Of a stretch of 64,000 bases of DNA, positions 1 to 64,000 are shown piece by piece. Origin of the DNA: Microbacterium lushaniae (GTDB taxonomy: Bacteria > Actinomycetota > Actinomycetes > Actinomycetales > Microbacteriaceae); NCBI RefSeq assembly GCF_008727775.1, contig NZ_CP044232.1:186001-250000 (forward strand). The letters run 5' to 3'. Each line of letters starts with the position of its first letter. The stretch's first letter is position 1. A model generated the notes under the pieces. That model searched no databases. It saw nothing but the letters and a program-made list of their open reading frames with translations, and had not been told where the DNA came from. A program made the translations under genes and the position numbers.

Positions 1-15
1 TGCATGCGGCGGGCG

Positions 16-585
16 TCACGGTGACGTCCACACCCCGACAGCGGCGACGCAGCGCTCGATCAGAGCCGCGTCGGCGGGAGCTCGCTCGATGGTCGCCCGA
101 TAGTAGAGGGGACCGATCGCGAGGGCGGCCGCATCCGAGAGCTCTCCCCTCAGGGAGAGCTCGCCTGCCCGCTCCGCTTCCGTGAGGGCCGAAGCCAGGC
201 GCTGCGATACCGCGGCGGCGAAACCCGCGCGCCGGGCGTCCATGCCCGGGTTCCACAGGGCTGCGTTGGCGAGGGTCGTCGCGACGGCTCGCACCGCATC
301 GAGCTCCAGCTGGCGTGCGAGCGAGGTGAGTTCACCGGTCAGCCACGGCCGGAACGGAGCGGCGGGCGACTCGAAGAACGGCAGGGGAACGGTGGTCATC
401 GCCTCGGCCAGGAGCTGTTCCGGCTGCGGCCAGTGCCGGTACACGGTGGCGCGGCCGATCCCCGCGTGCTCGGCGATGCGCTGGTGGGTGACCGCGACGG
501 GGCCGTGCGCGAGGAGCAGTTCGCGCGCCGCATCCAGGATCGCCTGCCGGCTGCGCAGGAAGCGGGGGTCCGGCTCGTCCGTCAC
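16..585 (-). CDS. TetR/AcrR family transcriptional regulator
   Basis: A 189-residue one-domain repressor. Residues 10-60 form the N-terminal helix-turn-helix; the recognition helix region reads IAEHAGIGRATVYRHW, close to the family consensus. The remaining helical part is the ligand-binding domain and gives no hint of the ligand. It is transcribed away from the two oxidoreductase genes that follow, and a 17-bp imperfect palindrome lies in the gap 13 bp before its ATG (598-614), so autoregulation together with control of the divergent oxidoreductases is the natural inference. The length is normal for the family. Confidence 0.93.
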   Translation of the reverse strand: MTDEPDPRFLRSRQAILDAARELLLAHGPVAVTHQRIAEHAGIGRATVYRHWPQPEQLLAEAMTTVPLPFFESPAAPFRPWLTGELTSLARQLELDAVRAVATTLANAALWNPGMDARRAGFAAAVSQRLASALTEAERAGELSLRGELSDAAALAIGPLYYRATIERAPADAALIERCVAAVGVWTSP

Positions 586-597
586 GCGATCAGTCTA

Positions 598-614
598 TGA
601 GACATGTTGACTCA
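598..614. promoter_or_regulatory. Candidate TetR operator between divergent genes
   Basis: Imperfect palindrome TGAGACATGTTGACTCA: six of eight base pairs around the central G match (outer arms TGAG/CTCA, inner CA/TG). It sits between the TetR gene and the oxidoreductase pair. A 10-bp direct repeat CTATGAGACA occurs at 595-604 and 641-650, the second copy overlapping the preferred ATG at 643. Binding by the adjacent TetR protein is inference. Confidence 0.5.
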
Positions 615-642
615 AAAGCCAGCGCGTGGGATCCTCTCGGCT

Positions 643-1281
643 ATGAGACAGAATGTATCGAAACGCACCATTCTTCTGCTCGGTGCCACGGGACGCACGG
701 GTCGCCACGTCGTCGCCCGAGGCGGCGGGGCGGGGCATGCGGTCGTCGCCCTCGTCCGGCGCGAGGGGACCTTCGCACCCGAGAGCGGAGTGCGTGAGGT
801 GGCCTGGACCGGTGTCTCGGACGGGGCGGGGCTGCGCGACGCGCTCGAGGGGGTGGACGTCGTGATCAGCGCACTGGGAGGTTCTGCGACGGGCGTCACC
901 ACCGTGTGCACCGACGCGATGCGCACCCTCGTCCCGGCCATGACGGCAGCCGGCGTCCCCCGGCTCATCGCCGTGAGTGCGCACGGGGCGCGCGAGACCC
1001 ATGACCGGTCGCTGTACGCGCGGGCGGTGTGGTCGCGAGTGGGCGAGAAGATGGCCGACAAGGAGTCGATGGAGCCGCTCATCGCCGCCTCCCGCCTCGA
1101 CTGGACGATCGTCCGGCCGCCGATGCTCCGGGACGGCCCGGCGACGGGCGCCTACCGCACCGGGGAGGATCTGCCGATCCGGCTCTGGCACTTCATCGGC
1201 CGCGCCGACCTCGCCGACTTCCTCGTTCGCGAGGCGGAGGAGCCGCACTACGTTCGCCGCTACCCCCGGATCCGTCGATGA
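643..1281 (+). CDS. NAD(P)H-binding (atypical SDR / NmrA-like) protein
   Basis: A 212-residue Rossmann protein. The dinucleotide-binding loop LLGATGRTGRHV lies at about residues 9-20, followed by an alternating beta/alpha fold and the late motif DWTIVRPPML typical of the NAD(P)H-binding (NAD_binding_10, SDR_a5) family, which often lacks the classical catalytic Tyr-Lys pair. The ATG at 643 is chosen because the in-frame ATG at 604 lies inside the putative operator and adds residues that are not part of the fold. The stop overlaps the ATG of the next SDR gene (ATGA), so the two are translationally coupled. Substrate unknown; the pair is probably controlled by the divergent TetR. Confidence 0.85.
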   Translation: MRQNVSKRTILLLGATGRTGRHVVARGGGAGHAVVALVRREGTFAPESGVREVAWTGVSDGAGLRDALEGVDVVISALGGSATGVTTVCTDAMRTLVPAMTAAGVPRLIAVSAHGARETHDRSLYARAVWSRVGEKMADKESMEPLIAASRLDWTIVRPPMLRDGPATGAYRTGEDLPIRLWHFIGRADLADFLVREAEEPHYVRRYPRIRR

Positions 1282-2177
1282 GCGTCGCCGGTCGCGTCGC
1301 CGTGGTCACGGGAGCCACCGGCGGCATGGGGCGGGTCATCTCCCGGGAGCTCGTCCGCAACGGCATGCACGTCGTCGCCGTGGCCCGAGACGCCTCTCGA
1401 GCAGAAGCCGTGCTCTCCCAGGGCATGCCGGGCAGCGGCACGTGGGAAGTGGTCGCCGGTGATCTCTCGGATCGAGCGGGCGTCATGCGGGTCGCCGGCG
1501 CGATCGCGGATCGTCACGATGCCGTGCATGTCCTGGTCAACAACGCCGGGGCGCACTACGCGCACCATCGACGGTCATCGGACGGCATCGAGATGCACAT
1601 CGCCGTCGACTATCTGGCCGCGTTCGGCCTGACCGTCCTGCTCGAGGAGCAGCTCCGGCGGGGCAGGGCGCGGGTCGTGAACGTCGCCTCGGACAGCCTC
1701 CGCGACACCCGCCGCATCACGCTCCTGGGCACGCCGCGGCCGGTCACGCTCGACGTGGGCGGTCTGGATGACCTCGCGCGCCTCAACCCGGCGGCGGGCT
1801 TCATCCCCTTCGAGGCCTACGCGCGGGCCAAGCTGCTGACGGTCACCGCCGGCTACCGCCTCGCCCGCACCTTCGCCGGCGAGGTCACCGTGAATGCGGT
1901 CCACCCCGGCATCGTCTCCACCGACATCATCGACAGCCTCATCCCTGCCCCGCTCCGGCCGCTGGAAGGGCTCATCCGCCCCATCCTGCTCACCCCCGAG
2001 CAGGGTGCCGCGGCCACCCTCCGCCTTGCCGTCGACGCGGCGCTGGAGGGTGTCACCGGGCGCTATTTCGTCCGCGCGGCCGACACCCCGACGCCGCCCA
2101 TCTCCTACGACCCCGACGTGCAGGATCGGCTCCGGGAAACGAGCGACCGCTTCTTCCGCGGTGATGCGGTCGCCTGA
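1278..2177 (+). CDS. Short-chain dehydrogenase/reductase (retinol dehydrogenase-like)
   Basis: A 299-residue classical-type SDR. The cofactor motif TGATGGMG is at about residues 11-18, the structural NNAG at about 89-92, the catalytic Ser in VASDS and the YARAK (YxxxK) catalytic pair near residue 180. The insert between Ser and Tyr and the C-terminal extension resemble the retinol dehydrogenase/WW-oxidoreductase-like subgroup, but no substrate can be assigned. The ATG at 1278 overlaps the upstream stop by 4 bp (ATGA). It is likely co-transcribed with the preceding NAD(P)H-binding protein. Confidence 0.9.
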   Translation: MSVAGRVAVVTGATGGMGRVISRELVRNGMHVVAVARDASRAEAVLSQGMPGSGTWEVVAGDLSDRAGVMRVAGAIADRHDAVHVLVNNAGAHYAHHRRSSDGIEMHIAVDYLAAFGLTVLLEEQLRRGRARVVNVASDSLRDTRRITLLGTPRPVTLDVGGLDDLARLNPAAGFIPFEAYARAKLLTVTAGYRLARTFAGEVTVNAVHPGIVSTDIIDSLIPAPLRPLEGLIRPILLTPEQGAAATLRLAVDAALEGVTGRYFVRAADTPTPPISYDPDVQDRLRETSDRFFRGDAVA

Positions 2178-2245
2178 ACTGTGCGGGGAGCACAAGGAGG
2201 GGCGCCGACGTCGACGACCCGCGTTGTGGGGATAGGCCAACCAGC

Positions 2246-2274
2246 TTGGAGGGCGGTTGTGGGAGTCCTACGGT
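2246..2274 (+). promoter_or_regulatory. Candidate vegetative promoter of the acyl-CoA dehydrogenase gene
   Basis: TTGGAG (2246-2251), a 17-bp spacer and TACGGT (2269-2274) match a housekeeping sigma promoter in spacing and the key positions TTG and TA...T. Transcription would begin near 2281, about 30 bp before the ATG at 2311. Inspection only. Confidence 0.35.
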
Positions 2275-2310
2275 GAAAGTCGATTCTCGTCCCGCCGAAA
2301 GGTGTTGAAC

Positions 2311-4416
2311 ATGGCTGACGCCGCCGTCCGACCGACCACGCCCGCCGAAGACAAGCGCACCCCCGCGGGGGGCGCCCCCACCGCCGCGCACACGGCGGCC
2401 GAAGCATCCGAAGCCCAGATCGACGTCACCGCCGTGACGAACCTGCTGCTGGGGACGTGGGCCGACACGCGCCGCACGGCGCGCGAGATGATCAAAGACC
2501 CCGCCTTCTGGCGCGTCGACGGCCTGTCGATGGCGGAGCACCGCGAGCGGGTGCTGAGCCAGCTGCACCTGCTGGTGGAGAACAAGGCCGTGCACCGCGC
2601 GTTCCCCAAGCGCTTCGGCGGCAGCGAAGACAACGGCGGCAACATCGCCGGCTTCGAAGAGCTCGTCGTGGCCGACCCGAGCCTGCAGATCAAGTCGGGC
2701 GTGCAGTGGGGTCTCTTCGGCGCCGCGGTGCTGCAGCTGGGCACGCAGGAGCACCACGACAAGTGGCTCCCCGGCATCATGAGCCTGGAGATCCCCGGCG
2801 CCTTCGCCATGACCGAGACCGGGCACGGCTCGGATGTCGCGGCCATCGGCACGACCGCCACGTACGACCCCGAGACCGAGGAGTTCGTCATCAACACCCC
2901 GTTCCGCGGGGCGTGGAAGGACTACCTCGGCAACGCGGCGCTGCACGGCATCGCCGCGACGGTGTTCGCGCAGCTCATCACGAACGGCGTCAACCACGGC
3001 GTGCACTGCTTCTACGTGCCGCTGCGCGACGACAACGGCGACTTCCTCCCCGGGATCGGCGGCGAGGACGACGGGCTCAAGGGGGGCCTCAACGGCATCG
3101 ACAACGGCCGCCTGCACTTCGACAGCGTGCGCGTCCCGCGCACCAACCTCCTCAACCGCTACGGCGACGTCGCCCCCGACGGCACGTACTCCAGCGAGAT
3201 CGCCAGCCCCGGCCGCCGCTTCTTCACGATGCTCGGCACGCTCGTGCAGGGCCGCATCTCCCTCGACGGCGCCGCATCCTGGGGTTCGGCCCTGGGCCTG
3301 TACATCGCGATCACGTACGGCAACCAGCGCCGCCAGTTCGACTCCGGCCTCGGGACGCCCGAGGTCGTGCTGCTGGACTACGGCAAGCACCAGCGCCGCC
3401 TCCTGCCGCGCCTGGCCACGACGTACGCGCACATCTTCGCGCACGATGAGTTCCTGCAGAAGTTCGATGCGGTCTTCAGCGGCGTCACCGACACCGACGA
3501 CGACCGGCAGGATCTGGAGACCCTCGCCGCCGCGCTGAAGCCGCTGTCGACGTGGCACGCGCTGGACACGCTGCAGGAGGCGCGGGAAGCGTGCGGCGGA
3601 GCCGGGTTCCTGTTCGAGAACCGTCTGGTGGGCCTCCGGCAGGACCTCGACATCTACGCCACGTTCGAGGGCGACAACAACGTCCTGCTGCAGCTGGTGG
3701 GCAAGCGCCTGCTGTCGGACTACGGCCGGCAGTTCAAGGGCAAGGATGCCAAGGCCCTCGCCGCCTTCGCGGTCGGTCAGACCGCCGGCAAGGTGTTCCA
3801 CGGTGCGGGCCTGCGGCAGTTCGGCCAGGCGGTGAGCGACTTCGGCTCGACCGCGCGTGCCGTCGAGCGCGGCCTGCGGGCCGACCAGCAGCACGAGCTG
3901 CTCGCCGGGCGCGTGCAGCAGATGGTCGCCGATCTGGCCGGTCGGCTCCGCCCGGCCGCCAAGCTGTCCCCCGAGGAGGCCGCGGCCCTGTTCAACGCGA
4001 ACCAGGCCGAGCTGATCGAGGCCGCCCGCGCCCACGGCGAGCTGCTGATGTGGGAGGCGTTCACGGATGCGGTCAACAAGACGCAGGGCGAGAGCACCCG
4101 CACCGTGCTGACCTGGCTGCGCGACCTGTTCGGCCTGACCGTCGTCGAGAAGCACCTCGCGTGGTACCTCATCAACGGGCGCCTGTCGGCTCAGCGCGCC
4201 GCGGCCGTGTCGAGCTACATCGATCGCCTGTGCCTGCGGCTGCGGCCGCACGCTCAGGACCTCGTGGACGCCTTCGGCTACGAACCCGAGCACGTGCGCG
4301 CGCCGATCGCCTCGGGCGCGGAGCAGGCCCGCCAGGACGAGGCGGCGGCGTACTACGCCGAGCTCGCCGCATCCGGCAGGGCGCCCGTGCCCGAGCGCAA
4401 GCCCGCGAAGAAGTAG
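2311..4416 (+). CDS. Acyl-CoA dehydrogenase / acyl-CoA oxidase-like flavoprotein
   Basis: A 701-residue FAD enzyme expected to introduce the alpha,beta double bond into acyl-CoA during fatty-acid oxidation. The FAD/substrate signature AMTETGHGSDV lies near residues 165-175. The motif TFEGDNNVLLQLVGKRL around residue 453 carries the catalytic-base Glu at the position used by acyl-CoA oxidases. The length (about 700 rather than 380-400) and this C-terminal arrangement match the acyl-CoA oxidase branch, so electron transfer either to ETF or to oxygen is possible. The start at 2311 is preferred over 2257 because a purine-rich ribosome site (CCGAAAGG) precedes it and the N-terminus then begins with a plausible Ala/Pro-rich leader. 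Monocistronic, closed by a strong hairpin. Confidence 0.88.
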   Translation: MADAAVRPTTPAEDKRTPAGGAPTAAHTAAEASEAQIDVTAVTNLLLGTWADTRRTAREMIKDPAFWRVDGLSMAEHRERVLSQLHLLVENKAVHRAFPKRFGGSEDNGGNIAGFEELVVADPSLQIKSGVQWGLFGAAVLQLGTQEHHDKWLPGIMSLEIPGAFAMTETGHGSDVAAIGTTATYDPETEEFVINTPFRGAWKDYLGNAALHGIAATVFAQLITNGVNHGVHCFYVPLRDDNGDFLPGIGGEDDGLKGGLNGIDNGRLHFDSVRVPRTNLLNRYGDVAPDGTYSSEIASPGRRFFTMLGTLVQGRISLDGAASWGSALGLYIAITYGNQRRQFDSGLGTPEVVLLDYGKHQRRLLPRLATTYAHIFAHDEFLQKFDAVFSGVTDTDDDRQDLETLAAALKPLSTWHALDTLQEAREACGGAGFLFENRLVGLRQDLDIYATFEGDNNVLLQLVGKRLLSDYGRQFKGKDAKALAAFAVGQTAGKVFHGAGLRQFGQAVSDFGSTARAVERGLRADQQHELLAGRVQQMVADLAGRLRPAAKLSPEEAAALFNANQAELIEAARAHGELLMWEAFTDAVNKTQGESTRTVLTWLRDLFGLTVVEKHLAWYLINGRLSAQRAAAVSSYIDRLCLRLRPHAQDLVDAFGYEPEHVRAPIASGAEQARQDEAAAYYAELAASGRAPVPERKPAKK

Positions 4417-4423
4417 CCCCAGC

Positions 4424-4482
4424 CCCCGCCCCCGGCACAACCGCGGACATCGTCCGCGCCACGCCGGGGGCGGGGTTCGTTT
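4424..4482 (+). terminator. Rho-independent-like terminator after the acyl-CoA dehydrogenase gene
   Basis: Perfect 13-bp inverted repeat: CCCCGCCCCCGGC (4424-4436) pairs with GCCGGGGGCGGGG (4463-4475), followed by TTCGTTTT. A second small hairpin (GCGGAC/GTCCGC) sits in the loop. The stem overlaps the left half of palindromic element C, so the two folds are mutually exclusive. Confidence 0.65.
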
Positions 4483-4516
4483 TGCGGCGTGTCGCCGACG
4501 ATCCCCGCCGTTGTGC
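4435..4516. repeat. Palindromic element, family C, copy 1 (82 bp)
   Basis: An 82-bp near-palindrome bounded by GCACAAC (4435-4441) and GTTGTGC (4510-4516). The left half and the reverse complement of the right half share the order CACAAC-GCGG-ATCGT-CACGCCG. A second element of identical length and similar sequence is at 43083-43164. It lies in the gap between convergent genes. Confidence 0.7.
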
Positions 4517-4560
4517 GCAGCCGCGGCGGAGACGGACGGATGCTCGGGCGAGTCGGCGGT

Positions 4561-4878
4561 TCAGCCCGCCGGCCGCCACGCGGCCACGAACTGCGAGACG
4601 GACATCTCGTCGAGGTCGCGCCGGGTCGCCTGGAGCATGTGGTCGGCTTCCTGCGGCTGCCCCGCAGCCACGCGCAGCACCTCCGCGCCCGTGTCGATGC
4701 GGGTGACGACGAGGTCCATTCCGGGAAGCAGCTCGTCGGTGCCGCCGCTGACGAGGGCGATCGCGTACGACGAGACCACCCGCACGGCCTTGTTCAGCCG
4801 GCTCATGCGACGATCTTCGAGCCTCGCCTGCAGGATGTCGGCGGCGCGGGTGCGGGAATCCGGATCGGGAGAGGTCAT
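4561..4878 (-). CDS. Hypothetical protein
   Basis: A 105-residue protein of unknown function. It is mostly alpha/beta and soluble, without signal peptide, membrane segment or recognisable motif; the N-terminal third is Arg/Asp rich (DILQARLEDRRMSRL) and the C-terminus ends FVAAWRPAG. The ATG at 4878 has a good ribosome site (GTGGAGG) 4-5 bases upstream on the minus strand, and codon usage matches the neighbours, so it is likely a real gene. It diverges from the 3-methyladenine glycosylase gene, sharing a 51-bp intergenic region. I do not recognise the family. Confidence 0.65.
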   Translation of the reverse strand: MTSPDPDSRTRAADILQARLEDRRMSRLNKAVRVVSSYAIALVSGGTDELLPGMDLVVTRIDTGAEVLRVAAGQPQEADHMLQATRRDLDEMSVSQFVAAWRPAG

Positions 4879-4917
4879 GCCTCCACCTTTCCGCATCCGC
4901 ACGTCGGAGCGGATGGA

Positions 4918-4923
4918 TAGGGT
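4918..4923 (+). promoter_or_regulatory. -10 hexamer placed for a leaderless transcript (tag)
   Basis: TAGGGT followed by 6 bp and the GTG start at 4930. No Shine-Dalgarno sequence is present. This fits transcription starting at or beside the start codon. Confidence 0.4.
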
Positions 4924-4929
4924 GGCGCC

Positions 4930-5505
4930 GTGACCACCGAGGTGCGAACCGGAGCCGACGGCGTCGCGCGCTGCGCGTGGGCGGCGGATGATGCCGAGTA
5001 CCTCCGCTACCACGACGAGGAGTGGGGCGTCCCCCTCCACGGCGACCGCGCGCTGTTCGAGAAGATGAGCCTGGAGGGCTTCCAGGCCGGTCTCTCGTGG
5101 ATCACGATCCTGCGCAAGCGCCCACGCTTCCGGGAGGTGTTCGCCGGGTTCGAACCTGAGCGGGTCGCCGCCTTCGGCCCCGACGACGTCGAGCGGCTCA
5201 TGCAGGACGCCGGCATCATCCGCAACCGCGCGAAGATCGAGGCCACGATCTCGAACGCGCGCCTGGTCGCCGGCATGGCCGACGGCGAGCTCGACGCGCT
5301 GATGTGGTCGTTCGCGCCCGCGCCGCGCCCGCGCCATCCCGTCTCGTTCGCCGACGTGCCCGCCGTGACCCCCGAGTCCACGGCGATGAGCAAGGCGCTG
5401 CGCGCGCGCGGATTCCGCTTCGTCGGACCCACCACGATGTACGCCCTCATGCAGTCCGCGGGCATGGTCGACGACCACGTCGAAGGGTGCTGGCGCGCCG
5501 GGTGA
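4930..5505 (+). CDS. tag: DNA-3-methyladenine glycosylase I
   Basis: A 191-residue base-excision repair enzyme that removes 3-methyladenine from alkylated DNA. The zinc-snap ligands of this family are all present with the spacing known from E. coli Tag: Cys15 and His28 (13 apart) near the N-terminus, and His183 and Cys187 in DDHVEGCW near the C-terminus. The block RYHDEEWGVPLHGDRALFEK and the substrate-pocket segment EGFQAGLSWITILRKR are hallmark Tag motifs. It starts with GTG; a TAGGGT hexamer 6 bp before it suggests leaderless expression. No alkylation-repair partner genes are adjacent. Confidence 0.96.
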   Translation: MTTEVRTGADGVARCAWAADDAEYLRYHDEEWGVPLHGDRALFEKMSLEGFQAGLSWITILRKRPRFREVFAGFEPERVAAFGPDDVERLMQDAGIIRNRAKIEATISNARLVAGMADGELDALMWSFAPAPRPRHPVSFADVPAVTPESTAMSKALRARGFRFVGPTTMYALMQSAGMVDDHVEGCWRAG

Positions 5506-5540
5506 CGCGCGTCGCCGCCGCGCCGCGAATCTCCCGTCCG

Positions 5541-5616
5541 CGAGCGGAGGAGATGCCGGGAAAGGAGGAGAAATCCGGCCCGATCGGTCCTCCGTTGCCG
5601 ATCCATCCTCCGCTCG
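5541..5616. repeat. Palindromic element, family D (76 bp)
   Basis: Outer arms CGAGCGGAGGA (5541-5551) and TCCTCCGCTCG (5606-5616) are perfectly inverted. Inner GGAGGA and TCCTCC boxes repeat the same motif closer to the centre. Only one copy was found here, but the two-tier design matches families A, B, C and E. It fills much of the gap between tag and the helicase promoter. Confidence 0.6.
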
Positions 5617-5642
5617 ATGCGAGCCGACGGCGCGTCACCGGG

Positions 5643-5837
5643 TAGACTGGACCTACTGCGGAGCGATTCCTGCTCCCTGCGTCGTCGAACGCATCGGCCC
5701 CCTTCGAGAATCTCAGGGACCAGGGCCCGAACTTTCACGGCGAACGGATGCGTCGCCCGACGCCTTCGCCAATCTTCTGCGGCTCAGCCGCATTCTGATC
5801 CGCCGTCTGCGCGTCTGCGCGTCGGCATGAAAGACAT
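5643..5837 (+). promoter_or_regulatory. Promoter and long structured 5' leader of the DEAD-box helicase gene
   Basis: TAGACT at 5643-5648 is the best -10 hexamer, with no good -35. It would give a leader of about 180 nt. The leader contains GGAGC/GCTCC near its start, a perfect TGCGGCT-C-AGCCGCA hairpin at 5778-5792, and a tandem GTCTGCGC just before the gene. The 4-codon ORF ATGAAAGACATATGA (5827-5841) overlaps the helicase ATG at 5838. Long leaders are a known feature of cold-induced DEAD-box helicase genes in other bacteria; a regulatory role here is inference. Confidence 0.4.
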
Positions 5838-7349
5838 ATGACTGCTCCTACTTTCGCCGATCTCGGCGTGCCCACTCCTCTCGTCGACGTCCTCGCTTCG
5901 CAGGGCATGACCGAGGCCTTCCCCATCCAGGCCGACACGCTCGCCGACACCCTCGCCGGGCGCGACGTGCTGGGGCGCGGGAAGACGGGCTCGGGCAAGA
6001 CCCTCGCCTTCTCCCTCCCGCTGGTCGCTCGCCTGGGCGCGAAGACCTCGACGCGCCGCGGACGTCGTCCGCGCGCCCTGGTCCTGGCACCCACGCGTGA
6101 ACTCGCGAACCAGATCGACGCCGTCATCAAGCCCCTCGCCGCCGCATACGGCCTGACGACCACCACCGTGTACGGCGGGGTCAACCAGCGCCGTCAGGTC
6201 GACGCGCTCGCCGCCGGCGTCGACATCCTCGTCGCGTGCCCCGGTCGCCTGGAAGACCTCATCAGCCAGGGCTTCGCGAGCCTGGACGACATCGAGATCA
6301 CCGTGCTCGACGAGGCCGACCACATGGCCGACCTGGGCTTCCTGCCGGGCGTCACGCGCCTGCTCACCCGCACGCCCGCCGGCGGACAGCGCATGCTGTT
6401 CTCGGCGACGCTGGACAACGGCGTGGACAAGCTCGTGCGCAAGTTCCTCCGCAACGAGGTGCTGCACTCGGTCGACGAGGCCACCTCGCACGTGGCCGCG
6501 ATGACCCACCACGTCTTCGTCGCCGCGGATGCCACGGCCAAGACCGCGCTCGTGCGCACCCTCGCGTCCGGCTCGAGCCGCCGCATCCTCTTCACCCGCA
6601 CGAAGCACCAGGCCAAGAAGCTGGCCCGCACGCTGACGGCCGCGGGCATCCCGTCGGTCGACCTGCACGGCAACCTGTCGCAGCCCCAGCGCGACCGCAA
6701 CCTCGCGGCGTTCAGCGCCGGCACCGCCCGTGTCCTCGTGGCCACGGATGTCGCCGCGCGCGGCGTGCACGTCGATGACATCGCCCTCGTGGTGCACGTC
6801 GACCCGCCCGTCGAGCACAAGGCGTACCTGCACCGCTCGGGCCGCACCGCCCGTGCCGGCAGCGCCGGTGACGTCGTGACCGTGATGCTTCCCGAGCAGC
6901 GTCGCGACACGCTCGACATCCTCCGCAAGGCCGCCATCTCGGCCACGCCCACCCCGGTCACCCCGGCCTCGGCCGAAGTGACCGCCCTCGTCGGCGAGGT
7001 CGCGGCGTACGTCACGCCCGCTCCCGTCGTCGCCCCGCAGCAGCGCGGCGGCGGCTCCTCGCAGGGTGCCAACGCGCAGCGCAAGCGCGCGGCCCGCGGT
7101 GGCGCCCCGGCCGGCTCCGGTCGCTCGGGTGGCCGCTCCGACGGAGCCGCCAACGGTCGCCGTTCCGGCGGCCGTGGTGCAGCGCCCGTGGGTGCCGGCG
7201 CTGCCGCCTCGACCGCGGGTTCCCGCTCGGGCGGGCACACGGGATCGCGCTCCAGTGGGTCCGCGGCCGGAGCTCGCCCCAGCGGCATCCGCGTCGGCGA
7301 CGTCGTGCGCGGTAACGGCGCACGCTCGAGCCGTCGCGCTCAGGGCTGA
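5838..7349 (+). CDS. DEAD-box ATP-dependent RNA helicase
   Basis: A 503-residue RNA helicase. Motifs in order: Q motif region FPIQADTLADTLAGRD, Walker A GKTGSGKT (about residue 50-57), PTRELANQ (Ia), DEADHM (II, about 158), SATLD (III), and the second RecA domain with ATDVAARGVHV and HRSGRTARAG (VI). After about residue 390 comes a Gly/Ser/Arg-rich low-complexity tail, as in RhlE/CsdA-type helicases acting in ribosome assembly and mRNA turnover at low temperature. No strong ribosome site precedes the ATG; the tiny ORF ending ATATGA overlaps it, so coupling is possible. The palindromic element A copy follows the gene. Confidence 0.95.
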   Translation: MTAPTFADLGVPTPLVDVLASQGMTEAFPIQADTLADTLAGRDVLGRGKTGSGKTLAFSLPLVARLGAKTSTRRGRRPRALVLAPTRELANQIDAVIKPLAAAYGLTTTTVYGGVNQRRQVDALAAGVDILVACPGRLEDLISQGFASLDDIEITVLDEADHMADLGFLPGVTRLLTRTPAGGQRMLFSATLDNGVDKLVRKFLRNEVLHSVDEATSHVAAMTHHVFVAADATAKTALVRTLASGSSRRILFTRTKHQAKKLARTLTAAGIPSVDLHGNLSQPQRDRNLAAFSAGTARVLVATDVAARGVHVDDIALVVHVDPPVEHKAYLHRSGRTARAGSAGDVVTVMLPEQRRDTLDILRKAAISATPTPVTPASAEVTALVGEVAAYVTPAPVVAPQQRGGGSSQGANAQRKRAARGGAPAGSGRSGGRSDGAANGRRSGGRGAAPVGAGAAASTAGSRSGGHTGSRSSGSAAGARPSGIRVGDVVRGNGARSSRRAQG

Positions 7350-7375
7350 CCCGGAGCATCCACCTCTTCTCGTCC

Positions 7376-7444
7376 GCGAGACTGCACGCCACCGGCGAAA
7401 CCCCGACATCATGTCGCGGTCTCGCCGGTGGCGTGCTGTTTCGC
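7376..7444. repeat. Palindromic element, family A, copy 1 (69 bp)
   Basis: A 69-bp palindrome centred on 7410. Core arms 7385-7409 and 7411-7435 pair with two mismatches in 25, and outer GCGAGAC (7376) matches GTTTCGC (7438-7444). Copy 2 at 10379-10447 has the same length and the same central 20 bp. It lies 27 bp after the helicase stop and may also end its transcript. Confidence 0.8.
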
Positions 7445-7474
7445 GGGAACGGAGTTCGCGGGGGGCGAAACGCC

Positions 7475-7497
7475 GAAACGGATGAGTCATCCGTTTC
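7475..7497. promoter_or_regulatory. Perfect 23-bp palindrome, TetR operator candidate
   Basis: Arms GAAACGGATGA (7475-7485) and TCATCCGTTTC (7487-7497) are exact inverted copies around a single G. The site ends 18 bp before the ATG of the TetR gene. A TACGCT hexamer at 7503-7508, 7 bp before that ATG, would make the transcript leaderless and put the operator over the -35 region: a classic autorepression geometry. Confidence 0.7.
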
Positions 7498-7515
7498 AGG
7501 AGTACGCTAGCGCCC

Positions 7516-8109
7516 ATGACTCGCCTTCGAGCCGACGCCGCACGCAGCCGTGACGCGATCCTGTGCGCCGCGCGGCGCATCCCTCGCGGCGAGCTGAGGC
7601 TCAACGACGTCGCGCGCGAGGCGGGCGTCGGTGTCGCGACCGTGTATCGGCACTTCCCGACGGTCGCGGCGCTGTCCGAAGCGCTCTCGCTCGATTCGAT
7701 CCAGCGCCTGCGGGTCCTCGCGGGCGAGGCGGAGCGCACGCCGGACGCCGGCGCCGCACTGCACACGCTCTTGGCCGCCGCGCTCGAGCTGCAACTCGCC
7801 GACGAAGGCGTGCAGGCGGTCATCACCGCGCCTGACGCCGAACTGGGTGCGGCCCGCGAGGCAAAGTGCGCATTCGTCACGAGCCTGCGCGCGGCACTCG
7901 AGCGCGCACAGGTTGCCGGGGCCGTGCGTCCGGACATCACCGTCGACCACGTGCGGCGGATGCTGTGCGGCATCGAGCACGCGGTGCGCCTCGGCTCACC
8001 CGATGACCGGCCGATACTCCTCGACGTCGTCCTCGGCGGCCTCCGCCCCGCGCGGGCCGCCGAACCCTCTTCTTCTTCTTCCCCCACCCCTCAGACAGCA
8101 GGGAGCTGA
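7516..8109 (+). CDS. TetR/AcrR family transcriptional regulator
   Basis: A 197-residue repressor. The N-terminal HTH (about residues 8-52) contains LNDVAREAGVGVATVYRHF. The C-terminal part resembles the SbtR-like TetR C-domain (LLAAALELQLADEGVQAV...). The last 20 residues are a Ser/Pro-rich tail. A perfect 23-bp palindrome precedes the gene, and its stop lies one base before the ATG of the flavoprotein fusion, so regulator and enzyme form one transcription unit that is likely self-repressed and induced by the enzyme's substrate or a related compound. The inducer is unknown. Confidence 0.93.
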   Translation: MTRLRADAARSRDAILCAARRIPRGELRLNDVAREAGVGVATVYRHFPTVAALSEALSLDSIQRLRVLAGEAERTPDAGAALHTLLAAALELQLADEGVQAVITAPDAELGAAREAKCAFVTSLRAALERAQVAGAVRPDITVDHVRRMLCGIEHAVRLGSPDDRPILLDVVLGGLRPARAAEPSSSSSPTPQTAGS

Positions 8110-8110
8110 C

Positions 8111-10366
8111 ATGGATTACGGTCACGGACTCGAGTTCGGAGCCTTCATCACACCCACCGCGGTCGACCCGCAGGTTCCGGTCACCCTCGCGCAGATGGCG
8201 GAGGCCTCCGGGCTCGACCTGGTCACGTTCCAGGACCACCCGTACCAGCCGGCGTTCTTGGACACCTGGACCCTCATGACCTACGTCGCCGCGCAGACGG
8301 AGCGCGTGCGCATCGCGCCGAACGTGCTGAACATGCCGCTGCGTCCGCCCGCCGTCGTCGCGCGCGCCGCCGCGAGCCTCGACCTCCTCTCCGGCGGACG
8401 CTTCGATCTCGGGCTCGGCGCGGGCGCGTTCTGGGATGCGATCGAGGCCATGGGTGAACCTCGGCTCACGCCCGGTCAGGCCGTGACGGCACTCGAGGAG
8501 GCCATCGTGGTCATGCGCGAGCTGTGGGACACGTCGGCGCGCGGCGGCGTCTTCACCGACGGCCGGTACCACCGCGTGCACGGGGCCAAGCGCGGCCCGC
8601 GCCCGGCACACCGCATCCCGTTGCTGATCGGGGCTCTCAAGCCGCGGATGCTGGCGCTGACCGGTCGGCTCGGAGACGGCTGGCTGCCCTCCGAGGCCTA
8701 CATGCAGCCTGGCGACCTCGCGCGCGGGAACACCGCGATCGACGAGGCGGCCGAGGGGGCCGCGCGTGACCCGCGGGAGATCCGCCGCCTGCTGAACGTG
8801 GCTCCGCCCAGCGGTGATGTGAGCGCGTGGGCCGCGAAGATGGCCCGGTATGCGCTCGAGGATGGCGTGTCGACGTTCATCGTGGCCAGCGACGATCCGC
8901 GAGTGTTCCAGGTCGTGGGCCAGGAGCTGGCACCGGCGGTGCGGGAGCTGGTCGCCCGTGAGCGCGGAACGCGCGGCACCACGGAGGCGCCGGTGCGATC
9001 GGTCGCCTCGCTCGCGCGGCGACGGGCGGGCATCGACTACAACGGTGTGCCCGCGGGCATGCGCGCGATCGAGCCGGGCGACTTCACGTACGCCGACGTG
9101 AGCTCCACCTACCTCCGCGGCGGTGCGCCGGGCATCGTCCTGCAGCCCGACTCCACGGCGCAGGTGGTCGAGGCCGTCACATATGCGCGGCGACACCGGG
9201 GGGTGCCGCTCGGGATCCGCAGCGGCGGGCACGGCATCAGCGGGCGCAGCACGAACGATGGCGGCATCGTGATCGATCTGCGTCGGCTCAACGCCATCGA
9301 GGTGCTCGACGCGTCCCGCCGGCTGGTGCGCATCGGTCCCGGGGCGCGGTGGCGAGAGGTTGCCGCAGCGCTGGATGAGCACGGCTGGGCGCTCAGCTCG
9401 GGCGACTACGGCGGGGTCGGGGTCGGCGGGCTCGCCACGGCCGGCGGCATCGGGTTCCTCGTGCGCGAGCACGGTCTCACGATCGATCACCTGCGTGCCG
9501 CCGAGGTGGTACTCGCCGACGGCTCGGTCGTGCGCACGGACGCCGCCACCCACCCCGAGCTGTTCTGGGCGATCCGCGGCGCGGGCGCGAACGTCGGCAT
9601 CGTGACGAGCTTCGAGTTCGAGGTCGACGAGGTCGGCGAAGTCGGATGGGCTCAGCTGGCGTTCGACGCCTCCGACACCGAAGAGTTCCTCACCGGCTAC
9701 GGTGCCGTGATGGCGGCGGCTCCGCGCGATCTGACGGCGTTCCTCATCATGGGCGCCCGCCGGCCGGGTCAGCCCCGCATTGCGCAGATCATGGCGATGG
9801 TCGACTCCTCCGATCCGGACACGATCATCGCGCGACTGCAGCCGTTCGCCGAGCTCGCGCCGCTCGTGCAGCAGTCGGTGCAGGTTACGAGCTATGCGGG
9901 CGTCATGGCCAACGCCGACCTCGGGCCCCAGCACGGGCGCGGCGAGCCGCATGCCCGGTCGCTTCTGCTGAGTGAGATCACGCCGGAGTTCGCGGCGGAG
10001 GCCGTGCGGATGCTCGATGCGGGCGCGTCGTACTTCCTTCAGCTCCGTTCCGTCGGCGGGGCCGTGAGCGACGTCGGAGAGGACGACACCGCGTACTCGC
10101 ACCGCGCGGCGCAGTTTTCCGTGGTGGCGCTCGGCGCCGATCCGGTACGTCTGGACGCGGCGTGGGAGGCGGTGCGCGTGCACGGACGCGGCATGTACCT
10201 GAGCTTCGACTCGTCCACGAGGCCCGAGCGCATCCTCGACGCCTTCCCGCCGGACAAGCTCGAGCGGTTGCTCGCCCTGAAGCACGAGGTCGATCCCGAC
10301 GGCCTGTTCGTGGACAACTTCTCCGTGGCGCAGTACGACGCCGCGGAGGTCGCCGCCGCGTCCTGA
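8111..10366 (+). CDS. Fusion: LLM-class flavin-dependent oxidoreductase + BBE-type FAD oxidoreductase
   Basis: A 751-residue two-enzyme fusion. Residues 1-290 are a luciferase-like (LLM) TIM-barrel: FGAFITPT, RVRIAPNVLNMPLRPP, GRFDLGLGAG and LLIGALKPRML are all family blocks using FMN or F420. Residues about 330-751 are an FAD-linked oxidase of the berberine-bridge/PCMH family: the RSGGHGISGRS segment carries the His used for 8-alpha-histidyl FAD, GVGVGGLATAGGIGF follows without the second covalent Cys, and the C-terminal BBE motif DPDGLFVDNFSV is intact. A GGAG ribosome site lies 6 bases before the ATG. It forms an operon with the TetR gene. The two domains probably act in sequence on one small molecule or antibiotic-like compound; substrate unknown. 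Confidence 0.9.
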   Translation: MDYGHGLEFGAFITPTAVDPQVPVTLAQMAEASGLDLVTFQDHPYQPAFLDTWTLMTYVAAQTERVRIAPNVLNMPLRPPAVVARAAASLDLLSGGRFDLGLGAGAFWDAIEAMGEPRLTPGQAVTALEEAIVVMRELWDTSARGGVFTDGRYHRVHGAKRGPRPAHRIPLLIGALKPRMLALTGRLGDGWLPSEAYMQPGDLARGNTAIDEAAEGAARDPREIRRLLNVAPPSGDVSAWAAKMARYALEDGVSTFIVASDDPRVFQVVGQELAPAVRELVARERGTRGTTEAPVRSVASLARRRAGIDYNGVPAGMRAIEPGDFTYADVSSTYLRGGAPGIVLQPDSTAQVVEAVTYARRHRGVPLGIRSGGHGISGRSTNDGGIVIDLRRLNAIEVLDASRRLVRIGPGARWREVAAALDEHGWALSSGDYGGVGVGGLATAGGIGFLVREHGLTIDHLRAAEVVLADGSVVRTDAATHPELFWAIRGAGANVGIVTSFEFEVDEVGEVGWAQLAFDASDTEEFLTGYGAVMAAAPRDLTAFLIMGARRPGQPRIAQIMAMVDSSDPDTIIARLQPFAELAPLVQQSVQVTSYAGVMANADLGPQHGRGEPHARSLLLSEITPEFAAEAVRMLDAGASYFLQLRSVGGAVSDVGEDDTAYSHRAAQFSVVALGADPVRLDAAWEAVRVHGRGMYLSFDSSTRPERILDAFPPDKLERLLALKHEVDPDGLFVDNFSVAQYDAAEVAAAS

Positions 10367-10378
10367 GCCCGCTACGCA

Positions 10379-10447
10379 GCGAGACCGCATCCCCGCGACG
10401 AGACCGCGACATGATGTCGCGGTCTCGTCAGCACGCTGCAGTCTCGC
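10379..10447. repeat. Palindromic element, family A, copy 2 (69 bp)
   Basis: A 69-bp element centred exactly on 10413. The core arms GACGAGACCGCGACAT (10397-10412) and ATGTCGCGGTCTCGTC (10414-10429) are perfect. The outer GCGAGAC (10379-10385) and GTCTCGC (10441-10447) repeat the GAGAC motif. Relative to copy 1 it fits best inverted. It lies 12 bp after the fusion gene. Confidence 0.8.
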
Positions 10448-10510
10448 GGATCTTGACCTCGCGGGGATGGGGCGCGGAGGCGGATCGGTCAGGAATGCGG
10501 AAGCGGGATG

Positions 10511-10525
10511 TCCGCAATGTGCGGA
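10511..10525. promoter_or_regulatory. Small palindrome upstream of the UvrA-like gene
   Basis: TCCGCA (10511-10516) - ATG - TGCGGA (10520-10525), with one more TGCGGA half-site at 10496-10501. The three half-sites lie 33-62 bp before the ATG, a position suited to an operator. Its regulator is not identifiable. Confidence 0.35.
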
Positions 10526-10557
10526 ACACTGGGCACACCGACCGAGGAGGAGCACGC

Positions 10558-12921
<2,364 letters not shown>

Positions 12922-12997
12922 CGCGCGAGGGCTGCCGTGCGCACGGCGCGGCGGCCGACGCCCCTAGACTGAGCGCCGGCCGTACCCCGTAGAAACC

Positions 12998-15454
12998 GTG
13001 ACCTCGAACCCGACCTCCCCCCGCGCGCCGATCCGGCGAGACATCCAGGGGCTCCGCGCGCTCGCGGTCGTGATGGTCATCGCCACCCACGTCGTGGGGT
13101 GGCCCGGCGGCGGCTTCGCCGGTGTCGACGTGTTCTTCGTCGTCTCCGGCTTCCTCATCACGGGGCTGCTCCTGAGGGAGGTCGCCGAGACCGGCCGCGT
13201 CTCGCTGCGAGAGTTCTTCGGGCGCCGCATCCGCCGGCTGATGCCGGCTGCAGTCCTCGTGCTGCTCGCCGTCTGCGTCGCGGCGTTCTTCCTCTTCAAC
13301 CGTGCGCGGGCCGATGCGACGTGGGCGGATGCGGTGGCCGCGGCGCTGTTCGTGTCGAACTGGCGTTTCGCGGCCGAGGGCACCGACTACTTCTCGGAGG
13401 CGGCGGTCAGCCCGCTGCAGCACTTCTGGTCGCTGTCGGTCGAGGAGCAGTTCTCCCTCGTGTGGCCCGTGCTGGTGGTGGTCGCGGTGCTGCTGGCGCC
13501 CCGTGACGGTCGCCGGGGCCGGGCGGGACGCGCGGCCGTGGGCGCGGTGGCGCTGCTGGTGGGCGCCGCGTCGTGGGGATGGGCCGTCGCCCAGACTGCC
13601 GCCGAGCCCACGGTGGCGTACTTCTCCACGACGACGCGGGCGTGGGAGCTCGCCGTGGGAGCGCTGCTCGCCGTGGCCGCTCCCGCGCTGGCCCGCATCC
13701 CCGCCGCGGTCGGCGGCCTCCTGCAGTGGGCCGGTCTTGCCGGCGTGGTGTGGTCGTGCCTCGTGATCGACCCGTCGTCGGCCTTCCCCGCGCCGTGGGC
13801 GGTGCTGCCCGTCGCGGCCACCGCGCTCGTCGTGGCGGGGGGAGTGGGCGGCGATCCCCGCCACCGGCACCTCTTCCCGCTCACCAACCCGGTCAGCGTG
13901 TGGCTGGGAGACGTGTCGTACGCGCTGTACCTGTGGCACTTCCCCGTGCTCGTGTTCGCGGGGGTGCTCCTCCCGGCCGGCGACGGGACCACCGCGATCG
14001 TGCTGGTCGCAACGGCCGTTCTGGCGGTGTCGACGTACTACGGCGTGGAGCAGCCGCTGCATCGCTCACCGCTCCTGCTGCGCCGGGCGGCGAGGCCGGC
14101 GCTCGCCGCCGCACCGCAGACGGAGGACGAGCCCGCCTCGGTGCTCGAGCCCGCCTCCGCCCCGCCGCGCGACCCGGCCCCGGCGCCGCCGCGCGAGCCG
14201 GCATCCGCCCGGCACGGAGTCGTGACGACGCGCCCCGCCGGGTGGGTGCCGGGGCAGCGGTACTACCCGGGCCGGCAGCCACGCCCCGACCGGGCGCCCG
14301 CCGCACCGCCGCCCGCGGCGCAGCATGCACCGCCGCGCGGGGCGCAGCACGCACCGCAGCCCGCGCCGGTGGTGGTGGCTGCGCCGGTCCAGGCGCCGTT
14401 GCGCCGGCTGCCGCTGCGACCGGCGGAGCCGGCGGGCGCACCCCCGTCGCCGTGGGCGCAGTGGCGCGCGCGGTACGGCGCTCAGATGGGGATGTCGGCG
14501 GCCGCTCTCGGCATCGGGGCGATCGTGGTGGTCCTGATGCTGCAGACCGCGTTCGGCTCGCCGGTGATCGGGCCGCTCGTGCCGCCGGTGGCCGACCCGG
14601 TGGCCGCCCCGGCGGAGGACCCGACGGCCGCGCTGCAGGCAGAGCTGGCCGAAGCGGTGTCGGCGGAGGCATGGCCAGACCTCCGTCCCTCCCTCGACGA
14701 GGTGATGGCGGCTTCCTCCAGCGTCAATCCTGCGCGCGACTGCTTCGCTCCCGACGTGCCGGTCGACTCCGGCCGGTGCACGTGGGGCGATGCGGATGCC
14801 GCGCGCCACATGTACCTCGTGGGCGACTCCACGGCGATGTCGTATGCGCCGGCGTTCAAGAAGCTCGCGGAAGACAGCGGAGGTACATGGCGGATCACCA
14901 CGGTGGGGCTGTACGGCTGCCGTTTCACCGACGTGCTCGTGCAGAACCCCGATCCGGCCGTCATGGCCGCCTGTCCGCAGCGCAAGCTCTACGTGCGGGC
15001 GCTCATGGCCGCCGAGCCGGCCGATCTCGTGGTGGTCTCCAACGCCTACACGCTGGGGCGCACGGTGGAGGGGCGTGATCTGTCCGCGGCCGACCTGCTC
15101 GCCGCGACGCACGCGGAGGTGTCCGCCTATGGCGCGGCCGGCGTCGTCTACCTGGCGCCACCGCCCCCGGGCGGCGACCTGGCGCGCTGCTTCTCGCCGG
15201 TGACCGCCCCGGCGCAGTGTCTGACGGCGGTCGACCAGACGTGGCGCGACATGCACGCCGCAGCCGAGGCGACGGCTGCGGCCACGCAGGCCGACGCGAT
15301 CGGTTCGCTCGAGTTCAGCTGCTGGCAGGACGCGTGCCCCGCCTTCGCGGGCGACCTTCCGATCCGCTACGACGCCACGCACCTCACGGTGCCGTACGCC
15401 GAGCACATCACGGGATTCCTATCCTGGAGCATGAGTGCCCGCGGGCTCCTCTGA
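12998..15454 (+). CDS. OafA/YrhL-type membrane acyltransferase with C-terminal SGNH domain
   Basis: An 818-residue O-acyltransferase that transfers acyl groups (usually acetyl) from the cytoplasm to envelope polysaccharide. Residues 1-360 are the multi-pass Acyltransferase_3 domain: RRDIQGLRALAV with the R/H-containing start, ATHVVGWPGGGFAGVDVFFV, and FWSLSVEEQFSLVWP. A Pro/Ala-rich cytoplasmic or periplasmic linker covers about 365-490, one further transmembrane helix about 497-520, and then an extracellular SGNH hydrolase domain: YLVGDST (catalytic Ser near 608) and DATH near 790-795 (catalytic Asp-His). The GTG start at 12998 follows a TAGACT hexamer (12965-12970) by 27 bp. The glycan target is unknown. 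Confidence 0.93.
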   Translation: MTSNPTSPRAPIRRDIQGLRALAVVMVIATHVVGWPGGGFAGVDVFFVVSGFLITGLLLREVAETGRVSLREFFGRRIRRLMPAAVLVLLAVCVAAFFLFNRARADATWADAVAAALFVSNWRFAAEGTDYFSEAAVSPLQHFWSLSVEEQFSLVWPVLVVVAVLLAPRDGRRGRAGRAAVGAVALLVGAASWGWAVAQTAAEPTVAYFSTTTRAWELAVGALLAVAAPALARIPAAVGGLLQWAGLAGVVWSCLVIDPSSAFPAPWAVLPVAATALVVAGGVGGDPRHRHLFPLTNPVSVWLGDVSYALYLWHFPVLVFAGVLLPAGDGTTAIVLVATAVLAVSTYYGVEQPLHRSPLLLRRAARPALAAAPQTEDEPASVLEPASAPPRDPAPAPPREPASARHGVVTTRPAGWVPGQRYYPGRQPRPDRAPAAPPPAAQHAPPRGAQHAPQPAPVVVAAPVQAPLRRLPLRPAEPAGAPPSPWAQWRARYGAQMGMSAAALGIGAIVVVLMLQTAFGSPVIGPLVPPVADPVAAPAEDPTAALQAELAEAVSAEAWPDLRPSLDEVMAASSSVNPARDCFAPDVPVDSGRCTWGDADAARHMYLVGDSTAMSYAPAFKKLAEDSGGTWRITTVGLYGCRFTDVLVQNPDPAVMAACPQRKLYVRALMAAEPADLVVVSNAYTLGRTVEGRDLSAADLLAATHAEVSAYGAAGVVYLAPPPPGGDLARCFSPVTAPAQCLTAVDQTWRDMHAAAEATAAATQADAIGSLEFSCWQDACPAFAGDLPIRYDATHLTVPYAEHITGFLSWSMSARGLL

Positions 15455-15647
15455 GCCGGTACCCCGGCACGGGCCGCAACCGAATGTGCCGCGAACGGCA
15501 TGGACCGGATACCCAGACGGCGCGAGCGCTGAGCAAGCGGCGGCAGGCGGTGGCGTGCGGTCGTGTACTCTCCCGCTAGGCTGAGGGGGATTCCGCCCGC
15601 TCTGACGGGTAATCCGCTCGTTTTCGCCCGGGGGAGGCAGACGTCGC

Positions 15648-18600
15648 GTGAGGTCGTTCACATGGCTGCGACGACGCCGCCGGACACTCATGTCCGCCGG
15701 CGTCGTGACCGTGTCCGCGCTGGCGGTCACGACGATGGCGGTCGCCTATCAGGGCTTCCCCACCACCGAGGTCGACCTCCACGACGGCGGCGTGTGGATC
15801 ACGAAGCAGTCCAGCGTGCTGGTGGGGCACTTCAACCATGAATCCCGCGTGCTCGACGCGGGCCTGCGCGCCGCGAGCGACGAGTACGACATCCTCCAGG
15901 AGAGCTCCACCGTCCTCGTGGTGGACCAGGCCGAGTCCACCGTGACGGCGGTCGACCCGGCGATGGTCATGCTCACCGACACCGCCGACGTGCCTCCCGG
16001 CGCCAAGGTCGCCCTCGGCGGTCCGACGATGGCCGTGCTCGACACGGCGTCGGGCTCGCTGTGGATCACCCCCGCACGCGCTGCCGGAGCGTTCACGATC
16101 GAAGGCGCCGAGCCGGTGACCGAACTCGGCAAGGGGGCCGACGTGGCGGTCGGCCGCGACGGCACCGTGTACGGCGTCTCGGCGGAATCGGGCGAGATCG
16201 TCACGGTGCCCGTCACCGCGGACGGCGAGACGGGGGACGCGGCCCGCCGCGGCATGGAGGGCGTCGACGAGAACGCCCAGCTGTCGATCACCGTCGTGGG
16301 GACGACGGCGGCCGTGCTGGATGCCGACACCGGCACCGTGCACACCACCGGCGGCCTGCGCGCCGAAGTGGACGGGGCCGAGTCCGCCGTCCTGCAGCAG
16401 CCCGCCGCCACCGGCGACGCGCTCGTGCTGGCCACCGCATCCGAGGTCGTGCGGGTGCCCTTCGACGGCTCCGAACCCGCCAAGACCCCCTCCGGTGCGG
16501 GGGAGGGCGCGCCCACGGCGCCGGTGACGCTCGCCGGCTGCACGTATGCCGCGTGGAGCGGCTCGGGTGGGTTCGTGCGTGACTGCTCCGGAGACGCGAA
16601 CGACCTCGCGATGCAGATCGAAGACCTGGAGCCCACCGCGCAGCTGCGGTTCCGGCAGAACCGCGACGTCGTGATCCTCAACGACGTCATCGGCGGCGCC
16701 GCGTGGATGGCCACCGACGCGATGCAGCGCGTGGACAACTGGGACGACATCATCCCGCCCGAGGGCGACTCGGAAGAGGACGAGCAGACCACCGAGGAGA
16801 CGGTCGAGACGACGCTTCCCGAACGCACCGAGGTGAACACCCCGCCGATCGCCGCCGATGACGACCTCGGGGTGCGGCCGGGCCGCACGACGGTGCTGCC
16901 GGTGCTCGACAACGACACCGACGCCGACGGCGACATCCTGGTCGTGAGCCTGCCCGACGGTGAGCCGGGGCTCGGGGAGGTGCAGCCGATCCACGACGGC
17001 TCCGCGCTGCAGATCGCCGTGCCCGAGGATGCCTCGGGGTCGGAGACCTTCCGCTACGAGATCGAGGACGGCCGCGGCGGCACCGACACCGCCAACGTGC
17101 GGCTCAGCGTCCGCGGGTGGGATGTCAACGCCCCGCCTGAGCCCAAGCGCGTCACCACGGTCGTCGTCGAGGCCGGCGGCGCGATCACGTACAACGTCCT
17201 GCCGGATTGGACCGACCCCGACGGCGACGAGGTCTTCCTCGCCTCGGTCGTCCCCGCCGAAGGCGACGAGGCCGACTTCACCGCCGACGGCCGCATCACC
17301 TATCGGGCGATCGGCGGCACGCAGGGGCGCAAGGACGTGCCCATCATCGTCTCCGACGGCTCGGAGGTCACCGAGGGCATCGTGCGCTTCGACGTGCGTC
17401 CCCCCGGCTCCACCGTCCCGGTCACCAACGCCGATCACGTCGTGGTGCGCGCCGGGCAGTCCGCGACCGTCGCACCGCTGTCCAACGACACCAGCTCGGG
17501 CCGGGAGACGCTGCGCCTGACGCGGGTGGACGAGGTTCCCGGGGCCGAGATCGTCCCCGACTACCCCAACAAGACCTTCACCTTCCGCTCCTCGGCGCCC
17601 GGCACGTACTACGCGCAGTACCTCGTGGCCGCCGGCCCCAACGCCGTGCCGGGCCTCGTGCGCATCGACGTGCTCCCCGACGCCGACACCGACCTGCCGC
17701 CCGTCGCGGTGCGCGATGTGGCGCTCCTGCCCAGCGGCGCCGACGTGCTCGTCAACGTGCTCGCGAACGACAGCGATCCCTCCGGCGGGATCCTCGTCGT
17801 GCAGTCGGTGACGGTGGATCCCGCGAGCGGCATCTCGGTCGCGGTCATCGGTCACGAGACCCTCCGCATCACCGATCAGTCGGCCCTGAGCGAGCAGACG
17901 CGCATCTCCTACCGCATCTCCAACGGGCAGCAGACCGCGGAGGGTGAGGTCGTCGTCATCCCGGTGCCCGCGCCCGACCAGCTGCGACCGCCGGTGGCCA
18001 GCGATGACACGGCGGTCGTCCGCGCCGGCGACGTCGTCACCATCCCGGTGCTCGACAACGACTACCACCCCAACAACGACACGCTCCGACTCGCCCCCGA
18101 CCTGGTGGAGCCGGTGCCCGCCGCGGAGGAGGGCACGATCTTCGTGTCGCAGGACACCGTGCGCTTCCGGGCGAGCGATGAGCCGGGCACGGTGTACGCC
18201 ACCTACGAGGTGGAGGATTCCACCGGCCAGAAGGACGCCGGATACGTCACCATCCAGGTGCTCCCCGTCGACGCCGAGACCAACCAGGCCCCGCGCCCCC
18301 GCGACATCACCGGCCGTGTGCTGGCGGGATCCGAGGTGCGCATCCCGGTGCCGCTGGACGGGCTCGACCCCGACGGCGACTCGGTGGAGCTGATGGGGAT
18401 CGACTCGGCGCCGTCGAAGGGCCGCGTCAGCGAGGTCGGGGCGAACTTCCTCAGGTACGAGGCGTTCGAGGGCGAGAGCGGGCCGGATGCGTTCACCTAC
18501 CGTGTGCGCGACCGCTTCGGCGCCGAGGCGATCGCGTCGATCCGCGTGGGCATCGCCCCGGCCGAGGCGGCCAACCAGGCCCCCTACGCGGTGAAGGATG

Positions 18601-21600
18601 CCGTCGTCATGCGGCCCGGGCGCGAGGTGGCGGTGCCGGTGCTGGCGAACGACTCCGATCCCGAGGGCGACGCGATCACGCTCGTCTCCAACGGCCTGAT
18701 CATGGCCGATTCCGGCGGCCTGGAGGCGCGGGTGCTCGGTGACCGGGTGGTCGTGACCTCCCCGGGCGAGCCGATCGAGACGAGCCTGCAATACACGATC
18801 CGCGACGCCCGGGGGGCCGAGGCGCGGGCAGTCCTGCAGGTCACCGTGGCCGAAGACGTGCCGCTGCAGCGTCCGATCGCGCGCGATGACCGGGTGCGCC
18901 CGACGGATGTGGAGGACGAGGCCTCCGTCGACCTCGACGTGCTCGCCAACGACGAAGACCCCGACGGCACCGTGGATGCGCTGGAGATCTCGGTCGAGGC
19001 GGCAGGCGCGCGAGTGCTCGGCGACGGCGTCGTGCGGCTGCCGATCCTCGAAGAGGCGCAGCTGGTGATGTACACGATCACCGACCGCGACGACCTGACC
19101 GCGTCGGCGTTCATCCACGTGCCAGGCCTGCGCGACCTGCCGCCCGTGCTGATCTCGACCGAGGGCGTCGAGGTCAAGAGCGGCGAGACCATCAGCATCC
19201 CGCTGTCCGAGCACGTCCGCGCCGCCGGGGGCCGCGACGTCGTCATCACCGAGGCAGGCAAGGTCAGCGCCGCACACGCGAACGGCGCCTCGCTCGTGGA
19301 GGACGAGAGAACCCTCGTCTACACGTCGGCCGACGGCTACTTCGGCCAGGACGCCATCACGTTCGAGGTCACCGACGGCACCGGACCCGACGACCCCGAG
19401 GGTCGCAAGGCGACGCTGACACTGCCGGTGACGGTGCTGCCGCCGGACAACCAGCAGCCGACGTTCGTCAACGGCCAGATGGACGTCGCTCCCGGCGAGG
19501 ACGCCACCGGCCTCGACCTCGTCGCGCTCACGACCGACCCGGATGAGGGCGACCTCGAGGGGATGCGGTACACGATCGTGGGCGGATCGCCCAGCGGCAT
19601 GAGCGCCTCCGTCGACGGTCAGACGCTGCGGGTCAGCGCCGAGGCCGACACGCGCAAGGGCACCACGGCCGAGGTGCGGGTGCGGATCGACGACGGCGAG
19701 ACCGACCCCGTCGAAGGGACCGTGACGGTGCGGGTGACCGCATCCACGCGTCCCCTCCCCACCGCCAACGACGACGTGCTGCCCGAGGCCGATCAGGGCC
19801 GGACCATCTCGGTGCCGGTGCTCGCGAACGACTTCAATCCGTTCCCCGAGACGCCGCTGAAGGTCGTCGCGGCGTCCACCGAGACCGGCGAAGGCGTCGC
19901 CCAGGTCAGCGGCGACCAGGTGTCGGTCACGCCGTCGGCGAGCTTCTTCGGCACGATGGTCGTGCGCTACCGCATCCAGGATGCGACGGCCGACGTCGAT
20001 CGCGAGGTCGAAGGCCGCATCCGCCTCACCGTGCAGGGCCGCCCCGACGCCCCCGGCGTCCCGACGGTGTCGAGCGTGCAGGACCGCACAGTCGTGCTGT
20101 CGTGGACGCCGCCGCCGAACAACGGCGCCGCGATCACGGGCTACACCGTCACCTCGACGGCGGGCAACTACACGCGCGAGTGCCCGGCCACCACGTGCAC
20201 GCTGAGCGGGCTGACGAACAACGTCGAGTACAACTTCGTCGTCACCGCCACCAACCGCGTCGGCGAGTCCGACCCGTCGGCCCCGTCGGAGACCGCGCGT
20301 CCCGACGCGCGCCCCGACACCCCGGCCCCGCCGACGCTGCGCTTCGGCGACCGCTCGCTGAATGTTGCGTGGACCACGCCGAGCACCCCGGGTTCGCCGG
20401 TCGAATCCTTCACGCTCGAGATCTCGCCGGCACCGCCGTCGGGCATCACGCAGAAGACGGCGTCGGGCAATTCCCTCGTGTGGGAGGGGCTGGAGAACGG
20501 CACCGCCTACCAGGTGCGCGTCCAGGCGCACAACCGCGCGCCCGAGCCGTCGAGCTGGAGCGGGTACTCGGCGACGGAGATCCCCGCCGGTCCGCCGGCC
20601 GCCCCGGGGGCACCCTCGACGACACGGCTGGACCCGGTCGGCTCGCAGGCTCAGTTGCAGGTGTCGTGGGCGGCCCCGAACCCGAACGGCGACGCCATCT
20701 CCGGCTACCGCCTCAACGTGCTGCGCGGTGGCGCCCTCGTCAACACCATCTCCGTCGGCGCGGGGCAGACCTCGCAGGCGGTCGTGGTCGAGCCCAGCCG
20801 CACCGACTACTCGTTCACCGTCGCCGCCGTGAACAAAGCCGGTTGGGGCGCCGACAGCGCGCCGTCCGCCCCGCGGCGCGCCTTCACCCCGCCGGGTGCG
20901 CCGCAGGGCGTGAGCGCGTCCACGCCCTCGCCCGACAACTCCATCCACGTCGCGTATCAGCCGGCGGAGACCAACGGCGCCGATGCCGGCGCGGTGCGGT
21001 ACGAGTACAAGCTCAACGGCGGCGGCTGGGCGCCCCTGAACGGCAACCGGATCACCAGCGGCATCTCCAACGGCTCCGGCTACACCGTGACGCTGCGCGC
21101 CGTGACGACCCAGGACGGCACGACGTACGCCAGCCCCGACTCCAACACCACCGCGCAGGTGATCCCGTACGGACCGATCCAGGCGCCCGGCGCGAGTGCG
21201 CGTGGGAGCGGGACCCAGATCGAGTTCGCGTGGTCGCCGCCCGCGGCGAACGGGCGTGCGATCACGAACCTGGAGATCAAGATCGCCGGAGGCGGCTGGG
21301 AGCAGGTCGCTGTCCGCAGCGGTTCCCGCACGGTGAACTTCGGGTACAGCGAGAAGCACACGATCCAGGTGCGTGCGACGGATGCCGCCAATCAGACGTC
21401 GACCGCGAGCGCGGAGGCCCGTACCGACAACAAGCCCGAGCCCGACCCCCCGCGGGCCTGGGTGAGCCGCGGTGGCGGCGTGAACAACTCGCAGTGCTCG
21501 ACCGCGTCGTGCGCGTACTTCGCCGTGAACACGAAGGACTTCCCGGCCGGGACGTACCGCGTGTCGTGCCACAGCGGGCCGGACGGCGAATTCACCTCGG

Positions 21601-21719
21601 GCAGCAACAAGGCGCTCCCGGCCAACGGCGTCACGCAGCTGGGCTGCTTCTACGGCAAGCCCGGCACGCAGGTGTGGGTGGAGATCGACGGCAAGGCGTA
21701 CGAGAAATCCACCTGGTGA
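15648..21719 (+). CDS. Giant surface protein with tandem Ig-like/cadherin-like and fibronectin III repeats
   Basis: A 2023-residue exported protein. Residues 1-13 are Arg-rich and followed by one hydrophobic helix (about 15-34), a signal anchor. Residues 50-370 form a domain with WD/propeller-like strands (VLVVDQAESTVTAVDP, VAVGRDGTVYGVSA). From about 395 to 1460 run about nine or ten Ig-like repeats of about 95-100 residues, most opening with A.DD/A..D..V and containing VPVLANDSDPEGD, a calcium-site-like motif. About 1464-1935 hold five FN3 modules, and the C-terminal 85 residues carry four Cys and no sorting signal. GTG start with a GGGGGAGG site 10 bases upstream. It heads the MoxR-DUF58-transglutaminase-FHA-phosphatase-kinase operon and is its likely extracytoplasmic client. 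Confidence 0.9.
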   Translation: MRSFTWLRRRRRTLMSAGVVTVSALAVTTMAVAYQGFPTTEVDLHDGGVWITKQSSVLVGHFNHESRVLDAGLRAASDEYDILQESSTVLVVDQAESTVTAVDPAMVMLTDTADVPPGAKVALGGPTMAVLDTASGSLWITPARAAGAFTIEGAEPVTELGKGADVAVGRDGTVYGVSAESGEIVTVPVTADGETGDAARRGMEGVDENAQLSITVVGTTAAVLDADTGTVHTTGGLRAEVDGAESAVLQQPAATGDALVLATASEVVRVPFDGSEPAKTPSGAGEGAPTAPVTLAGCTYAAWSGSGGFVRDCSGDANDLAMQIEDLEPTAQLRFRQNRDVVILNDVIGGAAWMATDAMQRVDNWDDIIPPEGDSEEDEQTTEETVETTLPERTEVNTPPIAADDDLGVRPGRTTVLPVLDNDTDADGDILVVSLPDGEPGLGEVQPIHDGSALQIAVPEDASGSETFRYEIEDGRGGTDTANVRLSVRGWDVNAPPEPKRVTTVVVEAGGAITYNVLPDWTDPDGDEVFLASVVPAEGDEADFTADGRITYRAIGGTQGRKDVPIIVSDGSEVTEGIVRFDVRPPGSTVPVTNADHVVVRAGQSATVAPLSNDTSSGRETLRLTRVDEVPGAEIVPDYPNKTFTFRSSAPGTYYAQYLVAAGPNAVPGLVRIDVLPDADTDLPPVAVRDVALLPSGADVLVNVLANDSDPSGGILVVQSVTVDPASGISVAVIGHETLRITDQSALSEQTRISYRISNGQQTAEGEVVVIPVPAPDQLRPPVASDDTAVVRAGDVVTIPVLDNDYHPNNDTLRLAPDLVEPVPAAEEGTIFVSQDTVRFRASDEPGTVYATYEVEDSTGQKDAGYVTIQVLPVDAETNQAPRPRDITGRVLAGSEVRIPVPLDGLDPDGDSVELMGIDSAPSKGRVSEVGANFLRYEAFEGESGPDAFTYRVRDRFGAEAIASIRVGIAPAEAANQAPYAVKDAVVMRPGREVAVPVLANDSDPEGDAITLVSNGLIMADSGGLEARVLGDRVVVTSPGEPIETSLQYTIRDARGAEARAVLQVTVAEDVPLQRPIARDDRVRPTDVEDEASVDLDVLANDEDPDGTVDALEISVEAAGARVLGDGVVRLPILEEAQLVMYTITDRDDLTASAFIHVPGLRDLPPVLISTEGVEVKSGETISIPLSEHVRAAGGRDVVITEAGKVSAAHANGASLVEDERTLVYTSADGYFGQDAITFEVTDGTGPDDPEGRKATLTLPVTVLPPDNQQPTFVNGQMDVAPGEDATGLDLVALTTDPDEGDLEGMRYTIVGGSPSGMSASVDGQTLRVSAEADTRKGTTAEVRVRIDDGETDPVEGTVTVRVTASTRPLPTANDDVLPEADQGRTISVPVLANDFNPFPETPLKVVAASTETGEGVAQVSGDQVSVTPSASFFGTMVVRYRIQDATADVDREVEGRIRLTVQGRPDAPGVPTVSSVQDRTVVLSWTPPPNNGAAITGYTVTSTAGNYTRECPATTCTLSGLTNNVEYNFVVTATNRVGESDPSAPSETARPDARPDTPAPPTLRFGDRSLNVAWTTPSTPGSPVESFTLEISPAPPSGITQKTASGNSLVWEGLENGTAYQVRVQAHNRAPEPSSWSGYSATEIPAGPPAAPGAPSTTRLDPVGSQAQLQVSWAAPNPNGDAISGYRLNVLRGGALVNTISVGAGQTSQAVVVEPSRTDYSFTVAAVNKAGWGADSAPSAPRRAFTPPGAPQGVSASTPSPDNSIHVAYQPAETNGADAGAVRYEYKLNGGGWAPLNGNRITSGISNGSGYTVTLRAVTTQDGTTYASPDSNTTAQVIPYGPIQAPGASARGSGTQIEFAWSPPAANGRAITNLEIKIAGGGWEQVAVRSGSRTVNFGYSEKHTIQVRATDAANQTSTASAEARTDNKPEPDPPRAWVSRGGGVNNSQCSTASCAYFAVNTKDFPAGTYRVSCHSGPDGEFTSGSNKALPANGVTQLGCFYGKPGTQVWVEIDGKAYEKSTW

Positions 21720-21749
21720 TTCGACGAAGACGAGAACGAGGATGACCGC

Positions 21750-22721
21750 ATGACCATGACCCCCGACCAGGCCGCCTGGTTCGAGACCACCTTCACGCGC
21801 CTGGTGGACAACGTCGACCGCGCCTTGATGGGAAAGCGCGAGGTCGTGAGCCTCGTCCTGTCGGCGATGCTCGCCGAAGGGCACGTGCTGCTGGAGGATG
21901 CGCCGGGCACCGGCAAGACGAGCCTGGCCAAGGCGCTCGCCGCCACGGTGCAGGGCACGAGCGCCCGCATCCAGTTCACCCCCGACCTGCTGCCCTCCGA
22001 CGTCACCGGCGTGACGATCTACGACCAGGCCAGCCACAAGTTCGAGTTCCACCGCGGCCCCGTTTTCGCCTCGATCCTGCTCGCCGACGAGATCAACCGT
22101 GCGTCGCCGAAGACCCAGTCGGCTCTCCTGGAGGTCATGGAGGAGTCGCGCGTGACCGTCGACGGCGTGCCGCACGAGGTGGGCCGCCCGTTCCTCGTCA
22201 TCGCGACGCAGAACCCCATCGAGCAGGCCGGCACCTACAAGCTCCCCGAGGCCCAGCTCGACCGCTTCCTGATCAAGACCTCCATCGGCTACCCCGACCT
22301 CGCCATCGCCGAGCGCATCCTCGCCGGCGCCGCCGACCGCAACCCGTCGGCCAGCCTGCCGGCGCTCATCACGACCTCCGCCGTCGCCGACATGGCCGAC
22401 CTCGCCGCGAGCGCCCACGCCGAACCCGCCGTCCTGCGCTACATCGCGCAGCTGGCCGAGGCCACGCGCACCGACCCCTCGACGCGTGTGGGCGTCTCGG
22501 TGCGCGGCTCGCTCGCGATGGTGCGCATCGCCAAGGTGCGGGCGGCCTCGCAGGGCCGCCACTACGTCGTGCCCGACGACGTCAAGGAGCTCGTGGCGCC
22601 GGCGTGGACGCACCGTCTCGTCCTCGACCCCGAGGCGGAGTTCAGCGGAGTCACCCCCGCCACGGTGATCGCCCGCACGCTCGAGTCGATCCCGGCGCCG
22701 CAGGCGAGGTCCGCGGCCTGA
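21750..22721 (+). CDS. MoxR-family AAA+ ATPase
   Basis: A 323-residue AAA+ chaperone-like ATPase. Walker A APGTGKTS lies near residue 52-59, Walker B ILLADEINRA at about 112-121, sensor-1 ATQNPIEQAGTYKLPEAQLDRF at about 155-176 (the MoxR hallmark) and the C-terminal lid (VRGSLAMVRIAKVRA). In known systems MoxR acts with a DUF58/VWA-type partner to remodel or activate envelope complexes. It begins 31 bp after the giant repeat protein and its stop TGA shares one base with the ATG of the DUF58 gene. An alternative in-frame ATG at 21756 is equally possible. Confidence 0.95.
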   Translation: MTMTPDQAAWFETTFTRLVDNVDRALMGKREVVSLVLSAMLAEGHVLLEDAPGTGKTSLAKALAATVQGTSARIQFTPDLLPSDVTGVTIYDQASHKFEFHRGPVFASILLADEINRASPKTQSALLEVMEESRVTVDGVPHEVGRPFLVIATQNPIEQAGTYKLPEAQLDRFLIKTSIGYPDLAIAERILAGAADRNPSASLPALITTSAVADMADLAASAHAEPAVLRYIAQLAEATRTDPSTRVGVSVRGSLAMVRIAKVRAASQGRHYVVPDDVKELVAPAWTHRLVLDPEAEFSGVTPATVIARTLESIPAPQARSAA

Positions 22722-23986
22722 TGACGAGCGAGACGCTGGGCACCACCGTGCCCGCCGGCACCACCCGCACGGAGGTGCTGCGTGAACTCGCCGCGCCGCT
22801 GGCGGCGCGCGTGCTGCGCGGGACGCGGGAGGTGCTGAGCGTCGTCCGGCCGCTGGGCTGGGTCGTGCTGGTGACGGCGGTCGTCCTGTGGATCACGGGG
22901 CAGCTGCTCGGCTGGCATGAGCTCATCGTCGCGGCCCTCGTGCTGGCCGCCCTGCTCGTGATCTGCGCCTTCTTCCTGATCGGCCGCACCGACTACGACG
23001 TGGGCCTGGACCTCACGCGCACGCGCGTGGTCGTGGGGGAGCGGGCCGTCGGTGCGCTGACCCTCGCGAACACGGGGTCGCGGGCGATCCTGCCCTCGCG
23101 CGTCGTTCTGCCCGTCGGCGCCGGTCGCGGCGAGTTCGCGGTGAAGCGGCTGGCCCCCGGCGAGGAGGCCGAAGAGCTGTTCGCGATCCCCACGAATCGT
23201 CGTGCCGTGCTCGCCGTCGGACCCGTCAGCGTCGTCCGCGGCGACCCGCTCGGGGTGTTCGAGCGCGTGCACCGCCGCGACGAGCCGGTCGACCTGTACG
23301 TGCACCCTCGCACCGTGCTGTTCGACGGGCAGTCGCTCGGGTTCCTCCGCGACCTGGAGGGCCTGCCCGCCACCGACCTCTCGCGCGACGACATCTCCTT
23401 CCACGCGCTGCGGGAGTACCAGCCCGGCGATGACCGCCGCAACGTGCACTGGCGCTCGACGGCGCGCACCGGCAAGCTCATGGTGCGCCAGTTCGAGGAG
23501 ACGCGGCGCTCCCACTTCGTGATCGGGCTGTCGCGGAATCCGGGCGACTACGCCGACGCGGAGGAGTTTGAACTCGCCATCTCGGCCGCCGGATCGCTCG
23601 GCCTGCGTGCGCTGCGCGACTCCCAGCGGGTCGAGGTGCGCGTCCAGGGCTCCGAGTTGCCCTCGGGCACGGGCAAGCAGTTCCTGGACGGGCTTTCGGG
23701 GCTGTCGTTCGCGCGCGGGCGCACCGGTGACATCGTCGACCTGGCCGGGCACATCTCGGCCACCGCGCCGGCGGCCAGCGTGGTCGTGCTCCTGTGCGGC
23801 AGTGCCGTGGATGCCGCGCGCCTGCGCGTCGCGTGCGGTCGTGTGCCCTTCGGCGCCCGCGCACTGGTCGTCGTCGCCGACACGACGCTGGACGCGCCGG
23901 CCCTGCGCCGCATCGCCGACGCCGACGTCCTCTCCCTCGGCGCCCTCGATCAGCTGCCCTCCGCCCTCGCGCGGGTGCTCGCATGA
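22721..23986 (+). CDS. DUF58 domain-containing membrane protein
   Basis: A 421-residue protein. Two hydrophobic helices at about 45-90 (LGWVVLVTAVVLWITGQLL... LLVICAFFLIG) are followed by a beta-rich domain and the DUF58 core with REYQPGDDRRNVHWRSTARTG (written in part; conserved Arg-Glu-Tyr and Asp-Arg-Arg) near residues 230-250. DUF58 proteins are the standard MoxR partners and often precede transglutaminase-like proteins, exactly as here. The start overlaps the MoxR stop by 1 bp and its own stop overlaps the next start by 4 bp (ATGA), so the set is translated as a coupled unit. Confidence 0.93.
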   Translation: MTSETLGTTVPAGTTRTEVLRELAAPLAARVLRGTREVLSVVRPLGWVVLVTAVVLWITGQLLGWHELIVAALVLAALLVICAFFLIGRTDYDVGLDLTRTRVVVGERAVGALTLANTGSRAILPSRVVLPVGAGRGEFAVKRLAPGEEAEELFAIPTNRRAVLAVGPVSVVRGDPLGVFERVHRRDEPVDLYVHPRTVLFDGQSLGFLRDLEGLPATDLSRDDISFHALREYQPGDDRRNVHWRSTARTGKLMVRQFEETRRSHFVIGLSRNPGDYADAEEFELAISAAGSLGLRALRDSQRVEVRVQGSELPSGTGKQFLDGLSGLSFARGRTGDIVDLAGHISATAPAASVVVLLCGSAVDAARLRVACGRVPFGARALVVVADTTLDAPALRRIADADVLSLGALDQLPSALARVLA

Positions 23987-26493
23987 CCGCGCCCGCCCGC
24001 CCCGCAGACGGGGAGCCGCACGTGATCGGCGGTCTCGAAGTGCGCCGCTGGGCGCTGGATCTGGGGGCCACGACGCTGCTGCTCGCCGTCGGGATCGCCG
24101 GTTTCTGGCCGACCTTCGGCGGACCGGCGTACCTCCCCGCCGCCGTGGGCGGATTGATCCTGGGCCTGGCCATCGCCACCGTCGCCACGTGGCGGCGGTG
24201 GGGCGTGCTCGTGATCGCCGGCCTCACCCTCGCCGCCTACATCGTCTTCGGCACCGTCCTCGCGGTGCCGCACGTGGGGCTCCTCGGGTTCATCCCGACA
24301 CCGGAGTCGCTGTGGCGCCTGGTCATCGCGATCGTGACGTCGTGGAAGGAACTCCTCACCACCGTCGCGCCCGTGGGTACCGGCGACAGCCATCTGGTGG
24401 TGCCGTTTCTCCTCACCCTCGTCGCCGCCGTCCTCGTGGCAAGCCTCGCCCTGCGCGTGCGTCCGCCGGCTTGGGCGCTGGTCCCGGCGGTGGCCTACCT
24501 CGTGGGCCAGATCGCGCTGGGCACCGTGGAACCGGCCGCCCCGATCGTGCAGGGGGTCGTCTTCGCCCTCGTCGCGGCGGTGTGGATCGCCGTGCGTCAG
24601 GCGTGGCAGCCCGTGCGCGCGGCGATCTCGGTCGGCGAGGGCGGCGAGCCCACCGGGATGCTGGCGCGCCGGCTGATCGCGGGGGCCGCCGTCCTGGCGG
24701 TGGCCACCGGCGCGGGCGTCGCGGCAGGCGCGGCGGCCGCACCCGAGGGGCCGCGCTACGTTCTGCGCGACGTCGTCATCCCGCCGTTCGACGTGCGGCA
24801 GTACCCCAGCCCGTTGCAGTCCTTCCGCGGCTACGTGCGCGACTTCGCCGACGAGCCGCTGTTCACCGCGTCCGGGCTCCCCGAAGGCGGCCGCATCCGC
24901 CTCGCCACGATGGACGCCTACACCGGCACCGTCTTCAACGTCGCCGATGACGGCGCCGGCTCCTCCAGCGCCTTCACGCCGGTGCGCAGCATCATGTCGC
25001 CCGAGGCGGAGGGAACCCCGGCGACGATCCGGATCGAGATCGAGGGGATGCGCGGTGTGTGGCTCCCGGATGCCGGGGCGGTGCGCTCGGTCGAGTTCGA
25101 CGGGCCGCGCGCGGATGAGCTGCGCCGCAGCGCGTATTACAACGACGCCACGGGCACCGGGGTCGTGACGATGCGCCTGGGCGAGGGCGACGCGTACACG
25201 CTGGAGACGCTCCTGCCCGGCGACCCGAGCGACGAACGGCTGGCCGACGAGAAGTTCGCGCCGCTGCGGATGCCCAAGCAGAAGGGCGTGCCGCCGGAGT
25301 TCGCCGAGATCGCCTCCGACATCGTCGGTGACGCGGCAACCCCGATCGAGCAGGTGCGGGCCCTGGAGCAGACCCTGTCGCAGGACGGGTTCTTCAGCCA
25401 CGGGCTGGAGGGACAGGTTCTCTCGCGCGCAGGTCACGGCGCCGAGCGCATCGCCACGCTGCTGCGCGGTGACCAGTGGATCGGCGACGACGAGCAGTAC
25501 GCCGTCACGATGGCGCTGCTGGCCGGGCAACTCGGCATCCCCGCGCGCGTGGTCATGGGCTTCTACCCGGAGGAGGACGCCTCCGGCGGGCTGTTCACCG
25601 CGACCGGCGAGACGCTGCACGCGTGGGTCGAGGTGGCCTTCGACGAGTCGGGCTGGGTCGCGTTCGACCCCACGCCGCCCGAAGACCAGGTGCCCACCGA
25701 CCAGACCACCAAGCCCCGCGCCGACCCGAAGCCGCAGGTGCTCCAGCCCCCGCCGCCCGAGCAGGAGCCGGTCGACCTTCCGCCCACTGTGCCCGACGAG
25801 CGCGGCGCCGAGGACGAGGAGAACCCGCTGGCGGGCATCCTCGGTCTCATCGCCATCGTGCTGGCCAGCATCGTCGGCGTCCTCGCACTGCTGCTCGGGC
25901 CGTTCCTCGTGGTGGGCGCGCTGAAGGCGGCACGCCGTCGCCGCAGGCGCGAGGCCGAGCGTCCGGCCGACCGCATCAGCGGCGGATGGGACGAACTGAT
26001 CGACCGCGCGAGCGACTACGGCACGCCCGTCCGCCGTGGCGGCACGCGCGCGGAGGACGCCTCGGTCGTGAGTACCGCGTTCGAGCAGCCCCAGGTGGCC
26101 ACCCTCGCGCGCCGGGCCGACGCGGAGGTGTTCGGCCCGTCCGACCCCACACCGGCCGAGATCGAGGAGTTCTGGCACGAGGTGGACGGCATCGTCGGCG
26201 GCATGGGACAGCGCGTCGGCTTCTGGCGGCGTCTGAAGGCCCGTCTGGACGTGCGCGCGCTCCTGGCCGGCACGCGCTTCGCGCTGCCCGATCGCCGGAT
26301 CACGCGCACCCGGCCGCCGCGCCCCGCGCGTGCTGCCGCACCCTCGGGCGACGCACCCGGCTCCGCCCCGGCGCGCCCGTCGCTGCGCGAGCGCGGCACG
26401 GCCCTCGGGCAGGGGGCCGCCTCGCAGTGGCAGCGCGTGAGCGCCGCGGTGCGGCGCATCCGATCGTCGCGCGACGAGGGGAGCAGCTCGTGA
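23983..26493 (+). CDS. Transglutaminase-like (TgpA/DUF3488) membrane protein with altered active site
   Basis: An 836-residue protein. About residues 20-270 contain several membrane helices (LLLAVGIAGFWPTF, LGLAIATVATWRRW, FLLTLVAAVLVASLALRV and others). An extracytoplasmic part follows, with a transglutaminase-like core at about 495-565: GDDEQYAVTMALLAGQLGIPARVVMGF, then the His in LHAWVEV and the Asp in FDPTP. The nucleophile position of the usual GxCE(Q)YA motif is Asp here (GDDEQYA), so a peptidase or crosslinking role is doubtful. A Pro-rich linker, one more helix (about 620-645) and a basic cytoplasmic tail end the protein. It is coupled to DUF58 (ATGA) and to the FHA gene (GTGA). Confidence 0.9.
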   Translation: MTAPARPADGEPHVIGGLEVRRWALDLGATTLLLAVGIAGFWPTFGGPAYLPAAVGGLILGLAIATVATWRRWGVLVIAGLTLAAYIVFGTVLAVPHVGLLGFIPTPESLWRLVIAIVTSWKELLTTVAPVGTGDSHLVVPFLLTLVAAVLVASLALRVRPPAWALVPAVAYLVGQIALGTVEPAAPIVQGVVFALVAAVWIAVRQAWQPVRAAISVGEGGEPTGMLARRLIAGAAVLAVATGAGVAAGAAAAPEGPRYVLRDVVIPPFDVRQYPSPLQSFRGYVRDFADEPLFTASGLPEGGRIRLATMDAYTGTVFNVADDGAGSSSAFTPVRSIMSPEAEGTPATIRIEIEGMRGVWLPDAGAVRSVEFDGPRADELRRSAYYNDATGTGVVTMRLGEGDAYTLETLLPGDPSDERLADEKFAPLRMPKQKGVPPEFAEIASDIVGDAATPIEQVRALEQTLSQDGFFSHGLEGQVLSRAGHGAERIATLLRGDQWIGDDEQYAVTMALLAGQLGIPARVVMGFYPEEDASGGLFTATGETLHAWVEVAFDESGWVAFDPTPPEDQVPTDQTTKPRADPKPQVLQPPPPEQEPVDLPPTVPDERGAEDEENPLAGILGLIAIVLASIVGVLALLLGPFLVVGALKAARRRRRREAERPADRISGGWDELIDRASDYGTPVRRGGTRAEDASVVSTAFEQPQVATLARRADAEVFGPSDPTPAEIEEFWHEVDGIVGGMGQRVGFWRRLKARLDVRALLAGTRFALPDRRITRTRPPRPARAAAPSGDAPGSAPARPSLRERGTALGQGAASQWQRVSAAVRRIRSSRDEGSSS

Positions 26494-26813
26494 ACCCGGT
26501 CGCCGTGCTCACGTGGGACAACGGAGAGCAGGTCGCGGTGTACGGCAGGACCGTGTTCGGTCGCGACCCCTTCGGCGGGCCGTGCGCGACCGTGGTCGTG
26601 CGGGACGAGACCCTGTCGCTGTCGCGGACGCATTTCGAGATCGGCGGCGAGCACCCCGAGGTGTGGCTGGCCGACCGCTGGTCGCGCAACGGCACCGTGC
26701 TCGTGCGCGAAGGCGTCCGCACGGCCCTCCGCCCGGGAGAGCGGGTCGCGCTGCGGCCCGGCGACCGCCTCGAACTGGGCGATCGCACCGCGACCGTGAG
26801 CGGGCCGGCATGA
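26490..26813 (+). CDS. Small FHA-domain protein
   Basis: A 107-residue protein that is almost entirely one forkhead-associated domain, a phosphothreonine-binding module. Visible FHA landmarks are the GRDPFGG loop (about 23-29), SLSRTHFEI (about 42-50, the Ser and His that shape the binding loop) and SRNGTVL (about 66-72, the Asn contacting the ligand). The GTG start overlaps the preceding stop (GTGA) and its stop overlaps the phosphatase ATG (ATGA). In context it is a reader of phosphorylation written by the kinase at the end of the operon. Confidence 0.88.
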   Translation: MNPVAVLTWDNGEQVAVYGRTVFGRDPFGGPCATVVVRDETLSLSRTHFEIGGEHPEVWLADRWSRNGTVLVREGVRTALRPGERVALRPGDRLELGDRTATVSGPA

Positions 26814-27676
26814 GCGGCCGACCCGATGCCGGGCGCCCGGCTCCGCCGGTGACGGTGGTGTGGGGCGCGGCCACCGACGTGGGCCGCCGCCGCTCCCTCA
26901 ACGAAGACGCGTTCCTGGCGATGCCGCCGCTGTTCCTCGTCGCCGACGGCATGGGCGGGCACCATGCGGGCGAGATCGCCAGCGCGACCGTGATCGACGA
27001 GTTCGCGCGGCTGGCAGGGCGCGACAGTCTCACGATCCACGAGGTGCAGGGGGCGCTGCGCGCGGCGCGCGACCGCATCGACGCGCTCCCCGAAGGCGGC
27101 GGTGCCGGAGCCGGCACGACCCTCGCGGGCGTCACGATCGCCGACGTGGAGGGGGAGGGGTACTGGCTCACCGTCAACCTCGGCGACTCCCGCACCTACC
27201 GTCTCAGCGACGGCGTGCTCGAGCAGGTGAGCGTGGACCACTCCGTCGTGCAGGAGCTCATCGACTCGGGCCAGCTGGACGCCGCCTCGGCCGCGAAGGA
27301 CTCCCGCCGCAACGTGATCACCCGCGCCATCGGCGCCGGCAGCGACAGCGAGCCGGATTTCTGGCTGCTGCCGGCGGAGGAGGGTGACCGCATCCTCATC
27401 TGCTCCGACGGGCTGCCCACCGAGATCGACGAGGAGCGCATCGACGTGATCCTCCGCTCCGAGCGCCACCCGCAGGCCGCCGCCGAACGACTCGTGCGCG
27501 AGGCCGTGGAAGCGGGCGGGCGCGACAACGTCACCGCGGTCATCGTCGACGCGCTCGCGGTGCGCATCCGCGGCATCCGCGACCGCAGCGAGACCATCCC
27601 GTCCACGTCGTTCGACGAGATCGAGGGCGAGACCCTTCCACGCGCGCAAGCGCGAGTCCGAGGAGGACTGCAATGA
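26810..27676 (+). CDS. PP2C-family Ser/Thr protein phosphatase
   Basis: A 288-residue PPM phosphatase. Metal-binding and catalytic motifs are complete: RRSLNEDAF (about 26-34), VADGMGGHHAGE (about 44-55), NLGDSRTYRL (about 123-132), ICSDGLPTEI (about 197-206) and GRDNVTAVIVD (about 237-247). The final 40 residues are charged and rich in Thr/Ser. It counteracts the Ser/Thr kinase encoded three genes downstream, a common arrangement in Actinobacteria. Four-base overlaps tie it to both FHA genes. Confidence 0.95.
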   Translation: MSGRPDAGRPAPPVTVVWGAATDVGRRRSLNEDAFLAMPPLFLVADGMGGHHAGEIASATVIDEFARLAGRDSLTIHEVQGALRAARDRIDALPEGGGAGAGTTLAGVTIADVEGEGYWLTVNLGDSRTYRLSDGVLEQVSVDHSVVQELIDSGQLDAASAAKDSRRNVITRAIGAGSDSEPDFWLLPAEEGDRILICSDGLPTEIDEERIDVILRSERHPQAAAERLVREAVEAGGRDNVTAVIVDALAVRIRGIRDRSETIPSTSFDEIEGETLPRAQARVRGGLQ

Positions 27677-28991
27677 CCGTCGTGCGTTACACCCCCGGAT
27701 CCCTGCGAGCCGTCGTCGCGGCGCACGCGATCGCCCTCCTGGGGGAGGGGGCGACGGATGCCACGGCCGAAGCCGTGTGGGAGCAGCTGCACCGCGGCGC
27801 GGGCCTCGCCGGCGTGGTCGACGCGCTCGCCGCCGGCGGGCCGCTGTCCTCCCTTCCGCCCTTCGCGGTCGCCCTCGACGAAGACGGCGGATGGCGCGTG
27901 GCGGTGCGTGGCGACCTGGCCGTGTCGCTCGGCGCGGATGCCGCAGCCGAGCGCGTGGACGGTGCCGGCGTCTCGACGTGGACCGAGCGCAGCATCCGAT
28001 CGGCCGACACCCTGCTGATCGGACCCGCCGACACGGACGCCGCCACACTGCCCCTGCGCGACGGCGTGGTCGCGGCGGCGTCGGTCGTCATCACCCGTGC
28101 GGAGAGCGCGGCCGCAGCCCCCGCGGAGGCGGAGCCCGCCGCGGCTCCGGCCGGGCCGCGCCGTTCGGGCGCTCCCGTCGAGCCGGTGCAGCCGCACAGC
28201 GTGGCCGAGGTGCGCGAGGACGCAACTCCGCCGGCAGCCCCCGTCACCGCGGCCGCGGGCCCCGACACCCCGGCCCCGCCGACGCGTCCGACTCCGGCCG
28301 TTCCCGCGCCCGCCCCCGCCGCGCCCGCCGCCCCGCGCCCGCCCCCGCCGCCCCCGCGCCGGAGGTGCCGACCGTTCCCACTCCCGCTCCCGCGACGCCT
28401 GCGCCGGAGGTGCCGGCCGTTCCCGCTCCCGCGACGCCTGCGCCGGAGGTGCCGGCCGCGCCCGCCCCCGCGGCCCCGGCAGTGCCGCCGCTGGACGAAG
28501 ATGTGGAAGCCACGATCATCCGCGGCCCCGGCGAGACCGACGGCGAGTCGGATGACGCCACGATCACCCTCGAGGAGGCGCGCCGGCTCCGGGCGGCCGG
28601 GGAGCTGCCGCCGGTGGCGCCGCCGCTCTCGCCGCCCGTGCCCTCCTCCGCCGCCGGGCTGCTGCGGGTCTCCAGCGGGCAGAGCGTGCTGCTGGAGCGC
28701 ACGGTCATCATCGGACGCCGTCCCCGCTCGACACGGATCAGCGGCGCCGACCTCCCCCACCTCATCGCCGTGGACAGCCCGCAGCAGGACATCTCGCGCA
28801 ATCACCTGGAGGTGCGCGTCGAGGGCGACAGCATCCTCGCCACCGACCTGAACACCACCAACGGCACACGGCTGCTGCGCCGAGGCTCGGACCCGGTGCG
28901 ACTGCACCCGGGTGAGCAGACGATCGTGGTCCCCGGTGATGTGCTCGACCTCGGCGACGGGATCACCGTCGCCGTCGAGGACGTTCGGTGA
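27673..28991 (+). CDS. FHA-domain protein interrupted by an apparent -1 frameshift in a Pro/Ala repeat
   Basis: Two reading frames together make one gene. Frame 1 begins at ATG 27673 (ATGA overlap with the phosphatase) and encodes about 215 sensible residues (TPGSLRAVVAAHAIALLGEG... through a Pro/Ala linker), then turns into Arg/Pro nonsense. The frame one base back takes over at about 28330 with PAPAPAAPAPEVP, contains a full FHA domain (VIIGRRPRSTRIS; QQDISRNHLEV; LNTTNGTRLL) and ends in TGA 28989-28991, overlapping the kinase GTG just as at every other junction. The switch falls in GCCGCCCCGCG at 28327-28337. A missing C, a sequencing error, or real ribosomal slippage are all possible. Without a shift the product lacks its FHA domain. 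Confidence 0.75.
28356..28454 (+). repeat. Degenerate tandem repeat coding a Pro/Ala linker
   Basis: GCGCCGGAGGTGCCG recurs at 28356, 28401 and 28440 (periods 45 and 39 bp) with TTCCC-CTCCCGCTCCC-GCGACGCCT between. It encodes APEVP-type linker units just downstream of the frameshift, a setting prone to slippage. Confidence 0.75.
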
Positions 28992-30667
28992 GCTCGCGCC
29001 GCGCGCCGCAGTCTCCCCCCGATCTGCCCGGGTTCACCTACCTGGAGCTGCTGGGCTCCGGCGGATTCGCCGACGTGTTCCTGTACGAGCAGCACCTGCC
29101 CAAGCGGCGGGTCGCGGTGAAGGTGCTCCTCACCGAGCGCATGACGAGCGGCTCGATCGTGGAGTTCACCGCCGAGGCCAACGTCATGGCGATGCTGTCG
29201 ACGCACCCGGCGATCGTGACGATCCACCAGGCCGGGGTGGCCGGCGACGGGCGGCCGTACCTCGTGATGGAGTACTGCTCGCGGCCGAACCTGCAGGCCC
29301 GGTACCGGCGCGAGCCGTTCTCGGTGGCCGAGGCCCTGCGGGTCGGCGTGCAGGTCGCCGCGGCGGTGGAGACCGCCCACCGGGCCGGCGTCCTCCACCG
29401 CGACATCAAGCCCGCCAACATTCTCGTGACGGAATACAACCGCCCGGCGCTGACCGACTTCGGCATCGCATCGACCACGGCGGGGGCCGCCGACGCGGGC
29501 GGACTGTCGATCCCGTGGTCACCGCCCGAGGCGCTGGCCGCCGTGCCCACCGGCGACGCGCGCTCGGACGTGTGGTCGCTGGGAGCGACGGTGTACAGCC
29601 TGCTGGCCGGCCGGTCGCCGTTCGAGCTGGTCGGTCACCGCAACACCGGGGCCGAGCTCATCTCCCGCATCGAGACGCTGCCGCTGCCGCCTCTGGAGCG
29701 GCCCGATGCCCCGTCCTCGCTCGAGCGCGTCCTCGAGCGGGCGATGGCCAAGTCCCCCGCCGACCGGTACGACACCGCGCTGGCCTTCGCGCGGGCCCTG
29801 CAGAAGGTGCAGATCGAGTCCGCCCATGCCGTGACGCCGATCGACATCCTCGACGACGGCACGCCCGACGGCGTCGTGGACGACGAAGACGACGGCCTCA
29901 CGCGCGTCCGCGGCGTCGTGAGCATCGACCCCGAGACACACCCCGCCGCCGGACCCACGCGGCCGCCGCTGCCGCGGCACGACCAGTGGGCTCCGGAGGC
30001 GGCGACCCGCCGTGCCGTCGCCGACGACGCCACGCGTGTCCGGCCACCGTCGGTGATCCCGCAGTCCCCGGTCGCGCGCATGTCCGCCGCACCGCTGCGG
30101 CCCACGCATCCGGCCGGTCCCGCCGTCCCGCCGCCGCTGCCCCCGGCCGCACCCGGCGGCGCGAGCGCCGGTGCGGCGCCCTACACCCAGCCGACCCCGG
30201 ATCTGTCGGGGGACGCGGCCGCGCCGGCCCCCGAGGCCGCGCCGCCGGCGTCTCGCCGCGGCCTGTGGTTCGCCGTCGGCGCCGGCGCGTTCGTTCTCGT
30301 GATGGCCGTCATCCTCGCCCTCTCACTGCCCGCGGTCCTCGGCGGCGGGGGCGAGCCGACGCCGACGGCGTCACCCACCGACGAGCCGATCGACGTCATT
30401 CCCGTCACCGCGCAGCCGCCGGCCGACCTGACGGGCACGGTCACCCCCGAGGGTGTCGTCTTCACGTGGGTGAACCCGGACCCCGCGCAGGGCGATGCGT
30501 ATCTGTGGGGTCTCGTGGAGCGCGGGGGCGGCGACACGGCGCTGCAGCCGGTGTCGGAGACCACCGTCACGGTGCCCGCCGACCCCTCCGGCACCACCTG
30601 CATCGAAGTGCTCATCCGTCGCGCGAACGGCCAGGCCTCCGACCCGGCCACCGCCTGCGCTCCCTGA
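28988..30667 (+). CDS. Membrane-anchored Ser/Thr protein kinase (PknB/STPK type)
   Basis: A 559-residue receptor-like kinase. The kinase domain spans about residues 15-275: Gly loop LGSGGFADVFLYE, VAVKVLL with Lys45, catalytic HRDIKPANILV (Asp near 139), DFGIAS, and SDVWSLGATVYSL. The APE motif reads PPEA and the activation loop is short. A long acidic-to-Pro-rich juxtamembrane linker (about 290-420) holds several Thr clusters, one transmembrane helix lies at about 425-450, and the extracytoplasmic end (about 475-559) is a small beta domain resembling FN3 (TVTPEGVVFTWVNPDP) with two Cys. It starts with GTG, overlapping the FHA gene by 4 bp. It is the writer for the FHA and PP2C proteins in this operon. 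Confidence 0.95.
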   Translation: MSSRRAPQSPPDLPGFTYLELLGSGGFADVFLYEQHLPKRRVAVKVLLTERMTSGSIVEFTAEANVMAMLSTHPAIVTIHQAGVAGDGRPYLVMEYCSRPNLQARYRREPFSVAEALRVGVQVAAAVETAHRAGVLHRDIKPANILVTEYNRPALTDFGIASTTAGAADAGGLSIPWSPPEALAAVPTGDARSDVWSLGATVYSLLAGRSPFELVGHRNTGAELISRIETLPLPPLERPDAPSSLERVLERAMAKSPADRYDTALAFARALQKVQIESAHAVTPIDILDDGTPDGVVDDEDDGLTRVRGVVSIDPETHPAAGPTRPPLPRHDQWAPEAATRRAVADDATRVRPPSVIPQSPVARMSAAPLRPTHPAGPAVPPPLPPAAPGGASAGAAPYTQPTPDLSGDAAAPAPEAAPPASRRGLWFAVGAGAFVLVMAVILALSLPAVLGGGGEPTPTASPTDEPIDVIPVTAQPPADLTGTVTPEGVVFTWVNPDPAQGDAYLWGLVERGGGDTALQPVSETTVTVPADPSGTTCIEVLIRRANGQASDPATACAP

Positions 30668-30808
30668 CCCCCGCTTCTCTCCTCTCTCCCCGGCACCGGC
30701 GGTCCCGGGACTTCGGCGCGGCTGCATCCAGATCGGGCGTGCGGGCGGAATAACCCTGTGGACACCCGCTCACCCCCGGTCGGGTGCCGCCCATCGAAGG
30801 AGCTGGAA

Positions 30809-31402
30809 ATGAAGAAGACGCTGCGCCTCACCGTCGCCCTCGCCGCCGCCGCGGGTCTCGCACTGGCAGCCACCCCCGCGCACGCCACGGGAGGCTCCGC
30901 CCCGTCCGGGACCATCGTCGACGTCGCCGTCGGCGCATCCGGCGGCGGTACGCCCGACGGCAACCCGTGGGACTACGACCTGCTGGTGCAGGCCGTGGTG
31001 GCGACCGGGCTCGATGCCACGCTCGCCGACACCTCGACCGCGTACACGGTCTTCGCCCCGAACGACCGCGCGTTCCTGCGCCTGGTCGAAGACCTGACCG
31101 GATCGCGTCCGGCCTCCGAGGCCGATGCGCTGGCGGCGATCACGTCCACCTTCACGACCGAGCAGATCACCACCATCCTGCTGTACCACGTCGTTCCGGG
31201 TCAGAAGCTCGGTCCGATCCGCGTGATCACGTCGAGGTCCCTCACGATGGCCGACGGCGGCACGATCCAGCCGCGCGGCATCACCCTGCGCGACGAGTCG
31301 CCGGCGCTCAAGGACCCGAAGCTCGTGCCGTGGGCGATCGGGATCCCGGCGACGAACGGCGTGATCCACACGATCGACCGCGTCCTCGTCCCCGCCCTCT
31401 GA
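30809..31402 (+). CDS. Secreted fasciclin-domain protein
   Basis: A 197-residue exported protein. Residues 1-27 are a Sec signal peptide (MKKTLRLTVALAAAAGLALA, cleavage likely after AHA). The rest is one FAS1 fold: YTVFAPNDRAF (H1-like motif), the YHVVPGQ motif and the terminal NGVIHTIDRVLVP (H2-like motif). FAS1 domains mediate adhesion or matrix binding. The ATG at 30809 has an AAGGAG site 8 bases upstream; the longer reading from 30758 would bury the signal peptide. It follows the kinase operon by 140 bp and may have its own promoter (TAACCCT near 30750). Confidence 0.92.
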   Translation: MKKTLRLTVALAAAAGLALAATPAHATGGSAPSGTIVDVAVGASGGGTPDGNPWDYDLLVQAVVATGLDATLADTSTAYTVFAPNDRAFLRLVEDLTGSRPASEADALAAITSTFTTEQITTILLYHVVPGQKLGPIRVITSRSLTMADGGTIQPRGITLRDESPALKDPKLVPWAIGIPATNGVIHTIDRVLVPAL

Positions 31403-31408
31403 GCCGGT

Positions 31409-31455
31409 CCGGCCCGCCCCGCGGCTCCCGGTGGGACGCGGCGGGGCGGGGCCGG
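31409..31455 (+). terminator. GC-rich hairpin after the fasciclin gene
   Basis: CCGGCCCGCCCCGC (31409-31422) pairs with GCGGGGCGGGGCCGG (31441-31455) with one bulged base. No T-run follows, so it is a hairpin-only or Rho-assisted terminator candidate. Confidence 0.4.
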
Positions 31456-31566
31456 GGTGCCGCCCGTACGGAATGCCCGCGGGCGCATACGCGTCGGGGA
31501 GCGGGGGTAGGGAAAACCCGAAGCAGGCGTCGGGATGACTCGGGGGCGACGGCGGGCCCGCGGCTC

Positions 31567-31572
31567 TAGCGT
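31567..31572 (+). promoter_or_regulatory. -10 hexamer for a leaderless histidine kinase transcript
   Basis: TAGCGT, then 6 bp (GGGGAC), then ATG 31579. No additional Shine-Dalgarno site at useful distance. Confidence 0.45.
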
Positions 31573-31578
31573 GGGGAC

Positions 31579-32922
31579 ATGACCTCGCACACTGCGGCGC
31601 CCGCGTCGCCCCCCGCTCCCGAGACCGGGCCCGCGCCCGCGACCGCGGACGGCTCCCGCTCCGCCGCGACATCCGTTCTGCGCTCCCCGGTGGCCTCGCC
31701 GCTGCGGGTGCTCCTCACCATCGCGCAACTGGCCGCGCTCGGCCTGGTCGGACCGGTGGTGTTCACTCTGCTGATCACGCTCCTGAGCACGGGGATCGGT
31801 CTGGTGGTGGTCCTCGGGATCGGCCTGCTCCTGCTGATCGGCTTCGTCTACACGCTGTGGGCCGTGGCGTGGGTCGAGGCGGCGCGCGTGGACGGGCTCT
31901 ACCACGTCGGCGTGCCCGCCCCGGCGCTGCGCCGCCCGCCCCGTCCCGGGTTCGGCGGGGTCATGCTCATGTTCTGGCGTCAGGCGATCGACCCCGGCGT
32001 GTGGCGGGGCATCGCGAACTTCGCGATCGCGACCGTGCTCGGCATCGTCACGATCATGCTGGTCGCCGTGCTGGTGTCTGGCATCGCCCTGACCCTGTCT
32101 CCGCTGCTGGTCGGGGAGGGCGTCTCCCGCCTGTGGGGGTGGGATCTCGAGCTGCCCCTGACGTGGGCCTTCGTGGTCGGGCCCGTCATGGTGGCGCTGT
32201 CGGCGGCCGCCCTGATCGGCGTCGCGATCCTGCACGGCGTGCTCTCGCGTCTGATTATGGTGCCCTCCCGGGAGGCGCAGCTGGCCGCGCAGGCCCGGCA
32301 GTCCGCCGAGCAGCGGGCGGGCGCGGTGCGCGCCGCCGACGTCGAACGGACCCGGATCGAGCGCGACCTGCACGACGGCGTCCAGCCCCGCCTGGTCTCT
32401 GTCGGCATGACCCTGGGCCTGGCTCGCCAGAAGATCGAAGACGACCCGGCCGCGGCCACCGCGCTCATCGAAGAGGCGCACACCTCCACCAAGGCCGCCA
32501 TCACCGAGCTGCGCCAGCTGGCCCGCGGCATCCACGCGTCGGTGCTGGATGACCGGGGGCTGGATGCGGCACTGTCGGCGCTCGCCGCCCGCTCGCACGT
32601 GCCCGTGCAGCTGGACGTGCGCATCGAGGGCCGGTGCGAGCGCAGCGCCGAGGCGGCGGTGTACTTCGCGATCGCGGAGTCGCTCACCAACGCCGCGAAG
32701 CACTCCCGCGCGAGCGCCGTGCGCGTGGTCGCCCGCCGCCGGGAGGACGGGACCCTGTGGGCCCGTGTCGAAGACGACGGCATCGGAGGCGCACGGATCC
32801 TTCCGGGAGGTGGCCTCGACGGCATCTCCAACCGCATCGTCGGCGCCGGCGGCACGTACCGACTCGACAGCCCCAACGGTGGTCCGACGGCCCTGGAGGT
32901 GAGCGTGCCATGCGCATTCTGA
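31579..32922 (+). CDS. Sensor histidine kinase (HisKA_3 / NarX-LiaS type)
   Basis: A 447-residue membrane sensor. Four or more hydrophobic helices fill residues 45-215 (VLLTIAQLAALGLVGPVVF, LVVVLGIGLLLLIGFVYTL, VLGIVTIMLVAVLVSGIAL, FVVGPVMVALSAAALIGV) without an obvious ligand domain. The HisKA_3 block ERDLHDGVQPRLVSVGM (about 262-278) has the phospho-acceptor His; the ATPase part shows AIAESLTNAAKHS (N box), VEDDGIGGA and GGGLDGISNRI (G boxes). It overlaps the response regulator gene by 13 bp. Family members often sense envelope stress. Confidence 0.94.
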   Translation: MTSHTAAPASPPAPETGPAPATADGSRSAATSVLRSPVASPLRVLLTIAQLAALGLVGPVVFTLLITLLSTGIGLVVVLGIGLLLLIGFVYTLWAVAWVEAARVDGLYHVGVPAPALRRPPRPGFGGVMLMFWRQAIDPGVWRGIANFAIATVLGIVTIMLVAVLVSGIALTLSPLLVGEGVSRLWGWDLELPLTWAFVVGPVMVALSAAALIGVAILHGVLSRLIMVPSREAQLAAQARQSAEQRAGAVRAADVERTRIERDLHDGVQPRLVSVGMTLGLARQKIEDDPAAATALIEEAHTSTKAAITELRQLARGIHASVLDDRGLDAALSALAARSHVPVQLDVRIEGRCERSAEAAVYFAIAESLTNAAKHSRASAVRVVARRREDGTLWARVEDDGIGGARILPGGGLDGISNRIVGAGGTYRLDSPNGGPTALEVSVPCAF

Positions 32923-33587
32923 TCTGCGAGGACAGTGTCCTCCTCCGCGAAGGGCTCGTGCGGCTCCTCGTCGACGCCGGGCACGACGTCGTCGCCGCCC
33001 TCCCCGACGCCTCCGTCCTCGACGAGACCGTGGCCGCCACCGCCCCCGACCTGTGCATCCTCGACGTGCGGCTGCCTCCCACCTACACCGACGAGGGCAT
33101 CCGCGCCGCGGTGCGGCTGCGGGCGCAGCATCCGGAGCTTCCCGTCCTCGTCCTCTCGCAGTACGTCGAGGAGCGCTACGCCACCGACCTCATCGGCGGG
33201 CGCGGCGGCGCGCTCGGCTACCTGCTGAAGGACCGCGTGGCGGATGTGGCCGAGTTCCTGGAGTCGGTCGCGCGCATCGGCGAGGGCGCCACCGTCCTCG
33301 ATCCCGAGGTGGTCGCCCAGCTGCTGAGCCGGCGCAGCCGCGACGAGCGGATGCAGCGGCTGACCGAACGCGAACGGTCGGTGCTCGCCCTGATCGCCGA
33401 GGGCAAGTCCAACCAGGCGATCGCCGCGACGCTGTTCGTGTCGGAGGCGAGCGTCGAGAAGCACATCACCGCGATCTTCCAGAAGCTCGGGCTCGAGCAG
33501 GACGAGTCGGGCAACCGGCGCGTGCAGGCTGCGCTCGCCCACATCGAACATGGCGGATCCGCGCCGCAGACAGGAGCAGGACGATGA
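32910..33587 (+). CDS. NarL/LuxR-type response regulator
   Basis: A 225-residue two-domain regulator. In the receiver domain (1-120), the acidic pocket (CEDS) and phospho-acceptor Asp (CILDVRLP, near residue 52) are present and the conserved Lys lies in LLKDR. The C-terminal LuxR HTH (about 150-210) reads LTERERSVLALIAEGKSNQA followed by SEASVEKHITAIFQKLGL. The ATG overlaps the kinase gene by 13 bp, and its stop overlaps the following gene (ATGA). Cognate of the adjacent kinase; direct targets unknown. Confidence 0.95.
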   Translation: MRILICEDSVLLREGLVRLLVDAGHDVVAALPDASVLDETVAATAPDLCILDVRLPPTYTDEGIRAAVRLRAQHPELPVLVLSQYVEERYATDLIGGRGGALGYLLKDRVADVAEFLESVARIGEGATVLDPEVVAQLLSRRSRDERMQRLTERERSVLALIAEGKSNQAIAATLFVSEASVEKHITAIFQKLGLEQDESGNRRVQAALAHIEHGGSAPQTGAGR

Positions 33588-34423
33588 CCAGCACACTCAC
33601 CCCGCCGCCGCTTCCCCCGGCCGCCGAGCCGGTCGGGCCACGTCCGAACCGCGACGCCGCCCGGGTGATCACGATCCTCGTCGCCCTGCTCGGGGCCGGC
33701 GTGCTCGTGGCCGTCGTGTGGAGCGGCATGCGTGCGAGCATGGCCTCGGCCTTCGCGTACACCGGCACGAGCAGCGTCGAGGTGGACCGCGTGGAAGGCC
33801 TCGACATCGAGGTGGGCGCGGCCGACCTCACGGTGCGCTTCGACGACGTGGCGGAGGCGACCCTCGACGTGCGCAACTCCACCAACGGGGAATGGACGCT
33901 CCGGCAGGAGGGTCAGACGCTTCTCGTGCACAGCCCGCGCCTGCTGTGGACGACATGGTTCGGAAACGGCAACGGCCGGGCCATCCTCACCCTCCCGGCA
34001 GAGCTCGAGGGCTCCGACGCGCGGCTCGCCGTGGGGGCCGGCTCCCTGACGGCCGACGGGGCTTTCGGAGAGCTCGACCTCGGGATGGGCGCGGGCGACA
34101 TGACCGTCACCGGCAGCGCCGAGACGCTCGTCGCGGAGGTCAGCGCGGGCCGGGCCGACATCGACATCGAGGGTGTGCGGGAAGCCGACCTGCAGGTGAG
34201 CGCCGGCGACCTGTTCGCGCGCCTGGGAGGTTCGGCCCCGTCCGAGGTGCGAGCCACCGTCAGCGCCGGTTCGCTCGAACTGACGCTCCCGGACGACGTG
34301 TACGACGTGCGCTCGGAAGTCTCGGCGGGCGGCTTGGAAAACGACCTGCGCACCGCGTCCGGAGCATCCGCCCGGGTGTTCGTGGAGGTCGCCGCCGGCA
34401 ACGCCCGTCTCCTCGCCGACTGA
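33584..34423 (+). CDS. DUF4097-type (LiaF/adhesin-like beta-helix) membrane protein
   Basis: A 279-residue protein. A short Pro-rich N-terminus precedes one transmembrane helix (about 27-50). From about residue 60 onward come repeating beta strands of the DUF4097/DUF4098 class (LDIEVGAADLTVRFDD, LAVGAGSLTADGAFGELDLG, LVAEVSAGRADIDIEG), predicted to form a beta-solenoid outside the membrane. Such proteins are regularly encoded after LiaSR/NarXL-like pairs, where they tune or respond to the sensor. The 4-bp overlap with the regulator gene supports co-expression. Confidence 0.85.
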   Translation: MTSTLTPPPLPPAAEPVGPRPNRDAARVITILVALLGAGVLVAVVWSGMRASMASAFAYTGTSSVEVDRVEGLDIEVGAADLTVRFDDVAEATLDVRNSTNGEWTLRQEGQTLLVHSPRLLWTTWFGNGNGRAILTLPAELEGSDARLAVGAGSLTADGAFGELDLGMGAGDMTVTGSAETLVAEVSAGRADIDIEGVREADLQVSAGDLFARLGGSAPSEVRATVSAGSLELTLPDDVYDVRSEVSAGGLENDLRTASGASARVFVEVAAGNARLLAD

Positions 34424-34455
34424 CCCGCGCCGCCCCGGCGGCCCCGGCCGCGCCC

Positions 34456-34523
34456 CCAAAGTGCATCGACTCGTCGAGAGTGCACCACATCCGGTGCACT
34501 CTCGCGGGGTTGGTGCACTTTCG
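34456..34523. repeat. Palindromic element, family B, copy 1 (68 bp)
   Basis: A 68-bp element. Inner arms CGAGAGTGCACC (34475-34486) and GGTGCACTCTCG (34493-34504) are perfect, with a 6-bp loop. Outer boxes CCAAAGTGC (34456-34464) and GCACTTTCG (34515-34523) repeat the same motif at the same spacing as in copy 2 (42142-42209). It lies between convergent genes. Confidence 0.8.
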
Positions 34524-34551
34524 GCGAAAGGCGGGTCGGCGAGAGGCGGGT

Positions 34552-35031
34552 TCAGCGGCCGGTGTCGTAGAGGTGGCGGCCGCCGTGGCCGAGCACCTTG
34601 ACCACGACCCCGCGCGCGTGCAGCTCGGCGACGGCGCGCGTCTCCTCCTCCAGCGTCGTCCCGAGGGCGTGGACGTTGGCCACCACGAGGACGTCGCCCC
34701 GGCCGAGCGTGGCGAAGAACCGCGCGAGTCGCTCCGACCAGTCCTCGAGCGTTTCGGGCGAGGGATGCCGGAAGCCTTCGATGGGCACGCCGAAGCGCGT
34801 GAGGTCGTCGCGCTGCTGCACCACCGACGGCATACCCGGTCGCGACACCACCAGGCCCACGAGGCGTGCACCGGCGGGGCGAGCCAGCCACCAGTCCCGG
34901 TCGCGCTGGAGCTCGGTGAAGCACTTGGGGCACTGCGCGGCGGGGTGCGGCAGATGCAGGGGGCTCGTGTCGGCCCGGCTTCCCCGCGGCTGGGTGCGCG
35001 CGACCTCAGCCGTGTCTCGCGTGTCGCTCAT
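34552..35031 (-). CDS. Resolvase-N-terminal-like protein, probably catalytically inactive
   Basis: A 159-residue protein. A CPKC pair sits near residue 35; the second part follows the serine-recombinase N-domain layout: LVGLVVSRPGMPSVVQQRDDL, then GDVLVVANVHALGTTLEEETRAVAELHARGVVVKVL in segments, aligning with GD.LVV..LDRLGRS...L....ELR.RGV. The Arg residues of the DRLGRS motif needed for strand exchange are replaced (HALGTT), and there is no C-terminal HTH. A domesticated or structural relative is more likely than an active integrase. The ATG at 35031 has a GGGAGG site. It stands alone, converging on the two-component operon across element B. Confidence 0.6.
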   Translation of the reverse strand: MSDTRDTAEVARTQPRGSRADTSPLHLPHPAAQCPKCFTELQRDRDWWLARPAGARLVGLVVSRPGMPSVVQQRDDLTRFGVPIEGFRHPSPETLEDWSERLARFFATLGRGDVLVVANVHALGTTLEEETRAVAELHARGVVVKVLGHGGRHLYDTGR

Positions 35032-35080
35032 GGCACCTCCCGCCCTTCTATTGTGCCTGCTTCCCGCCCGAGGCGACGGG

Positions 35081-36826
35081 TCAGTCCTCACCGTCGAGCC
35101 GCAGCTCGAGGCTGAGCTGGTCGGCGTCGAGTTCGGCGAGGGCGTGCCGCAGGGCGGCCGTGCTGAAGCGCCCGTCGCGCGACAGCTCGACGAGGCGTTC
35201 ACGCATCACCCCGATCAGCGCGAGGCGCAGCTCGAGCAGGTCGTGTGCGCGGGCGCTGTCGTCGTCTTCCGGGGGACGCGTCAGCCGCGCGCTCGCCCGC
35301 TCGACGACGCTGTCGGGGAAGGCCTCGCCGTCACGGCGGCGCACGTCCTCGGCGGCCATGGCCGCCGCCGCCGCGGCCTGCAGCTCGGCCGACAGCGCAT
35401 GCTGCTCCTGGTGGGAGGGGCCGTCGGTGCCCTCGCCCGAGAGCCCGAGCCGGCGCACCACCCACGGCAGAGTCAGCCCCTGGAGGGTGAGGCTGAGGAC
35501 GGCGACGAGGAACGCGATGAAGATGAGCAGCGCCCGGTCGGGGGTTTCGCGCGGCAGGGTCTGTGCCGCCGCGAGTGTCACCACGCCCCGCATCCCCGCC
35601 CACACGATCACCGTGCCGTGCCGCCAGCCCAGGGGCGAATCGCGGTAGTAGTCCATGTCGCGCATCAGGCGCGTCAAGCGCCGGCGCATCCACCCCAGCC
35701 GGCGCCGCTGACCGCGGACACGGGCACCCACCGCATCCCCGGGCGCGTCCGCGGTCAGGCGCCGGTTCAGCTGCGCCTCCAAGTCCTCCAGGCGCTCGCC
35801 GGCGGCATCCGCCCGCTGCCGCAGCCGCGGGTGGGCGCGCCGCCCCTGGCCCCAGATCAGCACCGACACGTAGGCCGCGCGCACGGCCAGCGTGATGCCC
35901 AGCGCCGCCAGGGCGAGGGATGCGGCGTACCAGATGCCCTCGTGCTCCTCGAGGTTCGCGCGGACGATCTCCTTCAGCTCCAGGCCCATGATGAGGAAGA
36001 CGGCGCCTTCCAGCAGCAGCTCGATGGTGCGCCAGTTCAGGTGGTCGCTCATTCGCTGCTCGGGCGTGAACCGCCGCGCGGCGCCCTGCCCCGTGACGAT
36101 CCCGGCCACGACGGCGGCGACGAGCCCGGATCCGCCGAGGGCCTCGGTAGGAAGGTAGGCGAGGAAGGGGACGGTGAAGCTCAGCGCGGTGTTCGCCGCC
36201 GGATGCGCCACCCACTGCCGCACGCGCAGGTTCAGCCACCCCACGCCCGCCCCCAGCACGAGGGCGATCGCCACGCCCCACGCGAACGCCCCCACTGCAT
36301 CTCCGAACGCGAACCCGCCGGCGATCGCGGCGACCGCCGTGCGCAGCAGCACGAGCGCGGTGGCGTCGTTCAGCAGGCTCTCGCCGTCGAGCATCGTCAC
36401 GACGCGGGGCGAAAGGCCCAGGCGTTTCGCGATCGAGGTGGCAACGGCATCCGTGGGACTCAGGATCGCTCCGAGCGCGATGCCCAGCGGCAGGCCGATG
36501 CCCGGGATGAGGAGCGTGAAGACCGCACCCAGCACGAGCGAGGAGATCACCACGAGCACCACCGACAGGCCGGCGATCGGCCCGAAGTCGCGGCGGAACT
36601 CCACCGCCGGCAGCTGCACGGCGGCGGAATACAGCAGCGGCGGCAGGATCCCCACGAGGATCCACTCGGGGTCGATCTCCCACGCGGGAACGAAGGGAAG
36701 CACGCTCACGCCCAGCCCGATCGCCATCAGCACGAGGGGCCCGGCGACGTTGACGCGCGGCGCCAGCGCGGTGGCCACGGCGATGACGACCACCGCGACG
36801 ACCACGATCAGGAGCGTCGCCATCAC
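35081..36826 (-). CDS. Na+/H+ antiporter (CPA1/NhaP family)
   Basis: A 581-residue cation/proton antiporter. About twelve hydrophobic segments lie in residues 1-410. ILSPTDAVATS (about 125) and the ion-binding motif ESLLNDATALV (about 150-160, Asn-Asp pair) identify the CPA1 branch. The last 170 residues are a charged cytoplasmic tail with coiled-coil character. It would exchange sodium or potassium for protons in pH and salt homeostasis. The GTG at 36826 is favoured over ATG 36823 because a TATGCT hexamer sits 6 bp before it. It diverges from the prolyl aminopeptidase unit. Confidence 0.93.
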   Translation of the reverse strand: MMATLLIVVVAVVVIAVATALAPRVNVAGPLVLMAIGLGVSVLPFVPAWEIDPEWILVGILPPLLYSAAVQLPAVEFRRDFGPIAGLSVVLVVISSLVLGAVFTLLIPGIGLPLGIALGAILSPTDAVATSIAKRLGLSPRVVTMLDGESLLNDATALVLLRTAVAAIAGGFAFGDAVGAFAWGVAIALVLGAGVGWLNLRVRQWVAHPAANTALSFTVPFLAYLPTEALGGSGLVAAVVAGIVTGQGAARRFTPEQRMSDHLNWRTIELLLEGAVFLIMGLELKEIVRANLEEHEGIWYAASLALAALGITLAVRAAYVSVLIWGQGRRAHPRLRQRADAAGERLEDLEAQLNRRLTADAPGDAVGARVRGQRRRLGWMRRRLTRLMRDMDYYRDSPLGWRHGTVIVWAGMRGVVTLAAAQTLPRETPDRALLIFIAFLVAVLSLTLQGLTLPWVVRRLGLSGEGTDGPSHQEQHALSAELQAAAAAAMAAEDVRRRDGEAFPDSVVERASARLTRPPEDDDSARAHDLLELRLALIGVMRERLVELSRDGRFSTAALRHALAELDADQLSLELRLDGED

Positions 36827-36832
36827 CCTCAG

Positions 36833-36838
36833 AGCATA
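36833..36838 (-). promoter_or_regulatory. -10 hexamer for a leaderless antiporter transcript
   Basis: On the minus strand TATGCT is followed by 6 bases (CTGAGG) and GTG 36826. Confidence 0.4.
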
Positions 36839-36878
36839 GGGTGGCCCTGTCGCGCCGTGTGCGGGCCGCGTTCACCGA

Positions 36879-36884
36879 TACGGT
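36879..36884 (+). promoter_or_regulatory. -10 hexamer upstream of the micro-ORF and pip
   Basis: TACGGT, then GAAGGC, then ATG 36891: the same leaderless spacing seen before several genes in the window. Confidence 0.4.
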
Positions 36885-36890
36885 GAAGGC

Positions 36891-36917
36891 ATGAGTTCGG
36901 AAGGACACCGGGCGTGA
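36891..36917 (+). CDS. Putative 8-codon leaderless upstream ORF coupled to pip
   Basis: ATG 36891 to TGA 36915-36917 encodes MSSEGHRA. It starts 6 bp after a TACGGT hexamer and its stop overlaps the GTG start of the aminopeptidase gene (GTGA). The Shine-Dalgarno sequence for pip (GGAAGGA, 36899-36905) lies inside it. Its translation could open or block that site. The peptide may have no function of its own. Confidence 0.35.
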   Translation: MSSEGHRA

Positions 36918-37888
36918 GCGCGCCAGCCCACCTCGACGACATCCTGTATCCCCCGCTCGAGCCGTACGAGAGCGGGATGCTCCTGGCCGGCGACGGTCAG
37001 CGGCTCTACTGGGAGCAGAGCGGCAATCCGCAGGGCAAGCCGGTCGTCTATCTGCACGGCGGCCCCGGGGGCGGGTCCAGCCCGTGGCAGCGGCGCTTCT
37101 TCGACCCCGAGAAGTACCGCATCATCCTGTTCGACCAGCGCGGATGCGGCCGCTCGACGCCGCACGCGAGCGACCCGGTCGCCGACCTGCGCCACAACAC
37201 CACGTGGCACCTCGTCGCCGACATGGAGCTGCTGCGCCGCAACCTGGGGATCGCCCAGTGGCAGGTGTTCGGCGGATCCTGGGGGAGCACCCTCGCCCTG
37301 GCGTACGCGGAGGCGCACCCCGACGCGGTCAGCGAACTCGTCCTGCGCGGCATCTTCACGCTGCGCCGCCACGAGCTGGAGTGGTTCTACGAGGGCGGCG
37401 CCTCGGCGCTGTTCCCCGATCTGTGGGACGAGTACGTCGCCCCCATCCCCGTGCTCGAGCGCTCGCACATGATCGAGGCGTACCACCGGCGCCTCAACGA
37501 TCCCGACCCAGCCGTCCACGGCCCCGCCGCGCTGGCGTGGACCCGGTGGGAGGCAGCCACCGTCACCCTCGTGCCGGATGAGGGGTTCATCGCCGAGATG
37601 AGCGACCCGGCGAAGGCGACGGCTTTCGCCCGCATCGAGAACCACTACTTCGTCAACGGCGGATGGCTCCGCGAGGGGCAGCTGATCGAGGATGCCGTGC
37701 GCCTGCGCGGCATCCCCACCGTCATCGTGCAGGGGCGCTACGACGTCTGCACCCCGATGATGACGGCATGGGACCTGCACCGGATGCTGCCGGAGGCCGA
37801 GTTCGTCGTGGTGCCCGACGCGGGCCACTCCGCGACCGAGCCGGGGATCGCCCGCGCGCTGCGCGCGGCCGCCGACCGCTTCGCCTGA
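36914..37888 (+). CDS. pip: Prolyl aminopeptidase (proline iminopeptidase)
   Basis: A 324-residue alpha/beta hydrolase of peptidase family S33 that releases N-terminal proline. The oxyanion segment HGGPGGGSS lies near residue 48, DQRGCGRSTPH at about 75-85, the nucleophile elbow GGSWGSTLALAYA at about 118-130, the Asp in GRYDVCTP near 277 and the His in AGHSATEPG near 305. The cap domain residues and length agree with monomeric bacterial Pip. GTG start with GGAAGGA 8 bases upstream, embedded in the micro-ORF. Confidence 0.95.
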   Translation: MSAPAHLDDILYPPLEPYESGMLLAGDGQRLYWEQSGNPQGKPVVYLHGGPGGGSSPWQRRFFDPEKYRIILFDQRGCGRSTPHASDPVADLRHNTTWHLVADMELLRRNLGIAQWQVFGGSWGSTLALAYAEAHPDAVSELVLRGIFTLRRHELEWFYEGGASALFPDLWDEYVAPIPVLERSHMIEAYHRRLNDPDPAVHGPAALAWTRWEAATVTLVPDEGFIAEMSDPAKATAFARIENHYFVNGGWLREGQLIEDAVRLRGIPTVIVQGRYDVCTPMMTAWDLHRMLPEAEFVVVPDAGHSATEPGIARALRAAADRFA

Positions 37889-37895
37889 CCCCGCG

Positions 37896-37911
37896 CCGCG
37901 GGGCCCCGCGG
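37896..37911. terminator. Palindrome between convergent genes
   Basis: CCGCGGGGCCCCGCGG is a perfect 16-bp palindrome in the 43-bp gap between pip and the aldehyde dehydrogenase gene. It may serve as a bidirectional hairpin; no T-runs are present. Confidence 0.3.
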
Positions 37912-37931
37912 GCCGAGGACCCGGCCGCGGG

Positions 37932-39677
37932 TCAGGCGCCGAAGGCCTTCGTGAGGGTCGCGGCCAGGCGCAGCGGGTTGCCGTCCGCGCGGAAGCGGGT
38001 GAGGCCCTCGCTGACCTCCGCGCCGGTGCGGGCCGTGACGAACCACGGCGGCTTGGGCAGCACCGTGAAGGCGCCGCGGCCGCGCACCGCTCCGGGGATC
38101 ATGCGCGGGAAGGGGCGGAAAGGCCCCCGCATGACCGAGCGCTCGACCCGGTCGAGCAGGCGCGCGTTGTGCACGACGCCGATGCCGCTGCCCACGTGCG
38201 CGGGCGTGCCGCCGGGGAAGGCGCCCCAGGACAGGCCCGGGATCGTGAACATCGCCCCGGTCCACGCGTTGACCGCGATGCTGCCGTAGCGCAGTGCGGC
38301 GATCGCATCGTCGAGGCCGTCGCCGAGCTCGGCCTCGGTGACGGGGTCGATGAGCACGTTGGCGCCGAGGCTGCCGGTGAGCCGGTCGTTGGCGTGGGCG
38401 ACGGCGGCGTCGAGAAAGGCCCGCCCGGTACCCGGGAGCGTCAGCACGCCCAGCACGGGGGCGAAGTACTCGGTGGTCTCCACCGGGTCGGCGTCGGCAT
38501 CCCGGTCGACCTGGACGATCGCGCGCGTGCCGTCGGCCGACCACGTCGCGTCGGGATAGGACGCGGCGACCGCGGCGAGGGTCTCGCCGCTGCGGGGATA
38601 CCAGACCGTGCGGGCGGGGGCGGCGGCATAGGCGCTCCGCAGCGCCGCGAGGAAGGCGCCCCGCTGCGGCCAGTCGGCGCTGAGGAGCACGACCTGTCCC
38701 GCGACGCAGTTGTGCCCGCTGTTCTGCAGGCGCATCGTGACGATGTGCTCGGCCTGGAAACGGAGGTCGGCGTCGCTCCACCGGCCCGGGACGACGATGA
38801 TCGGCGACACCCCGCCCAGCTCCGCGGTGATCGGGACGGTGAGCGCCGGCTCTCCCGCGGCACGGCGGCGCGCGGCATCCTCGCCCGTTCCCCACACGAT
38901 CGCGTCGAAGGTCGCCGCCGACCCGGTGATGTGCACGTGCGAGAACGCCGGATGCTGCGTCAGGTACGCGCCGATGTCCCCGCCGCCGTGCACGATCCGC
39001 AGCAGGCCGAGTTCGATCAGTGGCGCGAAGGCGCGCTCGAACACCGGCACGAGGGCATCCTGCGTCGGGTTCACCTTCAGCATGCAGACGCGGTTGGCCG
39101 AAAGCAGCTCGTACAGCACGTCGAGGATCGGGATGGAGGTGACGTTGCCGGCGCCGAGCACCAGCCCGATGCCACCGGCGTCCGTCGGCGTGCGCTGCCC
39201 GAGTCCCGCCGCGGCGATCGCCTCGGCGCGCGTCACGCCGGGTTCGAGCCACACCTCTCCGCGGAATCCCGACAGCAGCACCCGGTCGATGGGTTCGGCC
39301 GGGAGCACGTGCGCGCGGATGCGGCCGCCGGGAGCGTCGGTCAGGCGCACGCCGTCGAGCGGGCTGCGGCCGCCGGCGAGGGCGCGCAGCGTCCGCACCG
39401 CAGCATCCAGCGCCGTGAGCGTGGTGTACGGACCGCTCAGCCACTCCTCGCCCCGCAGCGGCGAGCCGGCGGGGAGGGCTTTGGAGACCGCGGCGGTGAG
39501 CGCCCACTCCTCGGCCGCGGCGCCGACGGTGTCGCGCAGGCGCCCCAGCAGACGCGCCCGCTGGGCGAGGTCGAGGGTCGACCACAGTCGCGAGCCGGTG
39601 GTGAGGGCCTGCAGGTCTGCCTCGATCCGCTCTCGCGTGGCGTCGGCGGGGGTGGCGGCGGGCTGCTCGAGGGTCAC
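37932..39677 (-). CDS. Aldehyde dehydrogenase family protein
   Basis: A 581-residue NAD(P)-dependent dehydrogenase fold. The nucleotide-binding strand and turn (LVLGAGNVTSIPILDVLYE, CMLKVNPTQD) precede the catalytic Glu region ITAELGGVSP and the nucleophile Cys in NSGHNCVAGQVVL. The protein is about 80-100 residues longer than a typical ALDH at its N-terminal and central parts and lacks the standard FTGS motif (HITGSAATF instead), so it belongs to a divergent subgroup without a known substrate. The GTG at 39677 is preferred since AAGGAG lies 7 bases upstream. It follows the LLM gene by 56 bp on the same strand. Confidence 0.88.
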   Translation of the reverse strand: MTLEQPAATPADATRERIEADLQALTTGSRLWSTLDLAQRARLLGRLRDTVGAAAEEWALTAAVSKALPAGSPLRGEEWLSGPYTTLTALDAAVRTLRALAGGRSPLDGVRLTDAPGGRIRAHVLPAEPIDRVLLSGFRGEVWLEPGVTRAEAIAAAGLGQRTPTDAGGIGLVLGAGNVTSIPILDVLYELLSANRVCMLKVNPTQDALVPVFERAFAPLIELGLLRIVHGGGDIGAYLTQHPAFSHVHITGSAATFDAIVWGTGEDAARRRAAGEPALTVPITAELGGVSPIIVVPGRWSDADLRFQAEHIVTMRLQNSGHNCVAGQVVLLSADWPQRGAFLAALRSAYAAAPARTVWYPRSGETLAAVAASYPDATWSADGTRAIVQVDRDADADPVETTEYFAPVLGVLTLPGTGRAFLDAAVAHANDRLTGSLGANVLIDPVTEAELGDGLDDAIAALRYGSIAVNAWTGAMFTIPGLSWGAFPGGTPAHVGSGIGVVHNARLLDRVERSVMRGPFRPFPRMIPGAVRGRGAFTVLPKPPWFVTARTGAEVSEGLTRFRADGNPLRLAATLTKAFGA

Positions 39678-39733
39678 GGGGGCTCTCCTTCGGTGGCCTC
39701 CCAGCATAGGTGCGGCCCCTGAAGGGCCTGCGG

Positions 39734-40600
39734 TCAGGCGTTCTGCAGCAGGGTCGCGACCGCGCCCGCGCCGGCCATGAATCCGGCGATGTCACGGTCG
39801 GCCAGCGGCGGCTGCAGGATGACGCGGGTGGCCCCGGCGGCGAAGTAGGGGTCGAGCGCGGCGGCGACCTCCTCCGGTGCGCCGGCGATGGGGACTGCAG
39901 GCGCGTCGCCGTCCGTCGGCTCGCTCGGTGCCGGCGGGGCGTGGCGCGGATCGAAGGCCGCCTCGACGAACACCACCAGCTCGTGTGCGCCGGTCCGCCC
40001 CGCCGCCGCCCGGCCTTCCCGGGCCAGGGCGAGGGTGCGCGACACCCGCTCGGGCGTGCTGCTGGCCGGCAGCACGGTGCCGTCGCCCACTTCGCCTGTG
40101 AGGCGCACGGTCTTCGGTCCCTCGCCCGCGACCACGAGGGGCGGCGGGTCGGCGGGCGGCCAGTCCAGCCGGACGCGGTCCAGGGACACGTAGCGGCCGG
40201 ACGTGGTCGTCTCGGCGCCGGAGAGGAGGGAGCGCAGTGCGGGGACGTACTCGCGCATGAGGGTCAGCGGTGAGGCCGCGCGAGCGCCGATCTGTCCCAT
40301 CCACGACTGCACGCCATGCCCGACGCCGGGGATGAGGCGGCCGGGGAACATCCGCTCGACGGTGGCGATCTCCATCGCGGTGAGGGCCACGTTGCGCATC
40401 GGCATGGGCGCGACGCCGATGCCCACACGCATCCGCGCCGTCCATGCCAGGACCGCGGAGGCGGAGGCGAACGCGGATTCGCGGAAGCAGTCCTCCCACA
40501 GCCACAGCTCCGGGACGCCCGACTCCTCGGCGGCCTGAGCGGCGTCGCGCAGCGCCTCGGGAGGGAAGTACGGGGTGAAGATCGCGCCGATGCGGTTCAT
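39734..40600 (-). CDS. LLM-class flavin-dependent oxidoreductase
   Basis: A 288-residue single-domain luciferase-like TIM barrel, FMN- or F420-dependent. Family blocks include the N-terminal strand IGAIFTPYFPP, ELWLWEDCF, RVGIGVAPMPMRNV, FPGRLIPGVGHG and PPLVVAGEGPKTVRL. The order and the short length fit the TIGR03620/F420-type subgroup common in Actinobacteria. No substrate can be predicted. It lies between the glutaredoxin and aldehyde dehydrogenase genes, all on the minus strand with 49-56 bp gaps. Confidence 0.9.
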   Translation of the reverse strand: MNRIGAIFTPYFPPEALRDAAQAAEESGVPELWLWEDCFRESAFASASAVLAWTARMRVGIGVAPMPMRNVALTAMEIATVERMFPGRLIPGVGHGVQSWMGQIGARAASPLTLMREYVPALRSLLSGAETTTSGRYVSLDRVRLDWPPADPPPLVVAGEGPKTVRLTGEVGDGTVLPASSTPERVSRTLALAREGRAAAGRTGAHELVVFVEAAFDPRHAPPAPSEPTDGDAPAVPIAGAPEEVAAALDPYFAAGATRVILQPPLADRDIAGFMAGAGAVATLLQNA

Positions 40601-40649
40601 GCCCTCACTCTGGCATGGGCCGCCGACGCGGGCCCTTCGCGGGGACCGG

Positions 40650-40907
40650 TCAGATGAGCGCGAGCTCGCGGAGCTTGGCTTCCACCTCGGCGTTGGTCGG
40701 CTCGACGTGGTGAGAGGCGTCGGGGTAGACCACGACGGGGATGTTCGTGCGGCCGGAGATCTCCCGCGCCACGTCGGCGGCGGCCGGGTCTGCCTCCAGG
40801 TCGACGTACTCGTAGGGCAGGCCGAGCTCGTCGAGCTGGGCTTTCGTGCGGCGGCAATCGCGGCACCAGTCGGCGCCGAACATGGTCACAGAGGCAGAAG
40901 AAGTCAC
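40650..40907 (-). CDS. Glutaredoxin-like protein (mycoredoxin type)
   Basis: An 85-residue thiol-disulfide protein. The active site WCRDC (Cys15, Cys18) sits after the first strand (TMFGADWC), followed by RRTKAQLDELGLPYEYVDLE and the cis-Pro segment TNIPVVVY, a compact glutaredoxin fold. In mycothiol-producing Actinobacteria such proteins reduce mycothiol mixed disulfides (mycoredoxin); the CRDC rather than CGYC site leaves partner specificity open. The GTG start is 6 bp after TAGCGT on the minus strand, suggesting a leaderless message. Confidence 0.9.
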   Translation of the reverse strand: MTSSASVTMFGADWCRDCRRTKAQLDELGLPYEYVDLEADPAAADVAREISGRTNIPVVVYPDASHHVEPTNAEVEAKLRELALI

Positions 40908-40913
40908 ACCTTC

Positions 40914-40919
40914 ACGCTA
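40914..40919 (-). promoter_or_regulatory. -10 hexamer for a leaderless glutaredoxin transcript
   Basis: Minus strand: TAGCGT, six bases GAAGGT, then GTG 40907. Confidence 0.45.
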
Positions 40920-40949
40920 GGCGAGCGCCCATGGGAGACCCCTGGGCGC

Positions 40950-42083
40950 TCAGGCGGCGCGTTCGTCGGCGGCGACCGGCGCTGCGGCGGCCGGCGCCGC
41001 GGCTCCCGCACGCTGGCGCTGCGGTGCGTAGACGATGAGGGCGTGGAAGACGAAGCGCACCACGAAGGCCGCCACGAGGGTGAGGGCGGCCGCGACGACG
41101 CTGGGGATGTGGGTGGCCTCCACGATGACCCACAGCACCGGGATGCGGATGACCGCCTCGAGGTTGTTGAACGTGAACGACTTCAGGAACCGGTGGCGCA
41201 TGAGGCCCGAGTCGGCGCGCATGTCGGCGAAGACGAGGTACTCCAGGAGCAGGAAGTTGCCGATGATCGTCACTTCGCTGGCGATGATCGCGGCCCATAC
41301 GTACTCCATGCCGAGCGCGATCAGCGCCCACATGATGGCGAGGTTGGCCACGGCGCCCACGCCTCCGACGACCGCGAACGCCGACATGCGACCGAACCGC
41401 AGCATCGTCAGCTGCGCCAGGAACCGCACTCCCTGGGTGAACGAGGCCTTGGATGCGCCGGCGTGCCGCTCGGCGAAGTCGAAGGGCACTTCGGCCAGGC
41501 GCAGCTGCCGGCGCGCGAGGACCTCGAGCAGGATCTTGAACCCGCGCGGCCGGAGCGTGTCGAGTTCGACGGCCGGACGGTGCAGGAGGAAGAAGCCCGT
41601 CATCGGGTCGGAGCATCCATGGAGCTTGCGGGGGAACATCGCCTTGGTCAGCAGCGTCGAAAGGCGTGACACCGCGGTGCGCACGGAGCCGGCCAGCCCC
41701 TTCGAGGTGCCGCCGGAGACGTAGCGCGACGCCACGACGACGTCGACGTCGCCCCGCGCGGCCCGGGCGAGCAGCTGGGGGATGACCTCGGGCGGATGCT
41801 GCAGGTCGCCGTCCATCACGAGGCACCAGTCGGCGGTGGCCGCCTGGATGCCGGCGACGACCGCGCCGCCGAGTCCGCCGACCGCCTCGGCGCGATGGAT
41901 GAGCCGGACCGGTGCGTCGCTCTCGGCCGCGGCCGCGCGGATGATGTCGGGGGTGTCATCGGTGGAGTCGTCGACGAAGACGACCTCGTACGCCGTGCCG
42001 GCGAGGGTCTGGGCGAGCCGGCGCAGCAGCTCCCGCACATTCGGACCCTCGTTGAAGGTCGGAACGATCAGGGACAGATCCAT
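40950..42083 (-). CDS. GT2 glycosyltransferase (polyprenol-phosphate mannosyltransferase-like) fused to a GtrA domain
   Basis: A 377-residue membrane enzyme. Residues 1-225 form a GT-A domain: LIVPTFNEGPNVREL, FVDDSTDDTPDII, GGLGGAVVAGIQAA and the metal-binding VMDGDLQHPPEV (DxD-like), all as in dolichol/polyprenol-phosphate mannosyl- or glucosyltransferases (Dpm1). Residues about 235-355 are a GtrA-like four-helix membrane domain (FAVVGGVGAVANLAIMWALI ...). The product would be a lipid-linked sugar for protein or glycan glycosylation. An Ala-rich tail ends the protein. A TAGGCT hexamer lies about 25 bp upstream of the ATG. Confidence 0.94.
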   Translation of the reverse strand: MDLSLIVPTFNEGPNVRELLRRLAQTLAGTAYEVVFVDDSTDDTPDIIRAAAAESDAPVRLIHRAEAVGGLGGAVVAGIQAATADWCLVMDGDLQHPPEVIPQLLARAARGDVDVVVASRYVSGGTSKGLAGSVRTAVSRLSTLLTKAMFPRKLHGCSDPMTGFFLLHRPAVELDTLRPRGFKILLEVLARRQLRLAEVPFDFAERHAGASKASFTQGVRFLAQLTMLRFGRMSAFAVVGGVGAVANLAIMWALIALGMEYVWAAIIASEVTIIGNFLLLEYLVFADMRADSGLMRHRFLKSFTFNNLEAVIRIPVLWVIVEATHIPSVVAAALTLVAAFVVRFVFHALIVYAPQRQRAGAAAPAAAAPVAADERAA

Positions 42084-42141
42084 GGGAACTCGCGATTCGA
42101 TGGCAGGGCTCTCAGCCTAATGCGCCCGCCACGCGCCACCC

Positions 42142-42209
42142 CGAGAGTGCACCGACTCGGCGAGAGTGCACCGGATCCGGTGCCGTTTCGCCAGGATGAT
42201 GCACTCTCG
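42142..42209. repeat. Palindromic element, family B, copy 2 (68 bp)
   Basis: A 68-bp element centred at 42175.5 (GGATCC). CGAGAGTGCAC occurs as a direct pair at 42142 and 42161 (19 bp apart). The mirror half has GGTGCCGTTTCG and GCACTCTCG (42201-42209). Same length, order and orientation as copy 1 at 34456-34523. Confidence 0.8.
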
Positions 42210-42279
42210 GCGCAGGGCGGACGACGGACGGCGCACGGTGAAAGGACGCGGACTATTTACAGAGCGAACTAGTCTGAGT

Positions 42280-42285
42280 TACGAT
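42280..42285 (+). promoter_or_regulatory. -10 hexamer for a leaderless padR transcript
   Basis: TACGAT followed by CTAGCC and the GTG start at 42292. Confidence 0.45.
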
Positions 42286-42291
42286 CTAGCC

Positions 42292-42654
42292 GTGGGTGGG
42301 GATAGATCGACGGGCGACTGGTTCCGCTCGGCGCTGCCGATGCTCCTCCTCTGCCGTCTCGCTGACGAGCCGCAGCACGGCTATGCGCTGATGGAGGGGT
42401 TGCGCTCCTGGGGGTTCGACGTCAAAGGAGCGACCGTGTATCCCCACCTGAACCGCCTGCACGACGAGGGCCGGATCGACTCCGAATGGCACGCTCCCCG
42501 AAGCGGCCCGGCGCGGAAGATCATGACCATCACGGATGAGGGTCGCGAACACCTTCGCGAACTCCAGGAGCAGTGGGCCCTGTTCCGGAGCCAGATGGAC
42601 GCAGCGCTGGAACGGCCGGCCCATGGCAGTGCCGCCGACGGGGAGGAAGACTGA
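42292..42654 (+). CDS. PadR family transcriptional regulator
   Basis: A 120-residue regulator. The winged-helix core shows LLLCRLADEPQHGYALMEGL (helix 1-2), ATVYPHLNRLHDEGRIDSEW (recognition helix and wing) and the C-terminal helix REHLRELQEQWALFRSQMDAAL. This is the standard PadR layout. The GTG at 42292 is chosen because it leaves a normal N-terminus and a TACGAT hexamer precedes it by 6 bp; the in-frame GTG/ATG starts near 42166 lie inside the palindromic element. Its stop shares a base with the next ATG (TGATG). PadR plus HAAS-type protein pairs are frequent and usually self-regulated. Confidence 0.92.
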   Translation: MGGDRSTGDWFRSALPMLLLCRLADEPQHGYALMEGLRSWGFDVKGATVYPHLNRLHDEGRIDSEWHAPRSGPARKIMTITDEGREHLRELQEQWALFRSQMDAALERPAHGSAADGEED

Positions 42655-43046
42655 TGAGCTACTACGCCGCACTCGCGCAGGCGCTGCGCGACCGTGGGTG
42701 TACGGAGGCGCAGGTCCGGGAGGCCCTGGCGGCCGTGTCCGAGACGACCGCCCTGAGTGGGAGCGCCCCCGAGGACGAGTTCGGGCCGGCGAAGCAGTAC
42801 GCGGAGAGCTTCACCGGGACCCGCAGGCGCACGCCGGCGCAGCTGCTCCGGTGGCTGACGCTGCCCGCAGCGATCCTCGCCGTGGTCGTTCTGCGGGTCT
42901 TCGCCTTCCCTCACATCGACTTCCTTCCGTGGGGTGCCCTCCTGTCGGCCGTGGTCTTCGTCGCGGTGGGGGTGATGAGCGAGATCGTCACGACTCTCGT
43001 CAACCGGAGACTCCCGCAGGGCTTCGGCCTCCCTCCCGCCGCCTGA
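42654..43046 (+). CDS. HAAS-type membrane protein encoded with PadR
   Basis: A 130-residue protein. The N-terminal 55 residues form the HAAS-like helical domain (YYAALAQALRDRGCTEAQVREALAAV... EDEFGPAKQYAESF), seen in proteins co-encoded with PadR regulators. Two transmembrane helices follow (about 66-84 and 91-113). Start and stop positions couple it to padR (TGATG). It probably acts in the same signalling module as PadR; no enzymatic motif is visible. Confidence 0.8.
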   Translation: MSYYAALAQALRDRGCTEAQVREALAAVSETTALSGSAPEDEFGPAKQYAESFTGTRRRTPAQLLRWLTLPAAILAVVVLRVFAFPHIDFLPWGALLSAVVFVAVGVMSEIVTTLVNRRLPQGFGLPPAA

Positions 43047-43082
43047 CGCCTGCTGCGCCGACCGGTGGCCGCCCCACGCCCC

Positions 43083-43164
43083 GCACAACGGCGGAAATCG
43101 TGGCCGACACGCCGCCGCCGCGCCCCGCGCGACGGCGCGTCGCCGAGCATCCCCGCGCCTGTGC
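43083..43164. repeat. Palindromic element, family C, copy 2 (82 bp)
   Basis: An 82-bp element bounded by GCACAAC (43083-43089) and a degenerate CCTGTGC (43158-43164). Its left half matches the reverse complement of the right half of copy 1 (GCACAACGGCGG...ATCGT...GACACGCCG). Same length as copy 1 (4435-4516). Confidence 0.65.
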
Positions 43165-43184
43165 AGGGCGGCCACACCGCGGAC

Positions 43185-43222
43185 CTATCGAATACCTGGA
43201 GGAATCTATCGAATAACGATAG
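43185..43222. promoter_or_regulatory. Repeated operator upstream of the DUF2975/XRE pair
   Basis: CTATCGAATA occurs at 43185-43194 and 43206-43215, exactly 21 bp apart (two helical turns). The second copy is also half of an inverted repeat CTATCG-AATAA-CGATAG (43206-43222). The site ends 30 bp before the ATG, so it likely overlaps the promoter. The co-encoded XRE protein is the obvious candidate ligand. Confidence 0.6.
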
Positions 43223-43251
43223 AGTGGCGGCATTCCGACGAAGGAGGGGCC

Positions 43252-43737
43252 ATGGGCACCGTCACCATCGTGCTGCTGCGGATCGTCATCGCCCTGTCGC
43301 TGATCGGATCGGTCGTCGTCCAAACGGTCATCGTGCCGCTCATGTGGGCGGATCTGGCCGGAGAGCCGCTGTGGGGACGCGTCGCCCTCGTCGTGCTCGC
43401 CGTGCTCGGCGTCGCCACGCTGCAGGTCTTCGCCGTGTGCGTGTGGCAGCTGCTGACCCTCGTGCGGCGGGGGGCGGTGTTCTCGGATGCTGCGTTCCGC
43501 TACGTCGACGTCGTGATCGGCGCCATCGCCGCCGCATCCGCACTCACCTTCATCCTGGCCGTCGTGCTCGCGCCGGGGGAGGTGGCGCCCGGGATCGTGG
43601 GCCTCATCTGCGGTGCGGCGCTGGTGCTGGCCGGGATGGCGCTGCTGGTCGTGGTCATGCGCCGGCTGCTGGCGCAGGCGATCGACCGTGAGAACGAGGC
43701 GCGCGGGCTGCGCTCGGAGCTGGACGAGGTGATCTGA
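43252..43737 (+). CDS. DUF2975 family membrane protein
   Basis: A 161-residue protein with four transmembrane helices at about 4-28, 42-68, 85-108 and 118-140, and a charged C-terminal tail (RLLAQAIDRENEARGLRSEL) pointing to the cytoplasm. The fold and the downstream YozG-like XRE gene define the widespread DUF2975/YozG pair of unknown function. A strong AAGGAGG site lies 5 bases before the ATG. Its stop overlaps the next start (TGATG). Confidence 0.9.
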   Translation: MGTVTIVLLRIVIALSLIGSVVVQTVIVPLMWADLAGEPLWGRVALVVLAVLGVATLQVFAVCVWQLLTLVRRGAVFSDAAFRYVDVVIGAIAAASALTFILAVVLAPGEVAPGIVGLICGAALVLAGMALLVVVMRRLLAQAIDRENEARGLRSELDEVI

Positions 43738-43994
43738 TGCCCATCATCGTCGACATCGACGTGATGCTCGCGCGGCGCAAGATGAGCGTCGGTGCGCTCG
43801 CCGAGCGCGTGGGGATCACCCCCGCCAACCTCGCGGTGCTCAAGAACGGGCGGGCGAAGGCCGTGCGGTTCTCCACCCTCGATGCGCTGTGCCAGGTGCT
43901 GGAGTGCCAGCCGGGCGACCTGCTGCGATGGGAGCCGGCGGGTGCGGACGCCGAGGAGCGACTCTCCGGCGCATCCGTGTCGGACGAGCGCTGA
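43737..43994 (+). CDS. XRE-family helix-turn-helix regulator (YozG-like)
   Basis: An 85-residue DNA-binding protein, essentially one HTH_26-type domain: IDVMLARRKMSVGALAER, VGITPANLAVLKNGRAKAVR and FSTLDALCQVLECQPGDLL are the characteristic segments, and a 20-residue acidic tail follows. It is coupled to the DUF2975 gene by a shared A in TGATG. Likely represses its own operon through the CTATCGAATA repeats upstream. Confidence 0.92.
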   Translation: MPIIVDIDVMLARRKMSVGALAERVGITPANLAVLKNGRAKAVRFSTLDALCQVLECQPGDLLRWEPAGADAEERLSGASVSDER

Positions 43995-44010
43995 CGCGCC
44001 GCCGTCGCCC

Positions 44011-44181
44011 TCAGCTGCGCTGCCCATCCTCCTTGGATGCGTTCCGCGTCCACCAGTGGTGCCGGGGAGCGCGCCGCGTCCGCTTGCGCGGCACGATTCC
44101 GTCGCCGTAGGCGACGCTGATGGCGCTGGTCCAGACGGCGCTGCCGTCACCGTGTGATCCGAAGTCGTGTGCGGCCGCCAT
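44011..44181 (-). CDS. Small hypothetical protein
   Basis: A 56-residue ORF. The ATG at 44181 is preceded by GAGAGGAG at a suitable distance on the minus strand, which is the main reason to accept it. The product is rich in Trp, His, Arg and Ser, with a basic stretch (VPRKRTRRAPRHHWWTRN). No family recognised. It lies in an otherwise empty 375-bp gap between the XRE gene and the YCII gene and converges on the former. A longer start at 44259 would add 26 residues. Uncertain. Confidence 0.45.
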   Translation of the reverse strand: MAAAHDFGSHGDGSAVWTSAISVAYGDGIVPRKRTRRAPRHHWWTRNASKEDGQRS

Positions 44182-44369
44182 GGCTGCTCCTCTCGCCCGT
44201 GCTGAAGGCAAGGATCGGTCCGGGTCGGCGGCTCCGACACGGGCTTGACAACGGGGCACACCCAGCGCTCTGTTCCGACGGATTCCGACTGCGATGTCGA
44301 TTCCGCTCCGCGCCGTTCGACGCGATAGTGGAGGGGCCGGATCGGAGCCCCCGACGACAGGAGGATCTC

Positions 44370-44798
44370 ATGGCCAAGTACATGCTCATCATGCGCAACA
44401 GCGCATCGACGGAGGAGTACCAGAACATGGACTTCGAGGCGATCATCAACGCGATGGGCGCCTACAACGAGTCGATGATCAAGGCCGGCGTCATGGTCGG
44501 CGGCGAAGGACTTACGGATGCTGCGCAGGGCTCGGTCGTGGAGTTCACGGGCGAGGCGCCGGTCGTGACCGACGGCCCCTACGGAGAGACCCACGAGCTC
44601 TTCAACGGCTACTGGGTTGTGGAGACCGCCACGAAGGAGGAGGCCGTCGAGTGGGCGTGCCGTGCCCCGCTCGGACCGGGGAACAAGATCGAGGTGCGCC
44701 GGGTCACCGACGAGTCCGACTTCGCGGATTACTCCGACAACGAGTACATCCAGAAGGAGAAGGAGTGGCGCGCCCAGGAGGCCGCCGCCGCGGAGTGA
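44370..44798 (+). CDS. YCII-related (DGPF domain) protein
   Basis: A 142-residue protein of the YCII/DGPF family: AKYMLIMRNS at the first strand, VMVGGEGLTDAAQGS, and the namesake DGPYGETHELFNGYWVVE (DGPF-type motif) in the centre, followed by EAVEWACRAPLG. The ribosome site AGGAGG lies 6 bases before ATG 44370. It stands 2 bp before an ECF42 sigma factor gene, the classical genomic partner of DGPF proteins. Function is unproven; a role in the same stress or secondary-metabolism response is generally assumed. Confidence 0.92.
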   Translation: MAKYMLIMRNSASTEEYQNMDFEAIINAMGAYNESMIKAGVMVGGEGLTDAAQGSVVEFTGEAPVVTDGPYGETHELFNGYWVVETATKEEAVEWACRAPLGPGNKIEVRRVTDESDFADYSDNEYIQKEKEWRAQEAAAAE

Positions 44799-44800
44799 TC

Positions 44801-46036
44801 ATGGCCGACGACATCCACCGCACGGTCGACGGCGTCTGGCGGATCGAGAGCGCCCGCATCGTCGCGACGCTCGCCCGAGCCACCGGCGACGTGGGCCTTG
44901 CGGAGGATCTCGCCCAGGAAGCGCTCGTCGAGGCCCTCGAGAAGTGGCCACGGACCGGGGTTCCCCGAAACGCCGGCGCGTGGCTCACGATGGTGGCGAA
45001 GCGGCGCGCGATCGACTCGTGGCGGCGCCGTGCCGCGCTGGACGAGCGGCATCGCCTGATCGCACGCACACTCGCGGATACCACCGAGGAGGAGTGGGAG
45101 CCGATCGAGGACGATGTGCTCCGCCTGGTGTTCATCGCGTGCCATCCGGTGCTCTCGCGGGAGTCGCAGATCGCCCTGACGCTGCGGGTGGTCAGCGGAC
45201 TGTCGACGCAGGAGATCGCACGGATGCTGCTGGTTCCGGTGCCGACCGTGCAGGCGCGCATCACCCGGGCCAAGAAGACGCTCGCCGCGGCGCGCGCACC
45301 GTTCGAAACACCGGAGCCGGCGGAATGGGCGGCGCGGCTGGCGGGGGTGCTCGGCGTGATCTATCTCGTCTTCACCGAGGGATACGCCGCGACCGCGGGG
45401 GACCTGTGGATCCGGCGGGATCTCGCCTCCGAAGCGCTGCGACTCGGCCGGGTGCTGGCTGGCCTCGTGCCCCGCGAACCCGAAGTGCTCGGGCTGCTCG
45501 CCCTGATGGAGTTCCAGGCCTCGCGATTCTCCGCGCGCGTGGCGCCGGACGGCTCGCCCGTGCTCCTGGCCGATCAGGACCGGATGAAGTGGGATCGCCC
45601 CCAGATCCTGCGCGGGCGCGTCGCGCTCGCGCGCGCGGACGCGCTCGGACGAGGGCGCGGCCCGTACGCGCTGCAGGCCGCGATCGCGCAGTGCCATGCG
45701 ACTGCCGCGAGCGTCGACGACACCGACTGGGAGCGGATCGTGCTCCTGTACGAAGCCCTCGGGCGACTTGCGCCGAGCCCCGTCGTCGCGCTCAACCGGG
45801 CCGTGGCCGTCTCGATGGCGTGGGGGCCGGATGCCGCACTGGAGATCGTGGACGCCCTCGCCGACGCCGCCGTCCTTCAGGGATCGCACCTGCTCCCGAG
45901 CGTGCGCGGCGAGCTGCTCGCCCGCGTGGGCCGTACCGCGGAGGCGCGTGCCGAGCTGCTCACGGCCGCCGCCCTGGCGACGAACGCGCGGGAGCGCACC
46001 GTGCTCCGGGCCAAGGCGAAGCGCCTGGCGCCCTGA
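44801..46036 (+). CDS. RNA polymerase sigma factor, ECF42 type (long C-terminal domain)
   Basis: A 411-residue sigma factor. Region 2 (about 15-80) contains LAEDLAQEALVEAL and AWLTMVAKRRAIDSWRRR; region 4 (about 115-165) contains LTLRVVSGLSTQEIARMLLV. The remaining 240 residues are an alpha-helical, TPR-like DUF6596 region (GVLGVIYLVFTEGYAAT, LAPSPVVALNRAVAVSMAWG) diagnostic for ECF42. This family works without an anti-sigma factor, its C-terminal domain being needed for activity. Coupled closely to the YCII gene upstream. It converges with the small secreted-protein gene only 7 bp away. Confidence 0.95.
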   Translation: MADDIHRTVDGVWRIESARIVATLARATGDVGLAEDLAQEALVEALEKWPRTGVPRNAGAWLTMVAKRRAIDSWRRRAALDERHRLIARTLADTTEEEWEPIEDDVLRLVFIACHPVLSRESQIALTLRVVSGLSTQEIARMLLVPVPTVQARITRAKKTLAAARAPFETPEPAEWAARLAGVLGVIYLVFTEGYAATAGDLWIRRDLASEALRLGRVLAGLVPREPEVLGLLALMEFQASRFSARVAPDGSPVLLADQDRMKWDRPQILRGRVALARADALGRGRGPYALQAAIAQCHATAASVDDTDWERIVLLYEALGRLAPSPVVALNRAVAVSMAWGPDAALEIVDALADAAVLQGSHLLPSVRGELLARVGRTAEARAELLTAAALATNARERTVLRAKAKRLAP

Positions 46037-46043
46037 CCGGGCG

Positions 46044-46307
46044 TCAGAGCGTGTAGCTGATGCTGAACATCCACTTGCGCGCGGCACCGGCGTACAGGCA
46101 GCCCTCGCCCGCGTAGATCTTGCCGCCCTTGCGCAGGATGTGCGTACGCCACGAGTTCTGCGCGTAGACGCAGTCCGCCTTCTTGTGGATGCCGTCCACC
46201 GCGATGCGGTGGTTGGCGGCGACGGCGGGTGCCGCAGTGACCACCGTCCCACCCGCCATGACGGCGGTGGCGATCGCGGCGGCGGCGAGGCGGGACGTCC
46301 AGCGCAT
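46044..46307 (-). CDS. Small secreted protein of unknown function
   Basis: An 87-residue preprotein. Residues 1-31 are a signal peptide (RLAAAAIATAVMAGG..., cleavage after VAA). The mature part of about 56 residues is basic, with two Cys (ADCVYAQNS, GEGCLYAG) that could form one disulfide, and aromatic strands (RKWMFSISYTL). GAAGGAGA precedes the ATG. The upstream region carries an A/T-rich TATATATAA run (46328-46336), conspicuous at this G+C content and a likely -10 region. No family recognised; it could be an extracellular signal, inhibitor or small toxin-like peptide, but nothing in the sequence decides this. Confidence 0.7.
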   Translation of the reverse strand: MRWTSRLAAAAIATAVMAGGTVVTAAPAVAANHRIAVDGIHKKADCVYAQNSWRTHILRKGGKIYAGEGCLYAGAARKWMFSISYTL

Positions 46308-46466
46308 GAACTCTCCTTCAGCGGGTGTTATATATACGAAGCGTGGCATGAATCGCTTCCGCCTCTCAAGCATTGTTCTTCTGACCCTTGGCCTCTGGTC
46401 CCCGGCCGCCGATCGTCCTAGAGTGCGCGAACAGCCCGATCCCGACCCGTCATCCAGGGAGCCATC

Positions 46467-46757
46467 GTGTCGTTCCAGGCATACCTTGACAGCATCGAGA
46501 CGAAGACCGGCCTCACGCCGCGTCAGTTCGTCGAGCAGGCCCATGAGCGCGGGTTCGGTCCGCAGACGAAGGCCGGCCCCATCCTGGAGTGGCTGAAGAA
46601 CGACTACGACCTGGGGCGCGGGCACGGCATGGCCCTCGTGCACGTCATCACGAAGGGCGACCGCATCGATTCGAAGCATGTCGGCTCGGGCAGCGCCCAC
46701 AGTGACGACAGCGACCGCCTCTGGCTCGACGGGCAGGCCACCCGCCCGTCCGCCTGA
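46467..46757 (+). CDS. DUF4287 domain-containing protein
   Basis: A 96-residue protein, nearly all DUF4287: FQAYLDSIETKTGLTPRQFV, TKAGPILEWLKNDYDLGRGH and GMALVHVITKG are the conserved blocks. It is a soluble alpha-helical protein found widely in Actinobacteria, with no established activity; the KxG...LGRGH block occurs in proteins linked to DNA or nucleotide handling only by annotation. GTG start at 46467. It is a single gene between the divergent secreted-protein gene and the S9 peptidase. Confidence 0.85.
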   Translation: MSFQAYLDSIETKTGLTPRQFVEQAHERGFGPQTKAGPILEWLKNDYDLGRGHGMALVHVITKGDRIDSKHVGSGSAHSDDSDRLWLDGQATRPSA

Positions 46758-46787
46758 CGCGCCGCCGCCCGACCGCTGCGGGCGGGA

Positions 46788-46793
46788 TAGCGT
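46788..46793 (+). promoter_or_regulatory. -10 hexamer for a leaderless S9 peptidase transcript
   Basis: TAGCGT, 7 bp (GAAAGGC), ATG 46801. Confidence 0.4.
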
Positions 46794-46800
46794 GAAAGGC

Positions 46801-48897
46801 ATGCCCTCGACTGCGTTCTCCTCGCTCGACGAGTACATCGCCCTCCCGCGCATCGAAGCGCTCGCGCTGTCGCCCGACGGTCGTCGCGTCGTCCTCACGG
46901 TCGCAACGCTCACGAAAGACCGCACGTCGTACGAGCGGTCGCTGTGGGAGGTTCCGGCCAAGGGTGCCGGCGCCCCGCGGCGCCTGACCCGTTCGGCCAA
47001 GGGCGAATCCGGCGCGGTGTTCACCGCAGACGGCGATGTGCTGTTCGTCAGTGCTCGACCGGACGCCGACGCCGAGGACGACGACGAGTCGGGTCAGCTG
47101 TGGCTGCTCCCCACCGGTGGCGGCGAGGCGCGGCCGGTCACGCGCCTGGCGGGCGGCGTGGGCGGGATCGCGGCGGTGGCCGAGGCATCCCCTCGCCTGG
47201 TCCTCTCGGCCGACCTGATGCCTTCGGCCCAGACGCTCGAAGACGACGCGCGGCTGCGGGCCGACCGCAAGAAGCGGAAGGTCTCCGCGATCCTGCACGA
47301 CACCTACCCGGTGCGAGTCTGGGACCACGACCTCGGCCCGGCCCAGCCGCACCTGCTCGCGCTCGACCTCGGTGCCCTGGCCGACACCATCGCCGCGGTG
47401 GCCGAAGAAGGTGCCTCGGAGGCGGACGACGAGGCGCAGGCGGATGCGACGACGCCGTACCCGTCCACGCTGCCGCGGCCGCGCGACCTGACGCCGAACC
47501 CCGGTCGCACGGCCGACATCGCCGGCGCCGCCCTCACCCCCGACGGCGCGACGCTCGTGGCATCCCTGCAGATTCCCGAGGGGCGGGACTCCCGCCACAT
47601 CCTCGCGGCGATCGACACGGCCACCGGTGCCCGCACGACCCTCTTCGACGAGCGCAGCACCTCCTTCGAGATGCCCGCCATCAGCCACGACGGCACGACG
47701 CTCGCCTTCGTGCGCTCGGGCTTCGGTTCACCCGAGGGGCCGGCAGACCAGGAGCTGTGGGTGTCGGACATCGACGGCGCGAACCCGCGACGACTGGCAG
47801 CGGGGTGGGATCGGTGGCCGAGCGCCCTCACCTTCGACGCCGACGACTCCGCCCTCATCGTGACCGCCGACCAGGACGGGCGCGGACCGATCTTCCGCGT
47901 CCCCCTCGAGGGTGACCCGGTCGTGCAGCTCACTTCCGACGAGTTCACGTACACGCACGTGCACGTCGACCGCGCCACCGGCGATCTGGTCGCGCTGCGC
48001 TCGTCGTGGATGGCGCCGCCGCATGCCGTCCGCGTCGGCCGTGACGGGGCCGTGACGGCGCTGACCTCACCGGTGGCCCTCCCCGACGCCGCCGGGACCA
48101 TGACCGAGATCGAGGCGACGGCCGAGGACGGCGCCCGGGTGCGCGGATGGCTGCTCCTGCCGGAGGGCGCCTCGGCGGAGCATCCCGCCCCGCTCCTGCT
48201 GTGGATCCACGGCGGACCGCTCAACAGCTGGAACGCCTGGAGCTGGCGGTGGAACCCGCAGCTGGCCCTCGCGCGCGGCTACGCGGTGCTGCTGCCCGAC
48301 CCCGCCCTCTCCACCGGGTACGGGCTGGACTTCATCGCGCGGGGGTGGAACAGCTGGGGCGGCAAGCCCTACACCGACCTCCTGTCGATCACCGACGCCG
48401 TCGTCGCCCGCGACGACATCGACCAGACCCGCACGGCGGCGATGGGCGGATCGTTCGGCGGCTACATGGCCAACTGGGTCGCCGGGCACACCGACCGGTT
48501 CCGCGCGATCGTCACGCACGCGAGCCTGTGGGCGCTCGACCAGTTCGCCGGCACGACCGACTCGTCGGCGTACTGGCAGCGGATCTTCACGCCAGAGGCG
48601 ATGGTGGAGAACTCCCCGCACCGGTTCGTCCGCGACATCCGCACGCCCGTGTTGGTGATCCACGGCGACCGCGACTACCGCGTGCCGATCGGGGAGAGCC
48701 TGCGGCTGTGGTCGGAGCTGAACGAGCACTTCGGAGCCGATGACGGGTCGCTCGTGCACCGGTTCCTGTACTTCCCCGACGAGAACCACTGGGTGCTCAA
48801 GCCCCAGCACGCCGTGGTCTGGTACGAGACGGTGTTCGCCTTCCTCGCTCAGCACGTGCTCGGAGAGTCCGTGGAGGTGCCGGATGTCCTCGGCTGA
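46801..48897 (+). CDS. S9 family peptidase (prolyl oligopeptidase / acylaminoacyl peptidase-like)
   Basis: A 698-residue cytoplasmic serine peptidase. Residues about 10-420 form a beta-propeller (WD40-like PD40 repeats such as RRLTRSAKGESGAVF, ALTFDADDSALIV). The C-terminal alpha/beta-hydrolase domain has the oxyanion HGGPLNSWNAW, nucleophile GGSFGGYMANWV (near residue 556), Asp in HGDRDYRVPIGE and His in ENHWVLKP. It cleaves short peptides; a signal peptide is absent. Overlaps the next gene by 14 bp. The long in-frame extension to 46678 runs through the DUF4287 gene and is not real. Confidence 0.94.
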   Translation: MPSTAFSSLDEYIALPRIEALALSPDGRRVVLTVATLTKDRTSYERSLWEVPAKGAGAPRRLTRSAKGESGAVFTADGDVLFVSARPDADAEDDDESGQLWLLPTGGGEARPVTRLAGGVGGIAAVAEASPRLVLSADLMPSAQTLEDDARLRADRKKRKVSAILHDTYPVRVWDHDLGPAQPHLLALDLGALADTIAAVAEEGASEADDEAQADATTPYPSTLPRPRDLTPNPGRTADIAGAALTPDGATLVASLQIPEGRDSRHILAAIDTATGARTTLFDERSTSFEMPAISHDGTTLAFVRSGFGSPEGPADQELWVSDIDGANPRRLAAGWDRWPSALTFDADDSALIVTADQDGRGPIFRVPLEGDPVVQLTSDEFTYTHVHVDRATGDLVALRSSWMAPPHAVRVGRDGAVTALTSPVALPDAAGTMTEIEATAEDGARVRGWLLLPEGASAEHPAPLLLWIHGGPLNSWNAWSWRWNPQLALARGYAVLLPDPALSTGYGLDFIARGWNSWGGKPYTDLLSITDAVVARDDIDQTRTAAMGGSFGGYMANWVAGHTDRFRAIVTHASLWALDQFAGTTDSSAYWQRIFTPEAMVENSPHRFVRDIRTPVLVIHGDRDYRVPIGESLRLWSELNEHFGADDGSLVHRFLYFPDENHWVLKPQHAVVWYETVFAFLAQHVLGESVEVPDVLG

Positions 48898-49729
48898 CCC
48901 GCGCCTGCTGGACACTCCGCCGCGCGAAGGCCTCGACATCCGCCTGGTCGCCGTCGACATGGACGGCACGCTGCTCGATGGCGAGGGCCGGCTGCCGCCG
49001 GGATTCGACGCGGTGCTCGAGCACATGCTCGCCCGCGGGATCGTCTTCACGCCGGCCAGCGGCCGGCAGTACGCCACGCTCCGCCGCGAATTCGGCGCAT
49101 CCGCCGACGACATGGCGTTCATCGCCGAGAACGGCACCATCGTGATGCGCGGCGGCGTCGAGCTGTCGAGCGACGTCATCGACTCCGCGTTCGTGCAGCG
49201 CGTGCTGGCGCGGTTGCGCGAGGTCGCGACGCGGCACGACATCGGCGTGGTCGTCTGCGGCAAGCGGTCGGCCTACATCGAGCGGCGCGACCGGGCGTTC
49301 GTGGCCGAGGCCGAGCGGTACTACGCCGAGCTCGTCCAGGTCGACGACCTCACCAGGGTTTACGACGACGTGCTGAAGGTCGCGGTGTACGCCTTCGACA
49401 GCGCGGAGGACTCCGTCTACCCCGAGCTCGGCGACATCGCCTCCAGTCACCAGGTCGTCGTCTCGGGCCGGCACTGGGTCGATGTGATGAACAGTGACGT
49501 CAACAAGGGCACCGCGCTGCGCCGTCTGCAGGAGACGCTCGGGATCACGCGGGAGCAGACCGTCGCGTTCGGCGACTACCTCAACGATCTCGAGCTGCTG
49601 GATGCGGCGGCCTGGTCATACGCGATGGCCAACGCGCACGACGACGTCGCCGCCCGAGCCCGCTTCCGCGCGCCCTCGAACACCGAGTACGGCGTGGTCA
49701 CCGTCCTGAGGGAGCTGCTCGGCGGCTGA
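48884..49729 (+). CDS. Cof-type HAD-superfamily hydrolase
   Basis: A 281-residue sugar-phosphate or flavin/PLP phosphatase of HAD class IIB. Motif I VDMDGTLLDGEG (nucleophile Asp near residue 26), motif II TPASGRQY, motif III Lys in DVNKGTALRRL, motif IV GDYLNDLELL. A cap domain lies between motifs II and III. The ATG at 48884 is within the end of the S9 gene and has GGAGG 6-7 bases upstream, so the two are probably co-translated. Physiological substrate not predictable. Confidence 0.94.
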   Translation: MSSADPRLLDTPPREGLDIRLVAVDMDGTLLDGEGRLPPGFDAVLEHMLARGIVFTPASGRQYATLRREFGASADDMAFIAENGTIVMRGGVELSSDVIDSAFVQRVLARLREVATRHDIGVVVCGKRSAYIERRDRAFVAEAERYYAELVQVDDLTRVYDDVLKVAVYAFDSAEDSVYPELGDIASSHQVVVSGRHWVDVMNSDVNKGTALRRLQETLGITREQTVAFGDYLNDLELLDAAAWSYAMANAHDDVAARARFRAPSNTEYGVVTVLRELLGG

Positions 49730-49774
49730 CACGGAGCTGTCCGCGCAGCCCTGCCCCCGCGCGGTGCCTCGCGC

Positions 49775-49780
49775 TACCCT
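49775..49780 (+). promoter_or_regulatory. -10 hexamer for a leaderless DUF2255 transcript
   Basis: TACCCT, 5 bp (CGGGC), ATG 49786. Confidence 0.35.
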
Positions 49781-49785
49781 CGGGC

Positions 49786-50196
49786 ATGGCCTTCGACGAT
49801 GTGGTTCGTGTCCTCGACGAGACCCGCGTGGTCGCCGTCATCACCCGCCGTGCCGACGGCACCCGTGTCGCCACCCCCATCTGGGCGGTGGTGGTAGACG
49901 GTGTGCCCTACCTCCGGTCGGCCTACGGGCCGTCGTCGTGGTGGTACCGGCACGTGCTCGCCGGGCGCGAGGTGGAGTTCGCGCTGGGAGACGGCAGGAT
50001 CGCCGAGCGTGACCGGCAGGCCGCGCTCGACCTGCCGGCCGAGCCCGTGGCGGTCGAGTCCGTGGCCGCGGACGACCCGGTGCAGCGCGACATCGACCGC
50101 GCGCTCGAGGCGAAGTACGCGGCCGAGCCCGAGTCGGTCGCCGCGATGAAGAGCCCCGAAGCCGTGGGCTGCACCCTGCGGGTCGTCGCCCCCTGA
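49786..50196 (+). CDS. DUF2255 / pyridoxamine-oxidase-like split-barrel protein
   Basis: A 136-residue protein with a flavin-reductase/PNPOx-like split barrel: VVRVLDETRVVAVITRRADG, TRVATPIWAVVVDGVPYLRS and the WWYRHVLAGREVEFALGDG segment are the DUF2255 blocks. This family resembles deazaflavin- or FMN-binding split barrels, so a small oxidoreductase role is plausible but unproven. It is a single gene, followed by the 900-bp repeat-filled gap. Confidence 0.85.
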   Translation: MAFDDVVRVLDETRVVAVITRRADGTRVATPIWAVVVDGVPYLRSAYGPSSWWYRHVLAGREVEFALGDGRIAERDRQAALDLPAEPVAVESVAADDPVQRDIDRALEAKYAAEPESVAAMKSPEAVGCTLRVVAP

Positions 50197-50464
50197 CGAG
50201 GCGGTCCGACGCCTGCGGGCGCCGACAGTGCGCGCTCCTCAGGTAGCTCTCTGCCTTCCTGTCCTGCCCTCTCCTGTCCCGTCTCCCGGGCGTCCGACCC
50301 TCCGTCCTGACCGTCTCCGTCTGCCCGCCGCCGGCCTGCCGGTCCCGTCTGCGCGCCACCGTCCGCGGGTGCGCGTCCTGCCGGTCCCCGTCGTGCGGTC
50401 CCCGTCGTGCCGGTGCCCGTCCGGCCCCTCCGTCTGACCGTCCCGGCCCACCGTCCCCTTCACG

Positions 50465-50546
50465 CCCGAACTCCTCAAATGCGGGGCCGCCCGCGCGGTT
50501 TTGGCCGGTTCCGGCCCGATCTGCGCGCCGTTTGGAGGAGTTCGGG
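50465..50546. repeat. Palindromic element, family E, unit 1 (82 bp)
   Basis: Outer arms CCCGAACTCCTCAAA (50465-50479) and TTTGGAGGAGTTCGGG (50531-50546), pairing with one bulge. Core GGCCGCC-GCGCGGTT-TTCCGGCCCGATC is shared with units 2 and 3. Confidence 0.8.
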
Positions 50547-50688
50547 ATGGTGACGAGGCGTGAGGTAGCCGGGCGGGCGCCGTCGGAGGGATGTCCTCGA
50601 GCCGCTCGAGGGTCCGGACGAGGTCCCGACTCCGCCCGTCTTCCTGCCCCTCCGTCTGGACTTCCCCGTCCCGCCCTTCCCCGCCCTG

Positions 50689-50770
50689 CCCAAACTCCTC
50701 AAACTCCAGGCCGCCGGGGCGGTTCTGCGCGGGTTTCGGCCCGATCCGCCCCGAGTTTGAGGAGTTCGGG
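50689..50770. repeat. Palindromic element, family E, unit 2 (82 bp)
   Basis: Outer arms CCCAAACTCCTCAAACTC and GAGTTTGAGGAGTTCGGG (50753-50770), 17 of 18 paired. Core GGCCGCCGGGGCGGTT then TTTCGGCCCGATC. Confidence 0.8.
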
Positions 50771-50928
50771 ATGGTGAAGAGGGTGAGGTCGCCGGTGGGG
50801 CGCCGGCGGCTGGGCGGGGAGCCCCCCGACGGTGCGGGCGAGTTGCCCTTCCGTCTCCCGCTCCTTCCCGTCCCCGTCTCGCCTTCCCCCCTCCCGCCCG
50901 CCCCTCCGTCTCGCCTTACCCCGTCCTG

Positions 50929-50997
50929 CCCGAACTCCTCTAACACGAGGCCGCCCGCGCCGTTCTGCCGATTTCCGGCCCGATCTGAGGAGTTCGG
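50929..50997. repeat. Palindromic element, family E, unit 3 (69 bp, 13 bp shorter)
   Basis: Outer arms CCCGAACTCCTC (50929-50940) and GAGGAGTTCGGG (50986-50997 region) are perfect. The core GGCCGCCCGCGCCGTT and TTTCCGGCCCGATC is kept while the inner right spacer found in units 1 and 2 is missing. Confidence 0.75.
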
Positions 50998-51101
50998 GGC
51001 GGCGACGGGGAGTGCGGTCCCGGGGCGGGCGCCGGCGCCCGGGGATCGTCCGACATCGAGGCCACCGGGGCGGCGGCGTCGCGCTGCTGCATCGAGCGCC
51101 G

Positions 51102-51977
51102 TCAGACGCCGGCGAGCCGCTCGACGATCCGGGCCAGTTCGCCGGTGCCGTCCGCCAGCGACTCCAGGATGTCGAAGTGGTTGTTCTCCCTCACCACCAC
51201 CTCGACTGGATGTCCGCTGGAGGACACCATGGCGGCGAAATCGATTGACTGGCGCTCGAACTCCGGCGTTTCATCGTTGCCGTACGCGACGACGAGGGAA
51301 GGGACCACCGGTGGCGTGCTGAGGACACTGAGGCTATCTGCTGCGCCTTCGTCCAGGTGTAGGTCGGTGTTGAGGAACGTGTGGACGAGTGGGCGCAGGT
51401 CGAACACGCCGCTGACCGGGAGGGCGCCGGCGAACGGTTCCCGAGGAAGCCCGTAGTCCCCGACCCAGTCGGCTTGCAGCAGTGTGGCGACGGCGTGTCC
51501 TCCTGCCGAGTGGCCCGAGATGACGATGCGGTCGACATCGACCCCGTAATCGCCCGCATGGGCGAAGAAGTGCGCGTAGGCCGCGCGGTGCTGACGGACG
51601 ATCTCGGCGATGCTCACACGTGGGCAGAGTGCGTAGTTCTCCACCGCCACGACGAAGCCGCGCGCGGCCAGGCCGCGGGCGACGTAGCTCCAGACCTTGC
51701 TCGTGGTGGCCTTCCAGTAGCCGCCGTGGATGAAGAACAGCGCGGGACGCGGGCCGGGAGCATCTGCGATTGGGAGGAACACGTCGTACGTCTCGTCGAC
51801 GGTCGGTCCGTACCGCACGTCCAGCAGACCGCGGGCCTCGTCGCGGTACGCGGCGCTGCGGGCGACGAAGTCGCCGGCGTACGCGCCGAAGTCGGGCACC
51901 GTCGCCTCGATGTCGTAGGCGCGGTTCAACTCGTCGACGCTCGTGAAGTCGCGGTACAGCGGTGTGATTCCGGTCAT
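51102..51977 (-). CDS. Alpha/beta hydrolase (arylformamidase/BD-FAE-like esterase)
   Basis: A 291-residue hydrolase. The oxyanion motif HGGYW (residues 84-88) and nucleophile GHSAGG (Ser157) are those of kynurenine formamidases and related carboxylesterases; the acid is likely in VAYGNDETPEF and the His in ENNHFDILE. Last gene of the minus-strand monooxygenase operon; the ATG at 51977 has AAGGAGG 5 bases upstream and lies 28 bp after the MBL gene. It may hydrolyse an N-formyl, amide or ester intermediate made by the upstream enzymes. The context, not the sequence alone, suggests a catabolic role. Confidence 0.88.
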   Translation of the reverse strand: MTGITPLYRDFTSVDELNRAYDIEATVPDFGAYAGDFVARSAAYRDEARGLLDVRYGPTVDETYDVFLPIADAPGPRPALFFIHGGYWKATTSKVWSYVARGLAARGFVVAVENYALCPRVSIAEIVRQHRAAYAHFFAHAGDYGVDVDRIVISGHSAGGHAVATLLQADWVGDYGLPREPFAGALPVSGVFDLRPLVHTFLNTDLHLDEGAADSLSVLSTPPVVPSLVVAYGNDETPEFERQSIDFAAMVSSSGHPVEVVVRENNHFDILESLADGTGELARIVERLAGV

Positions 51978-52005
51978 TGCTTCCTCCTTGACGGGATGGG
52001 ACGCA

Positions 52006-52932
52006 TCAGCGCAGGAGCTGCGGAGCCCCGTGCGGGCGGCGCGACGCATCGTCTTCGCGAAGATTCAGCTGCGCGATCGAGTTGCCGCTCGGGGAGAGCC
52101 AGGAGCTGTGCCGCAACGCCACCTCAGGGTCGTGGCCCGGGATTATTCTGCTCGTCTCGCCCTGCAGTTCCTTCTGGAGTGTCTGGTACAGGCTGATCAG
52201 GTTGAAGGTGTTGCCCTGCACGTAGCCGGGCGCCCACATGCCTTCGATGTTGGAGTACCAGTACACGGTGTCTCCGGCGGCGACGAACGGCCCATTGCGC
52301 GTCTGGATCTTGAACCACTGGGATCCGAAGGTATGCGAATCCCTTGCCAGGCGGGCGGTCACGCCGGGAAGGAGTTCCTCGTCTCCGTGAACGAAACGGA
52401 TCCGTCCGTCGGCGATGCCTTGGGCGGCTTTGGCGAGATCGAGCGGATCGAAGGAGGAAAAGATCCATGCCTTCTGTTCTTCGGTGGTCATGCGGTTGGC
52501 GATGTCCACAGCCGAGGACCATCCCGTGAACTCCTCGTACTGCACGTAGAGCTGCGCGTTGGGGAACGCCTCGAAGTTGCCGACGTGGTCGAAGTGCATG
52601 TGCGAGACGAGGATGACGTCGACGTCTTCGGGGTTGATCCCGACCTGCCCGAGCACCTCGGTCGGGCTCTCCCAGTTCGAGAATGCGTAGCGGTCGAGCC
52701 AGTAGTCGTTGCGGAATCCGCAGTCCACCAGTGCGACGTGCTGCTTGCCTCCGACTGCACCGCCGATGAGCAGGGTGTACAGCATCGGGATACGGATGAT
52801 GCCCCTGTTGCTGAACAGGCCGGACCCGCCGAAGAAGTCGTGCGGCATGTCCGCGTGGCAGTACTCGAGAGACCAGATCGAGTAGTCGGTGTCGGCTGCT
52901 GCCGAGAACTTCGTCGAACCAGTGATGTTCAT
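52006..52932 (-). CDS. MBL-fold metallohydrolase (lactonase family)
   Basis: A 308-residue metallo-beta-lactamase fold enzyme. The dinuclear metal motif SHMHFDH is complete (His111, His113, Asp115, His116); the later ligands are the Asp in AAGDTVYWYSN and the His in IIPGHDPEV. Similarity of layout to N-acyl-homoserine lactonases (AttM/AiiA type) points to lactone ring opening, but the operon setting suggests a catabolic lactone rather than quorum quenching. No signal peptide. It sits between RidA and the alpha/beta hydrolase. Confidence 0.9.
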   Translation of the reverse strand: MNITGSTKFSAAADTDYSIWSLEYCHADMPHDFFGGSGLFSNRGIIRIPMLYTLLIGGAVGGKQHVALVDCGFRNDYWLDRYAFSNWESPTEVLGQVGINPEDVDVILVSHMHFDHVGNFEAFPNAQLYVQYEEFTGWSSAVDIANRMTTEEQKAWIFSSFDPLDLAKAAQGIADGRIRFVHGDEELLPGVTARLARDSHTFGSQWFKIQTRNGPFVAAGDTVYWYSNIEGMWAPGYVQGNTFNLISLYQTLQKELQGETSRIIPGHDPEVALRHSSWLSPSGNSIAQLNLREDDASRRPHGAPQLLR

Positions 52933-53045
52933 GACACTCCTTCGTGTCGTCGTCCGTCCGGCGACGGGCGTCGCGCGGGCGTAGTGGATGTCCCGGCGCC
53001 GAGGCCGCCGGGACCTGCGGCGTCACGCCTCTGGGCCGAGCGGCG

Positions 53046-53432
53046 TCAGACGGCGGCGATCGCGTCGATCTCGATCGTCGCGCCGTTGTACAGCGAGTAG
53101 ACGCCGATGACGGTGCTGGCCGAGGGCTCCGGGGCCTGCACGATGCGATCGCGGGTGCGGCGCCAGGTGGCCAGCTTCTCCTGGTCCAGGTGCGTGATGT
53201 ACACGTTGACGCGCACCACATCCTCGTACGTCGCCCCCGCCGCCGTCAGCGCACGCTCGAGCTCCCCGTATGTCAGCTCGATCGCCCGCTCGAAGCTCTC
53301 CGGCACCGAGCCGTCCGCTTCGAATCCGACCTGGCCGGAGATGAAGACGAGGTCGCCGCTGGTCACGCGCGTGCTGTCGGAGATCCCGGGCACGGTGGGG
53401 GAGGCGGTGCGGCTGATGCGGTCGTTCGTCAT
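53046..53432 (-). CDS. RidA (YjgF/YER057c/UK114) family protein
   Basis: A 128-residue trimeric enamine/imine deaminase-type protein. Family blocks: DLVFISGQVGFEADG, ALTAAGATYEDVVRVNVYIT and STVIGVYSLYNGATIEIDAIA. The usual catalytic Arg in the RxxVEI/C region is replaced here (LYNGATIEI), so it is not a canonical RidA and may act on a pathway-specific reactive imine, as RutC-like members do. It lies 43 bp after the flavin reductase gene. Confidence 0.9.
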   Translation of the reverse strand: MTNDRISRTASPTVPGISDSTRVTSGDLVFISGQVGFEADGSVPESFERAIELTYGELERALTAAGATYEDVVRVNVYITHLDQEKLATWRRTRDRIVQAPEPSASTVIGVYSLYNGATIEIDAIAAV

Positions 53433-53475
53433 GAATTCTCCTTGGAGGGGTTCGGTCGGGATGCGGCGTAGCGGG

Positions 53476-54048
53476 TCAATCGCCCCGCCCGTAGACGGCG
53501 TAGAACGGCACGACCGTGCGGGGGAGGGCGGCGTGCTCGTTCAGCACGAACCATTTGCGGTCATGGTAGACGAGCGGGTGGGGCGACTTCTCCGGTGTTT
53601 CCGCACGCGGTTTCGCCTCGATGGCCTCGACGACCACGAGCGTCGAACCGTGCACGTTCAGGCGTTCGATGACGCGGCCGCGCAGCCACGCGTTCGCACG
53701 CGGGTAGTACGGCTCGCCCGTGGGCAGGCGGCCCCACTCCACGTCGTCGCCGAAGCGCTCGACGCCGCTGCGGGCCCCGAGCTTGGCCAGTTCGACCTGA
53801 TCCGAGGCCAGCAGGTGCACCACGACCGTGTCGGCCCGGCGGATCGTGGGTGTGCTGGAGGAGCGGCCGGATGCGGAGAACACCAGAGTCGGCGGATCGA
53901 TCGCCACGGATGCGACCGAGCTCACCGTCATCGCCACCGGGCCGTCGCCGGCGTCGGCGGTGATGATGGCGACGCCTGCGGGGTGGTGGCGGAACGCGTG
54001 CGTGAAGTCGCCCGCGGAGATCTGCGGTTCGGAGACGGTGGAATTCAT
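53476..54048 (-). CDS. Flavin reductase (two-component monooxygenase reductase)
   Basis: A 190-residue FMN-binding split-barrel protein of the HpaC/RutF family: FTHAFRHHPAGVAIITAD, AMTVSSVASVAIDPPTLVFS and DTVVVHLLASDQVELAKLGA are the conserved blocks. It would use NAD(P)H to make reduced flavin for the acyl-CoA-dehydrogenase-type monooxygenase encoded 32 bp upstream. ATG 54048 with GAGGAG in front; longer in-frame starts would overlap the monooxygenase gene. Confidence 0.93.
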   Translation of the reverse strand: MNSTVSEPQISAGDFTHAFRHHPAGVAIITADAGDGPVAMTVSSVASVAIDPPTLVFSASGRSSSTPTIRRADTVVVHLLASDQVELAKLGARSGVERFGDDVEWGRLPTGEPYYPRANAWLRGRVIERLNVHGSTLVVVEAIEAKPRAETPEKSPHPLVYHDRKWFVLNEHAALPRTVVPFYAVYGRGD

Positions 54049-54080
54049 CGTGAGCTCCTCTCGGAGGCGTTGCCCCATGC

Positions 54081-55283
54081 TCAGACGATCGGCAGGACGA
54101 ATCGGGCGTCGTCTTCGCGGCCGAACAGCACCTTGCCGTATGCCTCGAATCCGCTGGCGGCGAGGGTGTGGCCGTGGCGGCTGGCGGTGGCCTGGTCGCG
54201 CCAGACGCGCTGGAGCGGGGCGGATTCGGCGAAGCCGGCCGAGCCGTGCGCGGTCATCAGGTCGTTGATCATCGTGGTGATGGTCTCGACCACCCACCCG
54301 GCCTTGGCACGCATCTCGATCCGCTCGGCGTACGGCGCGTAGGCGTCGCTGCCCGCACCCTCGTAGATGCGGTCGGCCAGTTCGCGGGCGACGAGTTCGG
54401 CCGCGTCGAGTTGCACGGCAGCCTTGGCGATGGCGCTCTGGAACACCGCCGAGTCGGCCTGCTTCTCGTAGCCGGTGTAGGCGATCGCCTTGCTCTCGGC
54501 CTTGGAGGTGACGTAGTCCAGCGCGGCGCGACCCATCCCCAGGTGTGGACCGATGAGCTTCATGAACAGGGACGGGACGAAGACGGTGCGGTAGGTCTGC
54601 TCGTCGTTACCGCCCAGATATCCGCCTTCGACCGCTGCCGTGAGCGGGAAGACCCGATGTGCGGGGACGAAGACGTCCTCGGCGATCTGCATGACGCTCG
54701 CGGTGGACTTCATGCCCGCGACGAACCAGTTGTCCTCCATCGACAGCTCGGAGGTGGGGATGAGCGCGAGCCCGGCGTCCACGACCTCGCCGGCGTCGTT
54801 CTTCAGCGGGATCCCCAGCAGCGACCAGTCGGCGTGCAGGCTCCCCGTCCCGTATCCCCACTTGCCCGTCACGCGGTATCCGCCGTCGACGCGCTCGGAG
54901 TCGGAGGTGGTGGCCAGGACGATGGAGATGAACGAGTCCGCGCCCTTGTCCGTTCCCCACACGTCCTGCTGTGCCTGCTCGTCCATGAGCGAGACCACCC
55001 ATGCGCCGGAGTCGAGGATGCCGTGCACCCACGCGATGCTGCCGTCGCCGCGCCCGATGGCGCGGGCCACCGCGTGGCACTCGGCCGTGTTCGCGCCGAG
55101 TCCGCCCACGTTCGTCGGAGCGGAGATGCTGAACGCGCCCGTCGCCGCCACGGCGTCGAACGCCTCTTGCGGGATGCGGCGGTCGCGGTCTGCGTCGCGC
55201 CCGCCCGCGGTGAGGGTGGGACGCAGTTCGTCGATCCGGTCGACGATCGTGCTGATCTCGGGACGGAGTGCCGTGGCTGCCAT
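54081..55283 (-). CDS. Flavin-dependent monooxygenase of the acyl-CoA dehydrogenase fold (HsaA/DszC-like)
   Basis: A 400-residue group D flavoprotein hydroxylase. It has the acyl-CoA dehydrogenase architecture (N-terminal helices with FDAVAATGAFSISAPTNVGG, middle beta domain GYRVTGKWGYGTGSLHADW, C-terminal four-helix bundle) but lacks the catalytic Glu block of true dehydrogenases and ends with QRVWRDQATASRHGHTL, as in oxygenase components. With the neighbouring flavin reductase it forms a two-component system that oxygenates an aromatic or N-heterocyclic substrate. ATG 55283 with TTGGAG upstream. The promoter and a clear inverted repeat lie in the 91 bp before it. Confidence 0.92.
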   Translation of the reverse strand: MAATALRPEISTIVDRIDELRPTLTAGGRDADRDRRIPQEAFDAVAATGAFSISAPTNVGGLGANTAECHAVARAIGRGDGSIAWVHGILDSGAWVVSLMDEQAQQDVWGTDKGADSFISIVLATTSDSERVDGGYRVTGKWGYGTGSLHADWSLLGIPLKNDAGEVVDAGLALIPTSELSMEDNWFVAGMKSTASVMQIAEDVFVPAHRVFPLTAAVEGGYLGGNDEQTYRTVFVPSLFMKLIGPHLGMGRAALDYVTSKAESKAIAYTGYEKQADSAVFQSAIAKAAVQLDAAELVARELADRIYEGAGSDAYAPYAERIEMRAKAGWVVETITTMINDLMTAHGSAGFAESAPLQRVWRDQATASRHGHTLAASGFEAYGKVLFGREDDARFVLPIV

Positions 55284-55320
55284 GAGTGACTCCAAGTGTC
55301 GACGCCTAAGTGTTAAACAG

Positions 55321-55349
55321 AGCGTGACACTGGGCATTCACTATGTCAA
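55321..55349 (-). promoter_or_regulatory. Candidate promoter of the monooxygenase operon
   Basis: On the minus strand a perfect -35 TTGACA (55349-55344) is followed by 17 bp and CACGCT (55326-55321). It lies inside the inverted repeat below, consistent with repression. Confidence 0.4.
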
Positions 55350-55358
55350 TGCACAGTG
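55328..55358. promoter_or_regulatory. Inverted-repeat operator of the monooxygenase operon
   Basis: CACTGGGCATT (55328-55338) and AATGCACAGTG (55348-55358) are inverted with 10 of 11 matches and a 9-bp spacer. A second overlapping pair TTCACT/AGTGAA (55337-55342, 55355-55360) is present. It covers the -35 element. The adjacent XRE-cupin protein is the likely ligand. Confidence 0.6.
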
Positions 55359-55374
55359 AACAGCAAAATGACCG

Positions 55375-56088
55375 TCAATCGAGATGGTCGAACCGGCGCA
55401 GCACGTTCAGCGGGTTGGCCGGCGGATGCGGACGCCAGCGCGCGCCGTCGGCACCCGGCTCCGCCTCCAGCCCGGCGCCGTTGCGGTCCATCACGAACCA
55501 GACCCCGCGGGCCGGCGCGGAGCTGCGGTTGAGGTACAGGTGCGGCCGGGCGGACTCGAACTGAAGAGAGTCACCGGGTCCGAGGGTGTACTCGTCGAAC
55601 TCGAGCCGCAGGATCAGCTCGCCCTCCAGAATGAACGCCTGCTCGAATCCGGAGTGCCGGGTGAGCTTGCCGGTGGGAGAACTGGAAGCGCCCGCCTCGT
55701 AGGTGACGAGGAGGGAGTCGGTGCGGCCATCCGGCCGGCGGGCGAGCCGCTCCCAGCGGACGCCGTCCTCCATCTCGATCATCGGATTCTCGCTCGCGCG
55801 CTGCACTTCCGGGGTGAGCGGAGGTGTGGCGGCGAAGCTCGGGGCACCTGCGGCGGCGAAGCTCGGGGCACCCGCAGCGCCATCGATCCCGAGCAGCTCG
55901 TCGGCCGAGACTTCCAGCAGGCCGGCGAGGGAGTACAGGGTCGCCACCGACGGGCGGCTCTTGCCCGTTTCGACCTGGGAGATGAGGCTGGGGGAGACCC
56001 CCAGCTGCTGCGCCACCTTGCGCAGGCTCACGCCGCGCGCTTGCCGGATGCGGCGGATGCGCTCGCCGATGTTCTCTGCAGTGGACAT
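55375..56088 (-). CDS. XRE-family regulator with C-terminal cupin sensor domain
   Basis: A 237-residue regulator. HTH_3 domain at residues 8-62: IGERIRRIRQARGVSLRKVA, QLGVSPSLISQVETGKSRPS. An Ala-rich linker holds a perfect 8-residue duplication (APSFAAAG/APSFAAT) caused by a 24-bp tandem repeat at 55831-55872. The cupin_2 domain (about 120-215) has GFEQAFILEGELILRLEFDEY and LGPGDSLQFESARPHLYLN. Members sense small molecules and control adjacent catabolic genes. The stop is 91 bp before the monooxygenase gene; the operator in that gap and the same orientation suggest a six-gene regulon. The ATG at 56088 has GGGAGAG upstream. Confidence 0.92.
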   Translation of the reverse strand: MSTAENIGERIRRIRQARGVSLRKVAQQLGVSPSLISQVETGKSRPSVATLYSLAGLLEVSADELLGIDGAAGAPSFAAAGAPSFAATPPLTPEVQRASENPMIEMEDGVRWERLARRPDGRTDSLLVTYEAGASSSPTGKLTRHSGFEQAFILEGELILRLEFDEYTLGPGDSLQFESARPHLYLNRSSAPARGVWFVMDRNGAGLEAEPGADGARWRPHPPANPLNVLRRFDHLD

Positions 56089-56184
56089 TCGCTCTCCCGC
56101 TGGCCCCTCCTGCACCCTACCGCGCCCGCGCACGTATGTGTAGAAATACTTAACACTGCGGGTCTACAACAGAGTCCCGACGAG

Positions 56185-56499
56185 TCAGGCGCGGGCGTCC
56201 GCCGGCACGTGGATGCGCCCCCGCAGGAACGGCAGCGCCGGTGCACGGTAGACGAGCGACGGCGCATCCGCGGGATCCAGCGAGAACTCCGCCTGGCCGA
56301 ACCGCCACACCCGGTTGAACAGGTACACCCCGACGGTCACCGGCCGGTCGGCCGGAACCTGCCACGTGCCCACGCCCCACTGCGCCGGCTGTCCGCGTCC
56401 GGCGATGACGAGTGTCGGCCGGACGCCCCCGTAGAGGGCGAACCATGGCTTGCGCAGCGTCAGCTGAATGCGACGGGTCGTCTCATCTTCATGACTCAC
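56185..56499 (-). CDS. Hypothetical protein
   Basis: A 104-residue, beta-rich soluble protein without recognised family. Visible segments are RRIQLTLRKPWFALYGG, VPADRPVTVGVYLFNRVWRF and APALPFLRGRIHVPADARA. No signal peptide or metal motif. The GTG at 56499 has AGGAG about 11 bases upstream; the TTG start at 56556 would add 19 unlikely residues. It lies between the cupin regulator and the LysE gene on the same strand but with gaps of about 96-100 bp, so it is probably a separate unit. Confidence 0.6.
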   Translation of the reverse strand: MSHEDETTRRIQLTLRKPWFALYGGVRPTLVIAGRGQPAQWGVGTWQVPADRPVTVGVYLFNRVWRFGQAEFSLDPADAPSLVYRAPALPFLRGRIHVPADARA

Positions 56500-56601
56500 G
56501 TGTGCATCGACTCCTGTCGCGTTCTCGGCGTCCCGGGGTGATGACGCCACCAGCAAACATAAGCGGTGCGTTCGATCGTCCAGAGGAGGGCGCTCCTGCG
56601 A

Positions 56602-57267
56602 CTATGCCGGCGAAGCGGGCTCCGCCACCTCGAGGGCGAGCAGGACCGCGACGAGGCCGAGAAGGCCGCCCGTGACGCGTCGCTGCCACTCCGTCCACAC
56701 CGGCCGCGCGGCCAGGAAGGCCGCGATCGATCCGGCCGCCAGGATGATCGCGGCGTTGACGGTCAGGCTGACGGCGATCTGGATGCCGCCGAGGGTGAAG
56801 CCCTGCAGGGCGGGGCTGCCGGCGGCGGGGTCGATGAACTGGGGGATGAGCGCGAGGTACATCACCGCGGCCTTGGGGTTGAGCAGGTTCGTGACCAGGC
56901 CCATGCGGAACAGCTTCGCCGCCGAGTCCCTGCGAAGCCCGCGCGCCTCGAACACCCCGCGTCCGCTCGGCCTCAGCGCCTGCCATGCGAGGTAGGCGAG
57001 GTACACGACCCCGGCCGCCTTCAGGCCGATGAACAGCCACGGCACGGCGACGAACACCACGGCGAGTCCGGCGCCTGCCATCGTCATGTAGACGAGGAAG
57101 CCGGTGCCGGTGCCGGCGAGGGACACCAGGCCGGCAGCGCGCCCCTGGCTGATGCTCCGGGAGACGAGGTAGACCATGTTGGGGCCGGGAGTGAGGACCA
57201 TCAGCAGGGCGGCCAGGGCCATGCCGCCCGCCGCGGCGAGCGAGACTCCGGTTCCGAAGACGGTCAT
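56602..57267 (-). CDS. LysE/RhtB family amino-acid exporter
   Basis: A 221-residue membrane protein with about six hydrophobic helices. The N-terminal ALLMVLTPGPNMVYLVSRSISQGRAAG (shown in part: LTPGPNMVYLVSRS) is the signature of the LysE/RhtB translocator family, and LFRMGLVTNLLNPKAAVMYL is the second conserved block. It exports amino acids or related metabolites such as homoserine, threonine or lysine. ATG 57267 is chosen because upstream in-frame residues are hydrophilic and unrelated. It diverges from the CGNR gene with 66 bp between. Confidence 0.92.
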   Translation of the reverse strand: MTVFGTGVSLAAAGGMALAALLMVLTPGPNMVYLVSRSISQGRAAGLVSLAGTGTGFLVYMTMAGAGLAVVFVAVPWLFIGLKAAGVVYLAYLAWQALRPSGRGVFEARGLRRDSAAKLFRMGLVTNLLNPKAAVMYLALIPQFIDPAAGSPALQGFTLGGIQIAVSLTVNAAIILAAGSIAAFLAARPVWTEWQRRVTGGLLGLVAVLLALEVAEPASPA

Positions 57268-57333
57268 GGGCGGCGCACGGGAAGTGCGGATGGGGTCTGG
57301 TCGGTCATCCCGCCAGCGTGCTGTAATGCCCTT

Positions 57334-57879
57334 ATGCATCTCAACCCTTACGGCGAGTATGCCGTGCTGATGGCCGCCTCCCTGGCGAACGACTGGCCGG
57401 AGACTCGCGAGGGCATCGTCGCCCGCACGCGCGACTTCGGCATGACGATGGAGTTCCGCGCCGGCGCCGACGACCGGGCCGCGTCGCGGGCCGTGCTGGA
57501 CGAATGGCTGCGCGTCGTCGACGAGCGCGACCCGCAGACGCGCGCGTCGCTTCTGAACGCGGCCCTCGCCGCAGCATCCGCCTACCCCCGACTGACCGAC
57601 CACGACGGCGAGGGGTGGCACCTGCACTACCGGGACACCGATCAGACCCTGCCGCACGTGCTGGCCGCCGTCATCAGCGTCGGCACCGCCCTGCACCTGA
57701 CCACGCGGGGAATGCACCGACTCGGGCGCTGCGGCGCGGGCGATGACGCTGGCGACGGATGCCGCAACGTCGTCGTGGATGTGACCCGCAACGGCAGGCA
57801 GCGCTACTGCTCGGTGCGCTGCGCCAATCGCTCCGCCGTCCGGCGACACCGGGCGCGCGGTCGGATCACCGCATCGTGA
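57334..57879 (+). CDS. CGNR zinc-finger transcriptional regulator
   Basis: A 181-residue protein. The N-terminal 130 residues match the ABATE-like stress-sensor domain that precedes CGNR fingers (YGEYAVLMAASLANDWPETR, WLRVVDERDPQTRASLLNAA). The C-terminal finger has CGAGDDAGDGCRNVVVD followed by RQRYCSVRCANRSAVRRHRA, giving the four Cys ligands and the CxNR-type motif. It likely regulates the divergent LysE exporter. ATG 57334 stands close after a TGTAAT hexamer (57322-57327). Confidence 0.9.
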   Translation: MHLNPYGEYAVLMAASLANDWPETREGIVARTRDFGMTMEFRAGADDRAASRAVLDEWLRVVDERDPQTRASLLNAALAAASAYPRLTDHDGEGWHLHYRDTDQTLPHVLAAVISVGTALHLTTRGMHRLGRCGAGDDAGDGCRNVVVDVTRNGRQRYCSVRCANRSAVRRHRARGRITAS

Positions 57880-57904
57880 CGTTGTGTGACCCCGCATCGT
57901 GACG
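57869..57904 (+). repeat. 23-bp tandem duplication at the CGNR stop / OsmC upstream region
   Basis: CCGCATCGTGACG occurs at 57869-57881 and 57892-57904, followed each time by a similar 10-mer (TTGTGTGACC, CCGCGTTACC). It overlaps the CGNR stop codon and ends about 40 bp before the OsmC -10 hexamer. Confidence 0.55.
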
Positions 57905-57944
57905 CCGCGTTACCGGCGGCGCGCGCCGGGTGCAGCGGGCGACC

Positions 57945-57950
57945 TACGCT
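57945..57950 (+). promoter_or_regulatory. -10 hexamer for a leaderless OsmC-family transcript
   Basis: TACGCT, 7 bp (CGCGGCC), ATG 57958. Confidence 0.45.
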
Positions 57951-57957
57951 CGCGGCC

Positions 57958-58509
57958 ATGACACTTGCCGACACCACCGTTGTTCCCGAGTCCACCGCCG
58001 CCGACCGCGCCATCCGGCTCGCCGAAGCCGGCGCGGCGTGGGGCGAACGGATCGCCGCCGATCCCCGCAGCGCTCAGCTGACCTACCGCGTCAGCGGGGA
58101 GGGCTCCGGATCCGTCGCGACCGTCGTCCGCGCCGGCAAGCACCGGTTCATCGTCGACGAGCCGGCCGCCCTGGCCGGTGACGACGTCGGCGCGAGCCCC
58201 GTCGAGTACGCGCTGGGCGCGCTGATCTCCTGCCAGGTCGTCGTGTACCGCCTCTACGCGCAGGCTCTCGGCATCCAGGTCGACGACATCCGGGTCGAGG
58301 CGGAGGGTGACCTCGACGCGCGGAAGCTCTTCGGCATCGACGAGTCGGTGCGCCCCGGGTTCACCGGCGTGCGGCTGCACGTGACGATCGACGGGCCCGA
58401 GACCGAACAGCGCTACGCCGAACTCAAGGCCGCGGTGGACGAGCACTGCCCCGTGCTCGACCTCTTCGCCAACCCCACCCCGATCGCGGTCGAGGTGTCG
58501 AAGGCCTGA
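57958..58509 (+). CDS. OsmC family peroxiredoxin-like protein
   Basis: A 183-residue OsmC/Ohr-fold protein that normally reduces organic hydroperoxides. The block GASPVEYALGALISCQVVVYR contains the first active-site Cys, and the second lies in DEHCPVLDLFANPTPIAVEV, giving the Cys pair with typical spacing. A 25-residue N-terminal extension precedes the fold. Start at 57958 because of the TACGCT hexamer and the shortness of the fold; the longer frame from 57886 crosses the tandem repeat. Single gene. Confidence 0.93.
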   Translation: MTLADTTVVPESTAADRAIRLAEAGAAWGERIAADPRSAQLTYRVSGEGSGSVATVVRAGKHRFIVDEPAALAGDDVGASPVEYALGALISCQVVVYRLYAQALGIQVDDIRVEAEGDLDARKLFGIDESVRPGFTGVRLHVTIDGPETEQRYAELKAAVDEHCPVLDLFANPTPIAVEVSKA

Positions 58510-58540
58510 CGCCGGTGGCGCGGCTTCCGCCTCGCACGAG

Positions 58541-59026
58541 TCAGGTCGTGTGGGAGTCCTTGGAACGCACCTCGATGTGAGGGCCGGCTATCCGGGTGAA
58601 TGTCACGTGCATCCACTCCGCCCAGCCGTCATCGGGCTGCCGGGTCTCCCACACCGCGCGCATGGCATCCGGGGCGTCGAAGGTGAGGATCGCGCGGGCG
58701 TCGCCGGCGTCGTTGAGGTAGCGGCCGTGCGCGTCGAAGCTCCCGACCGCATGCTCGACGGTTCCGTCGGCGTCGAACGACGTCTGATCGAAGGCGTCCG
58801 CCGATCCTTCGCGAGGGGTGAAGAACTCCATCGCCTCTTTCCGCGCGCCGAAGATCTCCACGTCGACGCGGTGCACCATCTGCCGGGCTCCGGGGAACCA
58901 TTCGTAGACATCCCACCCGGTCCACCGGTGGCCGTCGTGTTCGCCGCCGTCGACGATGATCCCCTCGGTCCGCCAGGTGCCGACCAGCCGGTCCATCCGG
59001 TCGTGCAGTGTCGAGTCGCCCGTCAT
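58541..59026 (-). CDS. DUF1579-like protein
   Basis: A 161-residue lipocalin/START-like beta-barrel protein: HDRMDRLVGTWRTEGIIVDG at the first strand and helix, RMVHRVDVEIFGARKEAMEFF in the centre (in part), and AVWETRQPDDGWAEWMHVTFTRI near the end match the DUF1579 plan for binding a small hydrophobic ligand. No enzyme residue can be named. The start is uncertain: ATG 59026 gives a normal N-terminus, while ATG 59098 would add 24 residues and overlap the PNPOx gene by 28 bp. It is the last of three minus-strand genes. Confidence 0.75.
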   Translation of the reverse strand: MTGDSTLHDRMDRLVGTWRTEGIIVDGGEHDGHRWTGWDVYEWFPGARQMVHRVDVEIFGARKEAMEFFTPREGSADAFDQTSFDADGTVEHAVGSFDAHGRYLNDAGDARAILTFDAPDAMRAVWETRQPDDGWAEWMHVTFTRIAGPHIEVRSKDSHTT

Positions 59027-59070
59027 CGCACCACCACAGCATGGCGAGCCGCCCCGCGCAATGGTGACGT

Positions 59071-59643
59071 TCAGGTGATCCTGTGCGATCGGTGCCATGA
59101 CTCATCGCGGCGCTCGTAGAGGACGCGGGTGTGATGCCGATCGGGTGCGCCCTGCCAGAACTCCACGTGTGCCGGCTCGACCCACCACAGCACCCAGTCC
59201 TCGGGCGGAATGCCTGCTCTCGCCGACGCCGACCGTGCGGCCAGGTCGGCGGCGCTCTCCTGTCTCGTCGCCTCACGCACCGGCCCGCGCAGGCGCACTG
59301 CGCGCACCACCGGCTGCCACCAGAAGTCCAGCGCCGCCGCCGGGTGGGCAGCGAGCTGGGCGCCTTTGGCCGAGGAGCGTCGACCGGCGACGCCCCATCC
59401 CCGCGGGCCGACGTCTTTGAGGATGAGCGTGCGGGCATCGGGCCTGCCGTCGGCATCCACCGTGGCCAGCGTGGCGGCACGCGGTTCGGCGACTCCCGCG
59501 TCCGCCGCGTGGCGGATCCACGCCACGAACAGCTCGACCGGATCGTCGGGCAAGGATGCCAGGTCGAATGGGGGCGCCGTTCCCACGAGTGAGGCTTGGG
59601 CCCGCAGCCACTGCGCCATGCTGCCCGGCCGCATCGACGTCAT
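59071..59643 (-). CDS. Pyridoxamine 5'-phosphate oxidase family protein
   Basis: A 190-residue FMN-binding split barrel. RAATLATVDADGRPDARTLILKDV is the FMN/substrate block of PNPOx (shown in part: RPDARTLILKDV), followed by AALDFWWQPVVRAVRLRGPV and the C-terminal half FWQGAPDRHHTRVLYER, which matches the PdxH dimer region. It is a little shorter than PdxH (about 210-220) and the PLP-binding C-terminal LAP motif is altered, so it may be a PNPOx-like oxidase rather than the true vitamin B6 enzyme. The ATG overlaps the upstream membrane-protein stop by 4 bp. Confidence 0.85.
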   Translation of the reverse strand: MTSMRPGSMAQWLRAQASLVGTAPPFDLASLPDDPVELFVAWIRHAADAGVAEPRAATLATVDADGRPDARTLILKDVGPRGWGVAGRRSSAKGAQLAAHPAAALDFWWQPVVRAVRLRGPVREATRQESAADLAARSASARAGIPPEDWVLWWVEPAHVEFWQGAPDRHHTRVLYERRDESWHRSHRIT

Positions 59644-60338
59644 GTTCTCGCCTCTCTTCGGCGGGGGTGTGCCGCCGCATCCACGGGGGAGGTCACGCTC
59701 GTGAACGCGAGGAACACGCCCCATCCGGCGACCGCGATGGCGGCCAGTGAATTCGCCCACGCCGGCATCATCCAGGGGAAGGAGCCGGCGAGGAACGCGG
59801 CGGAGGCGACGATGCCGACACCTCGCCCGAGGAGCCTGGCACGCGTCGACCAGGTGAGGGTGGCGGCAGCCACGGCGAAGCCGAGGAAGGCCAGATGAAC
59901 AGCGCCGAACGTCGTGCTGACGAGGAGGGCCACCGCCTCCGGGGCCAGGTCGATTGCGAACACGGGGTAGACCAGGCGCCCCACCGCGAGCAGCACGACG
60001 AGGAGGGCGACGAATGCGGCCGCGAGCGCGGTGGCCCCCACGTCGATCCGTGGCGACGGTGCCGCCGTGCGTGCGCCGAGGAGCCCGCGGGCGCCGGCTC
60101 CCCAGCAGAGGACGGCGAAGAAGAGCAGCTCGTCGCTCCATGTCAGGAGCGAGCGCCCCTGTTCGACCCACGCCGCCACGGCGACCGCGTCGGCCGGAGC
60201 CTCGGGAAGGAGCGACAGCAGGAGGAGGGCGACCGCGGTGAGTGATGCGCCTCCGGCCGACAGCCAGCGGTGTGCCGGCAGATCACGCGCTCCGGGTGGG
60301 GCGTCGCGTGCCGCCGGGCCGCCGGCCATCCCCGTCAT
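59640..60338 (-). CDS. Hypothetical membrane protein
   Basis: A 232-residue integral membrane protein with about six hydrophobic helices (ASLTAVALLLLSLLP, ELLFFAVLCWGAGARGLLG, LAAAFVALLVVLLAVGRLVY, AVHLAFLGFAVAAATL, GIVASAAFLAGSFPWM, LAAIAVAGWGVFLAFTSV). No conserved charged motif, so function is open. ATG 60338 has AAGGTGA in front. Its stop overlaps the PNPOx start (ATGA), implying co-translation. Confidence 0.75.
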   Translation of the reverse strand: MTGMAGGPAARDAPPGARDLPAHRWLSAGGASLTAVALLLLSLLPEAPADAVAVAAWVEQGRSLLTWSDELLFFAVLCWGAGARGLLGARTAAPSPRIDVGATALAAAFVALLVVLLAVGRLVYPVFAIDLAPEAVALLVSTTFGAVHLAFLGFAVAAATLTWSTRARLLGRGVGIVASAAFLAGSFPWMMPAWANSLAAIAVAGWGVFLAFTSVTSPVDAAAHPRRREART

Positions 60339-60425
60339 CCGTTCACCTTGCCGGGCTCGCGGTGCCACGCGCAAGCAGGGATGCCGCCACGGGGAGGCGC
60401 CTTCCGGCCCCGCCCGTCCGTCCGC

Positions 60426-60827
60426 TCAGGCGACGGCGGTGCCCTCCAGCTCGACCATCTGTCCGGGGATCGCCAGGCGCGACACTCCCAGCATCGTCGT
60501 GGTCGGAGCCACGCCGGCGGCTCCCAGGCGCCCGGCCAGCACGCCGTAGTGGGCGAACAGCGCGTCGACGTCGGTCGTGTAGACGTTCAGCCGCACCAGG
60601 TCGGCCAGCGACATCCCGGCCGCGGTCAGCACCGCTTCGAGGTTTTCCACGCTCAGCGCGAGTTGCGCCGCGATGTCGCCGTCATGCTGCGGGCGCCCAT
60701 CCGCACCCATGGCGGTCTGCCCGGAGACGTACAGCATGCGGGTCTGCCCCGACACGAGTTCGCCCTGGTTGAATCCCAGCTCCACCGACCACGTCACCGG
60801 GTTCACCGCGGTTCGTTCGAGTGTCAT
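60426..60827 (-). CDS. RidA family protein (second copy)
   Basis: A 133-residue YjgF/RidA-like protein: MLYVSGQTAMGADGRPQHDG, LTAAGMSLADLVRLNVYTTD and PTTTMLGVSRLAIPGQMVELEGTAVA are the family blocks. The terminal PGQMVELEGTAVA matches the family's P..LVEIE.IA strand, with Gln in place of the Arg that normally binds the substrate carboxylate. It differs strongly from the other RidA protein at 53046. It is divergent from the WYL regulator with a palindrome between them, so that regulator probably controls it. ATG 60827 follows ACGGAGC. Confidence 0.88.
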   Translation of the reverse strand: MTLERTAVNPVTWSVELGFNQGELVSGQTRMLYVSGQTAMGADGRPQHDGDIAAQLALSVENLEAVLTAAGMSLADLVRLNVYTTDVDALFAHYGVLAGRLGAAGVAPTTTMLGVSRLAIPGQMVELEGTAVA

Positions 60828-60916
60828 CGTCTGCTCCGTTCGTCTGGATCGCGACCGCCGATCGGTCGCGCTGAGGGCCGTTCGCACAGCGCCGATCCGA
60901 GCCTCGCAACGAATCA

Positions 60917-60931
60917 CGACACCTTGTGTCG
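60917..60931. promoter_or_regulatory. Palindromic operator between RidA and WYL regulator genes
   Basis: CGACAC (60917-60922) - CTT - GTGTCG (60926-60931) is a perfect inverted repeat 22 bp before the WYL gene ATG, within the 126-bp divergent region. Confidence 0.55.
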
Positions 60932-60953
60932 GGTATTTCTGAGACAGTTCCTT

Positions 60954-61931
60954 ATGCGTGCGGATCGGCTGGTCTCACTCGTTCTGCTGCTGCGCCAGCG
61001 CGGTCGTCTCTCCGCCCCGCAGCTGGCCAGAGAGCTCGAAGTCTCCACGCGCACCGTCCTTCGCGATATCGATGCCCTGTCGGCAGCCGGCGTGCCCGTC
61101 TACGTCGATCGGGGGCGGCATGGCGGGTTCTCCCTGCTGCCCGGGTTCCGCGCCGAGCTGACGGGCCTCACCCACGACGAGGCGCTCGCGCTCCTCACCG
61201 CCGCCGGTGCGGGCGGATCGCGGGTTTTCGGACTCGGTTCGGCGCTGACATCCGCGATGCGAAAGGTGGTCGACGCCATCCCGGCGCCCCACCAGCCCAC
61301 CGCGACGGATGCTGCGCAGCGAATCCTCGTCGACCCCGATGCCGATCTCCTGTCGCGCCCCAACGTCGGGGAGAGCATTCCCGCTGCGATCATGGCCGCG
61401 GTGCGCCGCGCGGTGCTCGAGGGTCGCCGGCTCCGCCTGCACTACGCCTCGGAACGCGGCACCGCCTCCTGGCGCGAGGTCGACCCGATCGGTCTGGTCA
61501 CCGCGCGGGGTGTGGGGTATCTGCTCGCCACGGTCGATGGCAGTGACCGGACCTACCGCCTCTCACGCATCCTCGCCGCCGAGGAGCTCGCCGAGCCCGC
61601 AGCGCGACCGGCCACCGTCCACCTCGCTGAGCTGTGGCGGCAGCGCAGCATCCGCTTCCGGTCCGGCGGCGAGCAGCTTGCCGTGGTCGCCCGGATCGAG
61701 CCGTCGCGTCGGGACGACCTCGCGGCGACCGTGCTCGAGATCCGCACCGAAGTGCGCGACCCCGATGGGTGGCATCACATGGAGGTGTCGTTTCAGGACG
61801 GCCGGCACGCGGAGTGGACGTTCTGGCAACTCGGGACGGCGGCCGAGGCTCTCAGCCCTCCGGCGCTGCGGGCGGCCCTGCGCGAGCGTGCTGCTCGTGT
61901 GGCCACGCATTACTCCGATGCTGGGGCGTAG
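60954..61931 (+). CDS. WYL-domain transcriptional regulator (DeoR-like HTH)
   Basis: A 325-residue regulator. HTH_11 domain at residues 1-58: ADRLVSLVLLLRQRGRLSAP, ELEVSTRTVLRDIDALSAAG. The WYL domain (about 145-215) has the segments LRLHYASERGTASWREVDPIG and GYLLATVDGSDRTYRLSRI (written in part), followed by a WCX-type C-terminal extension. WYL regulators bind nucleotide- or nucleic-acid-type ligands. It probably controls itself and the divergent RidA gene through the CGACAC palindrome. The long upstream frame to 60270 runs over the RidA gene and is not coding. Confidence 0.94.
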   Translation: MRADRLVSLVLLLRQRGRLSAPQLARELEVSTRTVLRDIDALSAAGVPVYVDRGRHGGFSLLPGFRAELTGLTHDEALALLTAAGAGGSRVFGLGSALTSAMRKVVDAIPAPHQPTATDAAQRILVDPDADLLSRPNVGESIPAAIMAAVRRAVLEGRRLRLHYASERGTASWREVDPIGLVTARGVGYLLATVDGSDRTYRLSRILAAEELAEPAARPATVHLAELWRQRSIRFRSGGEQLAVVARIEPSRRDDLAATVLEIRTEVRDPDGWHHMEVSFQDGRHAEWTFWQLGTAAEALSPPALRAALRERAARVATHYSDAGA

Positions 61932-62053
61932 CGGGCGTGGATGATGCCGGTGGCAGAATGTCTCCCCCGCCCTGTGAAGACGCGGCGGGCTTGGACGCAG
62001 ACGGTGCAGCGCTTCGCGCGCCGAGCGTGGGGACGTGATTCGGAGGCCACTCG

Positions 62054-63094
62054 ATGAATTCGCTCGACAGCGGGCCAGGCGCCGAGATCTCTCGCGCGTT
62101 CTACCTGCAGGTCGTCCAACCGCTGCTGTACGCGCGCTGGCCGGGTCTGCCGCATGCCGCCGCTCGGCTCGGCGCGGGCTCCGACGTGCTCGGGCTCGAT
62201 GACGACATCTCGCGCGACCACGACTGGGGGCTCCGATTGAGCCTCTTCGTCGCCGAGGATCTCGTGCGCCCGGTCGACGCGTACCTCGCTGCGGAAATGC
62301 CGGCGGAGTTCGCCGGGCTTCCGACTCGCTTCGCGTTCACGGGTGCTGCGACGCCGCGGCACCATGTGGAGACGCAGACCGTCGAGGCGTTCGTGCGGGG
62401 GAGGCTCGGTCTGGACGACGTCGACCAGCTGGACGCCGGTGCGTGGCTGTCGTTCACCGGTCAGTCGGTGCTCGAAGTGACTGCCGGCCCGGTCTTCCAT
62501 GATGACGGGGATGTCTTGCGCGCCGTCCGGCGCGCGCTCGAGTGGTACCCGCGCGACGTCTGGGCCTACGTCGTGGCGAGCTGCTGGACTCAGCTGGAGG
62601 AGGAGATGCCGCTCATGGGGCGGGCGGGTCAGGTCGGCGACGAACGGGGCGCACGGGTCATCGCCGCTTCACTCATCCGGACCGTGATGCAGCTGACGTT
62701 CCTTCTTCATCGCGCGTGGGCGCCCTACTCGAAGTGGTTCGGCAGTCTTTTCGCCCGCCTCCCTGATTCCGCCCCGATCGGAGTGCACGTGGATGCGGCC
62801 CTGGGAGCGGGCACGTGGCAAAGCCGGCAGAAGCACATCGCTTGCGCCATCGACGCGCTGCTCGACCTGCAGGGTCGCGCCGGCCTTCCTGCACCCGGGC
62901 CGGCCACGCTGCCGTTCTGGGATCGCCCGTTCCTCTACCCGAACCCGGAGATCGCGTCGGCCCTGCGGGAATCGATCACCGATCCGGCCGTTCGCGTCCT
63001 TCCCCGTGGCCGGGGCGGCATAGAGCAGATCACCGACAACGTCGCCCTGCTCGTGAACCCGCGCGCACGTCTCGCGGTCGTGCGGGCGGTCTGA
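62054..63094 (+). CDS. DUF4037 protein (nucleotidyltransferase-like fold)
   Basis: A 346-residue protein. The N-terminal part has the nucleotidyltransferase-type motif ARLGAGSDVLGLDDDISRDHDWG (parts: GSDVLGLDDD, DHDWG), resembling GS-x-D...D of the polymerase-beta superfamily. The DUF4037 domain follows (YPRDVWAYVVASCWTQLEEE, AWAPYSKWFGSLFARLPDS). Related proteins are annotated as possible aminoglycoside-type nucleotidyltransferases, but no activity is known. CGGAGG lies 10 bases before the ATG. Single gene, no clear partner. Confidence 0.88.
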   Translation: MNSLDSGPGAEISRAFYLQVVQPLLYARWPGLPHAAARLGAGSDVLGLDDDISRDHDWGLRLSLFVAEDLVRPVDAYLAAEMPAEFAGLPTRFAFTGAATPRHHVETQTVEAFVRGRLGLDDVDQLDAGAWLSFTGQSVLEVTAGPVFHDDGDVLRAVRRALEWYPRDVWAYVVASCWTQLEEEMPLMGRAGQVGDERGARVIAASLIRTVMQLTFLLHRAWAPYSKWFGSLFARLPDSAPIGVHVDAALGAGTWQSRQKHIACAIDALLDLQGRAGLPAPGPATLPFWDRPFLYPNPEIASALRESITDPAVRVLPRGRGGIEQITDNVALLVNPRARLAVVRAV

Positions 63095-63140
63095 CGCGGG
63101 CACGGGAACCGGGCGTCGCGTCCGGTCCGCCTGAGCCTCC

Positions 63141-63998
63141 TCACACGGAGGCGGGTGCGCGCCCGATCTGGAGAACCTGGCTGGGTACGGCGCAGCACGA
63201 CCCGCCGAGCGACGCTCCGGAGGCGTCGAACAGTCCGGCGCCGCCGCACACCCCGGTGTCGGGCAGCGCCAGTTCCACGCGCCGCGCGGCCTCGTGATCG
63301 CCGGCGAGTTCCGCGACCACGCTGCGCACCTGCTCGTAACCGGTGAGCGCGAGGAAGGTCGGTGCGCGCCCGTACGACTTGGCCCCGACGAGGTAGAAGT
63401 CGGGTTCCGGCTGGGCCAGGTCTGCGGCGCCTGTCGCCGCGACGGAGCCGCACGAATGCACGTTCGGGTCGACCTCTGCGGCGATCCGAACGGGGGCCTG
63501 CAGGGTCGGGTCCAGCTCCAGCCGCAGTTCCGACAGGAACGACAGGTCGGGCCGGAAACCCGTGAGCACGACGACACGATCTGCCGTGAGGGTGCGGCCG
63601 TCCTCGGCGATGAGCACCGGCCGCTCGCCCTCGCGGGTGACGCGCTCCACGCGGAAACCCGTGACGAGCGAGACCAGCCCGGCGTCGACGTACTCTTTGG
63701 CCGTGGCGCCCAGGGCGCCGCGCGCGGGCAGCTCGTCCGCATCCCCGCCGCCGAAGGCGTTGCCTGCGGTCGCGCGGCGCAGCGCCCAGGTCACTGTCGT
63801 GTGCGGGTCGCGCCGCGCCATCCGGGCGAGCGCGAGCACCGCGGTGATGGCCGAATGTCCGGAGCCGATGACGACCGTGTGCTTGCCCTCGAAGCCCGCG
63901 CGGTCGCGGAAGTCGGGGATGCGGTACGACAGCAGGTCGGCGGTCGCTGTCTCTCCGAGCGCCGGCAGGCCGTCGGCGCCGGCCGGATTCGGAGTGGA
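63141..63998 (-). CDS. FAD/NAD(P)-dependent oxidoreductase, 5' end beyond window
   Basis: The C-terminal 285 residues of a flavoprotein whose start is outside the window (frame open at 63998). The visible part begins in the first domain (LLSYRIPDFRDRAGFEGKHT) and contains the NAD(P)-binding Rossmann motif VVIGSGHSAITAVLALA. It goes on with VVVLTGFRPDLSFL and a GSVAATG-type FAD end segment, all as in flavin monooxygenase/thioredoxin-reductase-like enzymes. The last 40 residues carry four Cys (TGVCGGAG, GGSCCAV), unusual for the family and reminiscent of metalloid-linked flavoproteins such as ArsO. Function therefore open; an arsenic or sulfur link would need the upstream neighbours. Confidence 0.85.
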   Translation of the reverse strand, partial: STPNPAGADGLPALGETATADLLSYRIPDFRDRAGFEGKHTVVIGSGHSAITAVLALARMARRDPHTTVTWALRRATAGNAFGGGDADELPARGALGATAKEYVDAGLVSLVTGFRVERVTREGERPVLIAEDGRTLTADRVVVLTGFRPDLSFLSELRLELDPTLQAPVRIAAEVDPNVHSCGSVAATGAADLAQPEPDFYLVGAKSYGRAPTFLALTGYEQVRSVVAELAGDHEAARRVELALPDTGVCGGAGLFDASGASLGGSCCAVPSQVLQIGRAPASV

Positions 63999-64000
63999 CC

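Follow-up and report, generated by a model that had tools for sequence, protein, structure and literature searches.

A compact, regulator-equipped operon in Microbacterium lushaniae that resembles the bxd cluster and probably acts on benzoxazolinones

Here we describe six genes in a 64,000-nucleotide stretch of Microbacterium lushaniae DNA (hereafter the window) that, judged from sequence comparisons, appear to form a compact, regulator-equipped version of the benzoxazinoid degradation (bxd) cluster acting on a benzoxazolinone as part of a split pathway, a reading to which we assign a probability of roughly two in three. The initial annotation, which proposed a possibly undescribed catabolic pathway, was half correct in its interpretation. 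Chance does not account for the adjacency of the genes, and a conserved catabolic module for a nitrogen-containing aromatic with a lactone-like ring, in this case a cyclic carbamate, is the most likely function. However, the pathway is not wholly undescribed, as four of the six genes are apparent orthologues of bxd genes of Microbacterium published in 2024 (Thoenen et al.; PMC11297187).

The genes lie co-directionally on the minus strand (51102-56088) with intergenic gaps of 91, 32, 43, 113 and 28 bp, so that the ORF coordinates bear out the same-strand arrangement first reported, and Pfam matches exceeding the gathering score in all six proteins agree with the identities originally given to them. 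They encode an XRE-family regulator with a C-terminal cupin domain (237 aa, 55375-56088; HTH_3 and Cupin_2 above cut-off); a bxdI-type, ACAD-type two-component flavin monooxygenase, MOX (400 aa, 54081-55283; Acyl-CoA_dh_2 and Acyl-CoA_dh_N); its bxdJ-type flavin reductase, FR (190 aa, 53476-54048; Flavin_Reduct); a bxdK-type Rid-family protein lacking the usual arginine (128 aa, 53046-53432; Ribonuc_L-PSP); an MBL-fold lactonase (308 aa, 52006-52932; Lactamase_B); and an HGGYW/GHSAGG alpha/beta hydrolase (291 aa, 51102-51977; BD-FAE and Abhydrolase_3).

Within the bxd cluster an activity is known for bxdA alone, the roles of the remaining genes having been left open; BxdA is a lactonase that opens MBOA and converts it to AMPO in vitro (PMC11297187). 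The same paper names MBOA as the major benzoxazinoid of the maize rhizosphere and argues that it selects for MBOA-metabolising root bacteria (PMC11297187). The window MBL is an apparent BxdA orthologue. It is 72% identical to gene A of clusters in genomes G705 and G707 and 78% identical to gene A of G691, these two versions of gene A being 68% identical to each other, and in a tree it falls within the actinobacterial clade of these lactonases, grouping with the G691 protein. It qualifies as a BxdA-type lactonase provided that the G705/G707 cluster is bxd, which we judged by architecture from our own ORF calls, with the far end of the cluster set by the published count of 15 genes. As in the published cluster, lactonase A stands first, the aldehyde dehydrogenase D fourth, the VOC protein G seventh and the NAD(P)-dependent oxidoreductase N fourteenth, and exactly two of the fifteen genes encode regulators (H, GntR, and M, LacI). 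The G691 cluster carries 14 of the 15 bxd families. In an alignment of 50 sequences including the query, picked from 120 listed of 217 matches, H111, H113, D115, H116, H200 and D221 are invariant and H267 is conserved in at least 90%; the full HxHxDH motif noted at the outset is thus confirmed and the metal site is complete.

The oxygenase, its reductase and the Rid protein likewise match bxd genes: MOX is 63-64% identical to bxdI of G705/G707, FR 67% to bxdJ of G705, and the Rid protein 79% to bxdK and 68% to Rid proteins encoded on two plasmids of sulfonamide degraders. MOX has the indole oxygenase XiaF as its best PDB match, with HsaA and HPAH-C2 also among the top matches, and it is on these that its assignment to group D rests; an ACAD-fold oxygenase with a Flavin_Reduct partner, here 32 bp away, is the pairing that marks a two-component system of this class. 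The closest characterised relative that we found is nevertheless SadB (WP_036299419.1, 46% identity), which is nearer than XiaF. MOX lies in the sister clade of SadB, outside the SadB clade itself, and carries Phe in place of the Trp found in both SadB sequences, at the presumed position of XiaF A236, a site named in PMC6868719. A monooxygenase of 'Ca. Leucobacter sulfamidivorax' that is 76% identical to MOX was considered as SadB1 and rejected: the gene, at C1:36853, is only 47% identical to SadB, the best SadB matches in that genome being at C1:51985 (73%) and C1:631006 (72%). Imine hydrolysis by RidA depends on a conserved Arg, and about 10% of RidA proteins carry Ser in its place (PMC4433059). 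When this carboxylate-binding position was fixed by alignment with 3k0t, Arg was absent from the window protein and from every other sequence among the 21 aligned. The absence first remarked upon is therefore real, and the 'imine clearance' then proposed for the protein is not borne out, the Arg that RidA needs for this reaction being missing.

The gene set recurs well beyond this genome. A close MBL occurs in four of 398 genomes of the family, our own included, and in all four it adjoins a monooxygenase at least 73% identical to MOX (p about 5e-9, in a test that ignores relatedness); the MOX gene was found in five of the 398, and some match at 1e-60 in seven. In genomes of the genus, a VOC gene is present in 10/10 with a close MBL compared with 59/365 overall, a comparison that likewise ignores relatedness. 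In the stretches examined around 18 actinobacterial MBL loci, a monooxygenase accompanies the lactonase at 16, a Rid protein at 15, and a reductase and an XRE-cupin gene at 14 each, which rejects random adjacency. Synteny of all six families, which the initial annotation suggested checking, does not hold: the alpha/beta hydrolase is present at only three of the 18 loci at 45% identity or more and at a fourth at 35%. It has relatives in G766 (91%), G323 (45%), L007 (43%) and G406 (35%), with no match in the remaining stretches compared, and is a lineage-specific addition. MOX, FR and Rid genes also occur together in genomes without the MBL (G205, G402, G403, G405), and the cassette is therefore not tied to benzoxazolinones.

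The operon itself holds four of the fifteen bxd genes (A, I, J and K) rather than the contiguous A-O set. A genome-wide search, whose scope covered the bxd genes other than B, D, M and O, found six further relatives (E, F, G, H; L, N) at 50-84% identity at two other loci: C1:3039601-3045312, with genes for a GntR regulator, a VOC protein, a 2-oxoacid dehydrogenase (E1 and E2) and an SDR, and C1:3197766-3200919, with genes for a second XRE-cupin protein, an M24 hydrolase and an NAD-dependent dehydrogenase. Genes of the bxd type can thus be dispersed over three loci of one genome, and synteny searches alone would therefore miss them. A further full-length member of the MOX family did not turn up in the genome, and with it neither bxdC nor the sulfonamide ipso-hydroxylase SadA; MOX, the one full-length member, is 34% identical to a putative SadA encoded on plasmid R1. 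A hydroxyquinol-type intradiol dioxygenase was not seen in the genome either, where PF00775 matches just a pair that, from the translations, we take to be pca-type.

The regulator is 53% identical to a relative in the sad locus of Paenarthrobacter sp. R1 and has a 58% identical paralogue at locus 2 of the genome. Between it and MOX lies a perfect inverted repeat, TTCACT-N12-AGTGAA (55337-55360), which spans a TTGACA hexamer and is a candidate operator/promoter of the monooxygenase operon. It is single-copy in the window even when one mismatch is allowed; G766, L009 and the sad locus L074 each have a one-mismatch copy next to their monooxygenase gene, and the repeat is absent from the other 20 of the 24 stretches scanned. 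A second motif, AGTGTTAA, occurs just twice in the window, each time next to the regulator gene: one copy is at 55309-55316 on the plus strand, found also ahead of the G766 monooxygenase gene, and one at 56150-56157 on the minus strand, upstream of the XRE-cupin gene. The latter place holds a shortened form (GTGTTA) in G766, the full motif lies upstream of the regulator in G398, and occurrence at these places is limited to the window, G766 and G398. Rfam gave no match in 48000-58000.

From the observed genes, orthology, synteny and co-occurrence we infer the following scheme of substrate, regulation and catalysis. Under control of the XRE-cupin protein, the BxdA-type MBL would hydrolyse the cyclic carbamate of a benzoxazolinone (MBOA, BOA or a close relative), and the resulting carbamic acid would lose CO2 to give a 2-aminophenol. 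Because the MBL is an apparent BxdA orthologue, ring opening most likely comes first, reversing the originally proposed order in which oxygenation led. The SadB-like oxygenase, supplied with reduced flavin by its own reductase, would then hydroxylate the aminophenol (perhaps para to the amino group, if this is 2-amino-5-methoxyphenol) and so keep it from forming aminophenoxazinone dimers such as AMPO. A carboxylate-free nitrogen intermediate, for example a quinone imine, may be what the Arg-less Rid protein works on, the products may pass to the bxd-type genes at the two other loci, and the alpha/beta hydrolase probably acts on a variant of the substrate by cleaving off an acyl or ester group.

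The same enzymes might instead serve detoxification alone, opening benzoxazolinones and clearing away the toxic aminophenol but not using it for growth. The confinement of the operon to A, I, J and K and the failure to find bxdC or a hydroxyquinol-type dioxygenase in the genome would fit this, but relatives of E, F, G, H, L and N are encoded elsewhere and therefore a lower pathway may exist; we consider detoxification alone unlikely, if a serious contender. A different substrate, a xenobiotic or another plant compound, is less probable still: here the MBL would open some other cyclic carbamate, lactone or lactam ahead of an aminophenol-type module. At 72% the MBL is not near-identical to the putative BxdA; its closest solved relative, PDB 8x78, stands at about 64% by way of P0051 (a single-sequence structure prediction gave a pLDDT of 37.9); Novosphingobium and Burkholderia relatives lack the other module genes in 24.9 kb stretches; and the G705/G707 clusters contain neither the XRE-cupin gene nor the alpha/beta hydrolase gene. 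On the other hand, the MBL falls together with the G691 protein, from a cluster with 14 of the 15 bxd families, and BxdA homologues at 58.9-64.9% similarity retain MBOA function: deletion of three such homologues in Sphingobium abolished the conversion of MBOA to AMPO (PMC11297187).

The scheme first put forward, in which oxygenation, Rid-mediated imine clearance, lactone opening and formamide hydrolysis degrade an indole or N-heterocycle, now looks improbable. It draws on XiaF as best structural match of MOX and on the match of the alpha/beta hydrolase to kynurenine formamidase 4e11; yet SadB is nearer to MOX, BxdA orthology places ring opening ahead of oxygenation, Arg is missing from the Rid protein and the hydrolase is not a conserved part of the module. 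Kynurenine formamidases are marked by HGGxW and GxSxGG motifs. The hydrolase carries both, but 4e11 (64.8 bits) is only its third-best PDB match after 9n8r (134.1) and 2pbl (107.8) and its NCBIfam hits include no formamidase model, and the analogy to the kynurenine pathway is accordingly not supported. Least probable is quorum quenching by an N-acyl homoserine lactonase with incidental neighbours. PDB AHL lactonases do match the MBL, if weakly, but 36.8-53.9 bits with the AiiA, AttM, AhlS and AidB models, and 25.4 with YtnP, fall well below the curated NCBIfam cut-offs (360-475 and 425, respectively), which rejects this identity, and the neighbours are conserved rather than incidental.

A broader proposal, which we advance tentatively, is that MOX, reductase, Arg-less Rid and XRE-cupin constitute a general aminophenol cassette of Microbacteriaceae and Micrococcaceae placed behind interchangeable 'openers', with the Rid protein representing a new activity, the hydrolysis of quinone imines that lack a carboxylate, and bxdI-K supplying the missing second benzoxazinoid step. 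If so, the openers would be BxdA for grass-root benzoxazolinones and SadA in the case of sulfonamide drugs, while other anilides would be opened by alpha/beta hydrolases or amidases. By tying bxdI/J/K to SadB, the comparison offers a specific second step in benzoxazinoid breakdown that can be tested, and it suggests that one cassette is common to a route for a plant compound and a route of antibiotic degradation.

Among known systems, the operon shares with bxd a BxdA-type MBL and bxdI/J/K-type monooxygenase, reductase and Rid protein. It differs in its added alpha/beta hydrolase, in its XRE-cupin gene, which the G705, G707 and G691 stretches lack, and in the spread of pathway genes over three loci of a genome without a detected bxdC. 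The likeness to the Rut pathway suggested initially is one of family names alone (oxygenase, flavin reductase, Rid and alpha/beta hydrolase): RutA-class oxygenases belong to a different superfamily from ACAD-type enzymes, and we reject it since the oxygenase here is of the ACAD/SadB kind and the 51.4 bits obtained with the RutF model lie far below its cut-off of 254.75. The 2-aminophenol meta-cleavage pathway would share a 2-aminophenol intermediate as well as a Rid-family protein, the 2-aminomuconate deaminase AmnE; AmnE, however, retains the conserved Arg117 (PMC6742747), and an AmnE-like role for the Arg-less window protein is rejected. In sulfonamide degraders SadB is a 4-aminophenol monooxygenase whose product is reported to be most likely 1,2,4-trihydroxybenzene, and the sad cluster includes Cro/CI and yjgF genes (PMC5693940, PMC6868719). 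The operon has the SadB-like two-component oxygenase, flavin reductase, XRE regulator and Rid protein in common with sad, and the sad region of Paenarthrobacter sp. R1 has M24 and NAD-dependent oxidoreductase genes nearby, as among our genome's bxd-type genes. Whereas sad begins with ipso-hydroxylation, the operon lacks SadA, has Phe for the SadB Trp and would begin with hydrolytic opening.

The six genes on the minus strand of the window form an operon that is real and meaningful, and it is of the benzoxazinoid degradation (bxd) type in a variant form rather than a wholly new pathway. The initial annotation had delimited this set, and its positions are borne out: an XRE-cupin regulator (56088-55375), a monooxygenase (MOX, 55283-54081), a flavin reductase (FR, 54048-53476), a Rid protein (53432-53046), an MBL-fold putative BxdA-type lactonase (MBL, 52932-52006) and an alpha/beta hydrolase (51977-51102) follow one another on that strand with gaps of 91, 32, 43, 113 and 28 bp. 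Their Pfam families are, in gene order, HTH_3 with Cupin_2, Acyl-CoA_dh_2, Flavin_Reduct, Ribonuc_L-PSP, Lactamase_B and BD-FAE/Abhydrolase_3, and none of the six proteins reaches the cut-off of any NCBIfam model. The HxHxDH motif noted in the MBL protein belongs to a complete metal site, in which H111, H113, D115, H116, H200 and D221 are invariant; H267 is conserved in at least 90% of 50 aligned sequences (query included, chosen from the best 120 of 217 matches). A LysE-type exporter gene lies upstream on the same strand (56602-57231) and might export a pathway intermediate, and between it and the operon is a 123-aa ORF (56185-56556) with no Pfam or NCBIfam match.

Random adjacency of these genes in relatives, the outcome that the initial annotation had set against its own reading, is contradicted by the conservation of the module across 18 actinobacterial MBL loci (16-33 kb at each, several from near relatives and non-independent), which were compared with a fixed reference set. 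Here G numbers denote genomes and L numbers loci. A bxdI-type MOX (at least 60% identity) is found in 16/18 loci, missing from G710 and from G406, where it lies on a different contig from MBL; Rid is found in 15/18 (missing from G708b, G711 and G710), FR in 14/18 (missing from G603, G706, G712 and G406) and XRE-cupin in 14/18 (missing from G691, G708a, G705 and G707), and all four accompany MBL in seven. The six-family synteny that had been proposed as a check does not extend to the alpha/beta hydrolase, which occurs in three loci (the window, G766 and G323) with one more at 35%. None of these five families lies near two proteobacterial MBL genes (Novosphingobium and Burkholderia plasmid records; 24.9 kb). 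In one of the 18, locus L003 of a Herbiconiux MAG (G400:C36:18438-19202), the segment corresponding to residues 87-121 is missing from the MBL relative, and with it the HxHxDH motif, while the MOX and Rid genes match at full length. This defect reflects either gene decay or an assembly error.

A close MBL match (E<=1e-60) is present in 4/398 genomes of the family, own genome included, and MOX at 73% identity or more in 5/398 (any match at 1e-60 in 7/398). All four MBL genomes belong to these five, with MBL and MOX adjacent (hypergeometric 4.9e-9, relatedness ignored). In the genus of G405, 12/365 genomes match MBL at 1e-30, ten of them closely (69-95%) and two at 34-37%; one, G708, has two close matches. 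In the family of the Arthrobacter relative the only match among 245 sampled genomes is G406 itself.

The pathway, which the initial annotation had considered possibly undescribed, is recognisable by comparison with G705 and G707, whose cluster reads MBL, Rid, MOX, ALDH, E2, E1, VOC, GntR, MOX, FR, Rid, M24, LacI, NAD_binding_2 and F420_oxidored-like (ORFs called with a script of our own and in some cases identified from homology alone). The places of four named products, lactonase (A), ALDH (D), VOC (G) and NAD(P)-dependent oxidoreductase (N), and the two regulators agree with the published 15-gene bxd cluster (A-O) of Microbacterium LMB2 (PMC11297187), and on this architecture we take the two clusters to be bxd. 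The count of 15 is no independent match, since the far end was set by the published number. Against these genes the window MBL shows 72% identity to gene A, and MOX, FR and Rid show 64, 67 and 79% to I, J and K. The G691 cluster holds 14/15 bxd families, its sole Rid gene corresponding to both B and K; its MBL is 78% identical to that of the window and 68% to gene A, and in a FastTree tree it groups with the window MBL (support 0.99) within the actinobacterial clade.

Further bxd-type genes lie at two more places in this genome. At the first, a VOC gene (C1:3040305-3040820; 65% to bxdG) has on one side a GntR gene that is 69% identical to bxdH and on the other E1 (84%) and E2 (61%) genes. At the second, an M24 gene (C1:3198686; 52% to bxdL, 87% to that of G711) has as neighbours another XRE-cupin gene, 58% identical to that of the operon, and a dehydrogenase gene resembling bxdN (50%). 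Together with the operon these loci add up to 10/15 bxd families, and bxd-type genes can thus be dispersed over three loci. A whole-genome MOX search did not turn up a bxdC, returning the window gene and one 67-residue match only. VOC (E<=1e-35) occurs in 59/365 genus genomes, including all ten with a close MBL (6e-9, relatedness ignored); as 49 VOC genomes are without a close MBL, VOC also serves another purpose.

BxdA converts MBOA to AMPO, a reaction proposed to proceed via 2-amino-5-methoxyphenol, and a Sphingobium mutant without its three BxdA homologues (58.9-64.9% similarity) formed no AMPO (PMC11297187, PMC12483121). In the scheme inferred here, MBL would hydrolyse a benzoxazolinone to a 2-aminophenol, which MOX and FR would hydroxylate; Rid would work on a carboxylate-free nitrogen intermediate, and VOC, E1/E2, M24 and the dehydrogenases of the other loci would take over. 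Imine clearance by Rid in its usual sense, as first suggested, is disfavoured by the missing carboxylate-binding Arg, which the initial annotation had itself recorded and which is absent at that place (set by alignment with 3k0t) in 21/21 aligned Rid sequences, window Rid included. Such Arg-less proteins are predicted to be unable to hydrolyse amino-acid imines, Rid7 did not do so, and Ser takes the place of Arg in about 10% of RidA proteins (PMC4433059). We conjecture that a quinone-imine substrate would account for the loss. MOX also occurs without MBL, which speaks against tying MOX-FR-Rid strictly to benzoxazolinones: in G205 and in the genomes of L004-L008 MOX is present but a genome-wide MBL match is lacking, and Rid lies alongside MOX in 5/7 MOX loci without nearby MBL (G205, L005, L006, L008 and L009), the sequence of the other two (L004 and L007) stopping on one side less than 200 bp from the last module gene. 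In genus g12, L034 (G205) and L032 (G397) represent the same locus, with MOX-FR-Rid in both and MBL in one only.

A perfect inverted repeat, TTCACT-N12-AGTGAA, covers a TTGACA hexamer in the XRE-MOX gap (55337-55360). It is the single copy in the window at one mismatch or fewer (five shuffled windows averaged 0.4), and its four matches in 24 stretches (window, G766, L009 and sulfonamide-degrader locus L074) all lie beside MOX. The motif AGTGTTAA has two copies in the 64-kb window, both adjoining the regulator gene, and is not general among the compared loci. Both are weak candidates for regulatory sites. Palindrome-ended elements, GAACTCCTC...GAGGAGTTC, occur in the window at 50465-50998; the genome has 48 such places, many of them grouped in twos to fours. 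Of these, 43/48 are exactly 76 nt end to end (60-84 allowed), their interiors are highly variable, and a backward control pattern gave no match. An ordinary REP element would not be expected to combine a constant length with a free interior.

Among the matches listed, judged by titles and abstract openings and with subscription papers and preprints outside the scope, no paper was found that gives bxdI/J/K a function or joins bxd to the sulfonamide-degrader (sad) cluster, and the main text of PMC11297187 uses none of the terms monooxygenase, flavin reductase and RidA. The operon supplies a testable function for this part of bxd, which has no assigned role. SadB (WP_036299419.1; PMC6868719), which is the protein at L074:10001-11200 of Paenarthrobacter sp. 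R1, cleared in E. coli the 4-aminophenol made by SadA, most likely yielding 1,2,4-trihydroxybenzene (PMC5693940). The window MOX shares 46% identity with SadB and 34% with that plasmid's putative SadA, and with bxdI and others it forms the sister clade of SadB; it was rejected as a SadB, carrying Phe where both SadB sequences carry Trp. The genome of 'Ca. L. sulfamidivorax' GP (G402; 3.8 Mb) has 20 SadB matches at E<=1e-20, one of them to a bxdI-type enzyme that lies some 14 kb away from the top match. P. ureafaciens SD-1 has a SadB-like gene located with E2, E1, VOC and Rid, which is taken as the plasmid-borne type II SadB because its 73% identity to SadB matches the ISME J figure. The SDR gene after the own-genome E1/E2 pair shares 74% identity with an SDR gene that the sulfonamide plasmid of Paenarthrobacter sp. 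R1 carries. The sad cluster includes Cro/CI and yjgF genes (PMC5693940), and the sad region of strain R1 resembles the window operon in its XRE (53%) and Rid (68%) genes and also carries M24 and an NAD(P)-dependent oxidoreductase.
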